Below, piece by piece: positions 1 to 64,000 of a DNA stretch of 64,000 bases. The stretch's first letter is position 1. Each line of letters begins with the position of its first letter. A model generated the notes under the pieces. That model was not told the DNA's origin. It made no database searches and was given only the letters and a program-made list of their open reading frames with translations. Position numbers and translations under genes: made by a program. Source of the DNA: Bradyrhizobium sp. AZCC 1719 (GTDB taxonomy: Bacteria; Pseudomonadota; Alphaproteobacteria; Rhizobiales; Xanthobacteraceae); NCBI RefSeq assembly GCF_036924525.1, contig NZ_JAZHRU010000001.1, positions 2,447,001-2,511,000 on the forward strand, written 5' to 3'.

Positions 1-2
1 GA

Positions 3-743
3 TGGGGATCGATTCTTGCGGCGCGCAAGATTCTCGATCTCGGGGAGCTGCTGCATCTCATCTACGAATGGATGCCGGCCAACTTCAGCAAGTTCGGCCT
101 GTTCGAGATGTCGATCCTGGCGTTGATCGCGGGCGCGCTTTACGGCGGCGTCAAGCTCACGCCGCCACGGATCGCGCTGGTGCTCGGCCTGTTGCACATG
201 GCGCTGTCCCACGTCCGGAACGTCGAGATCTTCGCGTTGTTGCTGCCGATCGTGGTGCTCGCGCCGGTGGCGTCGCAGTTCGCGCTGCGGCCGGCCTGGC
301 CCGCCCGCGCCGGCGCTTCGATGTCTGTGATGGCCGCGGTAATCGTCCTGCTCAGCGGCTGGACATGGCTGCTCGCGATCAACACCACATTTGCACCGCC
401 GGAAAGCCAATCGCCTTCCGCGGCCGTGGACGCGCTGAAGGCGCATAATCCGAAGCGGGTTCTCAACGACCTTCCGTTCGGCGGCTATCTGATCTGGCGG
501 CAGATTCCCGTATTCGTCGACGGACGCGCCGAGCTCTATGGCGAAGCCTTCGACGTGGCCTACTACCGCGCCATGCAGCTCAAGGACGTCAACCAGTTTC
601 TCGACATTCTCAGGACCTGGGACATCGACGCCGTACTGCTGACGCCGCACACCCCGGCGGTCGGCCTGCTCGACAATATCAGCGGCTGGCGGCGCGCCTA
701 CGCCGACGAGAACGCGGTGCTGCACGTTCGCACCACTCACTGA
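3..743 (+). CDS. C-terminal part of an integral membrane protein (5' end outside window)
   Basis: The reading frame is open from the left edge, so the gene starts upstream. The visible part holds about three hydrophobic segments (for example ALLLPIVVLAPVASQFAL and MSVMAAVIVLLSGWTWLL) and then a soluble tail of about 100 residues. The tail contains LNDLPFGGYLIW and VFVDGRAELYG, a pattern I associate with the extracytoplasmic C-terminal domain of large polytopic membrane proteins of the glycosyltransferase-39/PMT-like type common in Bradyrhizobium. That link is from memory of the family and the catalytic N-terminal half is not visible, so no activity is assigned. Codon use matches the neighbours. 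Confidence 0.75.
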   Translation, partial: WGSILAARKILDLGELLHLIYEWMPANFSKFGLFEMSILALIAGALYGGVKLTPPRIALVLGLLHMALSHVRNVEIFALLLPIVVLAPVASQFALRPAWPARAGASMSVMAAVIVLLSGWTWLLAINTTFAPPESQSPSAAVDALKAHNPKRVLNDLPFGGYLIWRQIPVFVDGRAELYGEAFDVAYYRAMQLKDVNQFLDILRTWDIDAVLLTPHTPAVGLLDNISGWRRAYADENAVLHVRTTH

Positions 744-803
744 TCCGGCCGATCTCCGGCAGGCGAACTGGCGGACAAGCCGGGATTCTGGTACGCGAGC
801 CGG

Positions 804-1631
804 ATGAACCTGCCGATCGAAGTCGTGGAAATGCTGGGCCAGACCATGGCCAACGTGGTGCCGGTCACGATCGCGCTGGCGCTCGTGTTCTCGCTGCTTT
901 CGCATTTCTGGGCCTGCAATCCCGGCAAGCCGTGGTGGCGCAAGCGCGAACTCGTCACCGACATATGCTACTGGTTTCTGGTGCCGCTGTTCGCGCGCGT
1001 GTTCCGCATCGGATTATTGGTGCTCGGCGCAGCTTTGCTGTTTGGAATTCACGACGCCGACGAACTGATCGCCTTCTACGACAACGGCCACGGCCCATTG
1101 TCGAGGATGCCGTTGTGGCTGCAGGCGATCCTGTTTCTGGTTGCTGCCGACTTCATGATGTACTGGCTGCACCGCATATTTCACGGCGGCGGGTTCTGGA
1201 AATACCACGCCATTCATCATTCGTCGGAAGATGTGGACTGGATCTCGGCGGCACGCTTCCACCCCGTTAACCTGCTGTTAGGTACCATCGGTGTCGACGT
1301 CGCACTGCTGATAGCCGGCATTTCGCCGGGCGTGATGCTGTGGCTCGGGCCGTTCAACATCTTCCATTCGGCGTTCGTTCACGCCAACCTCAACTGGACG
1401 CTGGGGCCCTTCAAATACGTCGTGGCGACGCCGGTGTTTCACCGCTGGCACCACACGTGTCGCGAGGAGGGCGGGGACACCAATTTTGCCGGCACCTTTC
1501 CGCTCTGGGACATCCTGTTCGGGACCTTCCGAATGCCGTCGGATCGCCTGCCGGAGCAGTACGGCGTCGACGATCAGTCCTCGTTCCCGCGCGAAATCAT
1601 TGGGCAACTGGCTTACCCGTTCCGCAAATAG
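804..1631 (+). CDS. sterol desaturase / fatty acid hydroxylase family protein
   Basis: A 275-residue membrane-bound di-iron oxygenase-type protein. The histidine clusters that bind the two irons are visible in order: HRIFH (123-127), HAIHH (135-139) and HRWHH (213-217). Hydrophobic segments lie near residues 20-35, 55-80, 105-122 and 155-190. Family members hydroxylate or desaturate lipid-like substrates (sterols, fatty acids, carotenoids, alkylglycerols); the substrate here cannot be read from sequence. The gene stands 60 bases after the preceding membrane protein gene, possibly in one transcript. Start ATG at 804; length is normal for the family. Confidence 0.88.
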   Translation: MNLPIEVVEMLGQTMANVVPVTIALALVFSLLSHFWACNPGKPWWRKRELVTDICYWFLVPLFARVFRIGLLVLGAALLFGIHDADELIAFYDNGHGPLSRMPLWLQAILFLVAADFMMYWLHRIFHGGGFWKYHAIHHSSEDVDWISAARFHPVNLLLGTIGVDVALLIAGISPGVMLWLGPFNIFHSAFVHANLNWTLGPFKYVVATPVFHRWHHTCREEGGDTNFAGTFPLWDILFGTFRMPSDRLPEQYGVDDQSSFPREIIGQLAYPFRK

Positions 1632-1766
1632 GCCGGCGGCGGATTTCTTGCCGCACGGTGGCGCCTATTTGCCGTTTGTTCATGAATTGTCGTCAGATTC
1701 ACCTTGTCGGGCGCCGGTTCCGCTGCGTATCGCCATCGCCGGCTTGTTGATGCCCCGGGGTAAAGT

Positions 1767-2261
1767 ATGTCGTTCAAGTTTCCGCGTATTCGCGCACGCG
1801 CGCGTTTTGGATTGCGTTCCCTCGCTGCAGGAATGCTGCTGTGGCCGGCCGTCGGCCTGGCCTCGCCCGATCCCGACCGAATCGCCGTCTATGTTGACCA
1901 GGCGAAGCTCGTGAAGCTTCCCGCCAAGGTCTCCACCATCGTGGTTGGAAATCCGTTGATTGCGGACGTCACCCTGCAGAGCGGCGGCATCGTCGTCGTC
2001 ACCGGCAAGGGCTACGGCGCGACCAATTTCATCGCCATGGACCGCAACGGCGAGGTGCTGGTGGACCGCCAGATCCAGGTCGAAGGCCCGACCGATCAGC
2101 TCGTCACCGTCTACCGCGGCGTCGAACGCGAATCCTATAGCTGCATGCCGATCTGCCAGCGCCGGGTCACCCTTGGTGACGGCGACGGCTACTTCAGGAC
2201 CGCCATTGATCAGGCCGGCTCGCTGTCGAGCCAAGCCGCCGGGTCCGCGGGCGGCAAATGA
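1767..2261 (+). CDS. secreted pilus-assembly (CpaC/RcpA N-terminal-like) protein
   Basis: A 164-residue exported protein with a cleavable-type signal peptide (basic N-terminus, then LAAGMLLWPAVGLASP). The mature part (VDQAKLVKLPAKVSTIVVGNP, ADVTLQSGGIVVVTGKGYGATNFIAMDRNGEVL) matches the 'pilus formation protein N-terminal region' found at the front of CpaC-type secretins of Tad/Flp pili. The secretin domain itself is absent, so this is a stand-alone N-domain protein. TadE-like and TadG-like genes follow within 200-750 bases, which supports a link to Flp pili or a related envelope assembly. Confidence 0.78.
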   Translation: MSFKFPRIRARARFGLRSLAAGMLLWPAVGLASPDPDRIAVYVDQAKLVKLPAKVSTIVVGNPLIADVTLQSGGIVVVTGKGYGATNFIAMDRNGEVLVDRQIQVEGPTDQLVTVYRGVERESYSCMPICQRRVTLGDGDGYFRTAIDQAGSLSSQAAGSAGGK

Positions 2262-2443
2262 ACTGAACCGGTTGCGCACGGCTCGCCGTTCCGTTCGGCG
2301 GGCAGCGTAGGCGCTGGTCTTCCAGCGCGGTTAATATCCGCTTAACGGCGCAGGCCGTTCTGTCTGCATCGGACGAAACAATTCAACAATCAGTTTCGGA
2401 TAGGTTTTCGCGGCAATTCCCCTCGGGTTCTGAGGTCCCTTCG

Positions 2444-3004
2444 ATGCCGCCTTTCACAGCTTCCAAGACAAACATCCTGCGCCGGTTTGGTCGCAACCGA
2501 AGGGGGTCGGCCGTTGTCGAGTTTGCACTGGTTGCGCCGATATTCTTGGCCGTTCTGTTCGCGATCATCGAACTGGCGCTGGTGTTCTTTGCTAGCCAGA
2601 TCCTGGAAACCGTGACGCAGGATACCGCCCGCCTGGTCATGACCGGCCAGGCGCAGGACATCAAATATACCAAGGAGCAGTTCAAGGACATCGTTTGCGC
2701 CAAGCTCACCGTGATGTTCGATTGCGCGAACGGTGTCTCGATCGATGTGCGGAGCTATCCGTCGTTTGCCGGTGTGAACATCGACGCACCGATCGACGCT
2801 GCGAAGGTCTTCATCGACGACACGAAATACTGTCCCGGCAAGGACGGCGATGTGGTCGTGGTGCGGCTGTTCTATCCATGGCCGGTGTTCGTCCCCGGGC
2901 TTGGCTTCAATCTGACGAACCTAGCCAACGGCAAGCGTCTTCTGACCGCCACCGCCGCATTCCAGAACGAGCCGTTTCCTACCCCCGGCGTTACCTGCTC
3001 ATGA
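2444..3004 (+). CDS. TadE-family pilus assembly protein
   Basis: A 186-residue protein with the typical TadE/TadG entry: basic residues, then RRGSAVVEFALVAPIFLAVL, a type IV prepilin-like hydrophobic helix with the conserved Glu after the GSAxVEFA motif. TadE-like minor pseudopilins are processed by a prepilin peptidase and act in assembly of the Flp/Tad pilus at the inner membrane. The stop codon overlaps the next start (ATGA at 3001-3004), so the two are translationally coupled. No flp, cpaA or tadA gene is in this window. Confidence 0.85.
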   Translation: MPPFTASKTNILRRFGRNRRGSAVVEFALVAPIFLAVLFAIIELALVFFASQILETVTQDTARLVMTGQAQDIKYTKEQFKDIVCAKLTVMFDCANGVSIDVRSYPSFAGVNIDAPIDAAKVFIDDTKYCPGKDGDVVVVRLFYPWPVFVPGLGFNLTNLANGKRLLTATAAFQNEPFPTPGVTCS

Positions 3005-3603
3005 GCGTTTCCATGAAAACGAAAATGCTGTCATCGATATGGTTGTTGCGCCTGCGGCGCCACGTCGCCGCTCTGCGCACGAACAACAGCGGTCTCGCTG
3101 CGATCGAATTCGCCATGATCATCCCGCTCATGGCTATGCTGTTCATTGGAACCAACGAGTTTGCTGCGGGCGTTGCCGTCGACCGCAAGGTGACGATCAT
3201 GGCGCGCACGCTGTCGGACCTGACGTCGCAGAACACCGAGGTCACCGACGACAAATTCACCAACTTCTTCAATGCCGGCAAGGTGATCATGACGCCCTAT
3301 TCGTCGACGCCGGTGCAGGGCACAATCTCGGAACTCTGGATCCATCCGGACACGAAGAAGGCGCGGGTGCAGTGGAGCAAGGGCGACGAAGCGCATTCGC
3401 AGGGTGACATCATCGAGATCCCGGATGCTCTCAAGATCGGCGGAACCTATCTGATCTACAGCGAGGTGAAGTACAAATACGTGCCCAGTGTCGCCTGGTT
3501 CATCAACAAGGTGAGTGGCATCACGCTGAGCGACGTCTCCTACACCCGTCCGCGCCAGGGGATTTGCGTGAAGTACAAGACGACGGACTGCACCACGAAG
3601 TGA
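3001..3603 (+). CDS. TadG/TadE-like pilus assembly protein
   Basis: A 200-residue second minor pseudopilin-like protein. Residues 30-55 hold NNSGLAAIEFAMIIPLMAML, the TadE-like motif with its conserved Glu, followed by VAVDRKVTIMARTLSDLTSQ, common in alphaproteobacterial TadG-like proteins. The start was set at 3001 because ATGA overlaps the preceding stop; the reading frame is open further upstream but that part is the shadow of the preceding gene. It lacks the long vWA-containing C-terminus of full TadG. A strong terminator follows at 3652-3680. Confidence 0.83.
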   Translation: MSVSMKTKMLSSIWLLRLRRHVAALRTNNSGLAAIEFAMIIPLMAMLFIGTNEFAAGVAVDRKVTIMARTLSDLTSQNTEVTDDKFTNFFNAGKVIMTPYSSTPVQGTISELWIHPDTKKARVQWSKGDEAHSQGDIIEIPDALKIGGTYLIYSEVKYKYVPSVAWFINKVSGITLSDVSYTRPRQGICVKYKTTDCTTK

Positions 3604-3651
3604 GGCGGCCGCCACTGGTCGGGATGAGTGCGTCGAAAAGAATCACAAAGA

Positions 3652-3680
3652 AAAAGGCCGCGCCAAAAGCGCGGCCTTTT
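3652..3680. terminator. bidirectional intrinsic terminator
   Basis: A 12-base perfect stem (3652-3663 with 3669-3680) with a 5-base loop. It has A4 at the start of the left arm and T4 at the end of the right arm. It lies between the convergent TadG-like gene and the cold-shock gene and can serve both. Confidence 0.85.
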
Positions 3681-3728
3681 GATTTATTCAGGAGCGACCT
3701 CCGGGACGCGCATGCCCCGGAAAATCGC

Positions 3729-3941
3729 TTATCCGGCGGCGCGCAGATTGTCGGCCGAAGATTTGCCAGAGCGGCGATCTGCCACGATTTCGTAGGAGAT
3801 CTTCTGGCCTTCACGCAACGTTCCGAGGCCGGCACGCTCGACAGCGCTGATGTGCACGAACACGTCATTGCCGCCGTCATCCGGCTGGATGAAGCCATAG
3901 CCCTTGGTAGCGTTAAACCACTTCACGGTTCCCATGCTCAC
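3729..3941 (-). CDS. cspA: cold-shock domain protein (CspA family)
   Basis: A 70-residue single cold-shock domain. Both RNA-binding motifs are intact: RNP1-like KGYGFIQ and RNP2-like VFVHISA, after the usual GTVKWFN start. Csp proteins bind single-stranded RNA/DNA and melt mRNA structure. Upstream there are about 270 untranslated bases before the IF-1-like gene, enough for the long leader usual for csp genes. The neighbours on the same strand are an IF-1 paralogue and a DEAD-box helicase, a set that fits RNA remodelling in the cold. Which csp paralogue it is cannot be told. Confidence 0.93.
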
Positions 3942-4209
3942 TGGGGTAGTCCCTTCTCAGATAGACAAGTCGTAGCCCACCTTTCGATGGGCTGGTGAGA
4001 TCGAATTTTTGGAAGGGTCGTCAGCGTCTAAACCGGCTGTACCGGTGGATAGCTAATGTCGTCCGGCCGAAAATCGATACCTAATATTATTCGATAGTAG
4101 GGTTCAAAACAATCCTGACGTGCGATTTTTTGATTCGGCCGGCCAGCCGCCCTCGCTCGCGCGCGACGCGGCCGCGTCGGGCGCGATTTCGAGGGCGTTT
4201 ACGATCTGT

Positions 4210-4497
4210 TTACCGGCGGCGGAACTGGCCGCCGCGCGGCGGCCCACCACGTGGGGCGCCCGGTGTCGACGGACGCTCGTCCTTGTGTCGGAAGATCAGG
4301 CGACCCTTCTCCAGATCGTACGGCGACATCTCGATCGTCACGCGATCGCCTGCCAGCGTCTTGATCCGGTTCTTCTTCATCTTGCCCGCGGTATAGGCAA
4401 CAATCTCGTGTCCGGCATCGAGCTGCACGCGATAGCGCGCGTCGGGGAGAATTTCGGTCACCAGTCCTTCGAACTGGATCAGCTCTTCTTTAGCCAT
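4210..4497 (-). CDS. infA: translation initiation factor IF-1 (paralogue with basic tail)
   Basis: A 95-residue protein. Residues 1-72 are a complete IF-1 OB fold ([48 protein letters not shown]). IF-1 binds the A site of the 30S subunit during initiation. It differs from the usual alphaproteobacterial IF-1 in several positions and has an additional tail of about 20 residues rich in Arg, Gly and Pro ([16 protein letters not shown]), a common RNA-binding composition. It starts 24 bases after the DEAD-box helicase gene and is probably co-transcribed with it. A main infA elsewhere in the genome is likely but not visible here. Confidence 0.9.
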
Positions 4498-4520
4498 GGT
4501 GGTCTCCAGGTCGATTGAGG

Positions 4521-5963
<1,443 letters not shown>

Positions 5964-6419
5964 TAAAAAAGGCAGGCGCCCGGCGATGTCAGCCAGGAGC
6001 GCGCGAGTGTGTCAGAGACACCCGCGTGTTTGGGGCGTCGGTTTTGCTAGCTGAAGGGGGCAAGCCAGAAACCGCAAAACGGGATCAGAACACGCGGCTC
6101 GCAGGGACCTGATGATTCTCTAGGTCACGACAGTCATATGGAGCACCTGCGCGCCGCTTTCAAGGTGAATTCGGCTCGCCTCGCCAGCGCGGTTAAAAGA
6201 AACCGATCGGCCAGATCGCGCCGTGCCGCATGGCCAACCCAAACGATCAAAATTCGTGCAAGAAATTTAGCCAAATTGCGGCATTTGCACAAAAAATAGA
6301 TAGTTTGCCCCCAAAGCATACATTTCTACTGTCTAACAAATAGGCAAATTTCCTGCCGACGGTTTTCGCGTAGCCGGAATTTTCAAGCGATTAGAGGAGT
6401 TTATCCGGCCATCGAGCAA
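5964..6419. other. divergent intergenic region between helicase and urt operon
   Basis: No convincing gene. The left part is the leader/promoter region of the helicase (minus strand). The part from about 6230 to 6350 is AT-rich compared with its surroundings and includes GTGCAA (6256-6261) and its complement TTGCAC (6285-6290) as an inverted pair. This is a possible regulator site upstream of the sigma-54 promoter, but it does not match the usual NtrC box. Confidence 0.5.
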
Positions 6420-6434
6420 TGGCATGGTTCTTGC
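6420..6434 (+). promoter_or_regulatory. sigma-54 (RpoN) promoter of the urt-ure operon
   Basis: TGGCATG-N4-TTGC with GG at 6421-6422 and GC at 6433-6434, the exact -24/-12 spacing of RpoN promoters. Only one base of the TGGCACG half differs. It lies 71 bases before the urtA start. It implies an enhancer-binding activator, by pathway logic NtrC, although no clear NtrC box was identified. Confidence 0.85.
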
Positions 6435-6505
6435 GATTCCCTTAACGCAGGCGGCCGTGGGGCCGTTCGCAGCGTTCAACGCCTGCGTCAGGGAGATGAC
6501 ATTTC

Positions 6506-7822
6506 ATGCTTACAAAATTGACTCACGATTTAGCGACGCTGAGCCGCCGCCGCTGGCTGGCGGCCACTGCCGGCCTGGTTTTGGGTCTGGCTGCGTTCTC
6601 CAACGCCAAGGCGCAGGAGACCATCAAGGTCGGCGTCCTGCATTCGCTTTCCGGCACCATGGCCATCAGCGAAACCACGCTGAAGGACACCATTCTCTTC
6701 CTGATCGAGGAGCAGAACAAGAAGGGCGGCGTGCTCGGCAAGAAGCTCGAGCCTGTCGTCGTCGACCCCGCCTCGAACTGGCCGCTGTTTGCCGAAAAGG
6801 CGCGCGAGCTGATCACCAAGGACAAGGTTTCGGTCGTGTTCGGCTGCTGGACCTCGGTGTCGCGCAAGTCCGTGCTGCCGGTATTCAAGGAACTGAACTC
6901 GATCCTGTTCTACCCCGTGCAATACGAGGGCGAGGAGAGCGAGCGCAACGTGTTCTACACCGGTGCTGCGCCGAACCAGCAGGCGATCCCCGCCGTCGAC
7001 TATTTGATGAAGGACGAGAAGGTGAAGCGCTGGGTGCTGGCCGGCACCGACTACGTCTATCCGCGCACCACCAACAAGATCCTAGAAGCCTACTTGAAGT
7101 CGAAGGGCGTCAAGCAGGAAGACATCATGATCAACTACACGCCGTTTGGTCATAGCGACTGGCAGACGATCGTGGCCGACATCAAGAAGTTCGGCTCGGC
7201 CGGCAAGAAGACCGCTGTTGTCTCCACCATCAACGGTGACGCCAACGTTCCCTTCTACAAGGAGCTCGGCAACCAGGGCATCAAGGCGACCGACATTCCG
7301 GTGGTCGCGTTCTCGGTCGGTGAAGAAGAACTCGCCGGCATCGACACCAAGCCGCTGCTCGGCCATCTCGCCGCCTGGAACTACTTCCAGTCGATCAAGT
7401 CGCCCGAGAACGAGAAGTTCATCAAGGCCTGGCAGGCCTACACCAAGAATCCGAAGCGCGTGACCAACGATCCGATGGAAGCGCACGTCATCGGCTTCGA
7501 CATGTGGGTCAAGGCGGTCGAGAAGGTGAAGTCGACCGATCCGGACAAGGTGATCGACGCGCTGCCCGGCATCGAAGCCAAGAACCTGACCGGCGGCACC
7601 TCCAAGATGCTGCCCAACCATCACATCACCAAGCCGGTGTTCATCGGCGAAATCAAAGCCAACGGCCAGTTCGACGTGGTGTGGAAGACCCCGGGCCTTG
7701 TTGCTGGTGACGCCTGGTCGAAGGAGCTCGAGGGCTCCAAGGACCTGATCGGCGACTGGGTCGGCAAGAAGTGCGGCAACTACAACACCAAGACCAATAA
7801 GTGCGGCGGTCAGGGTTCCTGA
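6506..7822 (+). CDS. urtA: urea ABC transporter, substrate-binding protein UrtA
   Basis: A 438-residue periplasmic receptor of the type-1 (Leu/Ile/Val-like) fold that delivers urea to UrtBC. The signal peptide carries SRRRWLAATAGLVLG, a possible twin-arginine signal, with cleavage after AKAQ. The mature start IKVGVLHSLSGTMAISE and the segment YPVQYEGEESERNVFYTGAAP are characteristic of UrtA rather than of LivJ. It is the first gene of the urea operon, 71 bases downstream of a sigma-54 promoter, with urtBCDE and the urease genes following, which makes the substrate assignment firm. Confidence 0.96.
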   Translation: MLTKLTHDLATLSRRRWLAATAGLVLGLAAFSNAKAQETIKVGVLHSLSGTMAISETTLKDTILFLIEEQNKKGGVLGKKLEPVVVDPASNWPLFAEKARELITKDKVSVVFGCWTSVSRKSVLPVFKELNSILFYPVQYEGEESERNVFYTGAAPNQQAIPAVDYLMKDEKVKRWVLAGTDYVYPRTTNKILEAYLKSKGVKQEDIMINYTPFGHSDWQTIVADIKKFGSAGKKTAVVSTINGDANVPFYKELGNQGIKATDIPVVAFSVGEEELAGIDTKPLLGHLAAWNYFQSIKSPENEKFIKAWQAYTKNPKRVTNDPMEAHVIGFDMWVKAVEKVKSTDPDKVIDALPGIEAKNLTGGTSKMLPNHHITKPVFIGEIKANGQFDVVWKTPGLVAGDAWSKELEGSKDLIGDWVGKKCGNYNTKTNKCGGQGS

Positions 7823-7923
7823 TCCCCGTCTGACCTGCAACGATAACTTCCAAGAGAACTACCGAAGACCGGAGAGGGCGGCGCTGCCGCCGCCTTCTCC
7901 CACACTCCTGCCGGGGTCGTATT

Positions 7924-9537
7924 GTGTCTGCCAATTTCCTTGATCGCTTTCGCGCGCTCCTGCTCGCGATCCTTTTGGCTGCGGCCTTTGCGGCGCCGGC
8001 GCTGGCGGGCCCGTTCGAGGACGCGGTCGCCAAGTTCGCCAACGACGATTTTTCCGACACGGATGAAGCGATCGGCACGGTCGCGACGTCGGGCAATCCG
8101 CTGGCCTTTCCGATCATTAGCGCGCTGCAGGAAGGGCGGCTGTCGGCCGATCCGGATACCAAGAAGGTTTTCGTTACCGGGAGCGACGGCAAGATCATCG
8201 ATGCCGCGACCGGCGCTGCCGTGGACAAGCTGCCGGACAACGCGTCCGCCGTGCGCCTCAACAACCGTTTGCGCCGCGCCGTTGAGGCCGCGCTCGGCGG
8301 GTTGACGCTGCTGTCACCGGACCCGGCCAAGCGGATCGCGGCGGCGCAATCGGTGTTCAAGAGCCATGAGGAGAGCGCGCTGCCCGTAATCGACGGCGCC
8401 CTGGCGAAGGAGACCAACAAGTCCGTCAAGGCCGCCTTCGCGGAAGCCCGTGCCGCCATCCTGCTCTACAAGTCCGACGCGACGGAGGTCGAGAAGCTCG
8501 AAGCAGTCGCCGTCGTTAAGGCGCGCGGCGATCAGGAGGCGATGGCGCTCCTGACCGGGCTCGGCAGCGACCTGCCGCCCAACGTCGCGCGCGCCGTAGC
8601 AAGCGCGATTGCCTCGATCCAGAGCAATCTTGCGATGTGGTCGATGGTGCAGAACGCCTGGTACGGCCTGTCACTGGGCTCGGTGCTGCTGCTCGCCGCA
8701 ATCGGCCTCGCTATCACGTTCGGCGTCATGGGCGTCATCAACATGGCCCATGGCGAGATGGTGATGCTGGGCGCCTACACCACCTTCGTGGTGCAGGAGA
8801 TCATTCGCAGCAATTATCCCGGCCTGTTCGATTATTCGCTGCTGATCGCGGTGCCGCTGGCGTTCCTCGTCGCCGGCGCCGTCGGCGTGCTGATCGAGCG
8901 TGGCATCATCCGTTTCCTCTATGGCCGCCCGTTGGAAACGCTGCTCGCGACCTGGGGCCTGTCGCTGGTATTGCAGCAGGCCGTGCGCACCGCGTTCGGC
9001 CCCACCAACCGCGAGGTCGGCAATCCCTCCTGGATGAGCGGCGCGTTCGAGCTCGGCCAGATCACCATTACCTATAACCGGCTCTGGATTCTTTGCTTCA
9101 CGCTCGCGGTCTTCGTCATCCTGCTCGCGATGCTGCGTTACACCGCTCTCGGGCTCGAGATGCGCGCGGTGACGCAGAACCGCCGCATGGCGGCCTCGAT
9201 GGGCATCGCGACCTCGCGCGTCGATGCGCTGACCTTCGGTCTCGGCTCGGGGATCGCCGGGATTGCAGGCGTGGCGCTGTCGCAGATCGACAATGTCAGC
9301 CCCAATCTCGGCCAGAGCTACATCATCGATTCCTTCATGGTCGTCGTGTTTGGCGGCGTCGGCAATCTCTGGGGCACGCTGGTCGGCGCCTTCACGCTCG
9401 GCATCGCCAACAAGTTCCTGGAGCCGGTGGCCGGCGCCGTCCTCGGCAAGATCGCCATCCTCGTGCTGATCATCCTGTTCATCCAGAAACGTCCGCGCGG
9501 CCTGTTCGCGCTGAAGGGCCGGGCGGTGGAAGCATGA
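7924..9537 (+). CDS. urtB: urea ABC transporter, permease UrtB
   Basis: A 537-residue inner-membrane permease. A signal-like segment (LLAILLAAAFAAPALAG) and a periplasmic extension of about 210 residues precede the LivH-type permease domain (from about 235: AWYGLSLGSVLLLAAIGLAI, then FGVMGVINMAHGEMVMLGAY and the EAA-like loop MRAVTQNRRMAASMGI). The extension distinguishes UrtB from LivH. Start is GTG at 7924, with no strong ribosome site. The stop overlaps the urtC start (ATGA, 9534-9537). Confidence 0.95.
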   Translation: MSANFLDRFRALLLAILLAAAFAAPALAGPFEDAVAKFANDDFSDTDEAIGTVATSGNPLAFPIISALQEGRLSADPDTKKVFVTGSDGKIIDAATGAAVDKLPDNASAVRLNNRLRRAVEAALGGLTLLSPDPAKRIAAAQSVFKSHEESALPVIDGALAKETNKSVKAAFAEARAAILLYKSDATEVEKLEAVAVVKARGDQEAMALLTGLGSDLPPNVARAVASAIASIQSNLAMWSMVQNAWYGLSLGSVLLLAAIGLAITFGVMGVINMAHGEMVMLGAYTTFVVQEIIRSNYPGLFDYSLLIAVPLAFLVAGAVGVLIERGIIRFLYGRPLETLLATWGLSLVLQQAVRTAFGPTNREVGNPSWMSGAFELGQITITYNRLWILCFTLAVFVILLAMLRYTALGLEMRAVTQNRRMAASMGIATSRVDALTFGLGSGIAGIAGVALSQIDNVSPNLGQSYIIDSFMVVVFGGVGNLWGTLVGAFTLGIANKFLEPVAGAVLGKIAILVLIILFIQKRPRGLFALKGRAVEA

Positions 9538-10700
9538 CGCCGCACATCCTCACGCGCTCGCTCGACCGCAGCGCCACCATCTTCCTAATCGTCGTCGCCG
9601 GCCTCGGCGTGCTGATCCCGCTCTCCAATCTCCTGCTGCCTTCAGGCTCGGCGCTGCAGGTGCCGACCTATCTGGTCGCACTGTTCGGCAAATACGCCTG
9701 CTACGCCATCCTCGCGCTCTCGATCGACCTGATCTGGGGCTATTGCGGCATTCTCTCGCTCGGCCACGGCGCGTTCTTCGCGCTCGGCGGCTACGCCATG
9801 GGCATGTACTTGATGCGCCAGATCGGCAGCCGCGGCGTCTACGGCAATCCGATCTTGCCCGACTTCATGGTGTTTCTGAACTATCCGGCGCTGCCCTGGT
9901 ACTGGCACGGCTTTGATATGTTCTGGTTTGCGGCGCTGATGGTCATTCTTGTTCCCGGCCTGCTCGCGTTCTGCTTCGGTTGGCTGGCGTTCCGCTCCCG
10001 CGTCACCGGCGTCTATCTCTCGATCATCACCCAGGCCATGACATATGCGCTGCTGCTGGCGTTCTTCCGCAACGATTTCGGTTTCGGCGGCAACAACGGT
10101 CTGACCGACTTCAAGGACATCCTCGGCTTCAATGTGCAGGCCGACGGCACCCGCGCCGCCTTGTTTGCCCTGAGTTGCCTGGCGCTGATCGTCACCTTCC
10201 TGATCTGCCGGGCGGTCGTGACGTCGAAGCTCGGCAAGGTCTTGATAGCGATCCGCGATGCCGAGTCGCGCACCCGTTTCCTCGGCTACCGCGTCGAATC
10301 CTACAAGCTGTTCGTGTTCACGCTGTCGGCCTGCATGGCCGGCGTCGCCGGCGCGCTCTACGTGCCGCAGGTCGGCATCATCAATCCAAGCGAATTTGCA
10401 CCGGGCAACTCCATCGAGGCGGTGATCTGGGTCGCCGTCGGTGGCCGCGGCACGCTGGTGGGCGCCGCGCTTGGCGCTGTCGTCGTCAACTACGCAAAAA
10501 CCTACTTCACCTCGGGCCCGCTGGCGCCCTACTGGCTGTTCATGCTGGGCGCGCTGTTCATCCTGGTGACGCTGCTGCTGCCAAAGGGGATCGTCGGCAC
10601 CTTCAACGCCTGGCGGGAGTCCCGGAAGGCAACCGAAAAAGCCAATGCCGAAAGCGCTGCTCTCGAAGACCGCGTCGGCGAACCGAAGCCCGCGGAGTGA
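9534..10700 (+). CDS. urtC: urea ABC transporter, permease UrtC
   Basis: A 388-residue LivM-type permease, partner of UrtB in the urea channel. Motifs include IDLIWGYCGILSLGHGAFFALGGY and the cytoplasmic coupling loop AIRDAESRTRFLGYRVESYK. The start at 9534 was chosen because it overlaps the urtB stop; the open frame upstream is a shadow of urtB. The C-terminus is hydrophilic (SRKATEKANAESAALEDR). urtD starts five bases after the stop. Confidence 0.95.
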   Translation: MTPHILTRSLDRSATIFLIVVAGLGVLIPLSNLLLPSGSALQVPTYLVALFGKYACYAILALSIDLIWGYCGILSLGHGAFFALGGYAMGMYLMRQIGSRGVYGNPILPDFMVFLNYPALPWYWHGFDMFWFAALMVILVPGLLAFCFGWLAFRSRVTGVYLSIITQAMTYALLLAFFRNDFGFGGNNGLTDFKDILGFNVQADGTRAALFALSCLALIVTFLICRAVVTSKLGKVLIAIRDAESRTRFLGYRVESYKLFVFTLSACMAGVAGALYVPQVGIINPSEFAPGNSIEAVIWVAVGGRGTLVGAALGAVVVNYAKTYFTSGPLAPYWLFMLGALFILVTLLLPKGIVGTFNAWRESRKATEKANAESAALEDRVGEPKPAE

Positions 10701-10704
10701 GCGC

Positions 10705-11466
10705 ATGAGTGTCATGGAGGGAAGGACCACTTCCGCGCTGCTCTACCTCGACGGCGTGCATGTCGCGTTCGACGGCTTTCACGCCATCAACAACCTGTCG
10801 CTGACGCTTGAGCCCGGCGAGATGCGCGCCATCATCGGTCCGAACGGCGCCGGCAAGACCACGATGATGGACATCATCACCGGCAAGACCAAGCCGGACG
10901 AAGGCACGGTGCTGTTCGATGGCATGACCGACCTGACGCGGCTGGATGAGACCCATATCGCCGAACTCGGCATTGGCCGCAAATTCCAGAAGCCGACGGT
11001 GTTCGAGAGCCAGACCATCGAGGACAATCTGTTGCTGGCGCTCAATGTCGATCACAGCGTCAAGGGCACGCTGTTCTGGCGCGGCAACAGGGACGAATCC
11101 GAACGGATCGACCGCGTGCTCGAAACCATCCGCCTGACCGATGCGCGCAATCGTCTTGCGGGCAGCCTGTCACACGGCCAGAAGCAGTGGCTGGAGATCG
11201 GCATGCTGCTGGCGCAGGACCCAAAACTGCTGCTGGTCGACGAGCCGGTCGCGGGCATGACCGACGTCGAGACGCATCAGACCGCCGAGCTTCTGAAGGA
11301 AATCAACAAGGAAAAGACCGTCATGGTCGTCGAGCACGACATGACCTTCGTGCGCGAACTCGGCGTCAAGGTCACCTGCCTGCACGAAGGTACGGTGCTG
11401 GCGGAGGGGACCATCGATCAGGTCTCATCGAACGAGCGCGTGATTGAAGTGTATCTGGGAAGATGA
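10705..11466 (+). CDS. urtD: urea ABC transporter, ATPase UrtD
   Basis: A 253-residue LivG-type ATPase. Walker A is GPNGAGKTT, the signature is LSHGQKQWLEIG, Walker B is LLLVDEPVAGM, and the switch His is in VVEHD. The SHGQKQWLEI form of the signature is the one usually seen in UrtD. Start is ATG at 10705, four bases after the urtC stop; a second ATG at 10714 is also possible. A repeat-filled gap of 157 bases separates it from urtE. Confidence 0.95.
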   Translation: MSVMEGRTTSALLYLDGVHVAFDGFHAINNLSLTLEPGEMRAIIGPNGAGKTTMMDIITGKTKPDEGTVLFDGMTDLTRLDETHIAELGIGRKFQKPTVFESQTIEDNLLLALNVDHSVKGTLFWRGNRDESERIDRVLETIRLTDARNRLAGSLSHGQKQWLEIGMLLAQDPKLLLVDEPVAGMTDVETHQTAELLKEINKEKTVMVVEHDMTFVRELGVKVTCLHEGTVLAEGTIDQVSSNERVIEVYLGR

Positions 11467-11493
11467 AGAATATGCTGACGGTTCCTCGTGAAA

Positions 11494-11595
11494 GCTGTCA
11501 TCGTCCGCGAAAGCGGACGATCCAGTACTCCGAGACGGTGAGCTTTACCGCAGAGGCTCGGCGTACTGGATACCCCGCCTTCGCGGGGTATGACG
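11494..11595. repeat. palindromic intergenic repeat between urtD and urtE
   Basis: Two short hairpins, CGTCCGCGAAAGCGGACG (11502-11519) and ACCCCGCCTTCGCGGGGT (11572-11589), flank a GC-rich core. The second half (GTACTGGAT followed by CCCCGC-TTCGCGGGG) recurs near 28600-28625, so this is a dispersed family of the REP/RIME kind. It lies inside the operon and would form hairpins in the mRNA. Confidence 0.75.
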
Positions 11596-11623
11596 CCACC
11601 TCTCAGCCGAAGCGAAGTGCCAA

Positions 11624-12319
11624 ATGCTGAAGGTCGACAACATCAATCTCTACTACGGCGCAGCACAAGCCTTGCGCGGCGTCTCGCTGTCCGCCGAGCC
11701 CGGCAAGGTGACGTGCGTGCTGGGCCGCAACGGCGTCGGCAAGACCTCGCTGCTCCGCGCGATGGTCGGCCAGTATCCGATCGCAGGCGGATCGATCATG
11801 CTTGATGGCAACGACATCACCAGCCTCAAGCCGTACGAGCGCGCGCGACGCGGCATCGGCTTCGTGCCGCAGGGCCGCGAAATTTTTCCGCTGCTCACGG
11901 TTGAGGAAAATCTCAAGACCGGCTTCGGGCCGCTCAAGCGCGAGGATCGCTATATCCCCGACGACGTGTTCTCGCTGTTTCCGGTGCTGAATACGATGCT
12001 GGGGCGCCGCGGCGGCGACCTCTCCGGCGGGCAACAGCAGCAGCTCGCGATCGGCCGTGCGCTGGTCATGCGGCCGAAACTGTTGCTATTGGACGAGCCG
12101 ACCGAAGGCATTCAGCCCTCGATCATCAAGGACATCGGCCGCGCCATCTCTTACCTGCGCAGCCTCGGCAACATCGCGATCGTGCTGGTCGAACAATATC
12201 TCGACTTTGCCTGCGAGCTCGGCGACAATTTCGCGGTCATGGACCGTGGCGCGGTGAAATATGCCTGCGACCGCGCCAATCTCGATCCCGCGGAGATCAG
12301 TCGCCAGATGGCGCTGTAG
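11624..12319 (+). CDS. urtE: urea ABC transporter, ATPase UrtE
   Basis: A 231-residue LivF-type ATPase. Walker A is GRNGVGKTS, the signature is LSGGQQQQLAIG, and Walker B is LLLLDEPTEGI followed by QPSIIKDIGRAI. The QQQQLAIGRAL signature and GIQPSII are typical of UrtE. It pairs with UrtD to energise urea import. Start is ATG at 11624, after the repeat element. The ureD start follows after 44 bases. Confidence 0.95.
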   Translation: MLKVDNINLYYGAAQALRGVSLSAEPGKVTCVLGRNGVGKTSLLRAMVGQYPIAGGSIMLDGNDITSLKPYERARRGIGFVPQGREIFPLLTVEENLKTGFGPLKREDRYIPDDVFSLFPVLNTMLGRRGGDLSGGQQQQLAIGRALVMRPKLLLLDEPTEGIQPSIIKDIGRAISYLRSLGNIAIVLVEQYLDFACELGDNFAVMDRGAVKYACDRANLDPAEISRQMAL

Positions 12320-12363
12320 CAAACGCGCTTTTGAGGTTGCCACGTAACGCCGTTGGGGGACGG

Positions 12364-13200
12364 ATGCGGACCGATATTACGCGCGCGGCTTCAGCGACGT
12401 TCGCTGCCAATCGGGCCCAGGGCGCGGTGCGGTTCGGCGTGCATCTGCAGGATGGCGTCACCCGCCGCGGGGACTTGCACGAATCCGGTTCGCTCCGCGT
12501 GCGCTTTCCCTCTCCTGAAGCGGAAGGACTATTCGGAGTGTTCGTCAACACCGCCGGCGGCATTGCCGGCGGAGACCGCTTCGATATCGATATCGGGGCA
12601 GGCGAGGGCACCCGGCTGACGCTGACAACGGCGGCGGCCGAGAAGGTCTATCGCGCCCCCGGCGCCGCCGCCCAGCTCAGCATCGCCCTGAAGGCGGAAG
12701 CCGGTGCGCATCTCGCCTGGCTGCCGCAGGAAACCATCCTGTTCGACCGAGCGCGAATTGTCAGGCGCATCGACATCGATCTGGCCGAAGACGCCTCGCT
12801 TCTGCTCTGCGAAATCGTCGTGTTCGGCCGTGCCGCGATGGGTGAAACGATGCGGCACGGCGAGTTCGTCGACCGTTGGCGCCTGCGCCGCGGCGGCAAG
12901 CTGGTGTTTGCGGAGACCATCCGGCTCGACGGCGACATCGGCGCAAAGCTGGCGCGGCCGGCTGTTGCGAAAGGCGGCGTCGCCATCGGCACCGCGCTGA
13001 TCGTGCCGGGCGAAGAGGCGATCGTGGAGCGGATCCGCGAAGCCTCGGAAGCGTTCGGCGGCGAGGTCGGCATCTCCTGCTGGAATGGATTTGCAATGGC
13101 GCGCTTCTGTGCCCAAGATGCGGCCCGGCTGCGCGCCGATATGATGACGGTGCTCGGCCGTGCCGGCGGCGCAGCGCTACCAAGACTTTGGCTCAATTAA
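12364..13200 (+). CDS. ureD: urease accessory protein UreD
   Basis: A 278-residue scaffold protein that binds apo-urease and recruits UreF/UreG for nickel insertion. Recognisable segments are [28 protein letters not shown] and [17 protein letters not shown] 12364 is preceded by GGGGGAC and gives the usual N-terminus; a TTG at 12331 would add 11 residues. It sits between urtE and ureA, the normal place in this operon type. Confidence 0.95.
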
Positions 13201-13240
13201 CCGCTGTGGCTCAACTAGAGACAATCACCAGAGTGCTCGC

Positions 13241-13543
13241 ATGAATCTCTCCCCCCGCGAAAAGGACAAGCTCTTGATCTCGATGGCGGCCATGGTGGCG
13301 CGCCGCAGGCTCGAGCGCGGCGTCAAGCTCAACCACCCCGAGGCGGTCGCCATCATCTCCGACTTCATCGTCGAGGGCGCCCGCGACGGCCGCACCGTCG
13401 CCGAACTGATGCAGGCCGGCGCCCAGGTCCTGACCCGCGCGCAGGTGATGGATGGCATTCCCGAGATGATCCACGACATCCAGGTCGAAGCGACGTTTCC
13501 GGATGGGACCAAGCTCGTCACTGTGCATGAGCCGATAAGGTAG
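13241..13543 (+). CDS. ureA: urease gamma subunit UreA
   Basis: A 100-residue gamma subunit, exactly the family length, starting [20 protein letters not shown] and containing [20 protein letters not shown] and the C-terminal [14 protein letters not shown]. It is the smallest of the three structural subunits of urease, and UreA and UreB are separate here as in most bacteria. ATG 13241 was preferred over the longer frame because the preceding 27 residues lie over the end of ureD and a gap. Confidence 0.97.
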
Positions 13544-13550
13544 TCATCGT

Positions 13551-13663
13551 CATTCCGGGGCGGCCGCAAAGCGGCCGAACCCGGAATCCAGAGATTGTTG
13601 ATCGAGATTCTCAGATGCGCAATCGCGCACCATAGTTCGCCCTTCGGGCGCCCCGGAATGACA
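13551..13663. repeat. palindromic intergenic repeat between ureA and ureB
   Basis: Bounded by CATTCCGGGG at the left and CCCCGGAATG at the right, with inner hairpins (CGGCCGCAAAGCGGCCG and a GCGCAATCGCGC core). The same frame, CATTCCGGGG...CCCCGGAATGACA, recurs at 49528-49643 downstream of cysA, so this is one dispersed family with two copies in the window. Confidence 0.8.
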
Positions 13664-13674
13664 GAGGAGGGTAC

Positions 13675-13980
13675 ATGATCCCCGGCGAACGCTTCATCAA
13701 GGACGGCGAGATCGAACTCAACGCCGGCCGCAAGACGGTGACGCTCACCGTCGCCAATACCGGCGACCGCCCGATCCAGGTCGGCTCGCACTACCACTTC
13801 TTCGAGACCAACCCCGCACTGAAGTTCGACCGCAAGAAATCCCGCGGCATGCGCCTCGACATCGCCGCCGGCACCGCGGTGCGTTTCGAGCCCGGCCAGA
13901 CCCGCGACGTGCAACTCGTCGCACTCGCCGGCAAGCGCACCATCTACGGATTCCGCGGCGACGTGCAGGGGAAGCTGTGA
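13675..13980 (+). CDS. ureB: urease beta subunit UreB
   Basis: A 101-residue beta subunit, full length: [39 protein letters not shown], and [19 protein letters not shown] near the end. It packs with UreA and UreC in the trimer. ATG 13675 is preceded by GAGGAGG. It is followed by about 960 bases of repeats and a DUF559 gene before ureC, an unusual interruption of a conserved operon. Confidence 0.97.
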
Positions 13981-14006
13981 ATTCCAAGGACGCGCTGTGA
14001 TCGTTC

Positions 14007-14071
14007 GTGAGGTGAGCACACCGGCAGGGCTCCCTCCCCCCTTGCGGGGGAGGGTTGGGGAGAGGGGTATG
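14007..14071. repeat. CCCTCCCC-type repeat, arm A copy 1
   Basis: The unit begins GTGAGGTGAGCAC and continues with a GGCTCCCTCCCCC...GGGGGAGGGTTGGGGAGAGGGG hairpin block. Copies 2 (14275-14363) and 3 (14822-14886) share the head and the hairpin. Its core is the reverse complement of arm B at 14163-14246 and 14710-14793. Confidence 0.85.
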
Positions 14072-14162
14072 TCGCCGCGGGCTCGGACCGGAGAGAGTCG
14101 TCGCGGTGCGAACCAAACTGGAAAGAGGATCGACAGTCTTGCAGCCGCGATCCGGCAAGCAT

Positions 14163-14246
14163 CGGAGCAAGCGGTACCCCTCTCCCTAACCCTCTCCCGC
14201 AAGGGGAGAGGGAACCCATCCGCCGGTGCGTCCCTGACTGGTGCCA
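14163..14246. repeat. CCCTCCCC-type repeat, arm B copy 1
   Basis: Runs from CGGAGCAAGCGGTACCCC through a CTCTCCCTAACCCTCTCCC...GGGGAGAGGGAACCC hairpin block to CGTCCCTGACTGGTGCC. It is nearly identical over its length to arm B copy 2 (14710-14793). Together with arm A copy 1 it encloses about 90 bases without a gene. Confidence 0.85.
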
Positions 14247-14274
14247 TCACATCAGGGGCGCACCAATATGCAAC

Positions 14275-14363
14275 GTGAGGTGAGCACGCTGGTACGGCTC
14301 CCTCCCCCCTTGCGGGGTCCGAGGCGAGCGAAGCTCGCTCTCGAGGTTGGGGAGAGGGGTATG
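14275..14363. repeat. CCCTCCCC-type repeat, arm A copy 2, with internal insertion
   Basis: Same head and hairpin as copy 1, but the hairpin is interrupted by about 27 bases containing a GCGAGCGAAGCTCGC palindrome. It ends at the ATG of the DUF559 gene, so the arm supplies that gene's leader (GGGGAGAGGGGT before the start). Confidence 0.8.
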
Positions 14364-14816
14364 CCGCACGACGAGGTAAGCAAGGTTCAGCGCGATCGCG
14401 CCAAGCGCTTAAGGCGCGAGATGACTCGTGCGGAGACGTTGCTATGGCGCCATCTAAAAGCGAAACGGCTCGCGGGGCTAGGATTTCGCCGCCAGGTCCC
14501 GATGGGCAATTACGTCGCGGATTTCGCTGCTCACTCTTGCAAGCTCGTCATTGAGATCGATGGCGAGAGCCACGATTTCGAGGAGCGCATTCGACACGAC
14601 ATTACGCGTGACCAATGGTTTGAATCTCGCGGCTATCGCGTACTGCGCTTCACCAACGACGACGTAATGAAGAATCTTGAGGGCGTTGTTCTTTTCATTC
14701 TGCAGGCAGCGGAGCAAGCGGCACCCCTCTCCCTAACCCTCTCCCGCAGGGGGAGAGGGAACCCGTCCGCTGGTGCGTCCCTGACTAATGCCAAAGACGT
14801 CGAGGAGCAGTCGTGA
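14361..14816 (+). CDS. DUF559 domain protein (PD-(D/E)XK endonuclease-like)
   Basis: A 151-residue protein. Residues 1-115 match DUF559, a Vsr-like restriction-endonuclease fold: RLRREMTRAETLLWRHLKAK, FRRQVPMGNYVADFAA, LVIEIDGESHDF (the D...ExD pattern of the fold), WFESRGYRVLRFTNDDV. The remaining C-terminus (AAPLSLTLSRRGRGNPSAGA) is the translation of repeat arm B, so the gene has grown into the flanking repeat. ATG 14361 follows the GGGGAGAGGGG of arm A. The gene sits between ureB and ureC, has no link to urease, and is flanked by inverted repeat arms, which suggests insertion as a cassette. Nuclease activity is inferred from the fold only. Confidence 0.85.
   Translation: MPHDEVSKVQRDRAKRLRREMTRAETLLWRHLKAKRLAGLGFRRQVPMGNYVADFAAHSCKLVIEIDGESHDFEERIRHDITRDQWFESRGYRVLRFTNDDVMKNLEGVVLFILQAAEQAAPLSLTLSRRGRGNPSAGASLTNAKDVEEQS
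14710..14793. repeat. CCCTCCCC-type repeat, arm B copy 2
   Basis: Nearly the same sequence as 14163-14246, about 547 bases downstream in direct orientation. It overlaps the 3' end of the DUF559 reading frame and is followed closely by arm A copy 3. Confidence 0.85.
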
Positions 14817-14821
14817 TGCGA

Positions 14822-14886
14822 TGTGAGGTGAGCACGCTGGTCAGGCTCCCTCTCCCCTTGCGGGAGAGGGTTGGGGAGAGGGGTGG
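14822..14886. repeat. CCCTCCCC-type repeat, arm A copy 3
   Basis: GTGAGGTGAGCACGCTGGT head plus the CTCCCTCTCCCC...GGGAGAGGGTTGGGGAGAGGGG hairpin, ending 55 bases before the ureC start. Confidence 0.85.
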
Positions 14887-14940
14887 CCGCGAGTTGCCAA
14901 GCCCGCAATGGGCACGAAACACCGAAAGCTGGAGGCCGTC

Positions 14941-16656
<1,716 letters not shown>

Positions 16657-16702
16657 GGTTGATCCCGGAACTTTAGCCAGAACAAAGTCCGGGAGGATCT
16701 AA

Positions 16703-17002
16703 GTGATTTACGTCGTTGCCACGCTGACCATAAAACCCGAAACGCGCGCCGATTTCATCGCCGCCGCCACCGCCTGCATCAAGGAAACCCGCAAAGAGCC
16801 GGGCAACATCGCCTATGACCTGCATGAGAGCGTCACCGATCCCTCAAAAATGGTGTTCGTCGAGCAGTGGGAAAATGCCGAGGCGCTGGTGCCGCATCGT
16901 GGCGCCGAGCACATGAAGATCTTCGGTCGCGTCGCCGTGAAATGCATGTCGGCGCCGCCGAAGATCGAAGTGATCACGCCCGAAAAGGTCGACGTCCGCT
17001 AA
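16703..17002 (+). CDS. antibiotic biosynthesis monooxygenase (ABM) domain protein 1
   Basis: A 99-residue dimeric alpha-beta barrel: MIYVVATLTIKPETRADFI, then EPGNIAYDLHESVTDPSKMVFVEQWENAEAL. Proteins of this kind include quinol monooxygenases (YgiN) and small uncharacterised dimers. Start is GTG 16703 after GGGAGGA. It lies between ureC and ureE with a paralogue directly after it; a role in nickel or urea metabolism is not established. Confidence 0.85.
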   Translation: MIYVVATLTIKPETRADFIAAATACIKETRKEPGNIAYDLHESVTDPSKMVFVEQWENAEALVPHRGAEHMKIFGRVAVKCMSAPPKIEVITPEKVDVR

Positions 17003-17025
17003 TCAAGAAACACGGGAACAAACCT

Positions 17026-17325
17026 ATGATCTATGTCATCGCCACCACGCCGATGAAGCCGGAAAACAAGGACGACTTCATCAAGGGGCACAAGGCCTGC
17101 ATCGCCGAAACGCGGAAGGAGAAAGGCTGCATCTCCTATGAGGGCCATGTCAGCGTGAACGATCCAAATCTATATGTGGTGGTGGAGCGCTGGGAGACGC
17201 GCGACGACCTCAATGCGCATGGCCGTGCGCCCCACATGAAGGTGTGGCGGGAATATTCCTCGCAAATGAAGACCGCGCCGACGGTGATCGAGATCATCAG
17301 CGACGGCAAGGTGGAGAAATTCTGA
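17026..17325 (+). CDS. antibiotic biosynthesis monooxygenase (ABM) domain protein 2
   Basis: A 99-residue paralogue of the preceding gene (MIYVIATTPMKPENKDDFIK, KGCISYEGHVSVNDPNLYVVVERWETRDDL), 23 bases downstream. Both share the C-terminal PP/AP-x-IEVI strand. The pair looks like a tandem duplication and could form a heterodimer. ATG 17026 was chosen because the longer open frame overlaps the first copy in another frame. ureE follows after 21 bases, so they are co-transcribed with urease. Confidence 0.85.
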   Translation: MIYVIATTPMKPENKDDFIKGHKACIAETRKEKGCISYEGHVSVNDPNLYVVVERWETRDDLNAHGRAPHMKVWREYSSQMKTAPTVIEIISDGKVEKF

Positions 17326-17346
17326 CGTGTCTTTGAGCAGGGTGCC

Positions 17347-17922
17347 ATGATCCGCGCGACAACAGTCCTGGGCCAGCATCGCTGGACGCAATCGGCGGCC
17401 GATACCGTCGTGCTCGATTTCGACGATCGGCATCGGCGGCGGATGGCGATGACCGGCACGCGCGGGCTGGAATTCCTGCTCGACCTGGAGAACGCGGTGG
17501 CGCTGCGCGGCGGTGACGCGCTGGTGCTGGAGGACGGCAGGCTGATCGAGGTGGTCGCGGCCGCCGAGCCCCTGATCGAGATCCGGGGCGTCGATCCCTT
17601 GCATCTGGTCCGCATCGCCTGGCATCTCGGCAACCGCCATTTGCCGACCCAGATCATGCCGAAGGGCCTGCGCATCCGCCGCGATCATGTCATCGAGGCG
17701 ATGGTGAAGGGGCTGGGTGCGCGCATCATCGAGATCGAGGCGCCGTTCGATCCCGAAGGCGGCGCCTATGCGCAGGCTTCGCATGATCATGCCGCGCACC
17801 ACCACGGCCACGGCCATGATCATCACCATGATGATGATCATGCGCACCATCACCATCACGACGAACAATGCGACCACGATCATCACCACCACGATCACTC
17901 CCATGCTCATGACCACAAGTGA
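17347..17922 (+). CDS. ureE: urease accessory nickel chaperone UreE
   Basis: A 191-residue metallochaperone that passes Ni(II) to the UreDFG complex. The N-terminal domain includes [26 protein letters not shown], the middle [18 protein letters not shown] carries the conserved metal-site His, and the last 45 residues are mostly His and Asp ([20 protein letters not shown] and onward), a nickel storage tail. The last 14 bases overlap the proposed ureF start at 17909. Confidence 0.96.
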
Positions 17923-18640
17923 GCCTGCGCCCGCCGGCGCGAGCAGCGGAATGAATGCGGAGGAGTCAGCGGCGCTGTACCGCCTGATGACCTGGCTGTC
18001 GCCGTCCTTCCCGGTCGGTGCATTCTCTTATTCCAGCGGCATCGAATGGGCGGTGGAGGCGGGCGATATCACCGACGCCGTATCGCTGCGCGACTGGCTG
18101 GCCGCGGTGCTGGTTGATGGTTCCGGCTTCTGCGACGCCGTGTTTCTGGCGCAGGCGTATCGCGCCGCGTCCGTGCAGGACGCCACGGCGTTGCGCGAGA
18201 TTGCTGAACTCGCCGCCGCCTTCGTGCCCTCGCGCGAGCGTCAGCTCGAGACGACGACGCAGGGCCGCGCCTTCATCGATATCGCGCGCGCCGCCTGGGC
18301 TTGCGACGGGCTCGACAGCATGGTTGCCGCGAGCGGCAGCGCGATCGTTTATCCCGTCGCGGTCGGTGTCGTCAGCGCCGCCCATGCCGTTCCGCTTGCG
18401 CCGGCAATGCATGCCTTCCTGCATGCCGTGGTGTCGAATTGGATTTCCGCCGGCGCGCGCCTCGTGCCGCTCGGGCAAACCGACAGCCAGCGCATTCTCG
18501 CGAGCCTGGAAACCGAGGTCGCTGCAACGGCGAAGCGCGCGCTCGCCGCCTCGCTCGACGATCTCGGCAGCGCCACCTTCCGCGCCGATCTCGCCAGCCT
18601 CCGCCACGAGACGCAGTATACGCGGCTGTTCCGGTCATGA
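17909..18640 (+). CDS. ureF: urease accessory protein UreF
   Basis: A 243-residue helical protein that gates GTP hydrolysis by UreG in the activation complex. Typical segments: [52 protein letters not shown] and [23 protein letters not shown] 17909 ([10 protein letters not shown]) overlaps ureE; ATG 17951 ([10 protein letters not shown]) is an alternative. The open frame upstream is only the His-rich ureE tail in another frame. Confidence 0.95.
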
Positions 18641-18662
18641 GGGACGTGAATTTTTCATCATC

Positions 18663-18783
18663 CGTCGTCCCTGCGAACGCAGGGACCCATAACCACGGGC
18701 GTTCATTTTGCGAAGGTCGTCGGCCACCGCGATTCATTGCGGGGCCGCGGCGTATGGGTCCCTGCGTTCGCAGGGACGACGAC
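18663..18783. repeat. inverted-repeat element between ureF and ureG
   Basis: The arms CGTCGTCCCTGCGAACGCAG... (18663-18691) and its complement ending CAGGGACGACGAC (18753-18783) match over about 29 bases. Each arm itself contains a CCCTGCG/CGCAGGG hairpin. This is the familiar rhizobial 'GTCCCTGCGAACGCAGGGAC' type of intergenic element. Confidence 0.85.
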
Positions 18784-18802
18784 AATCGAGAGAGCTGCGC
18801 AC

Positions 18803-19435
18803 ATGTCTAAATCTCACGGCCCGCTTCGGATCGGCGTCGGCGGTCCCGTCGGCTCCGGCAAGACCGCGCTGATGGACCTGCTCTGCAAGTCGATGCGCGA
18901 GCACTACGACATCGCCGCCATCACCAACGACATCTACACCAAATGGGACGCCGAATTCCTGGTGCGCTCGGGTTCGCTGACGCCGGACCGCATCGCCGGC
19001 GTCGAGACCGGCGGCTGCCCGCACACCGCGATCCGCGAGGATGCATCGATGAATCTCGCGGCGGTCGCCGACATGCGCGCGAAATTTCCCGATCTCGATC
19101 TGGTGCTGATCGAGTCCGGCGGCGACAATCTCGCCGCAACGTTTTCTCCCGAGCTCGCCGATCTCACGATCTACGTGATCGACGTTGCCGCCGGCGACAA
19201 GATTCCCTCCAAGGGCGGCCCCGGCATCACCCGCTCGGACCTCCTCGTCATCAACAAGATCGACCTGGCGCCTTATGTCGGCGCGTCGCTGGAGAAGATG
19301 GAGACTGACGCCAAGCGGATGCGCGGCGAGCGGCCGTTCGTGATGACCAATTTGAAGAAGAGCGAGGGGCTCGATCGCATCATCGGCTTCATCGAGACCA
19401 AGGGCGGCCTGCGCCCGGCCGCAAAGGCCCGGTAG
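18803..19435 (+). CDS. ureG: urease accessory GTPase UreG
   Basis: A 210-residue SIMIBI-class GTPase that drives nickel delivery into urease. P-loop [17 protein letters not shown], metal-binding [19 protein letters not shown] (the conserved Cys-Pro-His), [20 protein letters not shown], and the base-specificity motif [13 protein letters not shown] 18803 was chosen as the usual [14 protein letters not shown] start after the repeat; the longer frame reads through the repeat element. It is the last gene of the urea operon. Confidence 0.97.
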
Positions 19436-19708
19436 GCCCGGGGTAGCCGGCCCGCGGGGCCCGAACAGGCGGCCGAACGAAGGTCAGGCCAGCGGCGCAT
19501 TAACATTAATGCTCGGTCTGCCGCCGTAGCCTTCGGATTTGTCCGTCCGCGCCGGAACCAAATCGACGCTGTCAGATTATCATCTTCTGGCGCCGCCAAA
19601 TCAGCGTTAACGGCTGCCGTGTTGTGTTTGCCCGCTGCCAAGCTGTCAGTTGCGTGCTGATGATCGCTCCGTCATATTCGCCGCGCTTGGCCTTCGCGCT
19701 ATTGCCAC

Positions 19709-21439
19709 GTGTCTCTGCCCCGGCAGACCTCGAAATGCTTCCAATACGTCTTCGCCAACACGTCATTCCTGAGTAAGCGAGTGGTTCGGCTGGGCTTCAT
19801 TATCGGCTTTATCGCGCTGATCGGAGTTTTGCTCTCCGGTCTCGCAGCCTATCGCGTCCACGAGCAGGAACTGGCGATCGACGGCATCGCGCTGTCGCGC
19901 GCCATCGACGTTCATGCCAGCCTGGTGCAGGACCGGCTGACCGAGCGCGAATTGCTCGCACGCGTTGCATCCGGCTTGTTTCGCTCACCCTCAGTAGTGA
20001 AGGCCAACATGCTGCAGCCGCTGCGCTCGGCGATCTATGCGTTCAAGACCGATTTCGTGAGCGCGTTCTGGATCGCGCGTCTCAAGCCGGGCGATCTGGC
20101 GGCCGCGCAGGCGGAGCTGAAGGGGGCCGGCTTCACCAATCCGACGATCAGGGATTTCGACGACAAGCCGCTGGATCTCCGGACCATCAACAAGCCGATC
20201 GACGTGCTGATGGATCTCGAGCCGCGCAGCCCGGACACGCTGGGTTTTCCCGGCCGCGCCTACGACCGGCACTCGGTGATCGGGCCGATGCTGGCGCAGG
20301 CGGCGGCAACCGGCAAGCCGCTGGCGTCGGACCCGATCCCGCTGTTGCGCCAGCACGGGCCGATCGGCCTCGTGCTGGCGTCTCCGATTCTGCTGGAGGG
20401 CAGTTCGGAGCCGGCCGGCTTCGTCACCTTTTCCTACGAGCTGGCGCCGCTGATGCTGACCGATGACGACCGCTCGCTGTTCTCGGTGGTGTTGAAGGAC
20501 CCGGATGACGCCAACGACGAATACGTCGCCAACGACCAGGGCGTCATCACCCTGCGGGCGGTGAGGCAGGGCGATCCGTTGCCGTCGGTGGTGCGGACGG
20601 TGACGTTCGGCGCCCGCGACTGGTCGCTCGCCTATTACGCCAAGAACAACGCCGCGCAGCGTGCGCAGCAGACCGCGATCGTCGTGGCGGCCATTGGGCT
20701 GGCGCTCACCGGCATCGTCTGCGGCTTGTTCGGCTATGTCGCCTACAACAATCTGCGGCTCAGCCGCGAGATCCAGGTGCGGATCGGTTTCGAGCGGCGC
20801 TTGACCGCCGTCATCGACGAGCTCAACCACCGGGTCAAGAACATCCTGGCCGTGATCCAGTCGATCGTGACGCGCACGTTGCGTCACGGCTCCGACATGG
20901 ATGTGGCACGCGAGCTGTTGATCGGCCGCATTCATGCGATGTCGAACGTGGTAACGCTGCTCAGCGAAAGCCAGTGGCAGGGCGTCAAGCTCAAGGGCCT
21001 GTTCGAGTCGCGCGCGATTCCGCATGCCGACCGCATTGTCGTCAACGGCCCGGATATCGCCGTCAGCGCGCGCGCCGCGCAGTCGCTCTCGCTGTTGTTT
21101 TTCGAGCTGGCCTCGCACTCCGATGAGGGCCTGTCGCTGGTCGGCAAGCATCCGCATATCGTCGCGAACTGGGAAGTCTCAGGCGAGGAGCCCGACACGA
21201 TCTTTCATTTCCGCTGGGAAGAGTTCAACACCAGCGCGGCGACACGGCGCGAAGACTCGGATTTCGGCCTCATCCTGCTCGACCGCGTCGCTCCCGAAGC
21301 GCTCGGCGGCACCGCAAAACGCTACTTCACCGATGTCAGCTATGTCTACGAACTCATCGCGCCAATGGCCACGGTGGTCGACATGACCGAGCGCGATCGC
21401 ACGGGCGAGATTTCCGCGCCGGTACGGCCGGTAAAGTAG
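19709..21439 (+). CDS. membrane HWE-family sensor histidine kinase with CHASE-like domain
   Basis: A 576-residue sensor. TM1 is about 26-48, a CHASE-like periplasmic domain spans about 50-318, TM2 about 322-345, and the HWE/HisKA_2 dimerisation domain begins near 362 with phospho-acceptor His374 in ELNHRVKNILAVIQS. WEE is at 503-505. The ATPase half is degenerate: the N-box, usually HELATNAxKYGAL, reads FELASHSDEGLSL with His470 in place of the catalytic Asn, and the glycine loop reads DSDFGLILL. HWE kinases feed PhyR in the general stress response, and this gene converges on ecfG-nepR-phyR. GTG start at 19709 has no strong ribosome site. Confidence 0.85.
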   Translation: MSLPRQTSKCFQYVFANTSFLSKRVVRLGFIIGFIALIGVLLSGLAAYRVHEQELAIDGIALSRAIDVHASLVQDRLTERELLARVASGLFRSPSVVKANMLQPLRSAIYAFKTDFVSAFWIARLKPGDLAAAQAELKGAGFTNPTIRDFDDKPLDLRTINKPIDVLMDLEPRSPDTLGFPGRAYDRHSVIGPMLAQAAATGKPLASDPIPLLRQHGPIGLVLASPILLEGSSEPAGFVTFSYELAPLMLTDDDRSLFSVVLKDPDDANDEYVANDQGVITLRAVRQGDPLPSVVRTVTFGARDWSLAYYAKNNAAQRAQQTAIVVAAIGLALTGIVCGLFGYVAYNNLRLSREIQVRIGFERRLTAVIDELNHRVKNILAVIQSIVTRTLRHGSDMDVARELLIGRIHAMSNVVTLLSESQWQGVKLKGLFESRAIPHADRIVVNGPDIAVSARAAQSLSLLFFELASHSDEGLSLVGKHPHIVANWEVSGEEPDTIFHFRWEEFNTSAATRREDSDFGLILLDRVAPEALGGTAKRYFTDVSYVYELIAPMATVVDMTERDRTGEISAPVRPVK

Positions 21440-21504
21440 GTCACGCTCCGTTAGCCTGTCGTCTCTGCGAACGCAAGGCATCACGTCCAGGTTACGATAA
21501 CGAC

Positions 21505-21534
21505 AAAAAAGGCGGCCGCTCGGGCCGCCCTTTT
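21505..21534. terminator. bidirectional terminator between sensor kinase and ecfG
   Basis: GGCGGCC (21511-21517) pairs with GGCCGCC (21523-21529) across a five-base loop, with A6 before and TTTT after, so it can act on both convergent transcripts. Confidence 0.8.
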
Positions 21535-21553
21535 CCGTGTCGTCTCGGTCGCG

Positions 21554-22102
21554 TCAGCCGCCATTGCCGCCGATCACGGCGCGCACGGTCTCGTCAGGTC
21601 CGAAATCCTCGGCGCCCTCGACATAGAGCAACGCGGAGAGTTTCGAGCGCGCGCGGTTGACGCGGCTCTTGATGGTGCCGACCGCGCAGCCGCAGATGGC
21701 GGCGGCGTCCTCGTAGGAGAAGCCGGAGGCACCGACCAGGATCAACGCTTCGCGCTGGTCCTGCGGCAGCTTGTCGAGCGCTGTGCGAAACTCCTCGAAC
21801 TCCAGATGCGCGTTTTGCGACGGCTGGGTCTTCAAAGTTTTCGCGTAATTGCCCTCGGCGTCCTCCACCTCGCGCCGCCGCTTGCGATAGTCCGAGCGAA
21901 ACAGGTTGCGCAGGATGGTGAACAACCAGGCCGGCAGGTTCGAGCCGGGCTGGAACGAGTCAATGTTGGCAATGGCGCGCAGCAACGTCTCCTGCACCAG
22001 GTCGTCTGCACGATCACCATTGCCCGAGAGCGAGATCGCGAACGCGCGCAGGCTGGGTACCGACGCCAAAATGTCGTCGCGAAGAGAGTCTGTGAGAGGC
22101 AT
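21554..22102 (-). CDS. ecfG: ECF sigma factor EcfG (general stress response)
   Basis: A 182-residue sigma factor of the EcfG group. Region 2 includes GNGDRADDLVQETLLRAIANI and AWLFTILRNLFRSDYRKRRR; region 4 is LDKLPQDQREALILVGASGF followed by SYEDAAAICGCAVGTIKSRV. It directs transcription from GGAAC-N16/17-CGTT promoters and is held by NepR until PhyR is phosphorylated. Its ATG overlaps the nepR stop by one base (TAATG, minus strand), coupling sigma to anti-sigma translation. Confidence 0.95.
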   Translation of the reverse strand: MPLTDSLRDDILASVPSLRAFAISLSGNGDRADDLVQETLLRAIANIDSFQPGSNLPAWLFTILRNLFRSDYRKRRREVEDAEGNYAKTLKTQPSQNAHLEFEEFRTALDKLPQDQREALILVGASGFSYEDAAAICGCAVGTIKSRVNRARSKLSALLYVEGAEDFGPDETVRAVIGGNGG

Positions 22103-22293
22103 TAGTCCCTCCCGTCTTCTTGTTTGTCGATTTGGGCCGCCGCCGCCTCCGGCCCATCGAGCTTCCGGATCAGCTCCGCAAAGCGGTCCGGCACGCCCTG
22201 TCGGACCACATCATCGTACATGGCGCGGAGCTGGTGGCCGATCCTTGATTGAATCTCGGCATTGAGCCCGCCCTGCTTTTTTGCTTCCTTCAT
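22102..22293 (-). CDS. nepR: anti-sigma factor NepR
   Basis: A 63-residue NepR. The core (LNAEIQSRIGHQLRAMYDDV, VRQGVPDRFAELIRKLD) has the two helices that clamp EcfG or the PhyR sigma-like domain. ATG 22293 (MKEAKKQGG) was chosen over a TTG at 22338, which would add 15 residues without a ribosome site. It is transcribed with ecfG and divergently from phyR, the conserved arrangement of the locus. Confidence 0.93.
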   Translation of the reverse strand: MKEAKKQGGLNAEIQSRIGHQLRAMYDDVVRQGVPDRFAELIRKLDGPEAAAAQIDKQEDGRD

Positions 22294-22388
22294 GGTCTGA
22301 TCCACGCTTCCCCGAGAGTTAATTCTCTGTGGTTTCAAGAGGTTACCTCGAAATTGGGCCTAGGCCGCCGCGTTATAGGTCAAAGGCT

Positions 22389-22413
22389 AATGCGAATATC
22401 TGCGGATGGTTCC
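22389..22413 (-). promoter_or_regulatory. possible EcfG promoter of nepR-ecfG (near-consensus)
   Basis: On the minus strand GGAAC (complement of 22409-22413) is followed after 16 bases by CATT, one mismatch to CGTT. It is placed about 95 bases before nepR. Autoregulation by EcfG is usual, but the -10 half is imperfect. Confidence 0.45.
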
Positions 22414-22607
22414 GAAATCTGGGAACCTTTTTTGGAACTTTTTTGCCTTCCGCGAGTAGTCGGGGTGACAGGGGAACCGGGTCCCCCCGAATCGAGCCTT
22501 AAAAAACTTTTAAATTGGCGCCGGACGCGGCGCACGAGGTTACGTCCGCCCAGATGCGACCCTAAGTAACGGCCATGGATACGGCCCAAGACAAGGATGG
22601 TATGGGG

Positions 22608-23414
22608 ATGTCCCGATCACAGCTCGTTGCTGAACATCTGCCGCTGTTGCGGCGCTATGCCCGTGCGCTCACCGGAAACCAGGCCTCGGGCGATGCTTAT
22701 GTGGCCGCCATGCTGGAGGCCCTGCTGCAGGATGCCTCGCTGCTGGATGAACGGTACGGCCCGCGCGCCGGGCTGTTCAAGCTGTTCACCCAGATCTGGA
22801 ATTCGGTCTCGCTCAACGACAATCCTGATGTCGCGACATTGGCGCTGCCGCCGGAGCGGCGGCTGTCGAACATCACGCCGCTGCCGCGGCAGGCGTTCCT
22901 CTTGCTGTCGCTCGAAGGCTTCTCCGAGGAAGAGGTGGCGTTCATTCTCAATACCGACATCGCCGAGACCCGGCAGTTGACGGATACCGCCGGCCGCGAG
23001 ATGGCGGCCGAAATCGCTACCGACGTCCTGATCATCGAGGACGAGACCTTCATCGCGATGGATCTCGAGAGCCTCGTGAAGAACCTCGGTCACAATGTTA
23101 TCGGCGTCGCCCGCACCCATGCCGACGCGGTCGCGCTCGCCAAGAACAAGAAGCCCGGCCTGATCCTCGCCGACATCCAGCTCGCCGACGGCTCGTCGGG
23201 CCTGGATGCGGTCAATGAATTGCTGCGCGCGTTCGAGGTGCCGGTGGTGTTCATCACCGCTTACCCCGAGCGCTTCCTGACCGGCGAACGCCCCGAGCCC
23301 GCGTTCCTGATCTCAAAACCGTTCCAGCCCGCAATGGTTTCGGCGGTCGCGAGCCAGGCGCTGTTCTTCCAGCGCAACTCGCGCAATCGCACCCCGCGCG
23401 CGGCCACCGGCTGA
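22608..23414 (+). CDS. phyR: response regulator PhyR
   Basis: A 268-residue anti-anti-sigma regulator. Residues 1-130 form a sigma-like domain (MSRSQLVAEHLPLLRRYARA, LPLPRQAFLLLSLEGFSEEE-type region 4 mimic) that sequesters NepR. Residues 138-255 are a FAT GUY-type receiver: acidic pair in VLIIEDETF, phospho-acceptor Asp189 in LILADIQLADG, VVFITAYPERFLTGERPEP, and the conserved Lys in LISKPF. ATG 22608 is the usual start; ATG 22575 would add 11 residues (MDTAQDKDGMG). It is divergent from nepR-ecfG and followed by a strong terminator. Confidence 0.95.
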   Translation: MSRSQLVAEHLPLLRRYARALTGNQASGDAYVAAMLEALLQDASLLDERYGPRAGLFKLFTQIWNSVSLNDNPDVATLALPPERRLSNITPLPRQAFLLLSLEGFSEEEVAFILNTDIAETRQLTDTAGREMAAEIATDVLIIEDETFIAMDLESLVKNLGHNVIGVARTHADAVALAKNKKPGLILADIQLADGSSGLDAVNELLRAFEVPVVFITAYPERFLTGERPEPAFLISKPFQPAMVSAVASQALFFQRNSRNRTPRAATG

Positions 23415-23442
23415 CGGGAGCCTTGTAGCGAGAGCAGTAACG

Positions 23443-23476
23443 ATCCGGCGCGCTCAACTAGCGCGCCGGATTTTTT
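23443..23476 (+). terminator. intrinsic terminator after phyR
   Basis: An 11-base perfect stem (23443-23453 with 23461-23471), 7-base loop, then a run of T. The stem sequence ATCCGGCGCG is shared with the terminator at 25734-25766. Confidence 0.88.
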
Positions 23477-23548
23477 GCGGTCATAAACCGCAAGGCTTGA
23501 ACCGCAAGGCTTGGGGCCGCGAATCAAATGGTGTGGGGGTAGAATTCG

Positions 23549-24547
23549 ATGAGTATCGGGCTGATCGGCCTTCTCGACGATGTCGCTGGTATCGCGAAGG
23601 TAGCTGCAGCCTCCCTCGATGATGTCGCCAGCCAGGCCGCCAGGGCGGGCGCAAAAGCCGCAGGCGTTGTGATCGACGATACCGCGGTCACGCCCGGTTA
23701 CGTGATCGGGTTCGAGCCGAAGCGCGAGCTTCCCATTGTGGGCAGGATCGCCGCAGGATCGCTGCGCAACAAGCTGTTGATTCTGCTGCCAGCCGCCTTG
23801 GTGCTGAGCTACTTCCTTCCCTGGACGATTACGCCGCTGCTGATGCTGGGCGGAGCCTATCTCTGCTACGAAGGGGTCGAGAAGGTGCTCGAAGCGGTCA
23901 TGCCCCATCAGGCACACCAGCATGAGGCCCAACTCGAAACGGTCGCCTTGAATGCGCAGTCGGTCGAGGACGAGAAGGTCGCAAGCGCTGTCAAGACCGA
24001 CTTCATCCTCTCGGCCGAGATCATGGCGATCACGCTGGCGGCGCTCCCGGCGGGGAGCATTTGGAAGCAGGCGCTCGTGTTGGCGGTTGTGGCGATCGGA
24101 ATCACCGTCGCCGTGTATGGCGTGGTCGCCCTGATCGTGAAAGCCGACGACGTTGGGGTGGCGCTTGCGACCAACGATCGTGCTTCGCTTGTCGGCCGCG
24201 CGCTCGGCCGCGGCATCGTTCGCAGCATGCCCGTGCTGCTGAAAATCCTCAGCGTCGTCGGCACCGCCGCCATGATCTGGGTGGGCGGCGGCATCATCCT
24301 GCATGGCCTCGAGGCCTACGGCCCGCCCGCGATCGAACACGCCGTCAAGGCGGCGGCGGAGGCAGTGGCGCACGCTGTGCCGCCGGTCGCCGCGCTTCTC
24401 GAATGGGTGGTTGAGGCCGCCATCTCCGGTGTCATCGGATTGCTGGTCGGCGCCGCATCGATCCCGGTCGTCGGATTTGTCGTCGCGCCGGCGTGGAAAT
24501 GGCTGAAGCATCTTCTGCAACGCGGTCAGAACAGGCCGGCTCAGTGA
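23549..24547 (+). CDS. DUF808 family membrane protein (YedI-like)
   Basis: A 332-residue inner-membrane protein. The N-terminus IGLLDDVAGIAKVAAASLDD plus AARAGAKAAGVVIDDTAVTP is the DUF808 signature, followed by about seven or eight hydrophobic helices (for example LLILLPAALVLSYFLPWTI, ALVLAVVAIGITVAVYGVVAL). The function of the family is unknown; some members are associated with stress resistance. It follows phyR but beyond a terminator, so it is a separate unit. Confidence 0.85.
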   Translation: MSIGLIGLLDDVAGIAKVAAASLDDVASQAARAGAKAAGVVIDDTAVTPGYVIGFEPKRELPIVGRIAAGSLRNKLLILLPAALVLSYFLPWTITPLLMLGGAYLCYEGVEKVLEAVMPHQAHQHEAQLETVALNAQSVEDEKVASAVKTDFILSAEIMAITLAALPAGSIWKQALVLAVVAIGITVAVYGVVALIVKADDVGVALATNDRASLVGRALGRGIVRSMPVLLKILSVVGTAAMIWVGGGIILHGLEAYGPPAIEHAVKAAAEAVAHAVPPVAALLEWVVEAAISGVIGLLVGAASIPVVGFVVAPAWKWLKHLLQRGQNRPAQ

Positions 24548-24842
24548 AGAGCCGCCGGTTTGCGGCGGAAGAGGTTAAACCTTCGTATAGCCGGTCCATC
24601 CGTTTCGATACCGGCGGCTTACCTCGGTACAATTGAGCTCGGCGCGCATGCACCTTAACGTTGGCGCGTCGAGGCAGGATGTAATATCGACTAAACTACC
24701 GGCGCAGCGCGCGATTGTTCCTCCCGGTCGTCGGCGCCCCTGCCTCGTCACCTCGGTCAGCTTTGGTACCTAGAGCGTGCGGGCAAGCCTTTAGCGAATG
24801 CTCGCCCGATCGGCGTCCCCTTAAATGAGAGGCCAGTGTCCG
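24548..24842. other. intergenic region without a recognised gene
   Basis: A short GCCGCCGG-TTTG-CGGCGG hairpin follows the DUF808 gene. Nothing else was identified; the rest is presumably the promoter region of the NYN gene. Confidence 0.4.
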
Positions 24843-25454
24843 ATGATGCCGTCCGACAGAATCGCGCTCTTTATCGATGGCGCCAATCTTTACGCGACCG
24901 CCAGGACACTCGGTTTCGACGTCGACTACCGGCGTCTGCTTAAGGAGTTCCAGGGCCGTGGCACGTTATTGCGCGCGTTCTACTACACGACCATTGTCGA
25001 GGATCAGGAATACACATCGATCCGTCCGCTGGTCGATTGGCTCGATTATAACGGCTACACCGTGGTCACCAAGCTCAGCAAGGAATTCACTGACGCCAGT
25101 GGCCGCCGCAAGGTGAAGGGCAGCATGCATATCGAGCTTACCGTCAATGCGATGGAGCTCGCCGAGCGTATCGACAGGATGTTTCTGTTCTCCGGCGATG
25201 GGGATTTTCGCTCGCTGGTGGAGGCGGTGCAGCGCCGCGGCGTGCACGTCACTGTCGTCTCGACCCTGACCAGCCAGCCTCCGATGGTGGCTGACGAACT
25301 GCGGCGTCAGGCCGATGCCTTCATCGAGCTTGCGGAATTGAAGGCAGCGATCGGGCGCGATCCGTCCGAGCGGCCGGGACTACGCGACATCCGTCAGCAA
25401 TTGCCGCCGTTCGCAACGCGCGGAGCGATCAATGGCGGTGGCATCGCGGGATGA
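24843..25454 (+). CDS. NYN domain protein (LabA/DUF88 family, PIN-like ribonuclease fold)
   Basis: A 203-residue protein with a complete NYN domain: SDRIALFIDGANLYATARTL (first acidic residue), KGSMHIELTVNAMELAERID, and MFLFSGDGDFRSLVEAVQRRG (SGDGDF acidic cluster). These residues bind metal in PIN/NYN nucleases, so RNA processing is likely but not shown. ATG 24843 was preferred because GAGAGG lies ten bases upstream; ATG 24825 would add six residues and has no ribosome site. The C-terminus is Gly/Arg/Pro rich and short. Confidence 0.88.
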   Translation: MMPSDRIALFIDGANLYATARTLGFDVDYRRLLKEFQGRGTLLRAFYYTTIVEDQEYTSIRPLVDWLDYNGYTVVTKLSKEFTDASGRRKVKGSMHIELTVNAMELAERIDRMFLFSGDGDFRSLVEAVQRRGVHVTVVSTLTSQPPMVADELRRQADAFIELAELKAAIGRDPSERPGLRDIRQQLPPFATRGAINGGGIAG

Positions 25455-25635
25455 TTTCTGATTGATCGGTTGAACCGCGGGCTGCGGACTGATCCGTGTT
25501 GTTGTTGCGTAGAGTTGGAATGCCCGCTCCACGGTCTGTCTTTTTGTGCACGCGGTCTGTGAAGCAGTTCACCTCCGGCTTGTGAGGCCGGCGGTATGAT
25601 TGCTTCTCCTGATACGCCGCCGATCCCGGAATTCC

Positions 25636-25766
25636 ACACGCTGGGACCGGCGATCGCCGGCGTTACCGTGTTCTCGGCCAGGCACCTCCCCCTGGCTAGG
25701 GCCACCAGCTTCGATGTGTAAGCTGGTCGGACTATCCGGCGCGCCACCAGCGCGCCGGATTTTTTT
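25636..25766 (+). ncRNA. putative structured small RNA with anti-Shine-Dalgarno loop
   Basis: Four consecutive hairpins without an ORF. (1) ACACG 25636-25640 with CGTGT 25667-25671, enclosing the self-complementary CCGGCGATCGCCGG (25647-25660). (2) GCCAGG 25677-25682 with CCTGGC 25691-25696, loop CACCTCCC. (3) An 8-base stem 25704-25711 with 25720-25727. (4) Terminator stem 25734-25743 with 25751-25760, followed by T7. The exposed CCUCC loop is like that of alphaproteobacterial trans-acting RNAs that pair with ribosome sites. The 5' end and promoter are not defined. Confidence 0.6.
25734..25766 (+). terminator. intrinsic terminator of the putative small RNA
   Basis: A 10-base perfect GC-rich stem, 7-base loop and T7. 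It also ends any read-through from the NYN gene. Confidence 0.85.
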
Positions 25767-25851
25767 CGGACGATGCCGTGCGCGCACTGGAGGCTACCAA
25801 TCGGATCGATTGCTTGTTGAACTGCGCGCCGCGCCCGCATAGGCTCGTTGC

Positions 25852-25877
25852 AACGAGAAAACAAACGGAAACGTTCC
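25852..25877 (-). promoter_or_regulatory. EcfG-type promoter match directed against the small RNA
   Basis: Minus strand GGAAC (complement of 25873-25877), 17 bases, CGTT (complement of 25852-25855). No minus-strand gene follows; a transcript would run antisense to the structured RNA at 25636-25766. It may be a chance match, since about one such match is expected in 64 kb. Confidence 0.3.
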
Positions 25878-25884
25878 TTCACCG

Positions 25885-27159
25885 ATGCAGTCCGCCGAGC
25901 GGCCTTTCCCCCACCGCCGGGGCCTCATCATCGTTGCGACATTGGCGACCGCCTATGTCGCCAGCCATTTTTTCCGCGCCTCCAACGTCACCATCGGCCT
26001 CGATTTGATGCGCGATCTCGCGATCGGGCCGGAAGCGCTGGGGGCGCTGACCGGCGCGTTCTTCTTCGGCTTCGCCGCGATGCAGATCCCTTGCGGCTTC
26101 TTCTTCGACCGTTTCGGGCCGCGCTATACCGTGGTCGGCATGCTGATCGTGGCCTGCATCGGCGGCGCGATGTTCACGCTGGCGCCGAGCTGGCCGGTGC
26201 TGCTCACCGGCCGCGCGCTGATGGGGGCCGGCTGCGGCGTGATGCTGATCGGCAGCATGGTGGTGATCTCGCGCTGGTTTCCACCGGATCGTTTTTCCAC
26301 GCTGACCGCGCTCGTGCTGTCGATCGGCTTGCTCGGTAACCTCGCCGCCACCACGCCGCTCGCCTGGGCATCGCAGGCGGTCGGCTGGCGTCCGGTATTC
26401 GGCGCCGTCGTCATCTTCACCGCGCTCGCCACGGTCGCGATCTTTCTGGTGGTGCGCGACGCGCCGCCCGGCCATCCCTTCCTGAGCCGCAAGGCGGAGC
26501 CGCCCGGCGAGATGCTGAAAGGGCTGATCGAGGTGCTGCGCAATCCGCGCCTGAAGCCGATCCTGGCGCTGAACTTCTGCAACTATGCCTGCACCTTCAC
26601 CGTGCAGGGCCTGTGGGGCGGCGCGTTCTTGCGCGAGGTGCATGGCCTGAGCCCGATCGCAGCCGGCAATGTCCTGCTCTGCGCCGTGATCGCCTACCAG
26701 GCCGGCATGCTCGCCTTCGGCCCGCTCGACCGCCGGCTCGACACCCGCAAATGGATCGCGATCGGCGGTACCTCGGCGATCATTTTGCTGCTCGCGCTTC
26801 TGGCGCTGTTCTCCCACCCGCCCGCCTGGCTACCGATCGGCGCCATCGTCGCCATGGGCTTCTTCTCCGCCTCCAGCACCATGGTGATGACCCACGGCCG
26901 CGGCATCTTTCCCGACCGCCTGATCGGCCGCGGCATCTCGACCATGAACACATCAGTGATGCTCGGCGTCGCCTGCATGCAGACGCTCTCCGGCATCATC
27001 ATTGGCGCGTTCGAGCCGCTAGCCAGCGGCGCGCGCACGGAGGACGCCTATCGCGCGCTGTTCGGCACGCTGACGCTGGTGCTGATCGTGGCGGTTGCAA
27101 TTTACAGCCGCTCGCAGGATGTGAAGCCGAGCGAGGAGATGCGGGCGGCGGGGCGGTAG
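25885..27159 (+). CDS. MFS transporter
   Basis: A 424-residue major facilitator with about 12 hydrophobic helices in two halves. The loop between TM2 and TM3 reads GFFFDRFGPRYT, the MFS signature, with the counterpart GPLDRRLDTRKW in the second half. It includes TAYVASHFFRASNVTIGLDL near TM1 and GAGCGVMLIGSMVVISRWFP in TM4-5. The substrate is unknown. It is a single gene with no operon partner. Confidence 0.88.
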   Translation: MQSAERPFPHRRGLIIVATLATAYVASHFFRASNVTIGLDLMRDLAIGPEALGALTGAFFFGFAAMQIPCGFFFDRFGPRYTVVGMLIVACIGGAMFTLAPSWPVLLTGRALMGAGCGVMLIGSMVVISRWFPPDRFSTLTALVLSIGLLGNLAATTPLAWASQAVGWRPVFGAVVIFTALATVAIFLVVRDAPPGHPFLSRKAEPPGEMLKGLIEVLRNPRLKPILALNFCNYACTFTVQGLWGGAFLREVHGLSPIAAGNVLLCAVIAYQAGMLAFGPLDRRLDTRKWIAIGGTSAIILLLALLALFSHPPAWLPIGAIVAMGFFSASSTMVMTHGRGIFPDRLIGRGISTMNTSVMLGVACMQTLSGIIIGAFEPLASGARTEDAYRALFGTLTLVLIVAVAIYSRSQDVKPSEEMRAAGR

Positions 27160-27173
27160 TTACAAAAAAAGCA

Positions 27174-27204
27174 GGGTGCGACCGGCATCACCACGGTCGC
27201 ACCC
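27174..27204. terminator. hairpin/terminator after the MFS gene
   Basis: An 11-base perfect stem (27174-27184 with 27194-27204) and a 9-base loop. The T run is on the minus strand side (A7 at about 27163-27170 on plus), so intrinsic termination would be most efficient for a minus-strand transcript; for the MFS transcript it is only a 3' hairpin. Confidence 0.6.
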
Positions 27205-27387
27205 TACGTCGCCGGTCAATGGGGCAGGGGGAATAACCGGCTGCCGGGATGACTCCGAGCCCCCGGAGTCGTTCCATGGTGCCGCAAATATTTTTCATAC
27301 ACGGTTAAGTGATCGATAAGCGCCGGACCTACGGCTACTCGGTTCGGGTTGTGTCCGTGATCGCCATGGGGCGAGGGACACAGAGCC

Positions 27388-27804
27388 ATGTCACAGATTT
27401 TCAAAGCAATTTTTGCCCTTCTCGCCGTCTTCGCCACGTTTGGCGCCGTTCAGCTTGCTTCCGGTCACGATCTCGCCAGCCGGCTGAAACTCGCCGCGAC
27501 CGCACCCGGAACAGACATCAACCGCGGGGCAGACATCAACCGCGCCGCCAAGGCCGACCGCGCGGCGGTCAAAGCCGCTGCGGGCCAGACCGAGACGATT
27601 ACCATCCGGACCGTCGGCCTCGAGGACACATCCGTGGTGGTCCGTGTTCCCGTGGTCCAGGAGGAGGCGCGGAACCGCCCGGCGCCACCGGCCAAGCCAG
27701 ACAACAAGCCCGGCAAATCGAAGACAACGATCGCCTGCGAACCGCCCGTCAGCGTGTTGACCGAAGTCGCAAAACTGCTCCAGCCCGGCCGCTGCGTGAC
27801 CTGA
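27388..27804 (+). CDS. hypothetical secreted protein
   Basis: A 138-residue protein with a signal-peptide-like start (MSQIFKAIFALLAVFATFGAVQLASG). The remainder is low in hydrophobicity, with a repeated TDINRGADINRAAKADRAA segment, a short beta-like stretch ETITIRTVGLEDTSVVVRVPV, a Pro-rich linker and two cysteines (TIACEPPV, PGRCVT) that could form a disulfide. No domain is recognised. Codon use fits the host. ATG 27388 follows GAGGGA. Confidence 0.7.
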   Translation: MSQIFKAIFALLAVFATFGAVQLASGHDLASRLKLAATAPGTDINRGADINRAAKADRAAVKAAAGQTETITIRTVGLEDTSVVVRVPVVQEEARNRPAPPAKPDNKPGKSKTTIACEPPVSVLTEVAKLLQPGRCVT

Positions 27805-27830
27805 GGCATCGTATCCGCCAAACGAGATCT

Positions 27831-27956
27831 GTAGGGTGGGCAGAGGCGCGATAGCGCCGTGCCCACCATCTATCATCGAGCACGATTCGTGATGGTGGGC
27901 ACGCTTCCGCCTTCGCTCGTTGAGCTACGGCGGACAAGTCGCTTTGCCCACCTACG
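27831..27956. repeat. GTAGGGTGGGCA-type palindromic repeat, copy 1
   Basis: Begins GTAGGGTGGGCA and ends TTTGCCCACCTACG, with inner CGTGCCCACCAT and ATGGTGGGCACG inverted pairs. A second copy with the same plan is at 57248-57340. Confidence 0.85.
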
Positions 27957-28100
27957 AACCGCGGACTGATTTGTCTCGCGTGCAAGCACAATCTCGATGT
28001 ACCGCTGCGACCAATTAACACGACGGCAAATCATTTCTGATTTTCAGAAACCGTGTCAAGCCCGGGAATTAAAAATATTCCGCTTAACATGTCGAGCAAA

Positions 28101-28460
28101 TCATCTGCATAACTCCGCCCGTCTCACCCATTGAGGGGCGCTCGCGATCGTCACGAACGTGCGGTGAGATGCGATGGACGCGGAAGGCGCGATAGACGTT
28201 GCGCGCCGGAGGCGTACGGTGAAGTCGTGTGGTCCTGATGTCGCGGTGCTGGCATGAAGCTGCGTGGTGTTTTCACGCAGCGACGGTGGCAAAAGAGCCG
28301 TTCGCCGGGGAGAGCACGAAGTAAGCCGTAAAGCCATTGCGCAGGGAAGGCCGGGATGCTCCCGCTGTACCTGTATGCTCGTGTGCGTGTTCTTTATGCG
28401 CAATTGCACACGAGACCGCGGGTGCAGCCAGCACCTGGTCTTCCCTGCGCCCTCTGAATG
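28101..28460. repeat. long non-coding repeat-like element
   Basis: Without a plausible gene. The stretch around 28270-28460 (cores GACGGTGGCAAAAGAGCCG and CATTGCGCAGGGAAGGCCGG) is one I remember as a common multicopy Bradyrhizobium intergenic sequence whose frames are often mis-annotated as short proteins. That is from memory, and only one copy is in this window. Frames here have poor codon character. Confidence 0.55.
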
Positions 28461-28526
28461 GGAGGGCGGGAAGCTACAGCAAACCTCGGGTGCATCGTGC
28501 CGCGAGAATGCTTCGTCACATTCAGT

Positions 28527-28640
28527 TGTCATCGCCCGGCTTGACCGGGCGACCCAGCATCCCAGAGACGTCAGTGATAGAACCGAGAAGCCACAGCGTA
28601 CTGGATCCCCCGCTTTCGCGGGGGACGACAGCGGTGTGTG
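28527..28640. repeat. palindromic repeat block (CGCCCGG...CCGGGCG and CCCCCGC...GCGGGGG)
   Basis: TCATCGCCCGG with its partner CCGGGCGA at the left and the CCCCCGCTTTCGCGGGGG hairpin at the right. The right part (GTACTGGAT-CCCCCGC) is related to 11560-11590 in the urt operon. Confidence 0.75.
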
Positions 28641-28657
28641 CGTCGCTATTCCCACGC

Positions 28658-28732
28658 ATTGCGAGCGCAGCGAAGCAATCCATGCCGCCGCATAAAGAAA
28701 GAATGGATTGTTTCGCTGCGCTCGCAATCACG
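28658..28732. repeat. inverted repeat ATTGCGAGCGCAGCGAAGCAATCCAT type
   Basis: Arm TTGCGAGCGCAGCGAAGCAA (28659-28678) and its near-complement at about 28711-28731 are separated by the AT-rich CATAAAGAAAGA spacer, giving a long hairpin. No gene is present. Confidence 0.8.
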
Positions 28733-28810
28733 TGGATGGGCTGCAGCGCACTGGATGCGCCGCGTGCTCAGGATGTGACAGTTTCACGATCTCACGGCAC
28801 GCGAGCTCGC

Positions 28811-29260
28811 CTACTCCGCCGGCGCTTCGCTCTCGCCGCTGCTGGCGTTGGCGCGGCTTGCCAAAAATCCCAGCGCCAGTCCGCCGATTGCGAGAATCGG
28901 GATCAGCTTCTTGACGCCGATGGCGCGGATCACCTGGATGCCGGTCGCGACCAGCACCGGATCGGACAGCACGGCCTGCGCGGTGGATTTCGCCTTCGCC
29001 GCCTGTTTGGCGCGCGCCTCGATCTGCCTCTTGCGCACCATGTACCAGCCGGCTGCGATGAGCGCGACCACGAAGAAGATGGCGGCACCGGTGAGGCAAG
29101 CCTGCACGGGACCGTACCGCTCCAGCACGAACACGAAGGCCGCTGCGCACAGAAAGGCGGCCGTGACCAGCAATGCTATCGCCGCCGCTGCCGCCAGCGA
29201 AGTCAGCCGCAACGCGGTGCCGGTCGATTCCTTGAAATCGTCGATCAGTCGCTGAAACAT
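28811..29260 (-). CDS. holin-like/DUF1469-type small membrane protein
   Basis: A 149-residue protein with an amphipathic start (MFQRLIDDFKESTGTALRLT), two long hydrophobic helices (LTSLAAAAAIALLVTAAFLC and AIFFVVALIAAGWYMV) and a third near 120-140 (LIPILAIGGLALGFLAS). The layout matches the putative 'phage holin family' (DUF1469) membrane proteins, often beside DUF883 proteins. ATG 29260 was chosen because the longer frame has no ribosome site. It follows the DUF883 gene on the same strand by 118 bases and probably shares its EcfG promoter. Confidence 0.75.
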   Translation of the reverse strand: MFQRLIDDFKESTGTALRLTSLAAAAAIALLVTAAFLCAAAFVFVLERYGPVQACLTGAAIFFVVALIAAGWYMVRKRQIEARAKQAAKAKSTAQAVLSDPVLVATGIQVIRAIGVKKLIPILAIGGLALGFLASRANASSGESEAPAE

Positions 29261-29378
29261 GGCCACGCCTCGATCTGAAAACCGCGTCAACAAAACACGC
29301 CGCAGCGCTCCGTCGCCACGGGAATGCAGGAGGCGATGCAAGGCATGGCTGCCCGGCGCCCGCGATCGGTCGCCAAAC

Positions 29379-29738
29379 CTACCTACGCCACGCCACGCCG
29401 ATCAGAAAGCCGATCCCCAGCGCCACGGCGACGGTTGCCAGCGGACGCTGCGTGATGGCGTCTTCCAGCGTCTCCTCGATCGAAGAGGCGGCGTCTTGGG
29501 CCGCGTCCATCATCGCGCTGCCGCGCTCCGACACGTCGTCGACCACCTGTTCTGCATTGGCGCGCGCCTGCCTGTAGCCATGCCGCGCCTGCTTGCCGGC
29601 GGAGCCGGCAAAACTGCTCAGCGCCTCGGTGATCTGCTCGGTCAGGGCTGCGATATCGTTTTTCACAGCGGTCACGTCCTTCTGCAGGCGCTCGTAGGTC
29701 GCTTTGTCCGTCAGATTCTTCATTGCTGCGTCAGACAT
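29379..29738 (-). CDS. DUF883 family protein (ElaB/YqjD-like), EcfG-controlled
   Basis: A 119-residue protein with a helical, coiled-coil-like body (KATYERLQKDVTAVKNDIAA, SIEETLEDAITQRP) and a single C-terminal membrane anchor ending LATVAVALGIGFLIGVAWRR. This is the plan of ElaB/YqjD, tail-anchored proteins linked to stationary-phase ribosomes and stress. A perfect EcfG promoter lies 37-61 bases upstream, giving a leader of about 30 bases. Confidence 0.85.
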   Translation of the reverse strand: MSDAAMKNLTDKATYERLQKDVTAVKNDIAALTEQITEALSSFAGSAGKQARHGYRQARANAEQVVDDVSERGSAMMDAAQDAASSIEETLEDAITQRPLATVAVALGIGFLIGVAWRR

Positions 29739-29774
29739 CGAAAGCTCCCGGGTACTGAGTTCATTCGCGGAACA

Positions 29775-29799
29775 AACGCTCCGCCGAATGGGAAGTTCC
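29775..29799 (-). promoter_or_regulatory. EcfG promoter of the DUF883 / holin-like genes
   Basis: Minus strand GGAAC (complement of 29795-29799), exactly 16 bases, CGTT (complement of 29775-29778). It lies in the gap between two minus-strand genes and is properly placed for the DUF883 start at 29738. Confidence 0.85.
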
Positions 29800-29804
29800 T
29801 CGCC

Positions 29805-30992
29805 CTAGTCCTCCGGCAGTTGCGGCGAAGCCAGCGGCATCAAGTGCTCCTTGACGATCAGCGCGACGATCAGAAGCGGCGACGACAGGAACGCGCCCAT
29901 CGGGCCCCACAGCCAGGTCCAGAACGCCACCGCCAGGAATACTGCAAGCGCGTTCAGCGCCAGCCGGCGGCCGACGATCGTCGGCGTCAGGAAATGGCCT
30001 TCCAGGAAAGTCATCACGGCGAACATGGCCGGCGCCAGCAGCCCGGCGCCGATGGTCGGGAATGCGACAAGGCCGACCACGACCAGCACGGCAAACATCG
30101 CCACCGGGCCGATGATCGGAATGAAATTCAGGATCGCCGCCAGTGCGCCGAGACTGGCCGGGTTGGGCATGCCCGTGACCGCGCAGATCAGGCCGGTGGC
30201 GATGCCGACGCCGGCATTGATCATGGTCACCACCAACAGATAGTTGCCGAGATGCTCCTCGATCTCGTTGAGGATCCGCAGCGTCCGCAGCCGCCACGCC
30301 CGCTCGCCGAAATTCAGGATCAGGGCCCGGCGCAGGTCCCGCCAGCTCGCGATGAACAGGATCAGCGTTGCGATGAACAGCAGGAATTCGGCAAAGGTCG
30401 GCGACAGGAATTCCAGCGTCGGCTGCACCCAGTCGACCTTGGGCAGATGCAATGTCGTCAGAGTATCGGGCCCGCCGAGCATGCTCTGCAGCTCCTGCCA
30501 CTGAGCGAGCGGCCGGTCGAACACGCGCAGCTTGTCCCTCAAGAGTGCTCCCAGCTCCGGAAGCTTGCTGCTCCATTCGATTGCGGGCGAGGCGATCAGG
30601 CCGACCATGAAAGCGGCGGCGGCGCTGGTGGCCGCCACGATCAGTACCGCGGCGACCGCGCGCGGAATGCGGTAGCGCTCCAGGAAGCTGGCGGCCGGCG
30701 ACAGCATGGTCCCGACGATAAAAGCCATCGTGATCGGCAGAAGGAGCGGCTTGGCGAGATAGAGACCGGTAATGATGCAGATGACCAGGAGGCCAACGAG
30801 CGAGATCGCCACCAGTTCAGTGCGGCGGATGACCGGCGGCTGCTCTGCCTTGCTGTCGGGGATCGGCGCGCCTTCGTGCCCGTTGGGAAGCTGGCGTTCG
30901 CCGGGCAATGGCTTTGTCGGCTGAGATTTGGAAGCCAAAGGCTTGGCGGACGAACGCTTGGGTGGAGGCGGCTTGGTGGGAATGACGCTCAC
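29805..30992 (-). CDS. AI-2E family permease (PF01594)
   Basis: A 395-residue polytopic protein with about seven helices (LVAISLVGLLVICIITGLYL, AAVLIVAATSAAAAFMVGLI, GLVAFPTIGAGLLAPAMFAV). It has an N-terminal Pro/Lys-rich cytoplasmic segment. Members export small molecules or ions; the AI-2 name is historical and the substrate here is unknown. GTG 30992 (MSVIPTKPPPP) was chosen: GAGGGAA lies upstream, and the EcfG promoter at 31063-31087 would leave almost no leader for the longer frame beginning at 31046. Confidence 0.85.
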   Translation of the reverse strand: MSVIPTKPPPPKRSSAKPLASKSQPTKPLPGERQLPNGHEGAPIPDSKAEQPPVIRRTELVAISLVGLLVICIITGLYLAKPLLLPITMAFIVGTMLSPAASFLERYRIPRAVAAVLIVAATSAAAAFMVGLIASPAIEWSSKLPELGALLRDKLRVFDRPLAQWQELQSMLGGPDTLTTLHLPKVDWVQPTLEFLSPTFAEFLLFIATLILFIASWRDLRRALILNFGERAWRLRTLRILNEIEEHLGNYLLVVTMINAGVGIATGLICAVTGMPNPASLGALAAILNFIPIIGPVAMFAVLVVVGLVAFPTIGAGLLAPAMFAVMTFLEGHFLTPTIVGRRLALNALAVFLAVAFWTWLWGPMGAFLSSPLLIVALIVKEHLMPLASPQLPED

Positions 30993-31062
30993 AAATGGTT
31001 TTCCCTCGCCCGAAGCTGCGGTGACACGGCAACAGCGACGTCGCAAACCGGACTGGAATCAG

Positions 31063-31087
31063 AACGTGATGTGGAGGCGCGGGTTCC
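31063..31087 (-). promoter_or_regulatory. EcfG promoter of the AI-2E permease gene
   Basis: Minus strand GGAAC (complement of 31083-31087), 16 bases, CGTT (complement of 31063-31066): a full match. Expected transcription start is near 31056, about 64 bases before GTG 30992. Confidence 0.83.
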
Positions 31088-31145
31088 ATCGCGCAGGCGT
31101 GAGCGGTGCCGCGCGTGGCGCGATGCGCGGCGGTGCCGGCGGCAC

Positions 31146-31170
31146 GGAACCGCCGGCTCGCGGCGGCGTT
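31146..31170 (+). promoter_or_regulatory. EcfG promoter of the L,D-transpeptidase gene
   Basis: Plus strand GGAAC 31146-31150, 16 bases, CGTT 31167-31170: a full match. Expected start is near 31177, about 42 bases before ATG 31219. It is divergent from the promoter at 31063-31087, with 58 bases between the two -35 elements. Confidence 0.85.
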
Positions 31171-31218
31171 TGTTGGAGCAGAGCATCCAGCGATGCACAA
31201 TCCCACGGGGCAGGTCCC

Positions 31219-31980
31219 ATGACACAGTCCTCCGATCGCCGGCTTTCGTCGCGCGTGGCGAGCGCGTTTGTTCTCGTCGCCGCCGTTTTGCTGATGCCGT
31301 TGAGTGCTGCGAACGCGCAGACGCGCGACTACGCATCCACCCAGCCGAATGGCTATCCTGCCGATGAGGTGATTGCGTCCGACGAGGGCGCGACGCCCGA
31401 ACGGCTTCGCCGTGCTGTCGTCCCCTTCGGAACGACGGAGGCGCCGGGCACCATCGTCATCGATACCGGCAACACCACGCTCTATTATGTGCTCGGCCAG
31501 GGCCGGGCCATCAGATACGGCGTCGGCGTTGGCCGCGAAGGCTTTACCTGGGCCGGGATGCAGACCATCAGCCGCAAGGCGGAATGGCCGGACTGGCATC
31601 CACCCAGCCAGATGATCGCGCGCCAGCCCTATCTGCCGCGCTTCATGGCCGGTGGTCCCGGCAATCCGCTCGGCGCGCGGGCGATGTATCTCGGCACCAG
31701 CCAGTACCGCATTCACGGCACCAACGATCCCTCGACGATCGGGAAATTCGTCTCGTCCGGCTGCATCCGCCTGGTCAATGAGGACGTCATAGATCTGTTT
31801 AACCGCGTCGATGTCGGCACCAGGGTCGTGGTGCTGCCGAAGAGAGCGCCGGTCATGGCGCGCGGCGGGGATTCCAGGACCGGCATCACGGCTCGTCCGT
31901 CTGCCGCGCATCCGCGCCCCGTCGCAATCGCGCCGTCGGGCCGCCAGGCGATGAACCTGACGCCGCCGGAGCTGAACTGA
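31219..31980 (+). CDS. L,D-transpeptidase (YkuD domain), exported
   Basis: A 253-residue protein with a signal peptide (SRVASAFVLVAAVLLMPLSA, cleaved near ANAQ). The YkuD domain runs from about 75 to 210, with the catalytic motif HGTNDPSTIGKFVSSGCIRL (His, then Ser-x-Gly-Cys-x-Arg, Cys nucleophile). Such enzymes make 3-3 cross-links in peptidoglycan or attach proteins to it, a common envelope-stress function. ATG 31219 gives the signal peptide directly; the longer open frame overlaps the divergent promoter. DUF2865 follows after 25 bases. Confidence 0.93.
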   Translation: MTQSSDRRLSSRVASAFVLVAAVLLMPLSAANAQTRDYASTQPNGYPADEVIASDEGATPERLRRAVVPFGTTEAPGTIVIDTGNTTLYYVLGQGRAIRYGVGVGREGFTWAGMQTISRKAEWPDWHPPSQMIARQPYLPRFMAGGPGNPLGARAMYLGTSQYRIHGTNDPSTIGKFVSSGCIRLVNEDVIDLFNRVDVGTRVVVLPKRAPVMARGGDSRTGITARPSAAHPRPVAIAPSGRQAMNLTPPELN

Positions 31981-32005
31981 AGTGATGCGTGAGAGGAGCC
32001 CGTTG

Positions 32006-32647
32006 ATGCGATCGGGAAAACTGGCGGCATGGGGAGCAGCCGCGCTGGCGTGCGCGTCGGCGCTGGCGCCTGCCGCGCAGGCGCAGGACTTCTTCTCGCA
32101 ACTATTCGGTGGATTCGCCCGCCCGCGCCATCAGCCAAATATCCAGATGCCGTTTCCCAATGACGACGGCCAGGTGTATGCGCCGCGCGGCGAGGGGCGC
32201 ACCCGTTACGGCGGTGGCGGCCAGGCGTATTGCGTGCGGACCTGCGACGGGCGCTACTTCCCGCTCACAGCGTCCGACAACGCTAGCCGGGGGACCTCCT
32301 GCAACAAGCTATGCCCGGCGAGCGAGACCAGGGTGTTCTACGGCAGCAGCATCGACGACGCGGCCGCCGAGAACGGAAAGGCCTATTCGGAATTGCCGAA
32401 CGCGTTCCGCTATCGCAATGAACTCGTCAGCGGCTGCACCTGCAACGGCAAGGACCAGGTCGGGCTGGCGCAGGTCAAGATCGAGGACGACCCGACGCTG
32501 CGCAAGGGCGACATCGTCGCCGGCGAGAACGGACTCCTGGTCGTGGGCCGCAGCGGCGACAGGCGCGGCACTGAGCTGAACTTCTCACCTGCCTCCGGCA
32601 AGGCCCGCGCCAAGTATGGGCGGGTGCCCGTGGTGGCGCGGGATTGA
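32006..32647 (+). CDS. DUF2865 family secreted protein
   Basis: A 213-residue exported protein with signal peptide (WGAAALACASALAPAAQAQD). The middle part, YCVRTCDGRYFPLTASDNAS, NKLCPASETRVFYGSSIDDA and ELVSGCTCNGKDQVGLAQVK, is the Cys-rich DUF2865 pattern of rhizobia; the function is unknown. ATG 32006 has GAGAGGAG eight bases upstream; GTG 31982 and ATG 31985 are alternatives. It is probably co-transcribed with the L,D-transpeptidase, so also EcfG-dependent by inference. Confidence 0.85.
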   Translation: MRSGKLAAWGAAALACASALAPAAQAQDFFSQLFGGFARPRHQPNIQMPFPNDDGQVYAPRGEGRTRYGGGGQAYCVRTCDGRYFPLTASDNASRGTSCNKLCPASETRVFYGSSIDDAAAENGKAYSELPNAFRYRNELVSGCTCNGKDQVGLAQVKIEDDPTLRKGDIVAGENGLLVVGRSGDRRGTELNFSPASGKARAKYGRVPVVARD

Positions 32648-32684
32648 TCGCTGTCATGCCCCGGGCATGACGGGTGGAGGTGAA

Positions 32685-34778
32685 CTAAGCCGCGCGGATC
32701 TTACCGAGGAACGCGGTGACCTGATTGCCGAGTTGCTGGCTCTGCGTCTCCAGCGTCTGGGAAGCCTGCTTGACGTCCTCGGCGGCGGCCGCTGCCGCGT
32801 CGGCATCGGCCTTCACGCCGGTGATGTTGTCGGACACGTTCTTGGTGCCCTGCGCGGCAAACTGAGTGCTGCGGGTGATCTCCTGCGTCGCGGCTCCCTG
32901 TTGCTGCACGGCGGCGGCAATCGCGGTCGCGACCTCGTTGACCTCGCCGATGATGCTGCCGATGCCCTTGATGGCGTCGATGGCCTCGCCGGCCACCCGC
33001 TGGATGTCCGAGATCTGCTCGGAAATCTCCTCGGTCGCCTTCGCGGTCTGGCTCGCCAGCGATTTTACCTCGGAGGCGACCACCGCAAAGCCGCGGCCGG
33101 CCTCGCCGGCGCGCGCAGCCTCGATGGTGGCGTTGAGTGCCAAGAGGTTGGTCTGTGCGGCGATGGTATTGATCAGGCCGACGACTTCGCCGATCCGCCC
33201 TGCCGATTGCGCCAGCCCCTGAACGGTGCCGTCGGTGTTGCGCGCCTGGCCGACCGCGCGGCTGGCGATGCTGGCGGCATGCGCCGCCTGCTGGCTGATG
33301 TCGTTGATCGAGGCGCTGAGCTCTTCGGAAGCCGCAGCGACCGTCTCGACGCTCATCGAGGCGTCGCCGGAGGCCTTCTCGGCGACCTGGACGCGCTCGT
33401 TGGTCTGGCGCGAAATCGTCGAGAGGCCGGTCGAGGTGGTCCGCATCTGGCCGGAAGCATCGCCGAGCTGGTTGAGCGTCTGGCGCACCATGCCCTCGAA
33501 CTCGCCGACATAGCTCTCGATCGCCTGCTGCCGCGCCATCGCGCCGGCGTTGCGCTCGCGCTCCTGCGCCTCGATCCGCGCCTTGTCGGCGGCCTGCTGC
33601 TTGAACGTCTCCAGTGCGCCGGCCAGCGCGCCGATTTCGTCGTGGCGCGCCGCATAGCCGGTATCGACGCCGAGGTCGCCGGCGGCGACTTTCAGCATGG
33701 CGTCGCGCATGGCGTGCAGCGGCTTGATGACGCGGCGGGTAACGATCGCCATGGCGCCGAACGCCAGCGCCAGCGCGCCGATCAGCAATGCGAGCTGCAT
33801 CGTCAGCGAGCGTTGGGCGGTGGAGCGCAGGTGCGCGGCGTGATCCTTGGCGGCGTCAAGCGCGGCTTCGGCCACGGCGACGGCGGCAGCGAGACGCCCG
33901 ACCGTGACCGGGGTCCACTGGTTGGCGGTCAGTTCCGACTTCTCGCCGGCCGCAACCTGCGTCAGCAACCGGTCGCGCAGAGCGAGATATTGCGGCTCGA
34001 AATAGGCGGTTTTGGTTGCAGCCATGGCGCTCGAGATCGCCGGGGGCAACTGCATCCCCGCTGCCGTCAATTCCAGCGCGCTCCAGGCGGCGTCGATGCC
34101 GCCAGTATATTTCGTATAGGCGAGCCTCATCTCAGGCGCGACCTTGCCGGTATTGAGCCCGTTCGAGACGATCAGCGAGGCCTCGCCGGCGGTGTTGCGC
34201 AACAGCCAGGCGATCTGCTTGATCGCCAGCAACTGGTCGATGGTCGCGTCCTGGTGATTGACGGCCGCACCCAGCGCCCTGGACAGCTTCTCCAGCGTCT
34301 CCAGCATGGCACTTGCGGCAGCAAAGTATTCCTTGGCCAGCTCGGGTCGGCGCGCGGCCTTCGGCTTGGCCACGGCTTCCCAGAACTCCTTCTGCAGCGC
34401 CGTCATCGTCTTGTAGAGGCGGTCGAACTCGGGGACCAGCGTCTGGTGCTGTGCGAAGTCGATGCCGCCGAGCAGGCCGAGCGCGTTGCCCATCGCCGGC
34501 ATTTCGGTGTCGCGGATGTTGCGCAGATACTTCTCGATATCGGCATCCATCGGCGCATCGGAATTCAAGAGCCGGTTGGTCGTGGAGCGATCGGTGCGCA
34601 GATTGTGCATCGCCTTGAACATGTTTGCGGAGGCGTCGGCGATGACCGCAATGCGGCTCGCCACCTGCAAGCGGCCCCAGGAGTCCCAGGCGTTGAGCGA
34701 AAATCCAATCACCACGCAGATTGAGGTGACGAGGATGACGGTTTTCAGCAGCGCGGATACGGTCAGACGGTTCAACAT
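32685..34778 (-). CDS. methyl-accepting chemotaxis protein
   Basis: A 697-residue chemoreceptor. TM1 is near residues 8-30 ([20 protein letters not shown]), the periplasmic helical domain runs to about 335, TM2 is near 340-360 ([20 protein letters not shown]), then HAMP and the long signalling coiled coil with the hairpin tip around [20 protein letters not shown]. No CheR-binding pentapeptide is seen at the C-terminus. ATG 34778 was chosen: GGGGGAG lies just upstream, and the extra 51 residues of the longer frame lack a ribosome site. The ligand is unknown. Confidence 0.93.
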
Positions 34779-34909
34779 GATGCTCCCCCGAGGCGTCGTG
34801 GCCATTTGGAGGGCAAACGGTAAATACTTATCGAGTGAGAGCCCGCGTAGTACTACGAGGATTCCTTGAAATGACTGCAATTTTCCAAGCGGGCTCGGTT
34901 CCGTGACGC

Positions 34910-34934
34910 GGAACCCGGCGCGCTTGTTCACGTT
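34910..34934 (+). promoter_or_regulatory. EcfG promoter of the 50-residue membrane peptide gene
   Basis: Plus strand GGAAC 34910-34914, 16 bases, CGTT 34931-34934: a full match. Expected start is near 34941, 45 bases before ATG 34986. Confidence 0.85.
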
Positions 34935-34985
34935 AACAAAACACTACCAGCGCATTTTTCCGGCCAACGCCGAAGGGGGCTTCGC

Positions 34986-35138
34986 ATGCTTGTCAGCATA
35001 CTCATCACGTTTCTGGTCGTTATCCTCGTCCTCTATCTCATCAACCTCCTGCCGATCGACGGCCGCGCCAAGCAGATCGCCCGCGTCGTGGTGATCATTC
35101 TGGGCGTGATCTCGCTGTTGAGATACATCTCGGTCTAA
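34986..35138 (+). CDS. small membrane peptide of 50 residues (Thivi_2564-like)
   Basis: A 50-residue peptide of two hydrophobic helices: MLVSILITFLVVILVLYLIN, a short polar loop LLPIDGRAKQ, and IARVVVIILGVISLLRYISV. This is the plan of the small 'Thivi_2564 family' membrane proteins. It has its own EcfG promoter and its own terminator, so it is a real stress gene despite its size. The ribosome site is weak (GAAGGGGGC nine bases upstream). Confidence 0.85.
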   Translation: MLVSILITFLVVILVLYLINLLPIDGRAKQIARVVVIILGVISLLRYISV

Positions 35139-35142
35139 AACG

Positions 35143-35169
35143 AAAAGCCCCGACGGATGCGGGGCTTTT
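35143..35169. terminator. bidirectional intrinsic terminator
   Basis: AAAAGCCCCG (35143-35152) pairs perfectly with CGGGGCTTTT (35160-35169) across a 7-base loop. It serves the small plus-strand peptide gene and the convergent CsbD gene. Confidence 0.87.
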
Positions 35170-35189
35170 GGTGTTCGGAAAGCGAGGGC

Positions 35190-35390
35190 CTACTTCAACG
35201 TCTTGAACCAGTCGTCGACGTCCTTGCGGATCTGGTCCTTGGCGAAGCCGTAGCGCTGCTGCAGCTTGCCTTCGAGTTGTTCGCGGCGGCCCTCGATGAC
35301 GTTCAGATCGTCATCGGTAAGCTTGCCCCACTTCTCCTTGGCGGAGCCCTTGAACTGTTTCCAGTTGCCTTCAACCCTGTTCCAATCCAT
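35190..35390 (-). CDS. CsbD family stress protein
   Basis: A 66-residue hydrophilic helical protein: MDWNRVEGNWKQFKGSAKEK and KLTDDDLNVIEGRREQLEGK are the CsbD pattern. CsbD-like proteins are strongly induced under general stress; the molecular role is unknown. ATG 35390 is eight bases after AGGAGG; ATG 35396 (MAMDW) is only two bases from it and less likely. A perfect EcfG promoter lies 30-54 bases upstream. Confidence 0.92.
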   Translation of the reverse strand: MDWNRVEGNWKQFKGSAKEKWGKLTDDDLNVIEGRREQLEGKLQQRYGFAKDQIRKDVDDWFKTLK

Positions 35391-35419
35391 CGCCATCTCC
35401 TCCTCTTGGTATGGCGATC

Positions 35420-35444
35420 AACGGACAAAAAGCTCGGGCGTTCC
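35420..35444 (-). promoter_or_regulatory. EcfG promoter of the csbD-like gene
   Basis: Minus strand GGAAC (complement of 35440-35444), 16 bases, CGTT (complement of 35420-35423): a full match, directly upstream of the CsbD gene. Confidence 0.87.
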
Positions 35445-35483
35445 GCCAAAATCGATGCGGCATCGTGACGTGTCGCGGCGGGC

Positions 35484-37646
35484 TCAGCCCGCCGCCTTTG
35501 CCTCGCGGCGGCGCGCGGTGAGGATGTATTCGGTGTAGCCGTTCGGCTGCTCGCGGCCCTTGAAGACGAGATCGCAGGCGGCCTGGAAGGCAACGCCGTC
35601 GAACGAAGGCGCCATCGGCTTGTAGAGCGGGTCGCCGGCATTCTGCTTGTCGACCACGACGGCCATGCGCTTCATCGATTCCATCACCTGATCCTTGCTG
35701 ACGACGCCATGCGCCAGCCAGTTCGCCAGATGCTGGCTGGAAATCCGCAACGTCGCGCGGTCTTCCATCAGGCCGACATCATGGATGTCGGGTACCTTGG
35801 AGCAGCCGACGCCCTGGTCGATCCAGCGCACGACATAGCCGAGGATGCCCTGGCAGTTGTTATCAATCTCCTGCTTCACGTCATCGGGCGCCCAGTTCGA
35901 CTGCGAAACCGGAATAGTAAGGATGTCGGAGAGTTTTGCGCGCTGGCCGCCCTTGGCGAGCTCTTCCTGTCGCGCGATCACGTTGACCTGGTGATAATGC
36001 AGCGCGTGCAGCGTGGCAGCGGTCGGCGACGGCACCCACGCCGTGGTCGCGCCGGCCTGCGGATGGCCGAGCTTCTGGCTGAGCATGTCGGCCATCTTGT
36101 CGGGCGCCGCCCACATGCCCTTGCCGATCTGGGCATGGCCGGGCAGGCCGTCGATCAGGCCCATGTCGACGTTCCAGTCCTCATAGGCCTTGATCCAGGG
36201 CTGCGCCTTCATGTCGTTCTTGCGGATCATCGGACCCGCTTCCATCGAGGTGTGAATCTCGTCGCCGGTGCGGTCGAGGAAGCCGGTGTTGATGAAGCAG
36301 ATGCGCTTCGAGGCGTTCTGAATGCAGGCCTTCAGGTTCACCGTGGTGCGGCGCTCCTCGTCCATGATGCCGACCTTCATGGTATTCTCGGGCAGTCCGA
36401 GCAGCTTTTCCACCTCGCTGAACAATTCACAGGTCAGCGCGACTTCGTCGGGGCCGTGCATCTTCGGCTTGACGATGTAGACAGAGCCGGTGCGGCTGTT
36501 CCTGACCTTCGAATTGCCCTTGAGGTCGTGGATCGCGAGCAGACCGGCGACCGCAGCATCCAGAAGTCCTTCCGGAATCTCCTCGCCCTTTTCATCGAGC
36601 ACGGCGTCGGTGAACATGTGATGGCCGACATTGCGCATCAGCAGCAGGCTGCGTCCGTGCAGCGTCAGCTCCTTGCCGTCCGGCGTCTTGTAGACGTGGT
36701 CAGGGTTGAGAGATCGTTGAACAGTCTTGCCGCCCTTCTCGAAATCGGCCGAAAGCGTGCCGTTCATCAGGCCGAGCGTGTTGCGATAGACCAGCACCTT
36801 GTCTTCGGCATCGACGGCGGCGACCGAGTCTTCCATGTCGAGAATGGTGGAAACCGCCGATTCCAGAATCATGTCGGCGACACCGGCCGGATCGTCCTTG
36901 CCGATCGCATGATTGCGGTCGATCTTCACTTCGACATGCATGCCGTTGTTGACGAGCAGGACCGCGGAAGGTTGGGCGGCATCGCCCTGGTATCCGGCGA
37001 ACTGCGAGGCAGATTTTAGCGCGGTGGCGTTGCCGCTCTTCAGTTTCACCGCGAGCTGGCCGGCGATGACGCTGTACGACGTTACGTCGGTGTGGCTGCC
37101 GGTCGCGAGCGGCACGGCGGAATCGAGGAACGCCTTGGCCTTGGCGATCACCTTGTCGCCGCGCGCCTTGTTGTAGCCGCGGCCAGCCTCGCTCGGATCA
37201 TGCGGAATCGCGTCGGTGCCGTAGAACGCGTCATAGAGCGAGCCCCAGCGCGCATTCGCCGCGTTCAGCGCGTAGCGGGCATTGGTCAGGGGAACGACGA
37301 GCTGCGGTCCGCAGATCTTGCCGATTTCCTCGTCGACATCGGATGTCTCGACCTTCTGCGTAGCCGGCTCGGGCAGGAGATAACCGATTTCCTTCAGGAA
37401 CGCCGTATAGGCGTTCATATCGAACGCCTTGCCCTTGTTGGCGCGATGCCAGCCGTCGATTTTGACTTGCAGCGCGTCGCGGAGGGCGAGCAGCTCGCGA
37501 TTTTTCGGCCCGAGCTTTTTGACGATGGCGGCGACGCCGGCCCAGAAGGCATCTGGGGAAATGCCGGTCTTGGGCGTCGCCTCCTTGGCGATGAAATCGA
37601 ACAGGACAGGGGCGATCTTCAATCCGTGGGCATCGACACGCTTCAT
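35484..37646 (-). CDS. glcB: malate synthase G
   Basis: A 720-residue enzyme, the usual length of isoform G. It condenses glyoxylate with acetyl-CoA to malate in the glyoxylate shunt. Segments: [20 protein letters not shown] (catalytic Asp/Glu region), [56 protein letters not shown] (with the catalytic Arg region), and NWLAHGVV near the end. ATG 37646 ([11 protein letters not shown]) was chosen; the longer frame uses a TTG. It is monocistronic. Confidence 0.96.
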
Positions 37647-37713
37647 GACGGGCTTTCTCAAAAGAAATGGCGTTTACAGGCTGTTTTCCGGTGAAAAGCA
37701 GCAGAAAAACGCC

Positions 37714-37739
37714 AAAGGGGCGGCGTTGGCCGCCCTTTT
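37714..37739. terminator. probable terminator between cysNC and glcB
   Basis: AAAGGG(G)CGGC pairs with GCCGCCCTTT with one bulged G. There is a T4 run on plus and GGCGTTTTTC on minus shortly after. It probably ends the cysD-cysNC transcript (minus). Confidence 0.6.
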
Positions 37740-37797
37740 AGCCCTAAAGCCGGGTCGATGAGAAGGCCCCAAAAGGAAGTGGAAGGCCTTATTTGGA

Positions 37798-37846
37798 CGC
37801 GTTTTCTTTACGCGAACCGGTGTCCACTTCGCTCGAAAACGCTTTT
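37798..37846. repeat. GCGTTTTC...GAAAACGC repeat, copy 1
   Basis: GCGTTTTCTTTACGCGAACCGGTGTCC type element ending CGAAAACGC; its end touches the cysNC stop. A second, longer copy with an inserted CCCCGGATCAAGTCCGGGG hairpin is at 61270-61341. Confidence 0.8.
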
Positions 37847-39773
37847 AGATGTTCGCCGCCAGATCGACCAGTTCGTCGAACAGAATGCCGGTCTCCGCCA
37901 GCATTCGCTCGATCTCGTCGGTCGCGTCCGAAACCGTGCGCGCAGAGGTATCGATGCGCAGTTCTGCCTGAGCTGGAGGCTGGTAGTCGTTGCCGATGCC
38001 GGTGAAAGCCTGCAACGTGCCGGCGCGCGCCTTGGCGTAGTGGCCCTTGGGGTCGCGGCTCTCGCAGACTTCCGCCGGCGTCGCGACGTAGATCTCGCGG
38101 AACGAGGTGTCGGCGATGCGGCGCGCGGCTGCGCGATCGTCCGCCGATGGCGAGACCGCCGCGACGACGGCAATGTGTCCGTTGCGCGCCAGATGGGTTG
38201 CGACTTCCGCCAGTCGCCGGATGTTTTCGGTGCGGTCCTGCGCGGAGAAGCCGAGATCGCCGTTGAGGCCGGCGCGTAGCGTGTCGCCATCGAGCAGAAT
38301 GGGCGAACCGCCGCGCGAAAACAGCCGTCGCTCGAGTGCGCGCGCCAGCGTCGATTTGCCCGAGCCCGGCAGGCCGGTCAGCCAGATCACTGCGCCGTTG
38401 TGACGGTAGCGCGCCGAGCGCTCTTCGGGGCGCAATGCGGATTCCACCGGCACGATGTCGATCGGAACGGCGCGCTGTCCGGCATCGACCGACAGCACGA
38501 GGCCGCCGCCGGCGATGCGGCCGTTGACCTCGATTACCAGCCGACCGGTGCGTGAATTTTCCTGATAGGGATCGGCCGCGATCGGCTGCGCCAGCGAAAT
38601 GTCGATTTCGCCGACATGGTTGCGCGCGATCGCCGTGGTTTCCTCGTTGGAGAGTTCACCGGGATCGACCGCCTTCTCGATCGCGACAACGCTGGCGCGG
38701 GTTTCCCGCGTGCCAAGGCGGATCAGGATCTGATCGGCCTTCGACAGCGGCTTGTCGTGCAGCCAGAAAATGCGGGCGCGAATCCGCCGCGTGTCGCGCG
38801 GGGTAGCCCCCGCATGGGCGATGACATCGCCGCGCTCGATGAACAATTCGCGGTCGAGCGTGATGCCGACCGAGCGGCCCGCGCCATGGCTGCCGTTCAG
38901 CGGCGTCACCGGCCAGCTCTCCACGCTCTTGATCTTCGCGATCTTGCCGGCGGGCATGATGACGATTTCATCGCCGGCACTCAGATGTCCTGACTCGATG
39001 CGGCCCGCCACGATGCGGCGGTCGTCGAACTTGTAGATCGCCTGTACCGGCAGCCGCAGCGCCAGTTGCTCCAGCGGCCGCGCCGGCTCGAGCGCGTCAA
39101 GCGCTTCGACGACGGTTGGTCCCTGGTACCAGCCGATCCGTGGCGTATGCTCCGCAACACCGTCGCCGTCACGCGCCGAAATCGGAATCACCGCCGAGGG
39201 CGTCACGCCGAGGCCAATCAGATGCGCCGTAATCTCGTCGCTGATCGCCTTGAAGCGATCCGCGCTGAAGTCGACGCGGTCCATCTTGTTGACGACGATC
39301 GCGACCTGCTTGATGCCCAACAGATGCAAGAGATAGCCGTGCCGCCGGGTCTGGTCGCGCACGCCTTCCAGCGCGTCGATGATTAGCACCGCACCGTCGG
39401 CCTGCGAAGCGCCGGTGATCATGTTGCGCAGGAATTCGGCATGGCCGGGCGCGTCGATCAGCACGACGTCGCGCGAGCGGGTGCGGAAGCGGATTTGCGT
39501 GGTGTCGATGGTGATGCCCTGGTCGCGCTCGGTCTGCAGCGCATCGAGCAGGAACGACCATTCGAACGGCATGCCGCGCCGTGCGCTGACCGCTTTCAGC
39601 ATCTCCAGCTTGCCTTCGGGCAGGCTGCCGGTCTCGTGCAGCAGGCGGCCGACCAGCGTGGATTTGCCGTGATCGACGTGACCGACGATGACGATGCGGA
39701 CTTGCGGGCGGGTGGTGCCGTTCGGTGTTGCCGAAACGCTGGCAGGCAGGATCATGTTCATCGCAACGCTCAC
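37845..39773 (-). CDS. cysNC: bifunctional sulfate adenylyltransferase subunit 1 / APS kinase (CysN-CysC, NodQ-type)
   Basis: A 642-residue fusion. Residues 1-440 are the CysN GTPase ([38 protein letters not shown]). Residues 460-640 are the CysC APS kinase ([50 protein letters not shown]). CysN activates CysD through GTP hydrolysis to form APS; CysC phosphorylates APS to PAPS. GTG 39773 is the longest start, and ATG 39761 is also possible. cysD precedes it with a 12-base gap. Confidence 0.95.
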
Positions 39774-39785
39774 AGCAAATGTCCG

Positions 39786-40691
39786 TTAGAGATAGCCGGC
39801 GACGCGCAGCCGCTCGAAAGCATCTTCGGTTTCGTGATCCAGCGCGCGGCCGGCGCGCTCTGGCACCTTGGTGCCGTCGAGTTCGGCGAGGATCTCGTCG
39901 ATGCTGGAGGCGGTCGAAGCAACCGGATTGGTGATGTCCTGATCGCCCAGCGAGCGATAGCGCTTGCCGTCCTTCGAGAGGTACAGCGGAATGATCGGAA
40001 TGTTTTCGCGCTTGGTGTAGGCCCAGATGTCGGCCTCGGTCCAATGCAGGATCGGATGGACGCGTAAATGTGCGCCTTGCGGCACTGATGCGTTGAATTG
40101 GTCCCAGAACTCCGGGGGCTGATCGCGCACGTCCCAACCGCCTTCGAGCCCGCGCGGCGAGAACACGCGCTCCTTGGCGCGCGTGGCCTCCTCATCGCGG
40201 CGGATGCCGGCAATCAATCCGTCGAAACCATATTTGGTCAGGGCCCACTTCAGCCCTTCGGTCTTGCGGGCGGCCGAACGCGCGGCCGGCGGTAGCGTTG
40301 GATCGACGGCATCGATCGACGGGCAGGGTTCGACCTTCAGATCGAGATCCCACTCCTTTCCGAAGCGATCGCGGAAGGCGTACATCTCGGCAAATTTCTT
40401 GCCGGTATCGACGTGAAGCGCCGGAAACGGCACGCGGCCGAAGAAGGCTTTGCGCGCCAGCCAGATCATCACGTTGGAATCTTTTCCGAGCGACCACAGC
40501 AGCGCGAGTTTTTTCAACCGCGCGAACGCCTCGCGCAGAATGTAGATGCTCTGCGCCTCGAGCTCGTCGAGATGATCCATCGAGGGCGGCGGCAGCCGTC
40601 CATCGGTGAAAATTTGTTCGACTGTGGCGCCGCTTTTGCGGTCGGCGCCACGCAACCGGTCTTTGGCGGAGTCGGGATTGAGAAGATGCAT
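39786..40691 (-). CDS. cysD: sulfate adenylyltransferase subunit 2 (CysD)
   Basis: A 301-residue PP-loop ATP pyrophosphatase that adenylates sulfate. The pyrophosphate loop is LLWSLGKDSNVMIWLARKAF, with FPALHVDTGKKFAEMYAFRD, GLIAGIRRDEEATRAKER and HPILHWTEADIWAYTKRENI following. ATG 40691 (MHLLNPDSAKD) is the usual family start; the longer frame would run into the divergent promoter. It forms the ATP sulfurylase complex with CysN downstream. Confidence 0.96.
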   Translation of the reverse strand: MHLLNPDSAKDRLRGADRKSGATVEQIFTDGRLPPPSMDHLDELEAQSIYILREAFARLKKLALLWSLGKDSNVMIWLARKAFFGRVPFPALHVDTGKKFAEMYAFRDRFGKEWDLDLKVEPCPSIDAVDPTLPPAARSAARKTEGLKWALTKYGFDGLIAGIRRDEEATRAKERVFSPRGLEGGWDVRDQPPEFWDQFNASVPQGAHLRVHPILHWTEADIWAYTKRENIPIIPLYLSKDGKRYRSLGDQDITNPVASTASSIDEILAELDGTKVPERAGRALDHETEDAFERLRVAGYL

Positions 40692-40833
40692 CTCTGGGCC
40701 TTGGCCTTGGTGGGCGAAAATTCTATAGTCGCGATGCAACAGAGAAGAAAAAATTTTCTCTTTGCGGGCGCTGAACGACACATATATAGAAAATAATTCC
40801 AGTCAACCCCGAAGTGGGGGAAGCGAGTTTCGC
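40692..40833. promoter_or_regulatory. divergent cys promoter region with AGAGAA-N9-TTCTCT palindrome
   Basis: The 142 bases between cysD (minus) and cysG (plus) are AT-rich. The palindrome AGAGAA 40741-40746 / TTCTCT 40756-40761 lies in the centre. Two further similar motifs face outward: GAAAATTCTATAG (40719-40731) and TATAGAAAATAATTC (40786-40800). The symmetry suggests one regulator controlling both arms of the sulfate pathway; the protein is not known. Confidence 0.55.
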
Positions 40834-42270
40834 ATGCGATTCCTGCCCGTGTTTCTCGATCTGCAAAGCGGCGTGGTGCTGCTCGTCGGAGCCGGCGAAC
40901 TCGTGCGCGCGAAGCTGCGCCTCTTGGCATCGGCCGGTGCAAACATTCGCTGGTATGCGACCGACGACAGCCATGACGTTTCGGGCCTCGATGCGGCCGC
41001 TGCCGCACGGATCGAACGCGCAACCGGCGATCCGCTCACGGCCGATCTCTCAGGCGTCATCGCGGTGCTCTGCGCCGGCGCCGGTGATATCGGCGTTGCG
41101 ATGTCAGTGCGAGCGAAGGCGGTCGGTCTGCCCGTCAACGTGATGGACGATCTCGCGCATTCCACTTTCATCTTTCCGGCGATCGTCGATCGCGGCGACG
41201 TCGTCGTCGCCGTCGGCACCGGCGGCGCGTCGCCGGTGGTCGCGCGCCGCGTGCGCGAGCGCATCGAAGCGGTGCTGCCGGCGCGCATCGGCGATCTCGC
41301 CGCCTTCATCGGCAGCTTCCGTAAATCGATGCATGCGCGCATTCCCGAATTTGCGCTGCGCCGCCGCTTCTGGGAGCGCGTGATCGACGGCCCGATCGGT
41401 GCGCTGGTTCTGGCTGGGCGCAAGGCCGAGGCGGAAACCGCGCTGAATGAAATCGCCGATCCCTCCGCCTTCGCCGGCGCGAGCAAGGACGGCAAGGCCG
41501 AGGGCAGGGTGACGCTCGTCGGCGCGGGGCCGGGCGATCCGGATCTGCTCACCATCAAGGCGCTGCGCGCGCTGCAGGATGCTGACGTCGTTTTCTACGA
41601 CGAGTTGGTGTCGCCGGAAATTCTCGATCGCGTGCGCCGCGACGCTTCGCGCATTCCGGTCGGCCGCCGCGTCGGCAAGCCCGGCATCGGCCAGGATGCG
41701 ATCAACAAATTGCTGATTGAAGCTGCAAAATCTGGACAGCGCGCGGTGCGGCTGAAGGGTGGCGATCCCTTCATCTTCGGCCGTGGCGGCGAGGAGATCG
41801 AAGTGTTGCGCGCAGCAGGCGTCGCCTATTCGGTGGTGCCGGGCATCACCGCAGGCCTCGGCGCTGCCGCGCAGTTCGAAGCGCCGCTGACTTATCGGCA
41901 TGAAGCGCTGCGCATCACTTTCCTGACCGCGCACAAGGCAAAGGACGCCGAGAACGTCGACTGGTCGGTGCTGACAGACAAGAAGATGACCATCGTGGTC
42001 TACATGGGCATGACGGCCGCGCCGTCGGTCCGCGCAGGGCTTCTGGCCGCAGGGCGGTCGCCAAAAACGCCGGTCGGAATATTTGCGCGGGTGACGCGGC
42101 CGGATGCGCAGGCCGTGGTCGGGACGCTCGAAAATCTTCCCGCGCTGGTCGAAAAAATCGATGGCGGCCCCGCCATCCTCATCATCGGCGACGTCGTCGC
42201 CCATTCCGCGCCGTGGCGCCAGTCCAACCTCACTCAAGTCATCTCAAAACTATTGGATGCTGCCGAATGA
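40834..42270 (+). CDS. cysG: siroheme synthase CysG
   Basis: A 478-residue trifunctional enzyme. The N-terminal part (VVLLVGAGELVRAKLRLLAS, FIFPAIVDRGDVVVAVGTGG) is the precorrin-2 dehydrogenase/ferrochelatase. The C-terminal half from about 230 (VTLVGAGPGDPDLLTIKALR, RLKGGDPFIFGRGGEEIEVL, VVPGITAGLGAAAQFEAPLT) is uroporphyrinogen-III methyltransferase. It makes siroheme for the sulfite reductase encoded downstream. ATG 40834 follows GGGGGAAGCGAG. The stop overlaps the next start (ATGA). Confidence 0.96.
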   Translation: MRFLPVFLDLQSGVVLLVGAGELVRAKLRLLASAGANIRWYATDDSHDVSGLDAAAAARIERATGDPLTADLSGVIAVLCAGAGDIGVAMSVRAKAVGLPVNVMDDLAHSTFIFPAIVDRGDVVVAVGTGGASPVVARRVRERIEAVLPARIGDLAAFIGSFRKSMHARIPEFALRRRFWERVIDGPIGALVLAGRKAEAETALNEIADPSAFAGASKDGKAEGRVTLVGAGPGDPDLLTIKALRALQDADVVFYDELVSPEILDRVRRDASRIPVGRRVGKPGIGQDAINKLLIEAAKSGQRAVRLKGGDPFIFGRGGEEIEVLRAAGVAYSVVPGITAGLGAAAQFEAPLTYRHEALRITFLTAHKAKDAENVDWSVLTDKKMTIVVYMGMTAAPSVRAGLLAAGRSPKTPVGIFARVTRPDAQAVVGTLENLPALVEKIDGGPAILIIGDVVAHSAPWRQSNLTQVISKLLDAAE

Positions 42271-42578
42271 CCTCTCCGCTCGAACAAAAGAAAATCAGAA
42301 TCACCGGGCCGTCGGTAGTGACCGCCAACCGCACCTGGGATGGCGCCGTAGTCTACCGGACCGCACAACAGGGGTGGTCGACCGCTCTGTCCGACGCTGC
42401 GATCGTGAGCACTTCGGATGACGCGCGTGCGTTACTCGCCGAAAGCGCGGCCGATGACGTCGGCGCGGTCGGTGCCTATATCGCACCGGTCGAGCTCAAA
42501 GGCGGGGTGGTCAAACCCGGCAATCTCCGTGAACACATCCGGTCGAAGGGCCTCACCATCGACCTTCTTCCGGCCTAA
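42267..42578 (+). CDS. DUF2849 domain protein in the sulfite reductase operon
   Basis: A 103-residue protein (GPSVVTANRTWDGAVVYRTA, APVELKGGVVKPGNLREHIR) of the DUF2849 family. It lies between cysG and cysI, overlapping cysG by four bases (ATGA) and followed by cysI after 13. The family is almost always found beside sulfite/nitrite reductase genes in alphaproteobacteria, so a role in assembly or electron delivery is likely but not shown. No Cys or other metal ligands stand out. Confidence 0.88.
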   Translation: MTSPLEQKKIRITGPSVVTANRTWDGAVVYRTAQQGWSTALSDAAIVSTSDDARALLAESAADDVGAVGAYIAPVELKGGVVKPGNLREHIRSKGLTIDLLPA

Positions 42579-42591
42579 AGGCTGATCCATC

Positions 42592-44247
42592 ATGTATGCA
42601 TATGACGAACTCGACCGCACGCTTATCAACGAGCGTGTTTCGGAATTCCGCGATCAGGTGAAGCGCCGCCTCTCGGGCGAACTCACCGAGGACGAATTCA
42701 AGATGCTGCGGCTGCAGAACGGCGTGTACCTGCAACTGCACGCCTACATGTTCCGCGTCGCGATCCCCTATGGCACGCTGTCATCGAAGCAGTTGCGCCG
42801 GCTCGCCCATATTGCCCGCCGCTACGATCGCGGTTACGGCCATTTCACCACGCGGCAGAACATCCAGTTCAACTGGATCAAGCTTGCCGAGTTGCCCGAT
42901 GCGCTGGCCGAGCTTGCCGAGGTCGGCATCCACGCGATGCAGACCTCGGGCAATAACATGCGCAACGTCACCTCGGACCAGTGGGCGGGCGTCGCGCCCG
43001 GCGAGGTCGAGGATCCCCGCATCTGGTCGGAGATCCTGCGTCAGCACACCACGCTGCATCCGGAATTCTCGTTCCTGCCGCGCAAGTTCAAGATCGCGAT
43101 CACCGCATCCGAGCACGACCGTGCCGCGATCAAGATCCATGACATCGGCTTGCGCCTGCACAAGAACGCCGACGGCGAGACCGGTTTCGAGGTGCTGGTC
43201 GGCGGCGGCCTCGGTCGCACGCCGTTCATCGCCAAGACCATCAAGCCGTTCGTAGCGGGCCGCGACATTCTCAGCTACGTCGAGGCGATCCTGCGCGTCT
43301 ACAACCAGTACGGCCGCCGCGACAACATCTACAAGGCGCGCATCAAGATCCTGGTGCATGAGCTCGGCATCGAGAAGTTCGCGCGTGAGGTCGACGAGGA
43401 ATGGCGGCAGATGGGCCACAGCGCCCTGACGCTCGACCATTCCGTCATCGAGGAGGTGCGTTCGCGCTTCTCCTATCCGGCCTACGAGAAGCTTCCGCAC
43501 ATGCCGGACGAGCTGAAGCAGGCCGCGCATGATCCGCTGTTCGAGCGCTGGCGCAAGAACTCGGTGGCCCCGCACAAGGTGCAGGGCTATTCGATCGTGA
43601 CGCTGTCGCTGAAGCCGGTGGGCGGCCCGCCCGGCGATGCCACCGCCGACCAGATGGATGCGATCGCCGATCTTGCCGACAAATACTCCTTCGGCGAAAT
43701 CCGCGTCGGTCACGAGCAGAACCTGGCGTTGCCGCATATTGCCAAGCGCGACCTGCCGCAGTTGTGGAAGGCGCTCGACCGTCTCGGGCTCGCCACGCCG
43801 AACGTCAATCTGGTCACCGACATCATCGCCTGCCCGGGGCTCGACTACTGCTCGCTCGCCAATGCGCGGTCGATTCCGATCGCACAGGAATTGACCCGGC
43901 GTTTTGCCAACCACGACACCGCCGACATGATCGGCCGGCTGCACATCAACATCTCGGGCTGCATCAACGCGTGCGGCCATCACCATGTCGGCCATATCGG
44001 CATTCTCGGCGTCGAGAAAAACGGCGAGGAGTTTTACCAGATCACGATCGGCGGCCGCGCCGACGAGAACGCGCAGATGGGCGCGCTGATCGGCCCGGCC
44101 GTCCCCTATGCGGAAGTTGCCGACGTGATAGAAGACATTGTCGAAGCCTATCTCGCGCTGCGCGACCGTCCCGAAGAACTGTTCGTCGATACGGTCAAGC
44201 GTCTGGGCGTCGAGCCATTCAAGGAGCGGGTCTATGCCACTCGTTAA
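42592..44247 (+). CDS. cysI: sulfite reductase, siroheme-[4Fe-4S] hemoprotein (CysI/NirA-type)
   Basis: A 551-residue enzyme of the nitrite/sulfite reductase superfamily. The cluster ligands are visible as CPGLDYC (C-x5-C) and NISGCINACGHH (C-x3-C), the last Cys also bridging siroheme. RYDRGYGHFTTRQNIQFNWI and TSGNNMRNVTSDQWAGVAPG are substrate/siroheme-loop regions. It reduces sulfite to sulfide with six electrons. The setting (cysG, DUF2849, DUF934, cysH) makes sulfite rather than nitrite the substrate. No flavoprotein CysJ is present, so ferredoxin is the probable donor. Confidence 0.94.
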   Translation: MYAYDELDRTLINERVSEFRDQVKRRLSGELTEDEFKMLRLQNGVYLQLHAYMFRVAIPYGTLSSKQLRRLAHIARRYDRGYGHFTTRQNIQFNWIKLAELPDALAELAEVGIHAMQTSGNNMRNVTSDQWAGVAPGEVEDPRIWSEILRQHTTLHPEFSFLPRKFKIAITASEHDRAAIKIHDIGLRLHKNADGETGFEVLVGGGLGRTPFIAKTIKPFVAGRDILSYVEAILRVYNQYGRRDNIYKARIKILVHELGIEKFAREVDEEWRQMGHSALTLDHSVIEEVRSRFSYPAYEKLPHMPDELKQAAHDPLFERWRKNSVAPHKVQGYSIVTLSLKPVGGPPGDATADQMDAIADLADKYSFGEIRVGHEQNLALPHIAKRDLPQLWKALDRLGLATPNVNLVTDIIACPGLDYCSLANARSIPIAQELTRRFANHDTADMIGRLHINISGCINACGHHHVGHIGILGVEKNGEEFYQITIGGRADENAQMGALIGPAVPYAEVADVIEDIVEAYLALRDRPEELFVDTVKRLGVEPFKERVYATR

Positions 44248-44749
44248 GCAGGGAAGAATCACCACCGACCTGTTCGTCCATGTTGCCGACGGCGCCGAAT
44301 TGCCGGGCGACGGAGCGGTCCTCATTTCGGCGGCGCGGTTCCTCGAAGATCCGGAAGCCATTCTCAAGCGCGCCGGCAAAACCGGCGTGATCTGGCCGAA
44401 CAGCCGCGCCGTCGACGACCTCGTGCCCTATCTCGACCGCCTGGCCGCCGTCGCGCTGGTGTTCCCGACCTTCCGCGACGGCCGTGCCTACAGCCAGGCG
44501 CGATTGTTGCGCGAGCGGCATGGCTATGACGGCGAGCTGCGCGCCACCGGCCAGGTGCTGCGCGACCAGTTCGTGTTCATGTCGCGCGCCGGCTTCGACG
44601 CGTTCGAGGTGAAGAAGGATGCCGACGCCGATGCCTTCGCCGAGACCATGAAGCGCTATTCGGTGTTCTACCAGCCGACCGGCGACGGCCGCGTCACCGC
44701 GCTGAACCGGCGGATGCAGTTGCGTCATTCTGAGAGTGCCGGCCAGTGA
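44234..44749 (+). CDS. DUF934 domain protein of the cys operon
   Basis: A 171-residue protein of DUF934 (VIWPNSRAVDDLVPYLDRLA, ALVFPTFRDGRAYSQARLLR, GELRATGQVLRDQFVFMSRA). It overlaps the cysI end by 14 bases and cysH by four (GTGA), so it is tightly coupled. The family is a constant partner of this type of sulfite reductase; the biochemical role is unestablished. Confidence 0.9.
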   Translation: MPLVKQGRITTDLFVHVADGAELPGDGAVLISAARFLEDPEAILKRAGKTGVIWPNSRAVDDLVPYLDRLAAVALVFPTFRDGRAYSQARLLRERHGYDGELRATGQVLRDQFVFMSRAGFDAFEVKKDADADAFAETMKRYSVFYQPTGDGRVTALNRRMQLRHSESAGQ

Positions 44750-45477
44750 GCACGATTTCACAGCAGGTGGTCGCCGCAGGTCCCGCGATCCTTCATTCGG
44801 CGCAGACGCTCGACCATACCTTGCGCGACGCTTCGCCGGCGCATGTCATTGAAACCGCGCTGAAGACTGTCGGCCGCGAGCAGCTTGCGCTGGTGTCGTC
44901 GTTCGGTACGGAATCGGCGGCGCTGTTGAAGGTGATGGCCGACGTCGATCCCGCGATTCCCGTGATCTTCCTCGATACCGGTTGGCTGTTCGAGGAGACG
45001 CTCGCCTATCGCGATACGCTGATTGCTGCGCTTGGTCTCCGCGACGTCCGCTCGATCAAGCCGCTGGCAGAAGCGCTCTCACGCCAGGATCCCGATCGCG
45101 AATTATGGTTTTCCGACCCCGACGCCTGCTGTCGTATCCGAAAGGTCGAGCCGCTGGCGCGGGCGCTCAAACCGTTCTCGGCCTGGATCAACGGACGCAA
45201 GCGTTTTCAGGGCGGCGCGCGCGCTGAGATTCCCGTTGTCGAGGACGACGGCAACAAGCTGAAGTTCAATCCCTTCGCCAACGTGTCGCGCGAAGAGATC
45301 GAGGCGATCTACAAGCTCGCCAAATTGCCGCCGCATCCGCTGGTCGCCTCGGGCTATCTCTCGGTCGGGTGCATGCCGTGTTCGAGCCGGACGGCGCCGG
45401 ACGAGGACGCCCGCGCCGGCCGCTGGCGCGGCAGGCCCAAGACGGAATGCGGCATCCATACGACCAAAACTTCCTAG
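44746..45477 (+). CDS. cysH: assimilatory adenylyl-sulfate (APS) reductase CysH
   Basis: A 243-residue reductase. LVSSFGTESAALLKVMADVD is the PP-loop region and VIFLDTGWLFEETLAYRD follows. Two Cys pairs are visible, DACCRIRKVEPL and GCMPCSSRTAPDED, the ligand set of the [4Fe-4S] cluster in APS reductases; PAPS-only enzymes lack it. The catalytic Cys is in the C-terminal TECGIHT. So APS is the preferred substrate by family rule. GTG 44746 overlaps the preceding stop. Confidence 0.94.
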   Translation: MSTISQQVVAAGPAILHSAQTLDHTLRDASPAHVIETALKTVGREQLALVSSFGTESAALLKVMADVDPAIPVIFLDTGWLFEETLAYRDTLIAALGLRDVRSIKPLAEALSRQDPDRELWFSDPDACCRIRKVEPLARALKPFSAWINGRKRFQGGARAEIPVVEDDGNKLKFNPFANVSREEIEAIYKLAKLPPHPLVASGYLSVGCMPCSSRTAPDEDARAGRWRGRPKTECGIHTTKTS

Positions 45478-45614
45478 AGTCCGGACTTTATAGGACAGGC
45501 AAGCTGCGGAATCGCAAACAATGAAATGCGGTTTCGTTGACTAAGCGGCCTTTCGTCGCGACTTATGCGTTCGTGTTTGATGATATGCTTCATCCAGCCG
45601 AATGGAGATCAACG

Positions 45615-46604
45615 ATGATCCGTCGCATTCTGCCGCTCGTCGCGGGACTGCTCTGGGCGAGCTCGGCCTTCGCCGCCGACTTTACTCTGCTCAACGTCTC
45701 CTACGATCCGACGCGCGAGCTTTACGCCGATTTCAACAAGGCGTTCGCCGCGGCTTTCCAGAAAGAAACCGGCAAGAGCGTCGAGATCAAGCAGTCGCAT
45801 GGCGGCTCGGGCTCGCAGGCGCGCGCGGTAATCGACGGGCTGCAAGCGGACGTCGTCACGCTGGCGCTGGCCTATGACATCGACGCGATCGCCGCCAAGG
45901 GCCTTGTGGCGGCTGACTGGCAGAAGAAGTTGTCACTCAACGCCTCGCCCTACACCTCGACGATCGTGTTTCTGGTGCGCAAAGGCAACCCGAAGGCAAT
46001 CAAGGATTGGGACGATCTGATCAAGCCCGGCGTGCAGGTGATTACGCCTAACCCGAAGACCTCGGGCGGCGCGCGATGGAATTACCTGGCGGCTTGGGGC
46101 TTTGCCGAAAAGAAATTCGGTTCCGCCGACAAGGCGAGGAAGTTCGTCGCCGATCTCTTCAAGAATGTTCCGGTGCTCGATACCGGCGCGCGCGGCTCGA
46201 CGGTAACCTTCGTCGAGCGCGACGTCGGCGACGTGTTGCTGGCGTGGGAGAACGAGGCATTGCTGGCGCAGCGCGAATTCGGCAAGGGTAAATTCGAGAT
46301 CGTCGCGCCGCCATTGTCGATTCTCGCCGAGCCGCCGGTTTCGGTCGTCGACAAGGTTGCCGATAAAAAAGGCACGCAAGCCGTCGCCGAAGCCTATCTG
46401 AAGTATTGGTATACCAAGGAAGGCCAGGAAATCGCCGCGCGCAACTCCTATCGTCCGCGCGATGCGGAAATTGCGAAGGAGCACGAAAAATCCTTCGCCA
46501 GGATCGAACTTTTCACAATCGACGACGTTTTCGGCGGTTGGACCAAGGCGCAGAAAGATCACTTCGGCGAAGGCGGCATTTTCGACCAGATCTACAAGAA
46601 TTGA
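45615..46604 (+). CDS. sbp: sulfate ABC transporter, substrate-binding protein
   Basis: A 329-residue periplasmic sulfate receptor with signal peptide ([17 protein letters not shown]). [40 protein letters not shown] and [20 protein letters not shown] are the sulfate-binding protein pattern (Sbp/CysP). [15 protein letters not shown], then [20 protein letters not shown] complete the site. ATG 45615 gives a clean signal peptide; the frame is open further upstream without a ribosome site. It starts 137 bases after cysH, so it may have its own promoter. Confidence 0.95.
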
Positions 46605-46642
46605 TCTGGCCAACGTCAGCCGTAGCGGAAGCAGGGGGATTT

Positions 46643-47479
46643 GTGAGCACAGCGGTTGCACGGCGCACGAGCTTGCCCGGGTTCGGTCTGACCATGGGCC
46701 TGACGCTGACGTGGCTCTCCGTTATCATCCTCATCCCGCTCGCCGGTCTGTTCCTCAAGACGCTCGAGCTTTCGCCCGCGCAGTTCTGGGAAATTCTCAC
46801 CAGCCGCCGCACGCTGAATGCGCTGAGGATTTCGTTCGGTCTCTCCTTTGCCGCAGCCTGTGTCAACCTGGTGATGGGCACCATCATCGTGTGGGCGCTG
46901 GTGCGCTACCGCTTTCCGGGCCGGCGGATATTCGATGCCATCGTCGACATTCCCTTTGCGCTGCCGACCGCGGTTGCGGGCGTGGCGCTGACGCAATTGT
47001 TCGCACAGAAGGGATGGCTCGGGGCGCCGCTGGCTGAGCTGGGCATCAAGGTGGCGTTCACGCCGATCGGGATCTTTATCGCGATGGTTTTCATCGGCAT
47101 CCCCTTCGTGGTGCGCACGGTTCAGCCCGTCCTGATCGATCTCGATCCGGAGATCGAGGAAGCGGCCGCAAGCCTTGGCGCCAACCGCTGGCACACGGTT
47201 TTTCGTGTGATTTTGCCGAGCCTGATTCCCGCGCTGCTGACGGGCTTCGCGCTGGCGTTCGCGCGCGCGGTCGGCGAATACGGGTCGGTGATCTTCATCG
47301 CCGGCAATCTGCCCAACGTATCGGAGATCGCGCCGCTGCTGATCGTGATCCGGTTGTCCGAATTCCGCTACGCCGATGCGACGGCGATTGCCGTCGTCAT
47401 GCTGCTGGCTTCGTTCGTGATCATCTTAGCCGTCAATCGCCTGCAACGCTGGGCGCAAACCCGCATTCCCGCGCATTGA
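46643..47479 (+). CDS. cysT: sulfate ABC transporter permease CysT
   Basis: A 278-residue permease with six helices and the EAA loop [20 protein letters not shown] followed by [20 protein letters not shown]. It is the first of the two sulfate permeases. GTG 46643 follows GCAGGGGGA; the long frame upstream overlaps the end of sbp in another frame. cysW follows after 10 bases. Confidence 0.94.
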
Positions 47480-47489
47480 GGGCCGACCG

Positions 47490-48476
47490 ATGTCGACGCA
47501 AACGAGCTTTGTGACTCCGGCGACGCCGCTAAAGGCCTACGCGTCAACGGCGGGCGCGGCCATTTCCTCGCTGTCGCGCCGCGAAGCGCGCGAGCGTCCG
47601 CGGGCGATTGCTTCACCCAAGGATTTTCGGACAGAGCCCGGGCCGGTCCGCTTCGTCATCATCGCGCTTGCCGTCAGCTTCCTCACCGTCTTTGTCGTGC
47701 TGCCGCTGGTCGTGGTGTTCGCATCGGCCTTGTCGAAAGGGTTTGGTGCCTATTTCGCCGCGCTGGCCGAACCGGAGGCGCTGTCGGCAATCCGGCTGAC
47801 CCTGCTGGTGGCGGCGATTTCGGTCGGTCTCAATCTCCTGTTCGGGGTGATCGCGGCCTGGGCGATCGCAAAGTTCGATTTCCCTGGCAAGACCTTCCTG
47901 GTCACGCTGATCGACCTGCCGTTCTCGGTCAGTCCGGTCATTTCGGGCCTTGTCTTCGTGCTGCTGTTCGGTGCGCAGGGCTATTGGGGCACCTGGCTGC
48001 AGGCGCACAACATCCATATTCTGTTCGCCGTGCCCGGCATTGCGCTCGCAACCATCTTCGTGACGTTTCCGTTTGTGGCCCGCTCGCTGATCCCGCTGAT
48101 GCAGGAGCAGGGCACGCAGGAGGAGGAAGCCGCGATCTCGCTGGGAGCGTCAGGCCTGCAGACCTTCTTCCGCGTCACTCTGCCCAATATCAAATGGGGC
48201 CTGTTGTATGGCGTACTGCTGTGCAATGCGCGCGCCATGGGCGAGTTCGGCGCGGTATCGGTGGTGTCGGGCCATATCCGTGGCGAGACCAACACCATGC
48301 CGCTACTGGTCGAGATCCTCTATAATGAGTATCAGTTCGTAGCCTCGTTTGCGATCGCCTCGCTCCTGGCGATGCTGGCCTTGATCACGCTGGTCGTGAA
48401 GACCATTCTCGAACAGCGTCTGGATGAAGGACAAACCCCAAGCGACGATCTAAGGGACGATCCGCGTGACCATTGA
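47490..48476 (+). CDS. cysW: sulfate ABC transporter permease CysW
   Basis: A 328-residue permease with an unusually long hydrophilic N-terminus of about 50 residues ([20 protein letters not shown]) before the first helix. The EAA loop is [20 protein letters not shown], and [20 protein letters not shown] is a CysW hallmark. It pairs with CysT. Its last 11 bases overlap the cysA start. Confidence 0.94.
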
Positions 48477-49515
48477 AGTCAAAAACATCGTCAAGAAATT
48501 CGGCGCGTTCGCAGCCCTCGACAACGTCGATCTGAAGGTCGGCAAGGGCGAATTGCTGGCGCTGCTTGGCCCCTCCGGTTCGGGCAAGACCACGCTGCTG
48601 CGGATTATCGCCGGCCTTGACTGGCCCGATGCAGGCGAGGTGCGGATCGATGGCGAGGATGCACTCGGCCACGGCGCCAGCGAGCGCCATGTCGGATTCG
48701 TGTTTCAGCACTACGCGTTGTTCCGCCACATGACGGTGTTTGAGAACGTCGCCTTCGGCCTGCGCGTGCAGCCGCGCGCCGTCCGCAAGGATGAGGCCAC
48801 GATCCGTGCCCGCGTCAAGGAATTGCTTGACCTGGTGCAGCTCGACTGGTTGGCAAACCGCTATCCCAGCCAATTGTCGGGCGGCCAGCGGCAGCGCATT
48901 GCGCTCGCCCGCGCGCTTGCGATCGAGCCACGCATCCTCCTGCTCGACGAGCCCTTCGGCGCGCTCGACGCGAAGGTGCGGAAAGAGCTGCGGCAATGGC
49001 TGCGTTCGCTGCATTCCGAAATCCACGTCACCTCGATCTTCGTCACCCACGACCAGGAAGAGGCGCTGGAAGTCGCCAACTGCGTGGTGGTGATGGACAA
49101 GGGGCGCATCGAACAGATCGGCACGCCCGGCGATGTCTATGACAATCCGGCGACCGCCTTCGTCCACGGCTTCATCGGCGAATCCATCGTGCTGCCGGTC
49201 GAGGTCTCAGGCGGCTCGGTGCGGCTCGGCGGCCGGCCGCTCAATATCGCCGCCGATGGTGCGGCCTCCGGCGCCTCAAAGCTGTTCGTCCGTCGCCACG
49301 ACATGCAGATCGGGCCCGCCGGAACCGGCTCGCTGGAGGGCGCGGTGCGTCATGTCCGCTCGTTCGGCCCGATCCAGCGGGCGGAGATCGCGTTGACAGG
49401 CGGGGAGGACAAGACCGTGATCGAGATCGACGCCCCCCGGGACCGGGAACTCCAGGCCGGCGAAATCATCAGCCTGCAACCCCGCCGCTACCGGATTTTT
49501 GCCGCGCAGGATTGA
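48466..49515 (+). CDS. cysA: sulfate ABC transporter ATPase CysA
   Basis: A 349-residue ATPase. Walker A is GPSGSGKTT, the Q-loop is [13 protein letters not shown], the signature is [16 protein letters not shown], Walker B is [16 protein letters not shown], and the switch is [16 protein letters not shown]. The C-terminal 110 residues are a TOBE-like regulatory domain. GTG 48466 overlaps cysW. It closes the cys operon. Confidence 0.95.
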
Positions 49516-49527
49516 CGACGAAGTCGT

Positions 49528-49643
49528 CATTCCGGGGCAATGCGCCAGCATCGAACTATGGTGCGCACTTGCGCACCTGAGAATCTCGAGATTCTCAGGT
49601 GCGCAATTGCGCACCAGAGTTCACTTCGCGCCCCGGAATGACA
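49528..49643. repeat. CATTCCGGGG...CCCCGGAATG repeat, copy 2, with 38-base perfect palindrome
   Basis: Same frame as 13551-13663. Positions 49569-49606 form a perfect palindrome (19 bases per arm, centre CTCGAG). It would fold in the cysA 3' mRNA and may act as terminator or mRNA stabiliser. Confidence 0.85.
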
Positions 49644-49734
49644 GCCAAGATGCCCCCCGTTCACCATTCAGCCACGGTTGGTATGCAACAAGCGGCCATC
49701 CAGGCTTAGGGGCTTCTTCGGGGGGATTCTTTCA

Positions 49735-50232
49735 GTGAAACGGGCGACCACCGCCATTATCGGCCTATTGCTGCTTGCCGGCTGCTCGGCAGACGTCAAG
49801 ATTCCGGAACAGCCGGCCATGTATCTCGACATGGCCCAACCCGGCGCCACGCTCGACCCCGTGGCGGCGGCGCTCCTGATCTCGCAATATCGGCAGAACA
49901 ACGGCCTCGGCGCCGTCGTGGTCGATCCCGATCTGATCAAGCTGGCGGAGCAGCAGTCCCAGGCGATGGCAGCCCGCAACAAGATGGACCACAACGTGAA
50001 GGGCCCGCTGGACAAGCGGCTGGGGGCCTCAGGCTATCCGGCGAAGCTTGCCGTCGAGAATATCTCGGCCGGCTATCACACGATGGCGGAAGCCTTTTCC
50101 GGTTGGCGCGACTCGCCGCCGCACAAGGCCAATATGCTCAAGAACGGTGTCACAAAATTGGGCATCGCGGCGGTTTACGCTCCAAACACCAAATACAAGG
50201 TGTTCTGGACGCTCATCCTTGCATCAACCTGA
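49735..50232 (+). CDS. CAP/SCP-domain lipoprotein
   Basis: A 165-residue lipoprotein with signal AIIGLLLLAGCSAD (lipobox LAGC). The CAP domain is recognisable by LLISQYRQNNGLGAVVVDPD, AARNKMDHN, AVENISAGYHTMAEAFSGWR and SPPHKANML (conserved His and Glu). Bacterial CAP proteins are extracytoplasmic and mostly uncharacterised. GTG 49735 was chosen because GGGGGGA lies upstream and it gives the lipoprotein signal directly. Confidence 0.87.
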   Translation: MKRATTAIIGLLLLAGCSADVKIPEQPAMYLDMAQPGATLDPVAAALLISQYRQNNGLGAVVVDPDLIKLAEQQSQAMAARNKMDHNVKGPLDKRLGASGYPAKLAVENISAGYHTMAEAFSGWRDSPPHKANMLKNGVTKLGIAAVYAPNTKYKVFWTLILAST

Positions 50233-50368
50233 GGCAACGCCGGATGCGGACATCGGCGTCTCACAAAGCGATAAACTCGGCGTGATCCTTGCTCGATCTT
50301 GCCCGATTGACGCCGTCGCGAACTGTCGCCACGGTGCCCCGGTCATTGTCCACTAGCCGACGGTCACG

Positions 50369-51544
50369 ATGGATCATTACGATACCGCGCCGGCAACCAC
50401 GCCCGCCAAAGCGCAGCGTGTGCTGGTCCTGCAAGGCGGCGGCGCGCTCGGCTCCTATCAGGCAGGTGCCTTTCAGGCGCTGTGCCGCTCGGGGTTCGAA
50501 CCCGAATGGATCGCGGGCATTTCGATCGGCTCCGTCAATGCCGCGATCATTGCCGGCAACGAAGGCGAAAAGCGCGTCGATCGGCTGAAAGAATTTTGGG
50601 AGATGGTGTCATCTCCGGTGCCATGGAAGCCCGTCGCATCAGGCGACCGCGCGCGCTCGCTGTTCAACGAGACCAGTGCCGCGCTGATTGCGACCTTCGG
50701 CGTACCGGGCTTCTTCACGCCGCGCATTCCGCCTGCACCCTTGTGGCCACCGGGCAGTCGGCAATCGCAAAGCTATTACGACACTGCGCCGCTGAAGAAA
50801 ACGCTGGAGCGGCTGGTCGACTTCGACCGCATCAACGATCTGAAGACGCGGCTCAGCGTCGGCGCGGTCGGGGTAACCTCGGGCAATCTGAAATATTTCG
50901 ACAATTTCGAGTTCAGGAGGCTCGGCAAGAGGATCGGCCCGGAGCACATCATGGCCTCCGGCGCGCTGCCGCCTGGCTTTCCTTCCATCGAGATCGAGGG
51001 TGAGCACTATTGGGACGGCGGCATCGCCTCCAACACGCCGCTCGATTATGTGCTGGGCGAGGAAACCAACCGCGATCTCCTGATCTTTCAGGTCGATTTG
51101 TTCAGCGCGCGCGGCGAATTGCCGACATCGCTGCTGGAGGCTGCAGAGCGCGAAAAGGACATCCGCTATTCCAGCCGCACCCGCATGACTACCGACAAGA
51201 ACAAGCAGGTGCACAACGCGCGGAAGGCGCTGCGCGAGCTGCTCGGAAAGCTGCCCGATGATCTCAAGAACGATCCGTCGGTGGCAGTTCTCTGCAACGC
51301 GGCCAAGGAAAACACCGTCACCGTCGTGCATCTGATTTACAAGAGCAAGAACTACGAAACGTCATCCAAGGATTACGACTTTTCGCATGTCGCCATGGTC
51401 GAACACTGGAACGCAGGCGTCCGCGACGTTCATCTGTCGATGCGTCACAAGGATGTGCTGGAGCGTCCGCAATCCGGCCAGACCATGGCGGCCTACGATA
51501 TGACGGGGGATGTTTGGAAGACCGCAGCAGGCAAGCAGGAGTGA
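50369..51544 (+). CDS. patatin-like phospholipase (DUF3734 type)
   Basis: A 391-residue serine lipase-like protein. The oxyanion GGGALGSYQAGAF, the nucleophile elbow GISIGSVNAAIIAGN (Gly-x-Ser-x-Gly) and the catalytic Asp in YWDGGIASNTPLDY are all present. The C-terminal part (SSRTRMTTDKNKQVHNARKA) matches DUF3734. It is followed five bases later by a 3-hydroxybutyrate dehydrogenase gene, an association that hints at polyhydroxybutyrate or lipid turnover. Confidence 0.92.
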   Translation: MDHYDTAPATTPAKAQRVLVLQGGGALGSYQAGAFQALCRSGFEPEWIAGISIGSVNAAIIAGNEGEKRVDRLKEFWEMVSSPVPWKPVASGDRARSLFNETSAALIATFGVPGFFTPRIPPAPLWPPGSRQSQSYYDTAPLKKTLERLVDFDRINDLKTRLSVGAVGVTSGNLKYFDNFEFRRLGKRIGPEHIMASGALPPGFPSIEIEGEHYWDGGIASNTPLDYVLGEETNRDLLIFQVDLFSARGELPTSLLEAAEREKDIRYSSRTRMTTDKNKQVHNARKALRELLGKLPDDLKNDPSVAVLCNAAKENTVTVVHLIYKSKNYETSSKDYDFSHVAMVEHWNAGVRDVHLSMRHKDVLERPQSGQTMAAYDMTGDVWKTAAGKQE

Positions 51545-51549
51545 TTGGA

Positions 51550-52338
51550 ATGGGTACGTTAAAAGGCAAGACCGCTGTCGTGACCGGCTCGACAAGCGGC
51601 ATCGGATTGGCTTACGCGCGCGCTTTTGCCGCCGCCGGCGCCAATGTCGTCCTCAACGGCATGGGCGTGCCGGCCGATATCGAGCGCGAGCGTTCCGGCA
51701 TCGAGACCGACTTCAAGGTCCGCGCCGTGCACTCGCCCGCCGACATGACCAAGCCCGCCGAGATTGCCGAAATGGTCGCGCTTGGCGAGAAGACGTTTGG
51801 TTCGGTCGATATCCTCGTCAACAATGCCGGCATCCAGTTCGTCTCGCCGATCGAGGAGTTTCCGCCCGAGAAGTGGGAAGCCATTATCGCCATCAACCTG
51901 TCGTCGGCGTTCTACGGCATCCGTGCCGCAGTCCCCGGCATGAAGAAGCGCGGCTGGGGCCGTATCATCAACACGGCTTCCGCGCATTCGCTGGTCGCGT
52001 CGCCGTTCAAGGCGGCCTATGTCTCGGCCAAGCATGGCATCGCCGGCCTCACCAAGACGGTGGCGCTGGAGCTTGCGACGTTCAAGATCACCTGCAACTG
52101 CATCAGTCCCGGTTACGTCTGGACGCCGCTGGTGGAAAAGCAGATTCCCGACACCATGAAGGCGCGCAGCCTGACCAAGGAGCAGGTCATCAACGACGTG
52201 TTGCTGCAGGCGCAGCCGACCAAGGAGTTCGTGACCTCCGAACAGGTCGCCGCACTGGCACTGTTCCTGTGTAGCGACGATGCCGCCCAGATCACCGGCG
52301 CCAATCTATCGATCGATGGCGGATGGACCGCGGCATAA
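51550..52338 (+). CDS. bdhA: 3-hydroxybutyrate dehydrogenase
   Basis: A 262-residue short-chain dehydrogenase that oxidises 3-hydroxybutyrate to acetoacetate with NAD. TGSTSGIGLAYARAF binds the cofactor, and NTASAHSLVASPFKAAYVSA and KHGIAGLTKTVALELA carry the catalytic Ser, Tyr and Lys. QIPDTMKARSLTKEQVINDV and LLQAQPTKEFVTSEQVAALA are typical of BdhA. ATG 51550 was chosen as the usual MGTLKGKTAVVTGS start. Confidence 0.95.
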   Translation: MGTLKGKTAVVTGSTSGIGLAYARAFAAAGANVVLNGMGVPADIERERSGIETDFKVRAVHSPADMTKPAEIAEMVALGEKTFGSVDILVNNAGIQFVSPIEEFPPEKWEAIIAINLSSAFYGIRAAVPGMKKRGWGRIINTASAHSLVASPFKAAYVSAKHGIAGLTKTVALELATFKITCNCISPGYVWTPLVEKQIPDTMKARSLTKEQVINDVLLQAQPTKEFVTSEQVAALALFLCSDDAAQITGANLSIDGGWTAA

Positions 52339-52374
52339 GACAAATCGTGAGCAGGCACCGGGAAGCGCGCCTAG

Positions 52375-53202
52375 TTAATGGGCGACGCTCCCGGTCACGG
52401 CTGCGATGCTCTGGGAAAAATGCAGCTCGTTGAAGCCGAGCTTGCTGGCCACCAGAATCAGGACTGAGGCCAGCACCACCCGCAGCACCGTCTCCGGCAC
52501 GCGAACCGCGCAGTAGCTGCCGATCACGATGCCGGGCAACGATCCGACCAACAGCACACTCATCAGCGCCCAATCGACCGAACCCAGCGCCCAGTGTCCG
52601 ATGCCGGCCACCAGCGTCAGCGGCACGGCATGTGCGATGTCGGAGCCGACAATGCTCGCCATCGGCAGGCGCGGATAGAGCAGCAACAGCGCGGTGACGC
52701 CGACTGCGCCGGCACCTACGGATGAAATCGAGACCAGCACACCGAGCGCCACGCCGACCATCACGGTCGCGCGGCCGGTCGCCGCGGCATCGAATCCTTC
52801 CATGCGCCGGCGATAGTGATCCATGATCGCCCTGCGGAAGATCAACGATGTCGCCGTAAGGAGGAGTGCGAAGCACAGCACCAGATTGACCAGGCTGCGC
52901 GCGGACTCCCCCTTGAGCTCGAGTTGCCACAGCACGAGCAATGTAACGACGCTTGCCGGGATGCTGCCGCTGGCGAGACGCATCACTGCCGGCCAGTGGA
53001 TGCTGCGTGCAAAGCCATGCACCAGGCTGCCGCCCGTCTTGGTGGCCGCGGCATATAGAAGGTCGGTGCCGACAGCGGTCGACGGGTGGATGCCGAATAG
53101 CAGAATCAGCAACGGCGTCATCAGCGAGCCGCCGCCGACACCGGTCATCCCGACCAGCAGGCCGACGCCGAATCCCGAGGCAACGTAAAGTGGATCAATC
53201 AT
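52375..53202 (-). CDS. TauE/SafE family membrane transporter
   Basis: A 275-residue permease of the sulfite/sulfonate exporter family with about eight helices. The repeated motif is visible as GVGGGSLMTPLLILLFGIHP and SSVGAGAVGVTALLLLYPRL. SIVGSDIAHAVPLTLVAGIG lies in the second half. ATG 53202 was chosen; the longer frame uses TTG. The cys genes are 4 kb away, so a sulfur role is only a possibility. It is convergent with bdhA. Confidence 0.88.
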   Translation of the reverse strand: MIDPLYVASGFGVGLLVGMTGVGGGSLMTPLLILLFGIHPSTAVGTDLLYAAATKTGGSLVHGFARSIHWPAVMRLASGSIPASVVTLLVLWQLELKGESARSLVNLVLCFALLLTATSLIFRRAIMDHYRRRMEGFDAAATGRATVMVGVALGVLVSISSVGAGAVGVTALLLLYPRLPMASIVGSDIAHAVPLTLVAGIGHWALGSVDWALMSVLLVGSLPGIVIGSYCAVRVPETVLRVVLASVLILVASKLGFNELHFSQSIAAVTGSVAH

Positions 53203-53563
53203 TTCCGGGTGCAAGTTCCATGTGGCGTGAGCGAGTATATATCAACGCAGGGGATAAACGTCCTATCGATGGCGGTGCATCGGGTGAAATAAGAATATTT
53301 CATACGCGCATCGGAATCCGGTGGTTATTTCCCCCAATTTGCCGGTGCAGAGCGAAACCGGTATCCTCCCTCGCCGATGCTGCCGACGCGCCTGGCGGAG
53401 CCCTACTGGTCAATCTCGTTGACGGGCCGTCGCGACGTGTGTCGGATTGTGCAGGATATCGATCGTGTCCTTGCGCACACGATAGAAAATCCGGAACGGC
53501 TAACGCAGGACGGTTGCGATCATGCAGGCGGCCGTCTTCCAACCGCTCCAGTGGTCTGTAGGA
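53203..53563. other. 361-base gap with toxin relic
   Basis: No intact gene. The first 150 bases are AT-richer than the surroundings. The part near 53430-53510 contains the ParE-like relic described separately. Confidence 0.5.
53415..53515 (-). pseudogene. relic of a ParE/RelE-type toxin gene
   Basis: On the minus strand one frame reads MIATVLR, a stop, then PFRIFYRVRKDTIDILHNPT. FRIFYRVxxDxIxIL is the last beta strands of ParE/RelE toxins. There is a stop directly before the motif and the usual VLHGxRD ending is lost. No antitoxin remains. The limits are approximate. Confidence 0.5.
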
Positions 53564-54931
53564 TCAGCGCTTCCCGAACGCCAGCACATGTAGTCCGAGC
53601 CGCCGGCGCACGATCCAAAACAGCAGCACCGTTTCGAACGTCAGCGAGATCGAGGTCGCGGCCGCCGCGCCGTGGCCGCCGAAGCGGGGCACCAGGACGA
53701 CACACAGCACAACGTTCATGACAAAGGCGAGCGCATAGGCCAGCGCGCAGATGTGCTGGTGGCCGAGCATGTTCAGGAGCCGCTCGACCGGGCCGATGGC
53801 GGAACGCACCACAAGGCCAATCGCTGCAATGAACATGATGTCATAGCCGACGACGAATTGCGGTCCGAACAACCACAATAGCGGCTTGCCCAGCGCCAAC
53901 AGCAGAATGGTCGCGCCGAGCGACGGCCAGAACGTCCACTGGATCGCATGCGCCACATAGGCCGACAGCCGCGGCTTATCGCCCTGCGCGTGATACTCGG
54001 CAAAGCGATGCGCAGTCGAAGCTCCCATCGCGTAGTGAATGAAGGAGACCAGCGCCAGCGTCTTTATAACGGCGAAGTAGACGCCGACCTCTTCCGAGGA
54101 GCGGAATTGCTGCAGCACCAGTACGTCGGTGTAGGATAACAGCAGATAAAAGCTCTCTACCAGCAGGATTGGCAGCGAGACGGCGAGCCAGCCGCGGAAG
54201 TCGTAGGCCCGGGGGCCAGGCTCGATGTGGCCGCCGAGCTTGCGATTGAGCACGATCATCTGGCCGATCATCGCGATCCATACCGCCGCGGCGCTGGCCC
54301 ACATCGCGGCGGTGGCGCCGAGATCGAAGCCGAGCACGAAGGCGCCGGCGGTCAGGCCAATGATCAGCGACTGGCGCACGATGAACTGCGGCACCAGGCC
54401 AAGCCGCATCCAGTCGTGCGAGCGGGCGATGCCGTCCTGGGTGTTGGCGACGACGAACGCCGGCAATGTCAGGCAACCGATGTAGAGTGGAACGATCGCG
54501 TTGCCGTCGATCCACGGCGACAATCCCTTCACCACGCCCGCCAGCAGCAGCGAGACGATGGAGGAGACTGCAAACGTCATCCATCGGCTGCCGGAGAGAA
54601 AGCCGCGCAGCAGCGCATGCTCGCCGCGTGTACGATATTCCGGAATGATCTTCTGCGCGGACGCCGAGATGCCGAAATCCATCATGCTGCCGAGCAGCAG
54701 CACCCAGGTCCAGACATAGACATAGACGCCGTAGTCCGAGCCGCCCATCCAGCGCGCCAGCAGGATCTGCGAGAAATAGGCAAGCGCTGCGCTGAAGACG
54801 CGGATCACGAAGATCGTGCCGGCCAGCCGCCTTGTAACGGAGGCTTCACTGGAGCCGCCAAGCAGCGCACGCAGGCGCGCGATCACGCCGGCAGGCGAAG
54901 CGGTTGCGGATTGCGAATCCAATACGGCCAC
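53564..54931 (-). CDS. polysaccharide flippase / lipopolysaccharide biosynthesis protein (MOP superfamily)
   Basis: A 455-residue protein with about 12-14 helices. RRLAGTIFVIRVFSAALAYF, LLARWMGGSDYGVYVYVWTW and DFGISASAQKIIPEYRTRGE are the N-terminal pattern of Wzx-like flippases. It would flip lipid-linked saccharides across the inner membrane. No glycosyltransferase genes are adjacent, so the polymer is unknown. ATG 54931. Confidence 0.87.
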   Translation of the reverse strand: MAVLDSQSATASPAGVIARLRALLGGSSEASVTRRLAGTIFVIRVFSAALAYFSQILLARWMGGSDYGVYVYVWTWVLLLGSMMDFGISASAQKIIPEYRTRGEHALLRGFLSGSRWMTFAVSSIVSLLLAGVVKGLSPWIDGNAIVPLYIGCLTLPAFVVANTQDGIARSHDWMRLGLVPQFIVRQSLIIGLTAGAFVLGFDLGATAAMWASAAAVWIAMIGQMIVLNRKLGGHIEPGPRAYDFRGWLAVSLPILLVESFYLLLSYTDVLVLQQFRSSEEVGVYFAVIKTLALVSFIHYAMGASTAHRFAEYHAQGDKPRLSAYVAHAIQWTFWPSLGATILLLALGKPLLWLFGPQFVVGYDIMFIAAIGLVVRSAIGPVERLLNMLGHQHICALAYALAFVMNVVLCVVLVPRFGGHGAAAATSISLTFETVLLFWIVRRRLGLHVLAFGKR

Positions 54932-55198
54932 AACGGTACATCCCCGAAACGTGCCGCGAGGCGGCGGCGTCGGTCGGATGTATCAACCATTCGTTAAGAT
55001 TCGGTTGGATGGCCTGCTGATCGCTTCCCAACCGCATTTCGCTGAATTGCTGCCGCCTGGAGCTGCGAAACGATGAAGTTCTTAGGAATAAAGTGGCTGA
55101 GCCGTCCGATGCCGGTAAGGCCCGCGGGCTCTCGGGAACTTTTCTGGCGCTTTGTAATTTTCAGCTTCGGTCGCATGGTGCGGCCGGGGAGGAAAAAT

Positions 55199-55483
55199 AT
55201 GAAACTACTGCTTGTTACCGCTGTAACGATCATCACCGCGCTGGCTGTCAGCCCGGCTTCTGCCCAGAAGGCTTCTGCCAAGGCTTCTGCCCAGAAGACG
55301 GGTTGCACGAGCGAAAACATGGCCAAGCTCGTCTCGTCCGGCAACACGATGCCTGATAGCCCCGGCAAATTTGCGATGATGAAAGAGATGGGCGCGGCGA
55401 ATGCCGCCATGTCAAAGGGCGACATGCGTAGTGCTTGCAAGAGCTATATGCGCGCTCAGCAAATGAGCGGCCAGAAGAGCTAG
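55199..55483 (+). CDS. small secreted hypothetical protein
   Basis: A 94-residue protein: signal peptide KLLLVTAVTIITALAVSPASAQ, then an Ala/Lys/Ser segment with a repeat (KASAKASAQK), and two cysteines (TGCTSENM, RSACKSYM) likely to form a disulfide. The Met-rich middle (MKEMGAANAAMSKGDM) is notable. No domain is recognised. ATG 55199 follows GGGGAGG; an upstream start at 55073 would bury the signal peptide. A terminator follows at 55504. Confidence 0.78.
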   Translation: MKLLLVTAVTIITALAVSPASAQKASAKASAQKTGCTSENMAKLVSSGNTMPDSPGKFAMMKEMGAANAAMSKGDMRSACKSYMRAQQMSGQKS

Positions 55484-55503
55484 GAGGACAGGTTGCTTCC
55501 GAG

Positions 55504-55527
55504 GAGAGCCGGCAAGCGCCGGCTCTC
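55504..55527 (+). terminator. hairpin after the small secreted protein gene
   Basis: GAGAGCCGGC (55504-55513) pairs perfectly with GCCGGCTCTC (55518-55527), loop AAGC. Only a short T stretch follows, so termination may be weak. Confidence 0.6.
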
Positions 55528-55616
55528 TTCGGACTACAAAGCGTAGCTGCACCGGGGCGGAAACACGTCGCGGCATCGTGGCGCGCTGCGCACATCCGCA
55601 GGGACACTAGATTGCA

Positions 55617-56450
55617 TCAATTCAAGCTGACGTTGAACTCGTAGGCCCGGTCACCGCCGACCAGCGTCAGTTTGAGCGCGGCGCCTTCCGGACTGGCGCC
55701 GGGTGGCAGGCCGTCGAGTTCGAAGGCAAAGCGTTTGACGCCGGGCGGGCCTTGCTCCACGAGCTTGGGAACCGGCAACGCCCAGTCGGGCGTCGGTCCC
55801 TCGGCGAACAGGTTGACCTCCTTGGCCTCGGGAGCGGTCACGTCGACCAGCACATTCTTTCCCTCGCGCTTGACGTCGCGGATGGTCAGCGGATTGGTGT
55901 CCCCGACATTGGCCGGCTTCGGCACCGCATTGAGCGCATCGGACAATGTGCCGTCCTCGGTGCTTGCCACGCTGGCAAAAGCGAGTTCGGCATGGGCTTC
56001 GACGGGAATGCAGAGCTTTTCGCAAACCGCGTAGCTGATGTGGGTGCGCAGCGTCACCGGCTTGTCGGCATTCTTGGCGACGATCCGCAACGGCAGCACG
56101 ACCTGTTGCTTGTATCCCAGCGCGGTGCCGCCTGCGCCGTCGTCGAATTTCATCGGTGCTGGCCACAGCACCGTCACAGCTTCGACATTGTCGGATTTGG
56201 AGAAGTCGAAGCGGGGTGGCACGCCGGAATCCCCGGGCGTCCGCCAATAGGTCTTCCATCCCGGCTGCAACTGGATGGCTACGCCGCCAAGCAACACCGC
56301 GCCGCTGCGTGATCCCGCCAGCAACCGTACCGCGGAATGGGCGTCGTGTTGCCACGGCGAAGCATCCTGGGCGCGAACCTCCGACGCCGCACACGCGACA
56401 CTCAATGCGGCGACGCCGAGTGCGGCGCGCAGGGGAACTAGGACGCTCAT
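55617..56450 (-). CDS. orphan DsbD N-terminal-domain protein, exported
   Basis: A 277-residue protein with signal peptide (LRAALGVAALSVACAASEVR). The body is like the periplasmic DsbD N-domain (PF11412): GGVAIQLQPGWKTYWRTPGD, VTVLWPAPMKFDDGAGG, and YAVCEKLCIP with a Cys-x3-Cys pair in the redox position. The transmembrane and thioredoxin domains of DsbD are absent and not encoded next to it, so the electron donor is unknown. ATG 56450. Confidence 0.85.
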   Translation of the reverse strand: MSVLVPLRAALGVAALSVACAASEVRAQDASPWQHDAHSAVRLLAGSRSGAVLLGGVAIQLQPGWKTYWRTPGDSGVPPRFDFSKSDNVEAVTVLWPAPMKFDDGAGGTALGYKQQVVLPLRIVAKNADKPVTLRTHISYAVCEKLCIPVEAHAELAFASVASTEDGTLSDALNAVPKPANVGDTNPLTIRDVKREGKNVLVDVTAPEAKEVNLFAEGPTPDWALPVPKLVEQGPPGVKRFAFELDGLPPGASPEGAALKLTLVGGDRAYEFNVSLN

Positions 56451-56587
56451 GGCACGTCTTTACAGGCAAGTTTGGAGGCAAACCATTGAATTGCGTGTGA
56501 TCGGCAGCCGAATGATGCCGGAAGCTTGATTGACAGAAACCGCACCCGATATCAGGATATGAACCTGCAAGAGAAAGGCCTTTGCGG

Positions 56588-57238
56588 ATGAGCCCTGAAG
56601 GCAAGACATCGAAGCCTGTCCGCCGCAAAACCGCTGGCTTTGGCGATAATTCGTCCGGCGAGGGCTATCTGGACGGCCGGCTGCTGATCGCCATGCCGGT
56701 CATGGGCGATCCGCGCTTTGAGCGCTCCGTCATCTACATGTGCGCGCACTCGTCGGAAGGGGCGATGGGCATCATCGTCAACCGTCCGGCCGGCAGCATC
56801 GACTTTCCCGGGCTGCTGGTGCAGCTCGACATCATCGAGAAGGCCGACCAGATCACGCTGCCGGAAAACGCCGAGACCATGCAGGTGCTGAAGGGCGGTC
56901 CGGTCGATACCGGCCGCGGCTTCGTGCTGCATTCGAGCGATTTCTTCATCAAGGACGCGACGCTGAACATCGACGACGGCATCTGCCTGACCGCGACGGT
57001 GGACATCCTCAAGGCGATCGCCAAGGGCACCGGTCCGAAGCACGCCATCCTGGCGCTCGGCTACGCCGGCTGGGCGCCCGGGCAACTCGAGAACGAGATC
57101 CAGCACAATGGCTGGCTGCATTGCGACGCCGACCCGGATCTGATCTTCGGCGACGACGTCGACGACAAATATCAACGCGCGTTGCGCAAGATCGGCATCG
57201 ACCCCGGCATGCTGTCGAACGAGGCCGGGCACGCGTAG
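56588..57238 (+). CDS. YqgE/AlgH family protein (UPF0301)
   Basis: A 216-residue protein. [40 protein letters not shown] and [19 protein letters not shown] are the YqgE signature; [20 protein letters not shown] follows. The family is conserved, often beside yqgF; its role is not settled. ATG 56588 was chosen over a TTG at 56582. Confidence 0.93.
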
Positions 57239-57247
57239 CTCCGATTC

Positions 57248-57340
57248 GTAGGGTAGGCAAAGCGAAGCGTGCCCACCATTCACGACAACGGTTTGGATGG
57301 ATGGTGGGCACGGCGCAAGTGCGCCTTTGCCCACCCTACG
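57248..57340. repeat. GTAGGGTGGGCA-type palindromic repeat, copy 2
   Basis: GTAGGGTAGGCAAAGCG at the left, CTTTGCCCACCCTACG at the right, with inner CGTGCCCACCAT / ATGGTGGGCACG. It matches the plan of 27831-27956 and lies between convergent genes. Confidence 0.87.
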
Positions 57341-57351
57341 GCTTTGGCTCT

Positions 57352-58239
57352 CTACTCCGCAGCCTGCTGCGTCACCGTCGGCTCGGTACCGGCAACCGTG
57401 GCGCGGCGCATGTCGCGGGGCTGCGACTGGTCGTAGCGCCGCACCCGGTGCATGGTCTGGCGATTGTCCCACATCACGAGGTCATGCACGGTCCATTTAT
57501 GGACGTAGACGAATTCCTTCTGCGTAGCGTGCTCGGTCAGGTCGCGCAGCAATAACCGCGCCTCGGGCATGCTCATGCCCAGAATAGCGCCCGCGTGCGA
57601 TGACAGATACAGCGACTTGCGGCGATGCACCGGATGCGTCCGCACCAACCGCTGCAGCACCGGCTTGAACATCTCTTTCTCTTCATCGGTATAATCCAGG
57701 AAGCCGAGCGAGCCGCGCGAATACATCAGCGAATGTTCGCAGATCAGGTCCTCGATCTCGGCCTTGGTGTCGTCGTCGAGCGCGTCATAGGCCGCGCGCA
57801 TGTCGGCGAATTCGGTGTTGCCGCCCTTCGGGTTCACCACCCGCGCCGACAAGAGCGAGAACTTCGCCGGGATCGGGCGGAACGAGCTGTCGGAATGCCA
57901 CAGGCAATTGCCGAGGTTGAACAGATGCGCGCGGCTGTCGCGCGGCAATGGCTTGCCGTCCTTGCCGAGATTGGAGACGTCGTTGAGGCCGGTCGAGAGG
58001 CGCGAATCCTGAGGCTTGACGATGTTGCCGCCGCGAGCGTCTTCGCGCTTGCCGAAATTCAGCGCAAAAGCGAGTTGCTGTTCGTCCGTGATGTCCTGGT
58101 TGCGGAACAGCAGCACGGCGTATTTGTCCATGCCGGCTTCGACGTCGATTGCTTCCTGCGGCGTCAGAGGTTTTCGCAGATCAAGTCCGGATACTTCGCC
58201 GACAAAATGCGGATGCAACTGCCGGATTGCGATCGCCAT
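57352..58239 (-). CDS. TauD/TfdA family Fe(II)/2-oxoglutarate dioxygenase
   Basis: A 295-residue enzyme. HSDSSFRPIPAKFSLLSARV gives the HxD iron ligands and VMWDNRQTMHRVRRYD the distal His; MRRATVAGTEP carries the Arg that binds 2-oxoglutarate. The full facial triad is intact. Close relatives act on 2,4-D, taurine or other acids; the substrate is unknown here. Start ATG 58239. Confidence 0.9.
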   Translation of the reverse strand: MAIAIRQLHPHFVGEVSGLDLRKPLTPQEAIDVEAGMDKYAVLLFRNQDITDEQQLAFALNFGKREDARGGNIVKPQDSRLSTGLNDVSNLGKDGKPLPRDSRAHLFNLGNCLWHSDSSFRPIPAKFSLLSARVVNPKGGNTEFADMRAAYDALDDDTKAEIEDLICEHSLMYSRGSLGFLDYTDEEKEMFKPVLQRLVRTHPVHRRKSLYLSSHAGAILGMSMPEARLLLRDLTEHATQKEFVYVHKWTVHDLVMWDNRQTMHRVRRYDQSQPRDMRRATVAGTEPTVTQQAAE

Positions 58240-58353
58240 GGCGTCTCTCCCGAAAGCGGCGGGCGGTTTTGCCCGCTCTGTTTGTAAGAAAAATTACTCC
58301 CCAACCTGTCCAAGTCAACGTTGCGGCGCGCATGCGGCATTGCGCCTGTCTCG

Positions 58354-58484
58354 TGTCCCGGACGCGGTGCAGCGTGCTCCCGGCGATGCGAAGCATCGTC
58401 CGGTACGCTGCTCTGCGGAGCCGGGACCTACCCTGGACCCCGGATCAGCAGCGCAGCATTTCATGCTGCGCAGCATCCGGGGAA
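58354..58484. repeat. GTCCCGG...CCGGGAC-type repeat block
   Basis: GTCCCGGACGCGGTGCAGCG, several GCAGCG/CGCTGC inverted pairs and a GCTGCGCAGCAT palindrome. It fills the gap before the SDR gene and has no ORF. Confidence 0.65.
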
Positions 58485-58488
58485 CGCC

Positions 58489-59268
58489 TCACGCATTCCG
58501 CGCCATCAAGCCGCCATCGACCGGGATCACCGCGCCGGTCAGGTACGAAGCCGCCGGCAGGCACAGGCTCAGCGTCATGTGCGCCACTTCCTCAGGCTCG
58601 CCGTAGCGGCCGAGAGCGGTGCGGCGCTTGGCATAGATCGTCTTGTGCTCTTCGGAAATCCGCTCGGTGATCGCGGTGCGGATCGGGCCCGGGCAAATGC
58701 AGTTCACGGTGATGCCCTCGCGGCCGAGCTCGACGGCGAGCGAGCGCGTCAAGCCGGTGACGCCGGCTTTCGTCGCCGAATAGGGACTGTGAAGTGCGGT
58801 GGCGCCGAGCGCCTCGGTCGATGCGATGTTGACGATCCGCGGATTCTTCGATCGGCGCAAATGCGGCAACGCGGCCCGGATGATGCGTGGATGCGCGGTC
58901 AGCATCACGGCCAGCGCCTTGTCCCAAGCTGCTTCATAACCTTCCTCATCGATCGCCACGCGTACGGAGATGCCGGCATTGTTGATGACGATGTCGAGCC
59001 CGCCGAAATGTGCGGCGACGTCGTTGACCACCTTGATGATGTCGTCGGGCTTCGCGACGTCGAGCGTCCACGCTTTCGCCGTGCCGCCATTTGCTGCGAT
59101 TTCGCTGGCAACCGCCTGGGTAAGCTCGGCGTTTAAGTCGGTAACCGCGACATTGGCGCCCTCGGCTGCGAACACGAGCGCGGTCGCGCGCCCCATGCCG
59201 CTGGCAGCACCGGTGACGAGAACGGTCAGACCTTTGACCGAGCGGCTGAGCTGCTTGAAATCTGACAT
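58489..59268 (-). CDS. SDR family oxidoreductase
   Basis: A 259-residue classical short-chain dehydrogenase. TGAASGMGRATALVFAAEGA binds NAD(P), NNAG is present, and SPYSATKAGVTGLTRSLAVE carries the catalytic Tyr and Lys. ICPGPIRTAITERISEEHKT and VIPVDGGLMARNA are at the C-terminus. The substrate is unknown. ATG 59268 (MSDFKQLSR) was chosen; the longer frame extends into the divergent promoter. Confidence 0.9.
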   Translation of the reverse strand: MSDFKQLSRSVKGLTVLVTGAASGMGRATALVFAAEGANVAVTDLNAELTQAVASEIAANGGTAKAWTLDVAKPDDIIKVVNDVAAHFGGLDIVINNAGISVRVAIDEEGYEAAWDKALAVMLTAHPRIIRAALPHLRRSKNPRIVNIASTEALGATALHSPYSATKAGVTGLTRSLAVELGREGITVNCICPGPIRTAITERISEEHKTIYAKRRTALGRYGEPEEVAHMTLSLCLPAASYLTGAVIPVDGGLMARNA

Positions 59269-59366
59269 GATGCGATCCGGACAGAGATGCGAGGTGCGCG
59301 TTGCAGGATTGACAAGGCTGGCACCGATCCGCAGACAGGTCAAACGAAGCCGAGCGAGGTGCAAAC

Positions 59367-59885
59367 GTGACGAATATTCGCGGCCTGCAGATCCGCCGCC
59401 TGGAGCCTACAGACGCTGCGCTGTTCAGGGATATCCGGCTGGAAGGCCTGCAGCGAAATCCGGAAGCCTTCGGCAGCACGTTTGAGAAGGAGAGCGCGCT
59501 ACCGCTGTCGTGGTTCGAAGCCGTCCTTGGCCGTACCGTCATCTTCGGCGCTTTCGTCGAGGAGATGCTCGGAGGCGTCGCGGCCTATGCTGCGCAGGAA
59601 GGTACGAAGCAAGCGCATCGGGCGACCCTCTGGGGCATGTATGTTCGAGACACCGCAAGAAACTTGGGGCTCGGGAAGAAGCTCGTTGCGGCGGTCCTCG
59701 ACCATGCACGCGGACGCGTGGAGATGGTTCAACTTACCGTAGTGAGTGAGAATGAGGGCGCGCGCCGCCTTTACAGCGCCGCGGGTTTCGTCGAGTACGG
59801 CTATGAAAAGAGGGGCCTCAAGTATGATGGGCGATATTACGACCAGGTCCTGATGGTCAAATTCCTCGACGAAGGATTGAACTAG
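59367..59885 (+). CDS. GNAT family N-acetyltransferase
   Basis: A 172-residue acetyltransferase. The acetyl-CoA loop is seen in ARNLGLGKKLVAAVLDHARG (Gln/Arg-x2-Gly-x-Gly/Ala type), then LTVVSENEGARRLYSAAGFV and EYGYEKRGLKYDGRYYDQVL. The substrate is unknown. GTG 59367 start. It is followed 23 bases later by an SDR gene in the same direction. Confidence 0.9.
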   Translation: MTNIRGLQIRRLEPTDAALFRDIRLEGLQRNPEAFGSTFEKESALPLSWFEAVLGRTVIFGAFVEEMLGGVAAYAAQEGTKQAHRATLWGMYVRDTARNLGLGKKLVAAVLDHARGRVEMVQLTVVSENEGARRLYSAAGFVEYGYEKRGLKYDGRYYDQVLMVKFLDEGLN

Positions 59886-59908
59886 AACACAAGGAAGGGA
59901 TCGCAGGG

Positions 59909-60643
59909 ATGAACGAACTGGATTTCAACGGCAGGCAGGTGCTGGTGGTCGGCGGCTCCAGCGGGATCGGCAATGGCATCGCGCAGGCGTTTCGTGCCAA
60001 GGGCGCGCGTGTCGCCATTTGCGGTACCCGCGAAAGCGCCGCCGACTATTCGCCCGACGAAGGCTCGCATCTTGACGGGCTCGACTATTTCCGACTCGAC
60101 GTCAGCAATGCGCAGGCCATTGAATCCTTCAAGCCATCCTTCACGAAACTGGACGTGCTGGTGTTGGCGCAGGGCGCGGTGATCTACCGCCGCGGCGAAT
60201 TCGAGATGGATGGCTTTCGCAAGGTGGTTGAAGTCAACCTGATGAGCCTGATGGCCTGTGCGACAAAATTCCATGCGATGCTGAGCGCCAGCAAAGGCTC
60301 GCTCATCATCGTCAGTTCGACCGCCGCCTATCACTCGACTATGGGCAATCCGGCCTACAACGCCTCGAAGACCGGCGCGGTAGGGCTGACGCGCACGCTC
60401 GGCGAGGCGTGGGCCGGGGATGGCATCCGCGTCAACGGCATCGCGCCCGGCCTGGTCGACACCAAGATGACCAAGGCGACCACCGCCAATCCGAAACGCC
60501 TCGAAGGCGCGCTCGAGCGGATCCCGTTGAAGCGGCTCGGCACGCCGGCCGACATGGCCGGCGCCGCGCTGTTCCTGGCCTCGCCGCTTGCGTCCTACAT
60601 CATCGGCCAGACCATCGTGGTCGATGGCGGGCTGATCCTGTAA
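59909..60643 (+). CDS. SDR family oxidoreductase
   Basis: A 244-residue classical SDR. VVGGSSGIGNGIAQAFRAKG is the cofactor loop, IIVSSTAAYHSTMGNPAYNA, then SKTGAVGLTRTLGEAWAGDG is the active site. It ends QTIVVDGGLIL. It is less than 35% similar by eye to the SDR at 58489, so not a recent duplicate. ATG 59909 follows AGGGATCGCAGGG. Confidence 0.9.
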   Translation: MNELDFNGRQVLVVGGSSGIGNGIAQAFRAKGARVAICGTRESAADYSPDEGSHLDGLDYFRLDVSNAQAIESFKPSFTKLDVLVLAQGAVIYRRGEFEMDGFRKVVEVNLMSLMACATKFHAMLSASKGSLIIVSSTAAYHSTMGNPAYNASKTGAVGLTRTLGEAWAGDGIRVNGIAPGLVDTKMTKATTANPKRLEGALERIPLKRLGTPADMAGAALFLASPLASYIIGQTIVVDGGLIL

Positions 60644-60682
60644 GCCCGGCATCTTGATTAGAAGTGCGTTTCGATCGCGGTA

Positions 60683-60708
60683 GGAACCCGAACGGGGTCT
60701 CACCGGTT
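60683..60708 (+). promoter_or_regulatory. possible EcfG promoter (near-consensus)
   Basis: Plus strand GGAAC 60683-60687, 17 bases, GGTT 60705-60708 (one mismatch to CGTT), 29 bases before ATG 60737. Given the CsbD-like product, an EcfG target is likely. Confidence 0.55.
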
Positions 60709-60736
60709 ACTTCCGCTGAAGACAGGAGTGACCGCG

Positions 60737-61111
60737 ATGGACAAGGATCGGATTGCAGGCTCGGCCGAGGATTTTGCGGGTAAGGTCGAAAGCACCGTCG
60801 GCGACATGGCTGGCGATGCGAAGACGCAAGCCGAGGGCCGCGTGCGCGAAGCGGCCGGCACAGTGCAAAATCTCTACGGCCAGGCCAAGGACGCCGCTCG
60901 CGACGCCACTGACACCGCCGTCAGCTATGCCAAGGACGCCATTGAGCACAGCGGCGACACCATTCGTAGCGGCCAGCAGACGGTAGCGAAAACCGTGCAG
61001 GAAAATCCGCTCGGTGCGCTGTTGGTCGCAGCCGGAATTGGCTTTGCGCTGGCGCTGTTGATGACGCGCCCGCCGCGCCGCCCGCCGCCGCGCTGGCGCT
61101 ATTACGGCTAA
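60737..61111 (+). CDS. stress protein with CsbD-like body and DUF883-like membrane tail
   Basis: A 124-residue protein. The first 75 residues (MDKDRIAGSAEDFAGKVEST, GDAKTQAEGRVREAAGTVQN, YGQAKDAARDATDTAVSYAK) repeat the CsbD/LEA-like 11-residue helical pattern. The end (VQENPLGALLVAAGIGFALA, then LLMTRPPRRPPPRWRYYG) is the DUF883/ElaB-type tail anchor. ATG 60737 has GGAG nine bases upstream; GTG 60728 is too close to it. Confidence 0.83.
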   Translation: MDKDRIAGSAEDFAGKVESTVGDMAGDAKTQAEGRVREAAGTVQNLYGQAKDAARDATDTAVSYAKDAIEHSGDTIRSGQQTVAKTVQENPLGALLVAAGIGFALALLMTRPPRRPPPRWRYYG

Positions 61112-61205
61112 CTTCATCCTGAGGAGGCCGCAACGCGGCCGTCTCGAAGGGCGACGGCCCGACTGGGGCCGCTCACATCCTTTGAGACGCGCGAAGACGC
61201 GCTCC
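61112..61205. repeat. CCTGAGGAG...CTCCTCAC repeat block
   Basis: CATCCTGAGGAGGCCGC at the left, GCGCTCCTCACCATGAGGA at the right, with CGTCTCGAAGG and CCTTTGAGACG as inverted inner pairs. This is a familiar rhizobial intergenic element. Confidence 0.75.
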
Positions 61206-61217
61206 TCACCATGAGGA

Positions 61218-61256
61218 CTAGAGCCCGGTTCTGATTGAATCAGAACCGGGCTCTAG
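61218..61256. repeat. 39-base perfect palindrome (CTAGAGCCCGGTTCTGATT arms)
   Basis: Arms 61218-61236 and 61238-61256 are exactly complementary around a single G. It is followed by a T-rich stretch (GGTTTTTGTTTTGG), so it may terminate the plus-strand CsbD-like gene. A dispersed rhizobial element by memory. Confidence 0.85.
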
Positions 61257-61269
61257 GTTTTTGTTTTGG

Positions 61270-61341
61270 CGCGTTTTCTTGACGCGAACCGGTGTCCACC
61301 CCGGATCAAGTCCGGGGCAGGCTTTCGCTGGAAAACGCTCT
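61270..61341. repeat. GCGTTTTC...GAAAACGC repeat, copy 2
   Basis: GCGTTTTCTTGACGCGAACC, GGTGTCCACC, an inserted CCCCGGATCAAGTCCGGGG hairpin, then GGAAAACGC. Related to 37798-37846. Confidence 0.8.
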
Positions 61342-61348
61342 ATCTAAA

Positions 61349-63064
61349 TCACCGCGTGAAATTGCCCGGCGGAACCTCTGCCGAGCGCCCGACATTGCCC
61401 GGCGGCCGCGGCGCGCCCGGAAGAGCAGCGGGTCCGCGCGGTGGTGCAGCCGCGGGTGGCGCAGGCGGCCGCGGCGCCGCACCGAAACCGCCGAAGAAGT
61501 CACGCAGTGACGGACCGTTGTTTTGCGCCGGGCGGATCTGCATCGGCGGCGGCAGTTGTCTCTTCTGTTGCTGCAGCGTTTGCTGCGGCGGCGGCAGTAA
61601 GAGCTGCTTCTGTGGCGGGGCGGCTGCCGCGGTTCCGCTCGGTGAGGTGGCCGCCATCGGCGTATCACCCTTCGCCGGCTCGCGGCCGATTTCGCGACGA
61701 GGCCATATGTAGTCGTCCGCGCGGCCGGCCGGCGCGGCCAGCGCTTCACCCTTCACCAGCGTGCGCGCGGCGAGCGCATCGACCGCTGCCGGACGCGAGC
61801 CGGGACCGCCGAGCAACTGATCGGTGCCGACGGACGAGGCGACCAGCGGCATGACCGGTCCGGCCAGCGGACGCGGCGCCGGCTGGCCAGGCGCGACATT
61901 GGCCTCCGGCGTCGCCGGTTCGATCGGCACGGCGATGGGCCCGGAGCGGGCGGCCAGCAGGCGCGTCACCTCGCGCTCGACATAATGCGCGAGCTTGCGC
62001 GCGCCGGGCCTGGTGAAGAAAACGCCGTCGGCCGTGCGGAGCTGGCGGATCTGGCCTTCGAAGTCGGGACCTTTCTGCAGGAACCGGCCGGCTTCATCGA
62101 CAAATCCATCCCAGATATCGACATAGGTGATACCGGCCTTGCCGGCGCCGTCGCGATACAGCGCATCGAGGAACAGCATGTCGGCCGTTCCCCTTTGCCC
62201 TCGGATCGCCGGCAGGCCGACCCACAACACCGGGACGCCCTTGGATTTCAGCACGCCGATCAGCTCTTCGATCTTCTTGGTGTAGAGTTCGACCCAGCGC
62301 TCGTCGCGGAACTCGTAAAGTCCGCCGCCAGATCGCGCGGGTGCGGCGCTTTGCGGCGTGTCGTTATCGGCTGCATCGTCAGGCGACAATTCGGCATCGG
62401 CCGGCTTATCGTCGCGCTTTGCCGTGTCAGCCGAGCCTTCCGGCTTCTTTGCGTCGGCCGGCTTGGTATCTGTCTTGGTATCCGTCTTGCCGCGCGCGTC
62501 CTTCTTGTCTTCCTTCTTGTCGGTCTTCTTCTCGGTGACCGCCTCGCGGATGGCCTGGCGGTCGTGGAGGCCGAGCATGACGACGATGGCGTCGGGCTTT
62601 TCGGTGGCGAGGATGCCCTTGGCGGCCGCGGTCCAATCGGCGGGCTCGCCGCGCGGCTGATACTTGATCAGGCCGGAGACGGTCTTGTGCTTGCGGATCA
62701 CGCCCATGTCGGGCTGCTCGGAATAGGTGTCTTCCAGGCCATAGGCGAGCCAGTCGGCCATGGCGTCGCCGAGCACCAGCACGTTACGTTCCGGCACCGT
62801 GTCTCGCTTGGCGGGCGCGGGCGCGCGGGAGAAATCCTGGCGCGGCGCCTGCGGGGCCTGCTGCTGGAATGGCGAAAAGAAATCGCCGCCGAACCAGCCG
62901 CGTTGCGGCGCTTGCCGCTGCGGCTGCCCGCCAAAGCCGCCGAAATTGAAGAACTGCGCCGACGCTGGTCCCACGATCCCGATCAGGAGCGCGATCGCAA
63001 CCGCCAGCGCCACCAGTGGCCCGGTCTCGGTAAACACGCGCAAGAAGGACGTTGGCTTTCGCAT
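61349..63064 (-). CDS. DUF459 (SGNH-like) exported protein
   Basis: A 571-residue protein with signal/anchor (GPLVALAVAIALLIGIVGPA). NVLVLGDAMADWLAYGLEDT is the SGNH block I position (Gly-Asp-Ala rather than Gly-Asp-Ser), PDAIVVMLGLHDRQAIRE and VLWVGLPAIRGQRGTADMLF follow, and the C-terminal third is Pro/Gln/Ala-rich. A Lys/Asp-rich insert lies near 190-250 (KKEDKKDARGKTDTKTDTKP). The family may act on cell-wall acyl groups, but the nucleophile Ser is not evident. ATG 63064 was chosen over a TTG at 63079. Confidence 0.85.
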   Translation of the reverse strand: MRKPTSFLRVFTETGPLVALAVAIALLIGIVGPASAQFFNFGGFGGQPQRQAPQRGWFGGDFFSPFQQQAPQAPRQDFSRAPAPAKRDTVPERNVLVLGDAMADWLAYGLEDTYSEQPDMGVIRKHKTVSGLIKYQPRGEPADWTAAAKGILATEKPDAIVVMLGLHDRQAIREAVTEKKTDKKEDKKDARGKTDTKTDTKPADAKKPEGSADTAKRDDKPADAELSPDDAADNDTPQSAAPARSGGGLYEFRDERWVELYTKKIEELIGVLKSKGVPVLWVGLPAIRGQRGTADMLFLDALYRDGAGKAGITYVDIWDGFVDEAGRFLQKGPDFEGQIRQLRTADGVFFTRPGARKLAHYVEREVTRLLAARSGPIAVPIEPATPEANVAPGQPAPRPLAGPVMPLVASSVGTDQLLGGPGSRPAAVDALAARTLVKGEALAAPAGRADDYIWPRREIGREPAKGDTPMAATSPSGTAAAAPPQKQLLLPPPQQTLQQQKRQLPPPMQIRPAQNNGPSLRDFFGGFGAAPRPPAPPAAAPPRGPAALPGAPRPPGNVGRSAEVPPGNFTR

Positions 63065-63224
63065 CCGGCTCGGTCGCAAATGGATCGTGAAGCGTCACAT
63101 ATAGCAGCGGAATCGGGCCGCAAGCGGGCAGATTTCACATCCCATAAACCGGGGTTCCGGGCCCAGCGTCAAGGCTCCTGCCGAATCGTGGTTTTCAGGG
63201 CCACTTTAGCGCTGAAAACGGGCC

Positions 63225-64000
63225 TTAACGGCCCCGCAGCCGCTCCAGCACGTCGGAAGAGGCAAATCCGTCCGCTGGCGCGCCGATCGAAGCCTGGAAG
63301 CTGCGGAGTGCCTCCCGCGTCTGGCCACCGAACTGGCCATCCGGCGTGCCCTTGTAGAAGCCGCGCTGCGCCAGGAGCTGCTGCAGTTCCAGTCGCTCCG
63401 CCCGCGACAGCACCCGTTCCTGCCGCGGCCAGGGTTGCACGAACGGCGGCCCGCCGCGCAGGCGGTCGGCAAAATGGCCGATCGCCAGCGCATAGGCCTC
63501 CGCCGGATTGTATTTCATGATCACCCGGAAATTCTGCAGCATCAGGAAGCCGGGCCCCTGCATGCCGGCCGGCGCCAGCAAATAGGCCTTCTCGGTTGTG
63601 TCAGGAAACGGCTTGCCATCGGCCCGCTTCAGTCCCTGGCTCTGCCACTGCGCAATCGTCATCGCCTTGGACTTGTCCGCCAGCATGAAATTGAAGCTCT
63701 CCGGCAGCACCACCTCGTAGCCCCAGCTCCGGCCGGTCTGCCAGCCGTCTTTCTTGAGGTTGTTGGCGGTGGAGGCGATCAGATCGGCGACGTTGTCGAC
63801 GACGTCGCGGCGGCCGTCACCGTCGGCGTCGACGGCATAGCGCTTGAAGGCCGTCGGCATGAACTGCGTCGGCCCGAACGCGCCGGCCCAGGAGCCGCGC
63901 ATCTGTTCGGGTCTGAGATCGCCGCGGTTGAGGATCTCGATCGCGGTGAGGAATTCATCCTTGAAATAGGCCTGGCGGCGGCCGATGCAGGCCAGTGTCG
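63225..64000 (-). CDS. lytic murein transglycosylase, MltB type (5' end outside window)
   Basis: The frame is open to the right edge, so the N-terminus and signal peptide are missing. The visible 258 residues include ACIGRRQAYFKDEFLTAIEI, MRGSWAGAFGPTQFMPTAFK, YAVDADGDGRRDVVDNVADL, TANNLKKDGWQTGRSWGYEV and VIMKYNPAEAYALAIGHFAD: MltB-family SLT_2 domain. The last 60 residues are a peptidoglycan-binding_1 domain (LQQLLAQRGFYKGTPDGQFG). The catalytic Glu lies upstream, outside the window. An ATG at 63902 is internal. Confidence 0.93.
   Translation of the reverse strand, partial: TLACIGRRQAYFKDEFLTAIEILNRGDLRPEQMRGSWAGAFGPTQFMPTAFKRYAVDADGDGRRDVVDNVADLIASTANNLKKDGWQTGRSWGYEVVLPESFNFMLADKSKAMTIAQWQSQGLKRADGKPFPDTTEKAYLLAPAGMQGPGFLMLQNFRVIMKYNPAEAYALAIGHFADRLRGGPPFVQPWPRQERVLSRAERLELQQLLAQRGFYKGTPDGQFGGQTREALRSFQASIGAPADGFASSDVLERLRGR

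Follow-up and report, generated by a model that had tools for sequence, protein, structure and literature searches.

The window, that is, the whole stretch of 64,000 nucleotides of Bradyrhizobium sp. AZCC 1719 that was analysed, encodes all three regulators of the PhyR-NepR-EcfG system together, as judged from profile matches, followed by a block of genes with promoter-like sequences in front of several of them (Table 1). Five exact copies of GGAAC-N16-CGTT, all with a 16-base spacer, lie within 5,670 bases; the window scan, together with the lists of open reading frames (ORFs) and the sequence, places each between genes and oriented into the next one, in agreement with the coordinates and strands of the original prediction. 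By coordinates, the distance from box to gene start ranges from 29 to 70 bases across the five sites: 36 for the DUF883 protein, 70 for the AI-2E family transporter (start GTG 30992), 48 for the L,D-transpeptidase, 51 for the 50-residue protein, and 29 for CsbD if it starts at ATG 35390 (23 if at 35396).

Table 1. Genes and putative EcfG-type promoters of the locus (window coordinates; site counts refer to the same-genus loci, window included)
Feature	Coordinates	Strand	Evidence
ecfG, general stress response sigma factor	21554..22102	-	Pfam sigma-70 r2/r4; NCBIfam NF009192 393.7 bits, cut-off 307
nepR, anti-sigma factor	22102..22338	-	Pfam NepR PF18557 58.3 bits, cut-off 25.7
EcfG-type promoter of nepR-ecfG, GGAAC-N16-CATT (variant -10)	22389..22413	-	
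phyR, response regulator / anti-anti-sigma factor	22575..23414	+	NF006623 364.1 bits, cut-off 240
Small secreted-type protein, between phyR and island	27388..27804	+	by eye; no EcfG-type site in window
Holin-like membrane protein, downstream of DUF883	28811..29260	-	PF07332 weak, 20 bits, cut-off 28.4
DUF883 (ElaB/YqjD-type) protein	29379..29738	-	PF05957 33 bits, cut-off 25.4; NF007709 ElaB 30.1 bits, under cut-off 139
EcfG-type promoter of DUF883, exact	29775..29799	-	site in 34/34, 32 exact
AI-2E family transporter	29805..30992	-	PF01594 128.2 bits, cut-off 34.3
EcfG-type promoter of AI-2E, exact, lineage-limited	31063..31087	-	site in 12/32, 10 exact
EcfG-type promoter of L,D-transpeptidase, exact	31146..31170	+	site in 33/33
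L,D-transpeptidase (YkuD)	31219..31980	+	PF03734 86.1 bits, cut-off 23.4
DUF2865 protein	31982..32647	+	PF11064 121.3 bits, cut-off 22.4
EcfG-type promoter of 50-residue protein, exact	34910..34934	+	site in 32/32, 26 exact
50-residue membrane protein, Thivi_2564 family	34986..35138	+	NF041949 55.7 bits, cut-off 33
CsbD-like protein, start may be ATG 35390	35190..35396	-	PF05532 81.8 bits, cut-off 40
EcfG-type promoter of csbD, exact	35420..35444	-	site in 18/18, 17 exact

In 100 dinucleotide shuffles of the window the exact pattern was matched 0.50 times on average and at most 3 times, and a count of 6 was never reached. The sixth exact match, 4739-4763(-), which the original list of sites lacked, falls within the ORF 4521-5963(-), whose motifs, judged by eye without a family search, point to a DEAD-box helicase; it was set aside as a promoter because of this position and is probably due to chance. 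The whole genome holds 111 forward matches vs 119 for the pattern written backwards, so that there is no excess over the control, and many of the 111 may be chance matches. N16 spacers outnumbered N19 spacers in 33 of the 36 genus genomes (3572 vs 2543), and this was dropped as support since the backwards pattern behaves alike (36/36 genomes, 4100 vs 2555). When 111 sites were placed at random 20,000 times, five within 5,670 bases occurred in 5 runs, and other stretches of 5.7 kb held no more than two sites each (among 100 listed of the 111). Genome-wide counts are a weak test of single sites and proved uninformative, and the decision falls to conservation.

Upstream regions of orthologous genes were compared in three sets of loci, which share four identical pairs, so that their counts are not to be summed. 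The same-genus set contained 33 loci and the window (300 bases upstream, GGAAC-N15-17-NGTT, a pattern that fixes GGAAC and GTT and leaves the C of CGTT free), and rows were left out if the alignment started after query residue 30 or fewer than 150 bases were available upstream. The named set contained 48 island loci of 80 fetched (32 were without the island; 150 bases upstream, N16/17) and covers Bradyrhizobium, Tardiphaga, Afipia, and Rhodopseudomonas, with single genes missing in some loci. The family-level set, from other genera, contained 18 usable of 20 loci after removal of L197, where none of the genes matched, and L199, which had only DUF883 and no site before it. For the latter two sets, rows were left out if the alignment started after residue 20 (AI-2E: 25 named and 7 family-level; transpeptidase: 36 named, including loci outside the island) or fewer than 120 bases were available upstream.

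Every scanned same-genus copy of the genes for DUF883, the L,D-transpeptidase, the 50-residue protein, and CsbD was preceded by a site (Table 1), with 17 of the 33 loci besides the window yielding csbD itself; the reversed-string control gave 2/34, 1/33, 0/32, and 0/18, respectively, and 3/32 for AI-2E. The block genes without a predicted promoter had no site in the same set (holin-like 0/34, DUF2865 0/30, MCP 0/27, glcB 0/32, cysNC 0/24, MFS 0/3), and in the window itself none was found for the chemotaxis gene inside the cluster (32685-34778) or for glcB beside it. The free C never varied among the N16 copies for DUF883, the 50-residue protein, and CsbD, or among the N17 copies for the transpeptidase, with spacer identities of 0.38-0.56; identity at this position was 0.52 in the N16 transpeptidase copies and 0.78 for AI-2E. 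Among the 33 transpeptidase sites, 10 were exact, 19 read N17-CGTT, and four had N16 with TGTT or GGTT. In the named loci, sites were found for DUF883 in 38/39 (the gene being found in 0/4 Rhodopseudomonas loci), for the transpeptidase in 42/42, for the 50-residue protein in 40/42, and for CsbD in 26/26, one DUF883 copy and two 50-residue copies thus lacking it, with a reversed control of 0 for each; the other genes gave 0/38 (holin-like), 0/34 (DUF2865), 1/43 (glcB), 0/22 (cysNC), and 0/27 (MCP). The family-level counts were 16/18 for DUF883, 12/14 for the 50-residue protein, 7/7 for the transpeptidase, 4/4 for CsbD, and 1/7 for DUF2865. Conservation at the orthologous place speaks against a chance origin for these four of the five sites, which was rejected on this ground, and their assignment as EcfG-type promoters is well supported on sequence grounds; the four genes are very probably stress-controlled, because evolution has preserved the signatures.

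The AI-2E site is missing from 20/32 same-genus loci, 12/21 named loci, and all four scannable family-level loci. Its carriers are mostly the closest relatives, the six nearest having the same site distance. A search of other Bradyrhizobium for a hidden weak site, tolerating one mismatch, gave 16/31 loci vs 4/31 in the reversed control, at scattered positions beyond the closest clade. EcfG promoters had been proposed for all five genes, with a scan of related genomes as a check: four of them are borne out by conservation and by the regulators encoded nearby, whereas the AI-2E site exists but is lineage-limited, and for it a chance origin appears less securely excluded than for the other four.

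Two of the predicted promoters may each serve a pair of genes. The L,D-transpeptidase carries the YkuD catalytic cysteine motif, with H166-G167 and S180-G181-C182-I183-R184 invariant in nine aligned orthologues, and the ORF of the DUF2865 protein, probably its operon partner, starts one base past its stop. Six cysteines of DUF2865 are invariant in an alignment of 30; its structure, predicted from 30 orthologues (mean pLDDT 60.1, pTM 0.37), was too poor for a fold search. The holin-like protein is probably the operon partner of DUF883, a candidate pair of the YqjD-YqjE type (YqjE being a member of PF07332) in which, in the window, DUF883 scores above its curated cut-off and PF07332 below; 11 of 15 holin-like orthologues match PF07332 at E <= 0.01 (best 6.3e-07).

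At the regulator locus, GGAAC-N16-N(A/G)TT was present upstream of nepR in 24/25 loci, window included (reversed-string control 1/25), and the -10 box of these 24 reads CATT (12), AATT (6), CGTT (4), GATT (1), or AGTT (1); the variant site of the window was also missing from the original list. Upstream of phyR, no EcfG-type site was found in 22/25 loci, window included, and one was present in 3/25. According to the available part of a review, both regulator units carry an EcfG-type site (PMC8103513). A homologue of the small secreted-type protein occurs in 53 of 102 sequences, window included, 12 of which have a site (reversed control 1), mainly in other genera.

The regulators had been placed 8 kb to the left of the island; they are indeed nearby, but the first island gene is 5.4 kb from the end of phyR and 6.5-7.3 kb from ecfG-nepR. 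Several genera show the gene order again, and with it a short distance to phyR. The linkage to ecfG-nepR-phyR looks, and probably is, ancestral, because the block lies 0.7-1.1 kb from phyR in 16 loci of other genera. The description "beside its regulator" was thus right, but closeness is unnecessary for retention of the sites, which are kept in seven Bradyrhizobium genomes where phyR and the island are separated by ~1 Mb or more (phyR-to-transpeptidase distances compared by eye). In B. diazoefficiens, glcB is bll1474 (PMC4519974) and EcfG is given as Blr7797 in the text available from PMC3420878; since these locus-tag numbers are far apart, the two are probably unlinked. We would guess that bsl1473, which stands without description in the accessible part of a table in PMC8632152, is csbD.

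Taken from sequence comparison, the locus is very probably a general-stress-response island of long standing in the Bradyrhizobium family, and we infer that EcfG transcribes it. Under stress, PhyR would be activated and would take NepR off EcfG, following the published mechanism, and EcfG with RNA polymerase would initiate transcripts from the conserved GGAAC-N16/17-CGTT sites that serve four core units: DUF883 and its holin-like neighbour, the L,D-transpeptidase and DUF2865, the 50-residue membrane protein, and CsbD. The lineage-specific site before AI-2E would provide an additional start, and the variant, perhaps weaker site before nepR-ecfG could give feedback. The start points and operon pairs are predictions, as is any action of the products at the membrane or cell wall, and the "envelope-protection programme" of the original prediction rests on family names.

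The grouping itself may carry no functional meaning, and we consider it nearly an even bet that the neighbours simply kept old, real EcfG promoters by vertical inheritance; this competes only with the "programme" reading and is compatible with an EcfG-transcribed island. The seven genomes with a distant island and retained sites fit such inheritance, as do the MCP and glcB genes without a site inside or beside the island and products with no common pathway, only stress or membrane labels, whereas the recurrence of order and short phyR distance in several genera suggests a benefit of linkage, or at least inheritance as a unit. It is improbable that a different ECF sigma factor of similar specificity, and not EcfG, is the main user of the sites. 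Many ECF factors use AAC-type -35 boxes, which lends this reading some support. The genome holds 14 weaker EcfG matches (best two 38% and 36% identical), and genome G006 (locus L076), in which no close EcfG or PhyR was found (93% complete, a gap being possible), still has an exact site in front of each of the genes for DUF883, the 50-residue protein, and CsbD. Against this stand the single close EcfG found in the present genome, the adjacency of the island to ecfG-nepR-phyR in many loci, and boxes identical to the EcfG consensus in the available text of PMC7083833. Chance matches in a GC-rich intergenic region are a most implausible source of the sites, for although genome-wide matches are no more numerous than those of the backwards pattern, the sites cluster and are conserved at orthologous places with diverged spacers and low reversed controls.

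The reading as an old island transcribed by EcfG allows a tentative, rather doubtful extension, namely that it preserves an ancestral, self-contained stress unit in which a regulator came with effectors of its own for membrane and cell wall, and that the larger regulon developed out of this unit. Membership at the edges would then have changed (AI-2E gained in one lineage, the site of the small secreted protein mostly lost in Bradyrhizobium) while the four units stayed, the regulator's -10 box being non-consensus and perhaps weaker, and the transpeptidase promoter having switched between 16- and 17-base spacers.

The mechanism of the island is of an already known kind. Its promoter boxes, regulator genes, and csbD target resemble the EcfG (ECF15) PhyR-NepR-EcfG system of Alphaproteobacteria in the parts of PMC7083833 and PMC8103513 available, the former giving the GGAAC-N16-CGTT consensus and csbD as a direct target for Sphingopyxis. 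In B. diazoefficiens, EcfG controls >100 genes according to an excerpt of PMC8092242, so "compact regulon" was too much for an island that can be no more than part of one. For B. diazoefficiens and R. palustris, the accessible text of PMC5869019 places a predicted GsrN, a small RNA controlled by EcfG, close to this locus, the sole grounds being proximity and an EcfG site upstream. The one leftover exact-box site in the ecfG-island part of the window, 25852-25877(-) with N17, differs: in the two other loci scanned, the region upstream of the MFS gene contained nothing corresponding to it, and Rfam gave no match in 18000-40000, leaving it unsupported as the promoter of a GsrN-like RNA. The E. 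coli yqjCDEK/elaB genes under RpoS are alike in placing a membrane protein after a DUF883-type protein under a general stress sigma factor, yqjD having a sigma-S-dependent promoter (PMC10746276, in the part available), but the sigma factor is another one and the holin-like protein of the window stays under the PF07332 cut-off. The present locus departs from the known EcfG system in that, within one family, several genera link four core target units to the regulator locus. Among the literature matches listed, none was found to report such an arrangement, and the main B. japonicum regulon paper (Gourion 2009) could list these genes; what may be new is the extent of the island, its conserved core, and the partners of the core genes, the holin-like protein and DUF2865.

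The five GGAAC-N16-CGTT sites of the original prediction are present in the window as described, all of them between ORFs and each directed into a gene, namely those for DUF883, an AI-2E family transporter, a YkuD L,D-transpeptidase, a 50-residue Thivi_2564 family protein and a CsbD-like protein. The window holds 6 exact matches vs. 0.50 expected, the sixth lying within an ORF that appeared helicase-like by eye. The cluster of five within 5,670 bases is unusual: elsewhere in the genome (7.2 Mb, one contig) at most two sites were found together among the 100 of 111 listed, and random placement reached a five-site cluster in 5 of 20,000 draws. A second dense stretch of the same genome (G000:C1:4765431-4785197) carries five exact sites in 20 kb among the 100 sites listed.

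Features of the regulator locus and the promoter-bearing gene block (island) in window positions
Feature	Position	Remark
ecfG, nepR, phyR	21554-23414	encoded in the window
nepR-ecfG site	22389-22413	GGAAC-N16-CATT
Small secreted-type protein	27388-27804	between phyR and the island
DUF2865 protein	31982-32647	directly behind the L,D-transpeptidase; ORF starts one base past its stop

For the same-genus comparison, 33 regions were fetched via transpeptidase orthologues and 300 bases upstream of each gene were scanned (counts include the window). One gene order was found throughout, barring missing genes, insertions and short contigs. Conservation of the five sites in relatives, a check proposed with the original prediction, held for four of them, as every scanned copy of DUF883 (34/34, exact in 32), the transpeptidase (33/33; exact in 10, N17 before CGTT in 19, a different first base of the -10 box in 4), the 50-residue protein (32/32, exact in 26) and CsbD (18/18, exact in 17) had a site; for AI-2E, 12/32 had one (exact in 10). 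No sites were found upstream of the other block genes (holin-like 0/34, DUF2865 0/30, MCP 0/27, glcB 0/32, cysNC 0/24), and the promoter string read backwards gave 2/34 for DUF883, 1/33 for the transpeptidase, 0/32 for the 50-residue protein, 0/18 for CsbD and 3/32 for AI-2E. Opposite-strand sites at AI-2E, the transpeptidase and MCP occur because the promoters of divergent neighbours sit there. The spacers are divergent (mean pairwise identity 0.38-0.56). The C of the -10 box, left free by the search pattern, never varies among the N17 transpeptidase sites or among the N16 sites of DUF883, CsbD and the 50-residue protein; it does vary among N16 transpeptidase sites (identity 0.52) and AI-2E sites (0.78). 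The transpeptidase spacer has 16 bases in the closest relatives of the window and 17 in 19 of the 33 loci (L061-L093).

The island was present in 48 of 80 named loci, the closest being Bradyrhizobium and others belonging to Tardiphaga (L115), Rhodopseudomonas (L132, L138-L140) and Afipia (L134, L136, L137); DUF883 was not found in the Rhodopseudomonas loci. Sites preceded DUF883 in 38/39, the transpeptidase in 42/42, the 50-residue protein in 40/42, CsbD in 26/26 and AI-2E in 9/21 of the island-bearing loci, with 0 reversed matches for each. A search of 295 genomes for DUF883 matches supplied 20 further regions from other genera; 18 of these loci were usable, and 16 of the 18 had the DUF883 site. 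Judged from sequence, comparative support for the island as a putative EcfG-controlled group is solid, and confidence in it comes from site conservation, not from spacer counts.

Exact-site counts in the window's genome were 111 (N16), 53 (N17) and 63 (N19), and 3572, 1846 and 2543 over 36 genus genomes. The N16 excess was discounted as an EcfG signal, since the backwards-read pattern has the same excess (4100, 2428 and 2555; N16 above N19 in 36/36 genomes); genome-wide counts are therefore no evidence for EcfG. As the backwards-read pattern is commoner at a 16- than at a 17- or 19-base gap (G000-G035), such counts need caution as controls, and many of the 111 sites may be chance matches.

The gap from phyR to the holin-like or AI-2E gene is 0.7-1.1 kb in other genera (16 loci with both detected) and 1.1-7.0 kb in Bradyrhizobium (ten loci). 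This linkage is not universal: phyR was present in 9 of 13 family-level loci (L182-L194), with none seen in L182, L183, L187 and L189. When distances in 35 same-genus genomes were compared by eye, phyR and the transpeptidase shared a contig within about 16 kb in 13, lay on one contig but about 1 Mb or further apart in 7 (L081, L083-L085, L089, L091, L092), were on separate contigs in 12 and could not be placed in 3. In all seven separated genomes, sites persist at DUF883, the transpeptidase and the 50-residue protein (7/7), and at CsbD wherever csbD was found (4/4); therefore, the linkage is probably ancestral and was later lost without loss of the promoters. In G006 (L076; 93% complete), the island and three exact sites are kept, and no close EcfG or PhyR was found, which may reflect real loss or an assembly gap.

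The edge of the island moves. L061-L066, the six nearest relatives, share the position of the AI-2E site; outside them such a site is scattered or absent. Of 102 sequences searched (window included), 53 hold a homologue of the small secreted-type protein, and 12 of these carry an EcfG-type site (10 outside Bradyrhizobium); the window's own copy has none. A GGAAC-N17-CGTT site between the NYN and MFS genes (25852-25877, minus strand) had no counterpart in two other loci scanned there and no Rfam match nearby.

A related nepR-ecfG site was found in 24 of 25 loci (CATT 12, AATT 6, CGTT 4, GATT 1, AGTT 1) and would mean autoregulation; in Sphingopyxis, PMC7083833 reports, changing CGTT to CATT reduced in vitro transcription. 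No EcfG site is recognisable upstream of phyR in the window (22339-22574), nor in 22 of the 25 loci including it, and 3 have one, unlike the general statement in a review (PMC8103513). Both EcfG promoters and the targeting of csbD were already known (PMC7083833), and B. diazoefficiens EcfG controls >100 genes according to PMC8092242. No published report of this island was seen among the literature matches listed; the main regulon paper for the genus may include its genes.

From their family names, the island products might, as a guess, have a membrane or cell-wall role. The DUF2865 protein has six cysteines invariant across 30 sequences and, by eye, a signal-peptide-like N-terminus; its predicted structure was too poor for use. 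DUF883 followed by a holin-like protein is reminiscent of the E. coli pair YqjD-YqjE; YqjE belongs to PF07332, a family that the holin-like protein of the window matches weakly. In E. coli, yqjD depends on sigma-S (PMC10746276).
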